This document shows positions 1-5,721 of a stretch of DNA of 5,721 nucleotides, one piece after another. This DNA comes from Ruminococcus sp. UBA1366. Lineage in GTDB: Bacteria > Bacillota > Clostridia > Oscillospirales > Ruminococcaceae. The position numbers were made by a program, and so were the translations under genes. The DNA lies in NCBI GenBank assembly GCA_002306005.1, contig DBRO01000017.1, forward strand, positions 4,636-10,356. Reading direction: 5' to 3'. The notes beneath the pieces were generated by a model, which saw only the letters and a list, made by a program, of their open reading frames with translations, made no database searches and was not told the origin of the DNA. Numbering within the stretch: the stretch's first letter is position 1; each line of letters opens with the position of its first letter.

Positions 1-425
1 TGCTTTTTGCTGATATACCGGTACACCGCCCGCACTTTGGGGTGAAAATCCACCGATTCCGCCCAGCTTTTCAGTTGCTTTTCATATGCCGTGTATTTTT
101 TCAGGGCATTTTTAGCTTCCTTGTCTGTTTGGCAGTAGTTTGCAAAATCCCCCGCGACATACGCAAGATTATCCGAAAGCGGATGGGGTGCCGTCCCGCT
201 GGAACGCGACGCAGAGCTTTCCGTAACGGGAATCAAGGTCTTTTCCTGCTCTTCGGGAACCGCCTCCGCCTGCAAAAATTCGCCGTCTTCAGAAATCTGT
301 ATCTGCACCCGCGCTTTCACCAGCATATGCGAAACTACTTCCAGCGGCACGCCGCTGTAGGACGGATCACCGGCAAGCCGCGCATTGTTTTCATACGTTT
401 GGTACAGCATTGCAAGCCAACTCAT
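1..425 (-). CDS. cas8c: Cas8c/Csd1, type I-C Cascade large subunit (N-terminal part; gene runs off the left edge)
   Basis: This is the first 141 codons of the type I-C Cascade large subunit, which recognises the PAM and helps open the target DNA. It was read by translating the minus strand from the ATG at 425-423. The protein opens with MSWLAMLYQTYE, typical of the Csd1/Cas8c family. Around residues 66-93 it has the family's conserved block, with IPVTESSA, then SGTAPHPLSD, then YVAGD. A strong AAAGGAGG ribosome binding site (433-440) lies 7 nt ahead of the ATG. The gene starts 18 nt after the cas5c stop codon, so it belongs to the same operon. No stop codon interrupts the frame down to position 1. 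Full-length members are around 550-650 residues, so most of the gene is outside the window. The family call is confident from motifs and context. Confidence 0.93.
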   Translation of the reverse strand, partial: MSWLAMLYQTYENNARLAGDPSYSGVPLEVVSHMLVKARVQIQISEDGEFLQAEAVPEEQEKTLIPVTESSASRSSGTAPHPLSDNLAYVAGDFANYCQTDKEAKNALKKYTAYEKQLKSWAESVDFHPKVRAVYRYISKK

Positions 426-443
426 TGTAACTCCTCCTTTCTG

Positions 444-1172
444 TCATTCAAAATCCACCTGCCCAAATTCGCCCAGCCCTGTGAAATTCTCAATATCCTG
501 TCCAAACGCTTTCATTTTCATTTCCCGTACGGGGCGCTGTGTGCATTCCGGCGGCGGTGCGAAATGGATGATACCGTGTTCCATTTTTGCACGCCAAAGC
601 CGCACGGTGAGCATATCCTGTGTTTTTTCGTTGTATGCTTCATCCGGATAGGTAATGCCGTGGTACATCATGCCGAAATCCAGTTCCGGTGTGTCATCGT
701 AAAAACCAGTTCCTTCGCCAAATTTTTCGGGAATCACATATGCCTGACACTCCCGCGTACCAAGATACACATCCCGCCTGCCGCCGCGTTCAATCATGCG
801 CTTTGCAATCAGATAATGCTTGTTTTCGTTGCGGTCCTTTGCCAAATCCGGACGGTTTTCGTTCCAGATAAAACGCGCCCGCACCTGATACCGGCAGTCC
901 CGCAGGTAGGTGTAGTAGGACAAATCATTCCCCCCGCTGAATTTGATGGGACGAATGCCTTTCGTTTCCGTCTGAATCCGGTTCATCACGCGCACGCTTT
1001 CCACAATCCAAATGATGGTTGGCTTCCAGTAAACGCTATGCAATACCCCCTTCATCGCCTCGTATGTGGGAATCTGATACGTCAGTTTTTCTCCGCCCGT
1101 TCTGGTTACCGGATCAGAAAACAACGCATAATCGCCGAATACTTCAAATTCCACTCTGTTCTCATGTTCCAT
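444..1172 (-). CDS. cas5c: Cas5c (Cas5d), type I-C crRNA-processing endonuclease and Cascade subunit
   Basis: Type I-C systems lack Cas6. In them Cas5c cuts pre-crRNA at the 3' base of the repeat hairpin and stays in Cascade holding the 5' handle. The start chosen is the ATG at 1172-1170 (242 aa, normal family length) because AAAGGAGG (1180-1187) sits exactly 7 nt upstream, the same spacing as cas8c. An ATG at 1190 would add six residues (MKGGFS) but has no ribosome binding site. The N-terminal segment NRVEFEVFGDYALFSDPVTR (residues 5-24) is characteristic. The residues corresponding to the catalytic Tyr-Lys-His set known in this family are present: Tyr48 in SVYWKP, and Lys118-His119 in NENKHY. 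The enzyme therefore looks active. It would be expected to process both array transcripts and the one-repeat RNA encoded at 3770-3885. Confidence 0.96.
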   Translation of the reverse strand: MEHENRVEFEVFGDYALFSDPVTRTGGEKLTYQIPTYEAMKGVLHSVYWKPTIIWIVESVRVMNRIQTETKGIRPIKFSGGNDLSYYTYLRDCRYQVRARFIWNENRPDLAKDRNENKHYLIAKRMIERGGRRDVYLGTRECQAYVIPEKFGEGTGFYDDTPELDFGMMYHGITYPDEAYNEKTQDMLTVRLWRAKMEHGIIHFAPPPECTQRPVREMKMKAFGQDIENFTGLGEFGQVDFE

Positions 1173-1189
1173 AGAAAAACCTCCTTTCA

Positions 1190-3577
1190 TTAAAAATCTT
1201 CGGTAATGACACCGGTTTCTTTATTGTAAGCCATGGGATTCAGTGTTAGCACCAGTCCGTTGGCCTCCAGTGTTATCATACCGAAATCCTTAAGCTTTTC
1301 AACCTGCCGGCAAAACAGTCCTACGCAGTATGGTTCTGCCTTTTTTAATGTTTGAAACGCAAATGCCTTGTCGTGCTTTGCTTTTTCGGAAAACAAATCC
1401 GCAATCAGCGCCGCCCCCTCGCCAAAGGGAACCAGCACATCAGTTTTGGCATCGTCATACACCTGAAACTGTTTGTGCGCGGTGTAAAACGACTGATGCA
1501 GTACAAAATCTTCCCACCCTGCTGTTCTTTTATTTTTGCCATTATAGGAGAGCAGAGAAGCCAACGTATCCTGCGGTTTTTCGACCGGATAATCCAAATA
1601 TTCCGCCATGCCGGAAAAATACCGCTGATAATAGGTTTCTATCGCCGCAGAACCAAGCAGTCCCGCCGGATAAGCATCCGGATTCTTATGCCACAGCGAA
1701 AGTACCTGTATGGTTTTTTGCTTACCCGCTTGGATTTCCTTCAGAAAACCAAGCTGTTCGTTTTGCGCTTCCACAAGATAAACCGGACAGCATCCGGGAT
1801 ATTCCCCGCTCCGGTTACAACGCCCCGCCGCTTGTGCAATGCTGTGCAATCCCGCCGCAAACCGAATGACGGATTCAAAAGAAAAATCCACGCCTGCTTC
1901 CACCAGCTGGGTAGCCACACAAATGATTTTATCCCCGCCTTTACGGCTGGCATCCAGTCCATTTATAATAGTATCCAGCACCTGTTCGCGGTGCTTTTGA
2001 CACATTTGTGTGGAAAGATGAAACACCTGTGCGCCGCCGATTCTCTGAAGCCCTTGCAGTTCTTCATAAAGCTTCCGCGCCTGTGCGGTGGTGTTGCAAA
2101 TGACAAGCAGGGAGGTTCGCTCTTCCGCTACGGTACGGGCAAATGCTCCGATTTTTTCCAGCCCCCACCCGCCCCCGCCGGTTTTATCCACAATCTCCAC
2201 GCGAGTAAAAATCTTCTGCTGTGCAGGGGTAAGCTGACAAAGCTCCGGATTCGGCGCATACTGCAAATGCAGGCTTTGTTCGAATTCCGGCTGGGTTGCC
2301 GTAGAAAGCACCACGGTCGTTTTGCAAACCGCCGAAAGAAAATTCATTGCCCGAACAAACAGCCCGGTGGTTTTAATCGGTAAGGACTGGACTTCGTCTA
2401 AAATGACCGTTGCGCCAATCAGGGACTGCATTCTGCGAATATCAGAAGTCTTGTGTGAAAACAGCAAATTTAACAGCTGATACAGCGTGGAAACCACAAA
2501 CGGCTTGTCCCACGCGGCAAGCACCGCAAGCGTTTCCGCCTGTTCATTTTCATCCGGTTCCCCGTCCTCCTGCACCACATTGGAATGATGCTCCAAAATG
2601 TCGCCGCTGGATTCCAAAAACTTGTGAAACACCTTGCGGTTCTGGTCAATCACCGTCAGCAGCGGAATGATAAACACAATCCGACGCTTTGTTCGAGAAA
2701 ATATCTCGTTATGCCGCAGTGCGTAACGCAAAGCGGCAAGCGTTTTCCCCGCACCGGTCGGCAAACTCATGCGATAAATTCCCATTGCACGTTCCGCGGC
2801 GGCAAGGCACTGCGCTGAGAAATCACTTCGCGCAAGGTTGATCGGAGAATCAGAATCCGGCAAATCCTGAAGTTTGCGCTCCAGATATACCCGATTGCTG
2901 TGCCAATACGCAAAGTCCGTCTGCCTTTGCGGAAATTTTCCCTTCGCCTCAAATTCCGCCGTATCCCGCCTGTCGCCGTCTATCACCGCCGAAAGCACCA
3001 GTCGGGCCAGCATACCAAAATGAAAGTTCTTTTTGTCTAGCGCACGAAAAGCCGCACCGGTTACAATTTCCGTTACTTCCTCAACGCTTTTTTCAAAAAG
3101 CGCATCCAGCTCTGCCGGTGAAAACTCCTGCTCAAACGCCGCCTTCGCCTCAGAAAATTCAATCTCCTGCCGATCATATTTTGTTCGGTACAAAAATCCG
3201 TTTCTGCGGGTTTGGGGTTCTGCCGGATCAAATTCCCCGTGGTGGGCGCCGCAGGCATACATCAAAACTTCCGCAGTGAGGCGGCGGTAGGAATCCCCGC
3301 TGTGCCAGCGTTCTTCTGCCCATATAACCCCTTGAAATGTATGAATCACACTGCCGCGCACCACTTCCTCGCCATTGGCGGCACGCTCCAGATAGTTTTG
3401 GTATTTCTCGGTGTATTTTCCGCAGTCGTGCAGAACGCCGGCAAGAAATCCGGTTTTACCCAAGCCAACGGGTGCTAAGGTTGCCTCGGCATACTGCGCA
3501 ACGGTGCGAAGATGCTCTCGCAGTGGTTGTTCTCTGCGGGTGTCCTCCTTTATCATAAGGTGTGCTAGATATTGCAT
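1190..3577 (-). CDS. cas3: Cas3, type I-C HD nuclease-helicase
   Basis: Cas3 is the effector recruited by target-bound Cascade; it nicks, unwinds and degrades the DNA. It is full length (795 aa) with all expected motifs. In the HD nuclease domain these are His22, His50-Asp51 in LHDCGKY, His79, His112-His113 in AHHGEFD, and IDGDRRDT at 199-206. In the superfamily 2 helicase they are Walker A SLPTGAGKT (271-279), DEVQ (394-397), STATQP (425-430), ATQLVEAGVDFSF (555-567) and QAAGRCNRSG (582-591). No frameshift or lost catalytic residue is seen. The ATG at 3577-3575 follows AAAGGAG (3584-3590) by 6 nt, with a near-consensus promoter just upstream. It is the first gene of the operon, so repression at that promoter should affect the whole visible cas set. 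The stop codon shares one base with an unused ATG of cas5c. Confidence 0.97.
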   Translation of the reverse strand: MQYLAHLMIKEDTRREQPLREHLRTVAQYAEATLAPVGLGKTGFLAGVLHDCGKYTEKYQNYLERAANGEEVVRGSVIHTFQGVIWAEERWHSGDSYRRLTAEVLMYACGAHHGEFDPAEPQTRRNGFLYRTKYDRQEIEFSEAKAAFEQEFSPAELDALFEKSVEEVTEIVTGAAFRALDKKNFHFGMLARLVLSAVIDGDRRDTAEFEAKGKFPQRQTDFAYWHSNRVYLERKLQDLPDSDSPINLARSDFSAQCLAAAERAMGIYRMSLPTGAGKTLAALRYALRHNEIFSRTKRRIVFIIPLLTVIDQNRKVFHKFLESSGDILEHHSNVVQEDGEPDENEQAETLAVLAAWDKPFVVSTLYQLLNLLFSHKTSDIRRMQSLIGATVILDEVQSLPIKTTGLFVRAMNFLSAVCKTTVVLSTATQPEFEQSLHLQYAPNPELCQLTPAQQKIFTRVEIVDKTGGGGWGLEKIGAFARTVAEERTSLLVICNTTAQARKLYEELQGLQRIGGAQVFHLSTQMCQKHREQVLDTIINGLDASRKGGDKIICVATQLVEAGVDFSFESVIRFAAGLHSIAQAAGRCNRSGEYPGCCPVYLVEAQNEQLGFLKEIQAGKQKTIQVLSLWHKNPDAYPAGLLGSAAIETYYQRYFSGMAEYLDYPVEKPQDTLASLLSYNGKNKRTAGWEDFVLHQSFYTAHKQFQVYDDAKTDVLVPFGEGAALIADLFSEKAKHDKAFAFQTLKKAEPYCVGLFCRQVEKLKDFGMITLEANGLVLTLNPMAYNKETGVITEDF

Positions 3578-3588
3578 TCAATTCTCCT

Positions 3589-3625
3589 TTCCTATTTTGT
3601 TATTATAATTATATCGCATTTGAGC
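3589..3625 (+). promoter_or_regulatory. Predicted Cascade target (TTC PAM plus protospacer) on the cas promoter
   Basis: TTC at 3589-3591 is the canonical type I-C PAM in the correct 5' position. Bases 3592-3607 (CTATTTTGTTATTATA) are identical to 3804-3819, the 16 nt immediately after the handle of the crRNA-like RNA. Over the following 18 positions only 3 match, so pairing would be seed-proximal only. A full Cascade footprint from here would cover the transcript start, the whole -10 box and most of the promoter spacer, and the PAM touches the cas3 ribosome binding site. Such partial matches are known to allow binding but usually not Cas3 cleavage in type I systems. Identity, register and PAM are seen in the sequence; the repressor role is inferred. 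Confidence 0.8.
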
Positions 3626-3636
3626 TAAGCGGTCAA
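3608..3636 (-). promoter_or_regulatory. Promoter of the cas operon
   Basis: Read on the minus strand, TTGACC (3636-3631) is followed by a 17-bp spacer and a perfect TATAAT (3613-3608). This is an excellent vegetative sigma-factor promoter. The expected transcript start is near 3601, giving a 5' leader of only about 24 nt before the cas3 ATG. The -10 box directly abuts the 16-bp identity with the divergent crRNA-like RNA (3592-3607). Confidence 0.85.
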
Positions 3637-3703
3637 TCGCATTATTTTACAATTTTTCAAAGATAATTTTGGACATATTAACGATATTCTGTCGAAAATC
3701 TAC

Positions 3704-3731
3704 AAATTAGTGCAAATAAGCGCACAAATTT
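3704..3731. repeat. Imperfect inverted repeat upstream of the crRNA-like RNA promoter
   Basis: The arms are AAATTAGTGC (3704-3713) and GCACAAATTT (3722-3731), which are complementary at 9 of 10 positions around an 8-nt centre. The element ends 3 nt before the -35 box of the divergent small-RNA promoter, a usual place for an activator or repressor site. No binding protein can be named from the sequence. Confidence 0.45.
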
Positions 3732-3734
3732 CAC

Positions 3735-3763
3735 TTTACTTTTTGCTTGATATTCTGTATAAT
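3735..3763 (+). promoter_or_regulatory. Promoter of the one-repeat crRNA-like RNA
   Basis: TTTACT (3735-3740), a 17-bp spacer and a perfect TATAAT (3758-3763) form a good vegetative promoter on the plus strand, divergent from the cas promoter. The predicted start near 3770 coincides with the GTC that begins the repeat. No downstream open reading frame makes use of it before the terminator at 3853-3885, which supports a non-coding transcript. Confidence 0.78.
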
Positions 3764-3769
3764 AAAACT

Positions 3770-3803
3770 GTCATGGATGGCACAGCATCCTGTGGATTGA
3801 AAT
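3770..3803 (+). CRISPR. Solitary type I-C-like CRISPR repeat (not an array)
   Basis: It begins with GTC and ends with GTGGATTGAAAT (3792-3803), both typical of 32-nt type I-C repeats. The stem GGATG (3775-3779) and CATCC (3786-3790) encloses the loop GCACAG; the stem sequence is diverged from common I-C repeats but the fold is kept. The last 11 nt are the expected Cas5c-cut handle. No second intact repeat follows within the window, so this is a single unit and not a short array. The host's true array repeat lies outside the window, so the two cannot be compared here. Confidence 0.85.
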
Positions 3804-3831
3804 CTATTTTGTTATTATAGTGTAGTACAAA

Positions 3832-3846
3832 GCCCCGCATGGGGGC
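3832..3846 (+). other. GC-rich hairpin, possibly a decayed second repeat
   Basis: GCCCC (3832-3836) pairs with GGGGC (3842-3846) around a 5-nt loop. It sits where a downstream repeat hairpin of a mini-CRISPR unit could be, after a guide of roughly 21-28 nt. The repeat-type 3' handle is absent and overall similarity to 3770-3803 is low. It may equally be a 3' stabiliser of the small RNA. The pairing is clear; its origin is uncertain. Confidence 0.5.
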
Positions 3847-3852
3847 GCAAGC

Positions 3853-3885
3853 AAAAAAGTCCGACTGCTCAGCCGGACTTTTTTT
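3853..3885. terminator. Strong bidirectional rho-independent terminator
   Basis: AAAAAAGTCCG (3853-3863) pairs with CGGACTTTTTT (3874-3884), an 11-bp stem with a 10-nt loop and a T-tract on each strand. On the plus strand it ends the crRNA-like RNA; on the minus strand it ends the YjbQ-family transcript before it reaches the cas promoter region. Confidence 0.92.
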
Positions 3886-3933
3886 GCTACCTTATATAAA
3901 AACAGCGCCCGCACACGGCGAACGCCTTTTTCA

Positions 3934-4329
3934 TTAGCCTTCCAGAATTTTTACATAGAAACGCCGGCTGCGCGGGCCGTCAAATTCACAAAAATAAATC
4001 CCCTGCCAAATGCCCAGCAGCAGTTGGGCATCCGCCACAAGCACTTGCGTGGAACAGCCCAGAAAACTGGATTTCAAATGGGCAGGCGTGTTGCCCTCCG
4101 CATGGCGGTAATCCACAGATTGCGGAAACAGCCGGTCAATGGCAAGCAGCATATCCCGCACGACGTCGGGGTCAGCGTTTTCATTGATGGTAATGCCTGC
4201 GGTGGTGTGCGTGGTATAAATCACACAAAGTCCGTCGGTTATCCCACTGCGCGAAACCGCCTCCTGAACCTGCTGCGTGATATTGTAAAACTGCTCTTTT
4301 TCTGTTTTTAATGTAAATTCGTAAATCAC
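3934..4329 (-). CDS. YjbQ family (UPF0047) protein
   Basis: A 131-residue protein, the usual length for this widespread single-domain family, whose cellular role is still poorly defined. Conserved blocks are visible: THTTAGITINENADPDV (40-56), HAEGN (76-80), AHLK (83-86) and GIWQGIYFCEFDGPRSRR (106-123). The histidines at 41, 76 and 84 are of the type proposed to form a metal or ligand site. The start is GTG (4329-4327), supported by AAGGGGAG about 7 nt upstream. There is no signal peptide or membrane segment, so it is probably cytosolic. It is transcribed towards the CRISPR locus but separated from it by the bidirectional terminator at 3853-3885. No functional link to CRISPR is implied. Confidence 0.92.
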   Translation of the reverse strand: MIYEFTLKTEKEQFYNITQQVQEAVSRSGITDGLCVIYTTHTTAGITINENADPDVVRDMLLAIDRLFPQSVDYRHAEGNTPAHLKSSFLGCSTQVLVADAQLLLGIWQGIYFCEFDGPRSRRFYVKILEG

Positions 4330-4356
4330 GGCACTTCTCCCCTTTTATAAATGATA

Positions 4357-4403
4357 TTTTTCGTTGACGCCTCGCGTCAGGAGGACTTCAGTCCGACAGA
4401 AAA
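4357..4403. repeat. Compact double-hairpin element between yjbQ-like and PP2C genes
   Basis: Two neighbouring dyads are present: TGACGC-CTC-GCGTCA (4365-4379, perfect 6-bp stem) and GGAC-TTCA-GTCC (4383-4394). They are flanked by imperfect inverted ends, TTTTTCGTTG on the left and CGACAGAAAA on the right. On the minus strand it would lie in the 5' leader of the YjbQ-family gene. It resembles a small dispersed palindromic element or a structured leader; it has no T-tract and does not look like a standard terminator. Confidence 0.5.
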
Positions 4404-4415
4404 TTTCTGATTTCT

Positions 4416-4432
4416 AGCTTGGATTACAAGCT
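4416..4432. repeat. Perfect short dyad AGCTTG-n5-CAAGCT
   Basis: AGCTTG (4416-4421) and CAAGCT (4427-4432) are perfect inverted arms around GATTA. The dyad lies just downstream of a candidate minus-strand promoter (4444-4472), at the start of its predicted transcript, so it could be an operator or part of a folded leader. The rest of the gap (about 4443-4577) shows no supported gene; an open frame there lacks a ribosome binding site and runs through a promoter. Confidence 0.4.
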
Positions 4433-4443
4433 TACTTATAGTC

Positions 4444-4472
4444 AGTATACCACCAAAGCATTGAAAAATCAA
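4444..4472 (-). promoter_or_regulatory. Candidate promoter for the YjbQ-family gene
   Basis: Read on the minus strand, TTGATT (4472-4467), a 17-bp spacer and TATACT (4449-4444) give a reasonable vegetative promoter. The start would be near 4437, giving a leader of about 108 nt that carries the dyad at 4416-4432 and the double hairpin at 4357-4403. A nearer promoter cannot be excluded. Confidence 0.45.
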
Positions 4473-4577
4473 TCGTACAAACTTTTTGCGGAGCGGTTCT
4501 TATGGAGAATTTGCGCTGAGGAATTTGTGATTGTTGCCGAAAGCAATGTGGTTTTTTCGGAACGCCCCGCGGAATTC

Positions 4578-4606
4578 TTGACTTTTTTTTCGCAATCCGT
4601 TATACT
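4578..4606 (+). promoter_or_regulatory. Promoter of the PP2C phosphatase gene
   Basis: TTGACT (4578-4583), a 17-bp spacer and TATACT (4601-4606) form a near-consensus vegetative promoter, with transcription expected to start near 4613. Its position argues against an upstream TTG start at 4607 for the phosphatase. Most of a run of eight T (4583-4590) falls inside the promoter spacer. Confidence 0.8.
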
Positions 4607-4660
4607 TTGTTTAGATTTGCCGGAATTTTCGGCGTAAAATTAAAGGAATATACAGGATTT

Positions 4661-5425
4661 ATGCGCTTTTATGCTTATGGAATTACCGATACGGGAAATG
4701 TACGCTCTCACAACGAGGACTGCGTTGTGCTGGGCGCAAATGTGCTGACAGAGGGCGATGACACGGCGTTTCTCACCATGCCCTTTTTGGCGGCGGTTTG
4801 CGATGGCGTGGGTGGGATTTCCGGCGGTGAAGTTGCCGCAGGGATGTGTGCGAAAATGCTTGCACAGACAAATTATTCATCCCAAACGGATTTAACCGCG
4901 CTGGTCAAATCCATTCACACGGCGATAAAAAAACGTGGGGATGCGGACGAAGCTTTCCAGAATATGCAAACCACACTTATTTGCCTTGCCGTGGACGAAA
5001 CCGGCAGGGCGCGTTGTGTCAACTGCGGCGACAGCCGGTTGTTTCTGCATAAAAACGGTGTGACAAAGCAGATTTCCACCGACCACACGCTGGCACGATA
5101 TTTATATGAGGCGGGAAAAATCGACCGCACAGAAATGCACCACAGTCGTGAGTCCAACGTGATTACCTCCGCTTTGGGTATTAGTACGCAGGAGCCGGCG
5201 ATTGACATTACCTCTCTGCCGCTGGACGGCACGGGCGATGAGGCGGTCATTCTCTGTTCGGATGGGGTTTCTGACTATGTGGATGCAGACGAAATAGAAA
5301 TCTGCATGGGACTGGATGCGCCGTTTCGGGATAAAATTTCCGCGCTGTTTGAGCTTGCGCTCGACAAGGGAAGTACGGACAATCTCTCCATCATCGGGCT
5401 GATGAACGCGGAGAATTTTCAATAA
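4661..5425 (+). CDS. PP2C-type (PPM) serine/threonine protein phosphatase
   Basis: Metal-dependent protein phosphatase of 254 aa, the normal size for a stand-alone bacterial PP2C domain with no membrane anchor. The motif series is complete: GNVRSHNED (12-20), CDGVGGISGGE (47-57), CGDSR (122-126), STDHTLA (139-145), ITSALG (168-173), LCSDGVSDYV (198-207) and GSTDNLS (237-243). The metal-binding Asp residues 20, 48, 201 and 240 are present, so it should be active. The ATG at 4661 was chosen because the family normally begins MRFYAYGITD and an upstream TTG (4607) lies at the predicted transcript start. Ribosome binding is not ideal: AGGA (4654-4657) is only 3 nt away and AAAGGA (4642-4647) is 13 nt away. 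Such enzymes often act with an Hanks-type kinase, but none is seen here. Confidence 0.95.
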   Translation: MRFYAYGITDTGNVRSHNEDCVVLGANVLTEGDDTAFLTMPFLAAVCDGVGGISGGEVAAGMCAKMLAQTNYSSQTDLTALVKSIHTAIKKRGDADEAFQNMQTTLICLAVDETGRARCVNCGDSRLFLHKNGVTKQISTDHTLARYLYEAGKIDRTEMHHSRESNVITSALGISTQEPAIDITSLPLDGTGDEAVILCSDGVSDYVDADEIEICMGLDAPFRDKISALFELALDKGSTDNLSIIGLMNAENFQ

Positions 5426-5446
5426 AAACAGAAAGAAGTCTGAATT

Positions 5447-5721
5447 TTGGAAGTTACACAACTGACACAAACCCAACAGGCGGAATTGTTAGAACGTCTG
5501 CGCGGGTACACCATCTGTGATGCACACACGCATATTTTTCCCGCAAAAATCGCCGCCCGTGCGGTGGAATCCATTGGGGATTTTTATGGCTTGCCGATGT
5601 TTTTTCAGCACGGTACGGCGGATGAATTGCTTGAAAGCGGCTCTAGGTTTGGCATTAAGAATTATCTGGTTTGCTCTACGGCGACAACCGCCCATCAGGT
5701 GGAGAGCATTAACAGCTTTAT
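5447..5721 (+). CDS. Amidohydrolase-family protein (N-terminal part; runs off the right edge)
   Basis: An open frame of 91 codons continues to the window end. Residues 25-31 read DAHTHIF, the metal-binding HxH motif found on the first strand of amidohydrolase TIM-barrel enzymes, preceded by a short helix-like N-terminus. An in-frame TGA at 5441-5443 limits the start; TTG at 5447 is the most plausible, with a weak purine-rich site (AGAAAGAAG, 5430-5438). It begins 21 nt after the phosphatase stop, so the two are probably co-transcribed. The substrate cannot be inferred from this fragment. The superfamily call rests on the HxH motif and is fairly confident; the exact start is less so. Confidence 0.78.
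   Translation, partial: MEVTQLTQTQQAELLERLRGYTICDAHTHIFPAKIAARAVESIGDFYGLPMFFQHGTADELLESGSRFGIKNYLVCSTATTAHQVESINSF

Follow-up and report, generated by a model that had tools for sequence, protein, structure and literature searches.

Why should a short gene that resembles a CRISPR repeat followed by a guide, and that lies outside the array, match the region in front of a cas operon base for base over 16 positions? This question is raised by the 5,721-nucleotide stretch of DNA analyzed here, which we refer to as the window.

The cas locus and its predicted promoter

The window belongs to a contig of 10,356 bases in a genome bin of 1.78 Mb that is estimated to be about 75% complete. The contig encodes, consecutively on the minus strand, cas3, cas5c, cas8c, cas7, cas4, cas1, and cas2, followed by a CRISPR array. 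Cas5c, Cas7/Csd2, Cas1c, Cas4, Cas2, and the Cas3 domains scored over the NCBIfam cut-off, and the models for Cas5c, Cas7/Csd2, and Cas1c supply the type I-C name. By these gene assignments, this is a type I-C CRISPR-Cas locus with an array. The window contains the following parts of it.

1190-3577, minus strand: cas3 (HD nuclease and helicase); TIGR01587 and TIGR01596 over cut-off
444-1190, minus strand: cas5c; TIGR01876 over cut-off, and PF09704
3-425, minus strand: cas8c, first part, the remainder lying outside the window past an assembly gap; TIGR01863 below cut-off on the window piece, PF09709 over cut-off in two pieces
3608-3636, minus strand (read from 3636 to 3608): predicted cas promoter, TTGACC, 17 bases, TATAAT; 11 of 12 consensus bases, by consensus match only

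A run of 16 N just outside the window (positions 4620-4635 of its own contig, L002) splits cas8c. Between cas2 and the array, on the minus strand of the contig at 268-279, we also observed a word resembling the repeat end, GGGAATTGAAAC, that follows a GC-rich stem and may represent either a leader element or another degenerate repeat. The first spacer of the array (contig positions around 87-120, minus strand) is AT-rich and contains TATAAT.

The guide and its target

The full array repeat of this contig is GTCGCTCCCCCCGCGGGGAGCGTGGATTGAAAT, which terminates in GTGGATTGAAAT. Positions 3791-3803 of the window read TGTGGATTGAAAT, which is the end of the array repeat, so the match begins at the first base 3' of a repeat end. 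The next 16 bases, 3804-3819 (CTATTTTGTTATTATA), are identical to 3592-3607 at 16 of 16 positions (direct repeat, family D12; letters rechecked).

3589-3591, plus strand: TTC, the expected PAM; zero was the only offset enriched in TTC in the order set described below
3592-3607, plus strand: guide target; direct repeat, bin search, and shuffles

TTC directly precedes the target, and beyond base 16 the guide and the target agree at 3 of 18 positions (17 to 34). The first-pass annotation had reported the identity, the start of the guide immediately after the repeat handle, the adjoining TTC, and the poor agreement after base 16; all of these stood on rechecking, the guide start being borne out by the array repeat end on the same contig. 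It had also judged chance to be a poor explanation, and we agree. Shuffling 3578-3803 20,000 times with dinucleotides preserved gave, over both strands, a longest guide-prefix match beside TTC of 9 bases, seen once, compared with 16 in the window. When the bin (1.78 Mb, roughly 75% complete) was searched for TTC followed by the guide, any base being allowed at positions 6 and 12, the target site was the single occurrence; the reversed control pattern of TTC plus guide occurs 0 times in the same 1.78 Mb.

The placement of the target on the cas promoter, as claimed earlier, held with a refinement: the target abuts the predicted -10 box, and the -10 hexamer itself (3608-3613) lies in that portion of the 34-base protospacer which the guide does not match. 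Given the predicted promoter, the paired 16 bases would span the edge of the -10 box and the expected start (approximately 3601) and run onward to cas3. A second TATAAT lies within the target on the minus strand (3607-3602).

The position of the target bears on whether this gene could be the CreA half of a CreTA module, holding down a small toxin RNA. Similar genes with degenerate repeats, TTC, and pairing at positions 1 to 5 and 7 to 11 are described in passages of PMC8501985, and a tiny toxin RNA within 3640-3770 would escape the list of open reading frames. However, the target ends 14 bases upstream of the cas3 start codon, which makes cas3 the gene downstream of it rather than a toxin gene; in relatives, too, targets lie at the start of cas3 or of the cas5c operon. 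We therefore regard a CreTA module as extremely unlikely.

The predicted small RNA gene

The guide is part of a predicted stand-alone crRNA-like gene that adjoins the cas operon, lies on the plus strand, and points away from cas3. Comparison of 3770-3803 with the array repeat shows a degenerate repeat before the guide.

3735-3763, plus strand: predicted small RNA promoter, TTTACT (3735-3740), 17 bases, TATAAT (3758-3763); 10 of 12 consensus bases
3770-3803, plus strand: degenerate repeat with a GTC start, a stem GGATG/CATCC (3775-3779 with 3786-3790), and the intact end TGTGGATTGAAAT; comparison with the array repeat, and fold
3804-3831, plus strand: guide, of which 3804-3819 matches the cas promoter region
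3832-3846, plus strand: GC hairpin GCCCC-GCATG-GGGGC, possibly a second degenerate repeat; fold, with repeat likeness judged by eye
3853-3884, plus strand: terminator-like stem and T run; inverted repeat I5, and fold

The stem GGATG/CATCC replaces the stem of the array repeat. Behind the guide, the GC hairpin is present and the repeat end is not kept, its likeness to the repeat having been judged by eye; the hairpin came from a minus-strand listing, and its stem is identical on both strands. Many relatives have one long hairpin behind the guide instead of a second repeat, as seen in folds rather than by count. The predicted fold of 3770-3890 is more stable than those of 200 of 200 shuffles (z = -3.6). 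A search of Rfam returned 14 weak matches, none near its gathering score (the best had 21.5 bits against 55).

In the window and 13 other loci (14 of the 29 with guide-target pairs in the order and phylum sets described below), 12 nt separate the -10 box from the GTC with which the repeat begins, and in 18 of the 29 the separation is 11 to 13 nt. A -10-like box lies 36 to 60 nt before the guide in 23 of the 29 loci, compared with 8.7% of background places. Given this fixed distance, transcription probably begins on the repeat itself, which in the window would place the start at 3770, the first repeat base.

The stem at 3853-3884, which is absent from the list produced by the terminator scan, is preceded by an A run and followed by a T run. 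It separates the small RNA gene from yjbQ (3934-4329, minus strand), which is oriented towards it, and this symmetry and position suggest that the stem could terminate the transcripts of both.

Survey of type I-C relatives

Relatives were drawn from three samples. In the order to which the window belongs, Cas8c was found in 90 of 394 genomes, and 91 loci were fetched, making 92 with the window's own contig; 83 of these had a recognized cas3 and were scanned, two (L058 and L076) were added by hand, and seven were left out. One order positive, L065, entered from a wider search. Elsewhere in the phylum, Cas8c was found in 102 of 398 genomes, from which 60 loci were fetched. A third set from named genomes comprised 80 loci, the best 80 of at least 593 stretches obtained with an alignment query; a single-protein query for cas3 relatives in named genomes gave 0 confirmed among 47 stretches. 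The 61 genomes of one search included none from the same genus, so the pair was followed over longer evolutionary distances only. Some genomes may occur in both the order set and the named set; L112 and L198, both negative, come from contigs of equal length.

We scanned for words resembling the repeat end (at most 2 mismatches in 11) and compared the bases following them with all places in the surrounding zone on both strands, requiring at least 10 matching seed bases and allowing mismatches at every sixth base. A first scan of whole loci was swamped by array repeats and was left out of the counts; zones adjoining cas3, with arrays masked, were used instead.

Guide-target pairs were found in 46 type I-C loci. 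Of these, 25 come from the 85 loci of the order, 4 (L153, L172, L179, and L187) from the 60 loci of the rest of the phylum, and 17 from the named set, which consists of the best 80 of at least 593 stretches. The PAM is TTC in 40 pairs and TTT in 6. In the order set, matches with at least 10 seed bases at zero offset comprised 19 beside TTC, 5 beside TTT, and 5 beside other triplets, compared with 5 beside TTC and 8 beside TTT summed over 36 wrong offsets. The matches beside other triplets are at the level of the other offsets and were not counted. Among such uncounted matches, those in L077, L123, and L125 nevertheless have the pattern at positions 6 and 12. An earlier scan restricted to the region upstream of cas3 (at least 9 seed bases) gave 5 matches beside TTC at zero offset and 0 at 30 others. 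The phylum set gave 4 beside TTC at zero, against 6 over 36 offsets, and for TTT 0 against 9.

Positives in the named set, again among the best 80 of at least 593 stretches, include 16 beside TTC and one, L269, beside TTT; carriers include Aeribacillus composti, Heyndrickxia ginsengihumi, Paenibacillus apiarius, Caldibacillus thermoamylovorans, Enterococcus termitis, and a Kiritimatiellae bin. The 36 wrong offsets of this set yielded 57 matches beside TTC, 30 of them at -3 and +6, an excess that is probably due to unmasked array repeats. For TTT, 2 matches at zero against 67 over 36 offsets amount to background, so L269 is doubtful, as are L255 and L256. Taken alone, the named set is weaker evidence, its controls being less clean. 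In L086, a guide 166 nt before the cas3 frame has an 8-base match beside TTT, which was not counted; up to base 21 its mismatches fall at 9, 12, 15, and 18 only, and the every-sixth-base rule does not fit.

Pairing rule and covariation

Across the 46 pairs, pairing covers positions 1 to 5, 7 to 11, and 13 to 16, leaves 6 and 12 free, and fades at 16 to 17. Positions 1 to 5 and 7 to 11 match because the selection required it. Position 6 matches in 8 pairs and position 12 in 10; positions 13, 14, and 15 match in 42, 40, and 44, position 16 in 37, and position 17 in 22, and positions 18 to 30 match in 6 to 18, which is background. Leaving out the three doubtful pairs gives the same pattern: among the remaining 43, position 6 matches in 6 and position 12 in 8, positions 13 to 16 in 42, 38, 41, and 34, and position 17 in 19. 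The window matches at 6 and 12 as well; matches at both would be expected in a few per cent of loci if these positions are free.

Each of the 46 guides differs from the others, and each matches a site near its own cas genes. The computational check proposed by the first-pass annotation, whether guide seed and promoter covary in related genomes, was run, and it came out in favor of covariation. In the 29 loci of the order and phylum sets, which hold 28 distinct seeds, a guide matches its own target at a mean of 12.9 of 13 seed positions, a value set partly by the selection (10 seed bases were required, 13 to 15 being unselected), and matches the target of another locus at a mean of 4.8 of 13 (812 pairs, of which 16 reach at least 10).

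Placement of element and target

The element lies upstream of cas3 in five loci (the window, L053, L085, L099, and L111), where the gap between cas3 and cas5c measures -1 to 39 nt. In 18 loci it lies 61 to 86 nt past the cas3 stop in antisense orientation, the cas3-cas5c gap measures 174 to 948 nt, and the target lies around this gap. In both placements, the target is found where the promoter of the Cascade genes is expected.

When repeats were picked by sequence and place only, 23 of 40 had a match beside TTC or TTT with at least 10 seed bases, and the other 17 reached at most 7. Upstream of cas3, such a match was found for 5 of 14 repeat-end words. The first-pass annotation had named homologous loci with an unmatched guide and promoter as evidence that would speak against it, and these were sought. 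Of 21 degenerate repeats lying 56 to 86 nt behind cas3 and picked blind to the target, 18 match (flanked by TTC or TTT, at least 10 seed bases) and three (L043, L077, and L098) do not. L077 has its match beside CTT. For the conserved-place repeat ends of L043 and L098, no match beside TTC or TTT was found within 1,000 bases on either side; these may be decayed pairs or have their targets elsewhere.

Judged by consensus matches only, 23 of the 46 targets overlap a predicted promoter on the cas strand, 15 lie at most 30 bases upstream of a predicted -35 box, and 8 have no predicted promoter nearby. Targets that overlap or lie just upstream thus number 38 of 46, compared with 36 of 360 shifted control places.

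These positions allow us to weigh an ordinary antisense RNA that would bind the cas3 message at its 5' end independently of Cascade. In the window, the guide could indeed pair with the cas strand where the message is expected to begin, but with a predicted start near 3601 only about 10 paired bases would fall within the message. In 13 of the 46 pairs the guide has the same sense as the cas strand, so no pairing with the message is possible, and the 15 targets upstream of a predicted -35 box do not fit either. TTC enrichment in a single register and the free positions 6 and 12 point instead to Cascade on DNA, and we consider an antisense RNA very unlikely.

In L044, L068, and L069, which have their targets in the cas3-cas5c gap, the target appears by eye to be flanked by the -35 boxes of two divergent promoters, one serving the cas5c operon and the other the small RNA gene; Cascade bound there could repress both. 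Such an arrangement would suit a gene that is mainly a self-switch, with Cascade acting primarily on the promoter of the guide and only secondarily on cas. However, the target in the window abuts the predicted cas -10 box and lies about 130 bases from the -35 box of the RNA gene, and the overlap of half of all targets (23 of 46) with a predicted cas promoter also argues against this reading, the least probable of those we considered.

Distribution on the cas3 tree

On a tree of 220 Cas3 proteins, 43 of them from loci with the element, its presence requires 29 parsimony changes. In 500 label shuffles, the mean was 39.9 changes and the minimum 33. Presence is therefore patchy and partly inherited. 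Nine loci near the window in the tree have no strict match, and a looser scan of these nine gave one doubtful pair (L193); the neighbors L111, L199, and L202 are positive.

The patchiness could be taken to mean that the element is merely a decayed repeat and spacer of an old array, with a self-match that serves no use. Set against this are the number of changes, which is below that of every shuffle, the constant spacing of the element's own -10 box in 14 of 29 loci, the retention of the repeat end, and the retention of pairing while guides differ. A decayed array remnant accordingly seems to us extremely improbable.

Proposed mechanism

We conclude, with a probability of nearly nine in ten, that the window carries a type I-C gene of the cas-regulating RNA (CreR) kind, whose guide matches the predicted cas promoter, which is predicted to load Cascade, and which is likely to repress the cas operon. 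The first-pass annotation had proposed negative feedback through Cascade loaded with a guide that matches in part. These comparisons support that proposal as the best reading, and we add the class name CreR, which the annotation did not use. In favor of the CreR reading are the private guide-target pairs of the same design in other I-C loci; against it are the patchy presence, the three conserved-place repeats that lack a match, and the eight targets that lack a predicted promoter.

In our proposal, the small RNA would be transcribed from 3770 and trimmed by Cas5c at the repeat stem. Cascade loaded with this RNA would occupy 3589-3625 and block RNA polymerase. Because pairing stops at base 16, the R-loop would be too short for Cas3 cutting, and the chromosome would be spared; we infer both the repression and the absence of cutting from sequence. 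Free Cascade would in this way measure itself: when array crRNAs or anti-CRISPRs use it up, the block would lift and more Cas protein would be made.

If this is true, self-limitation through a built-in guide extends to type I-C. The natural guide-target pairs would amount to a ready-made mutational scan, in which positions 1 to 5, 7 to 11, and 13 to 16 are kept and 6 and 12 are ignored, so that the amount of pairing that silences without cutting becomes directly testable. They could also serve as designs for gene repression with native Cascade. More tentatively, and with somewhat less than an even chance of being right as a whole, we postulate that type I-C holds a large undescribed branch of CreR genes built as Cas6-less mini-CRISPRs, that the three-segment, 16-base rule sets the limit beyond which silencing gives way to Cas3 cutting, that the pairs coevolve privately, locus by locus, and that in some genomes a target placed between the cas promoter and a divergent creR promoter lets Cascade repress its own genes together with its guide.

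Comparison with known systems

The primary description of CreR is reportedly that of Liu et al. (2023, Cell Host Microbe). In the parts of reviews consulted here, CreR is encoded by a mini-CRISPR that stands apart from the array; the RNA resembles a crRNA and is partly complementary to the promoter of its own cas genes, and its block is lifted by competition from crRNAs or by loss of Cascade to anti-CRISPRs (PMC13131331, PMC12737573, PMC12948488). Autorepression is named there for types I-B, I-E, and V-A (PMC13131331), and CreR is called widespread in type I and V-A (PMC12737573). In the passages of the literature consulted here, we found no CreR named for type I-C, the subtype with a minimal Cascade according to an excerpt of PMC7684278.

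CreA of CreTA, as portrayed in portions of PMC8501985 and PMC9458426, shares the degenerate repeats, the TTC PAM, the seed at 1 to 5 and 7 to 11, and the free positions 6 and 12, and it guides Cascade to repress without cutting. The mismatch at every sixth base is likewise known for type I and CreA (PMC8501985, in part). The target of CreA is a toxin gene promoter, whereas that of the window precedes cas3, and to the CreA pattern the 46 pairs add a third segment and a fade at 16 to 17.

For Cas9, the non-array guides in such repression go by the names tracr-L and scaRNA. Autorepression of Cas9 through a long tracrRNA is recounted in a passage of PMC13131331. As proposed for the window, transcription is lowered by a Cas effector whose guide comes from outside an array and is only partly complementary to its target; the Cas9 systems differ in being type II, with a single-protein effector and a guide derived from tracrRNA.

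With CreR, the window shares a non-array crRNA-like gene and partial complementarity to its own cas promoter, the latter predicted by consensus only. On this likeness we assign it to the CreR kind, from which it differs in its type I-C operon without Cas6, in pairing that reaches a third segment at positions 13 to 16, and in a transcript that probably starts on the repeat.
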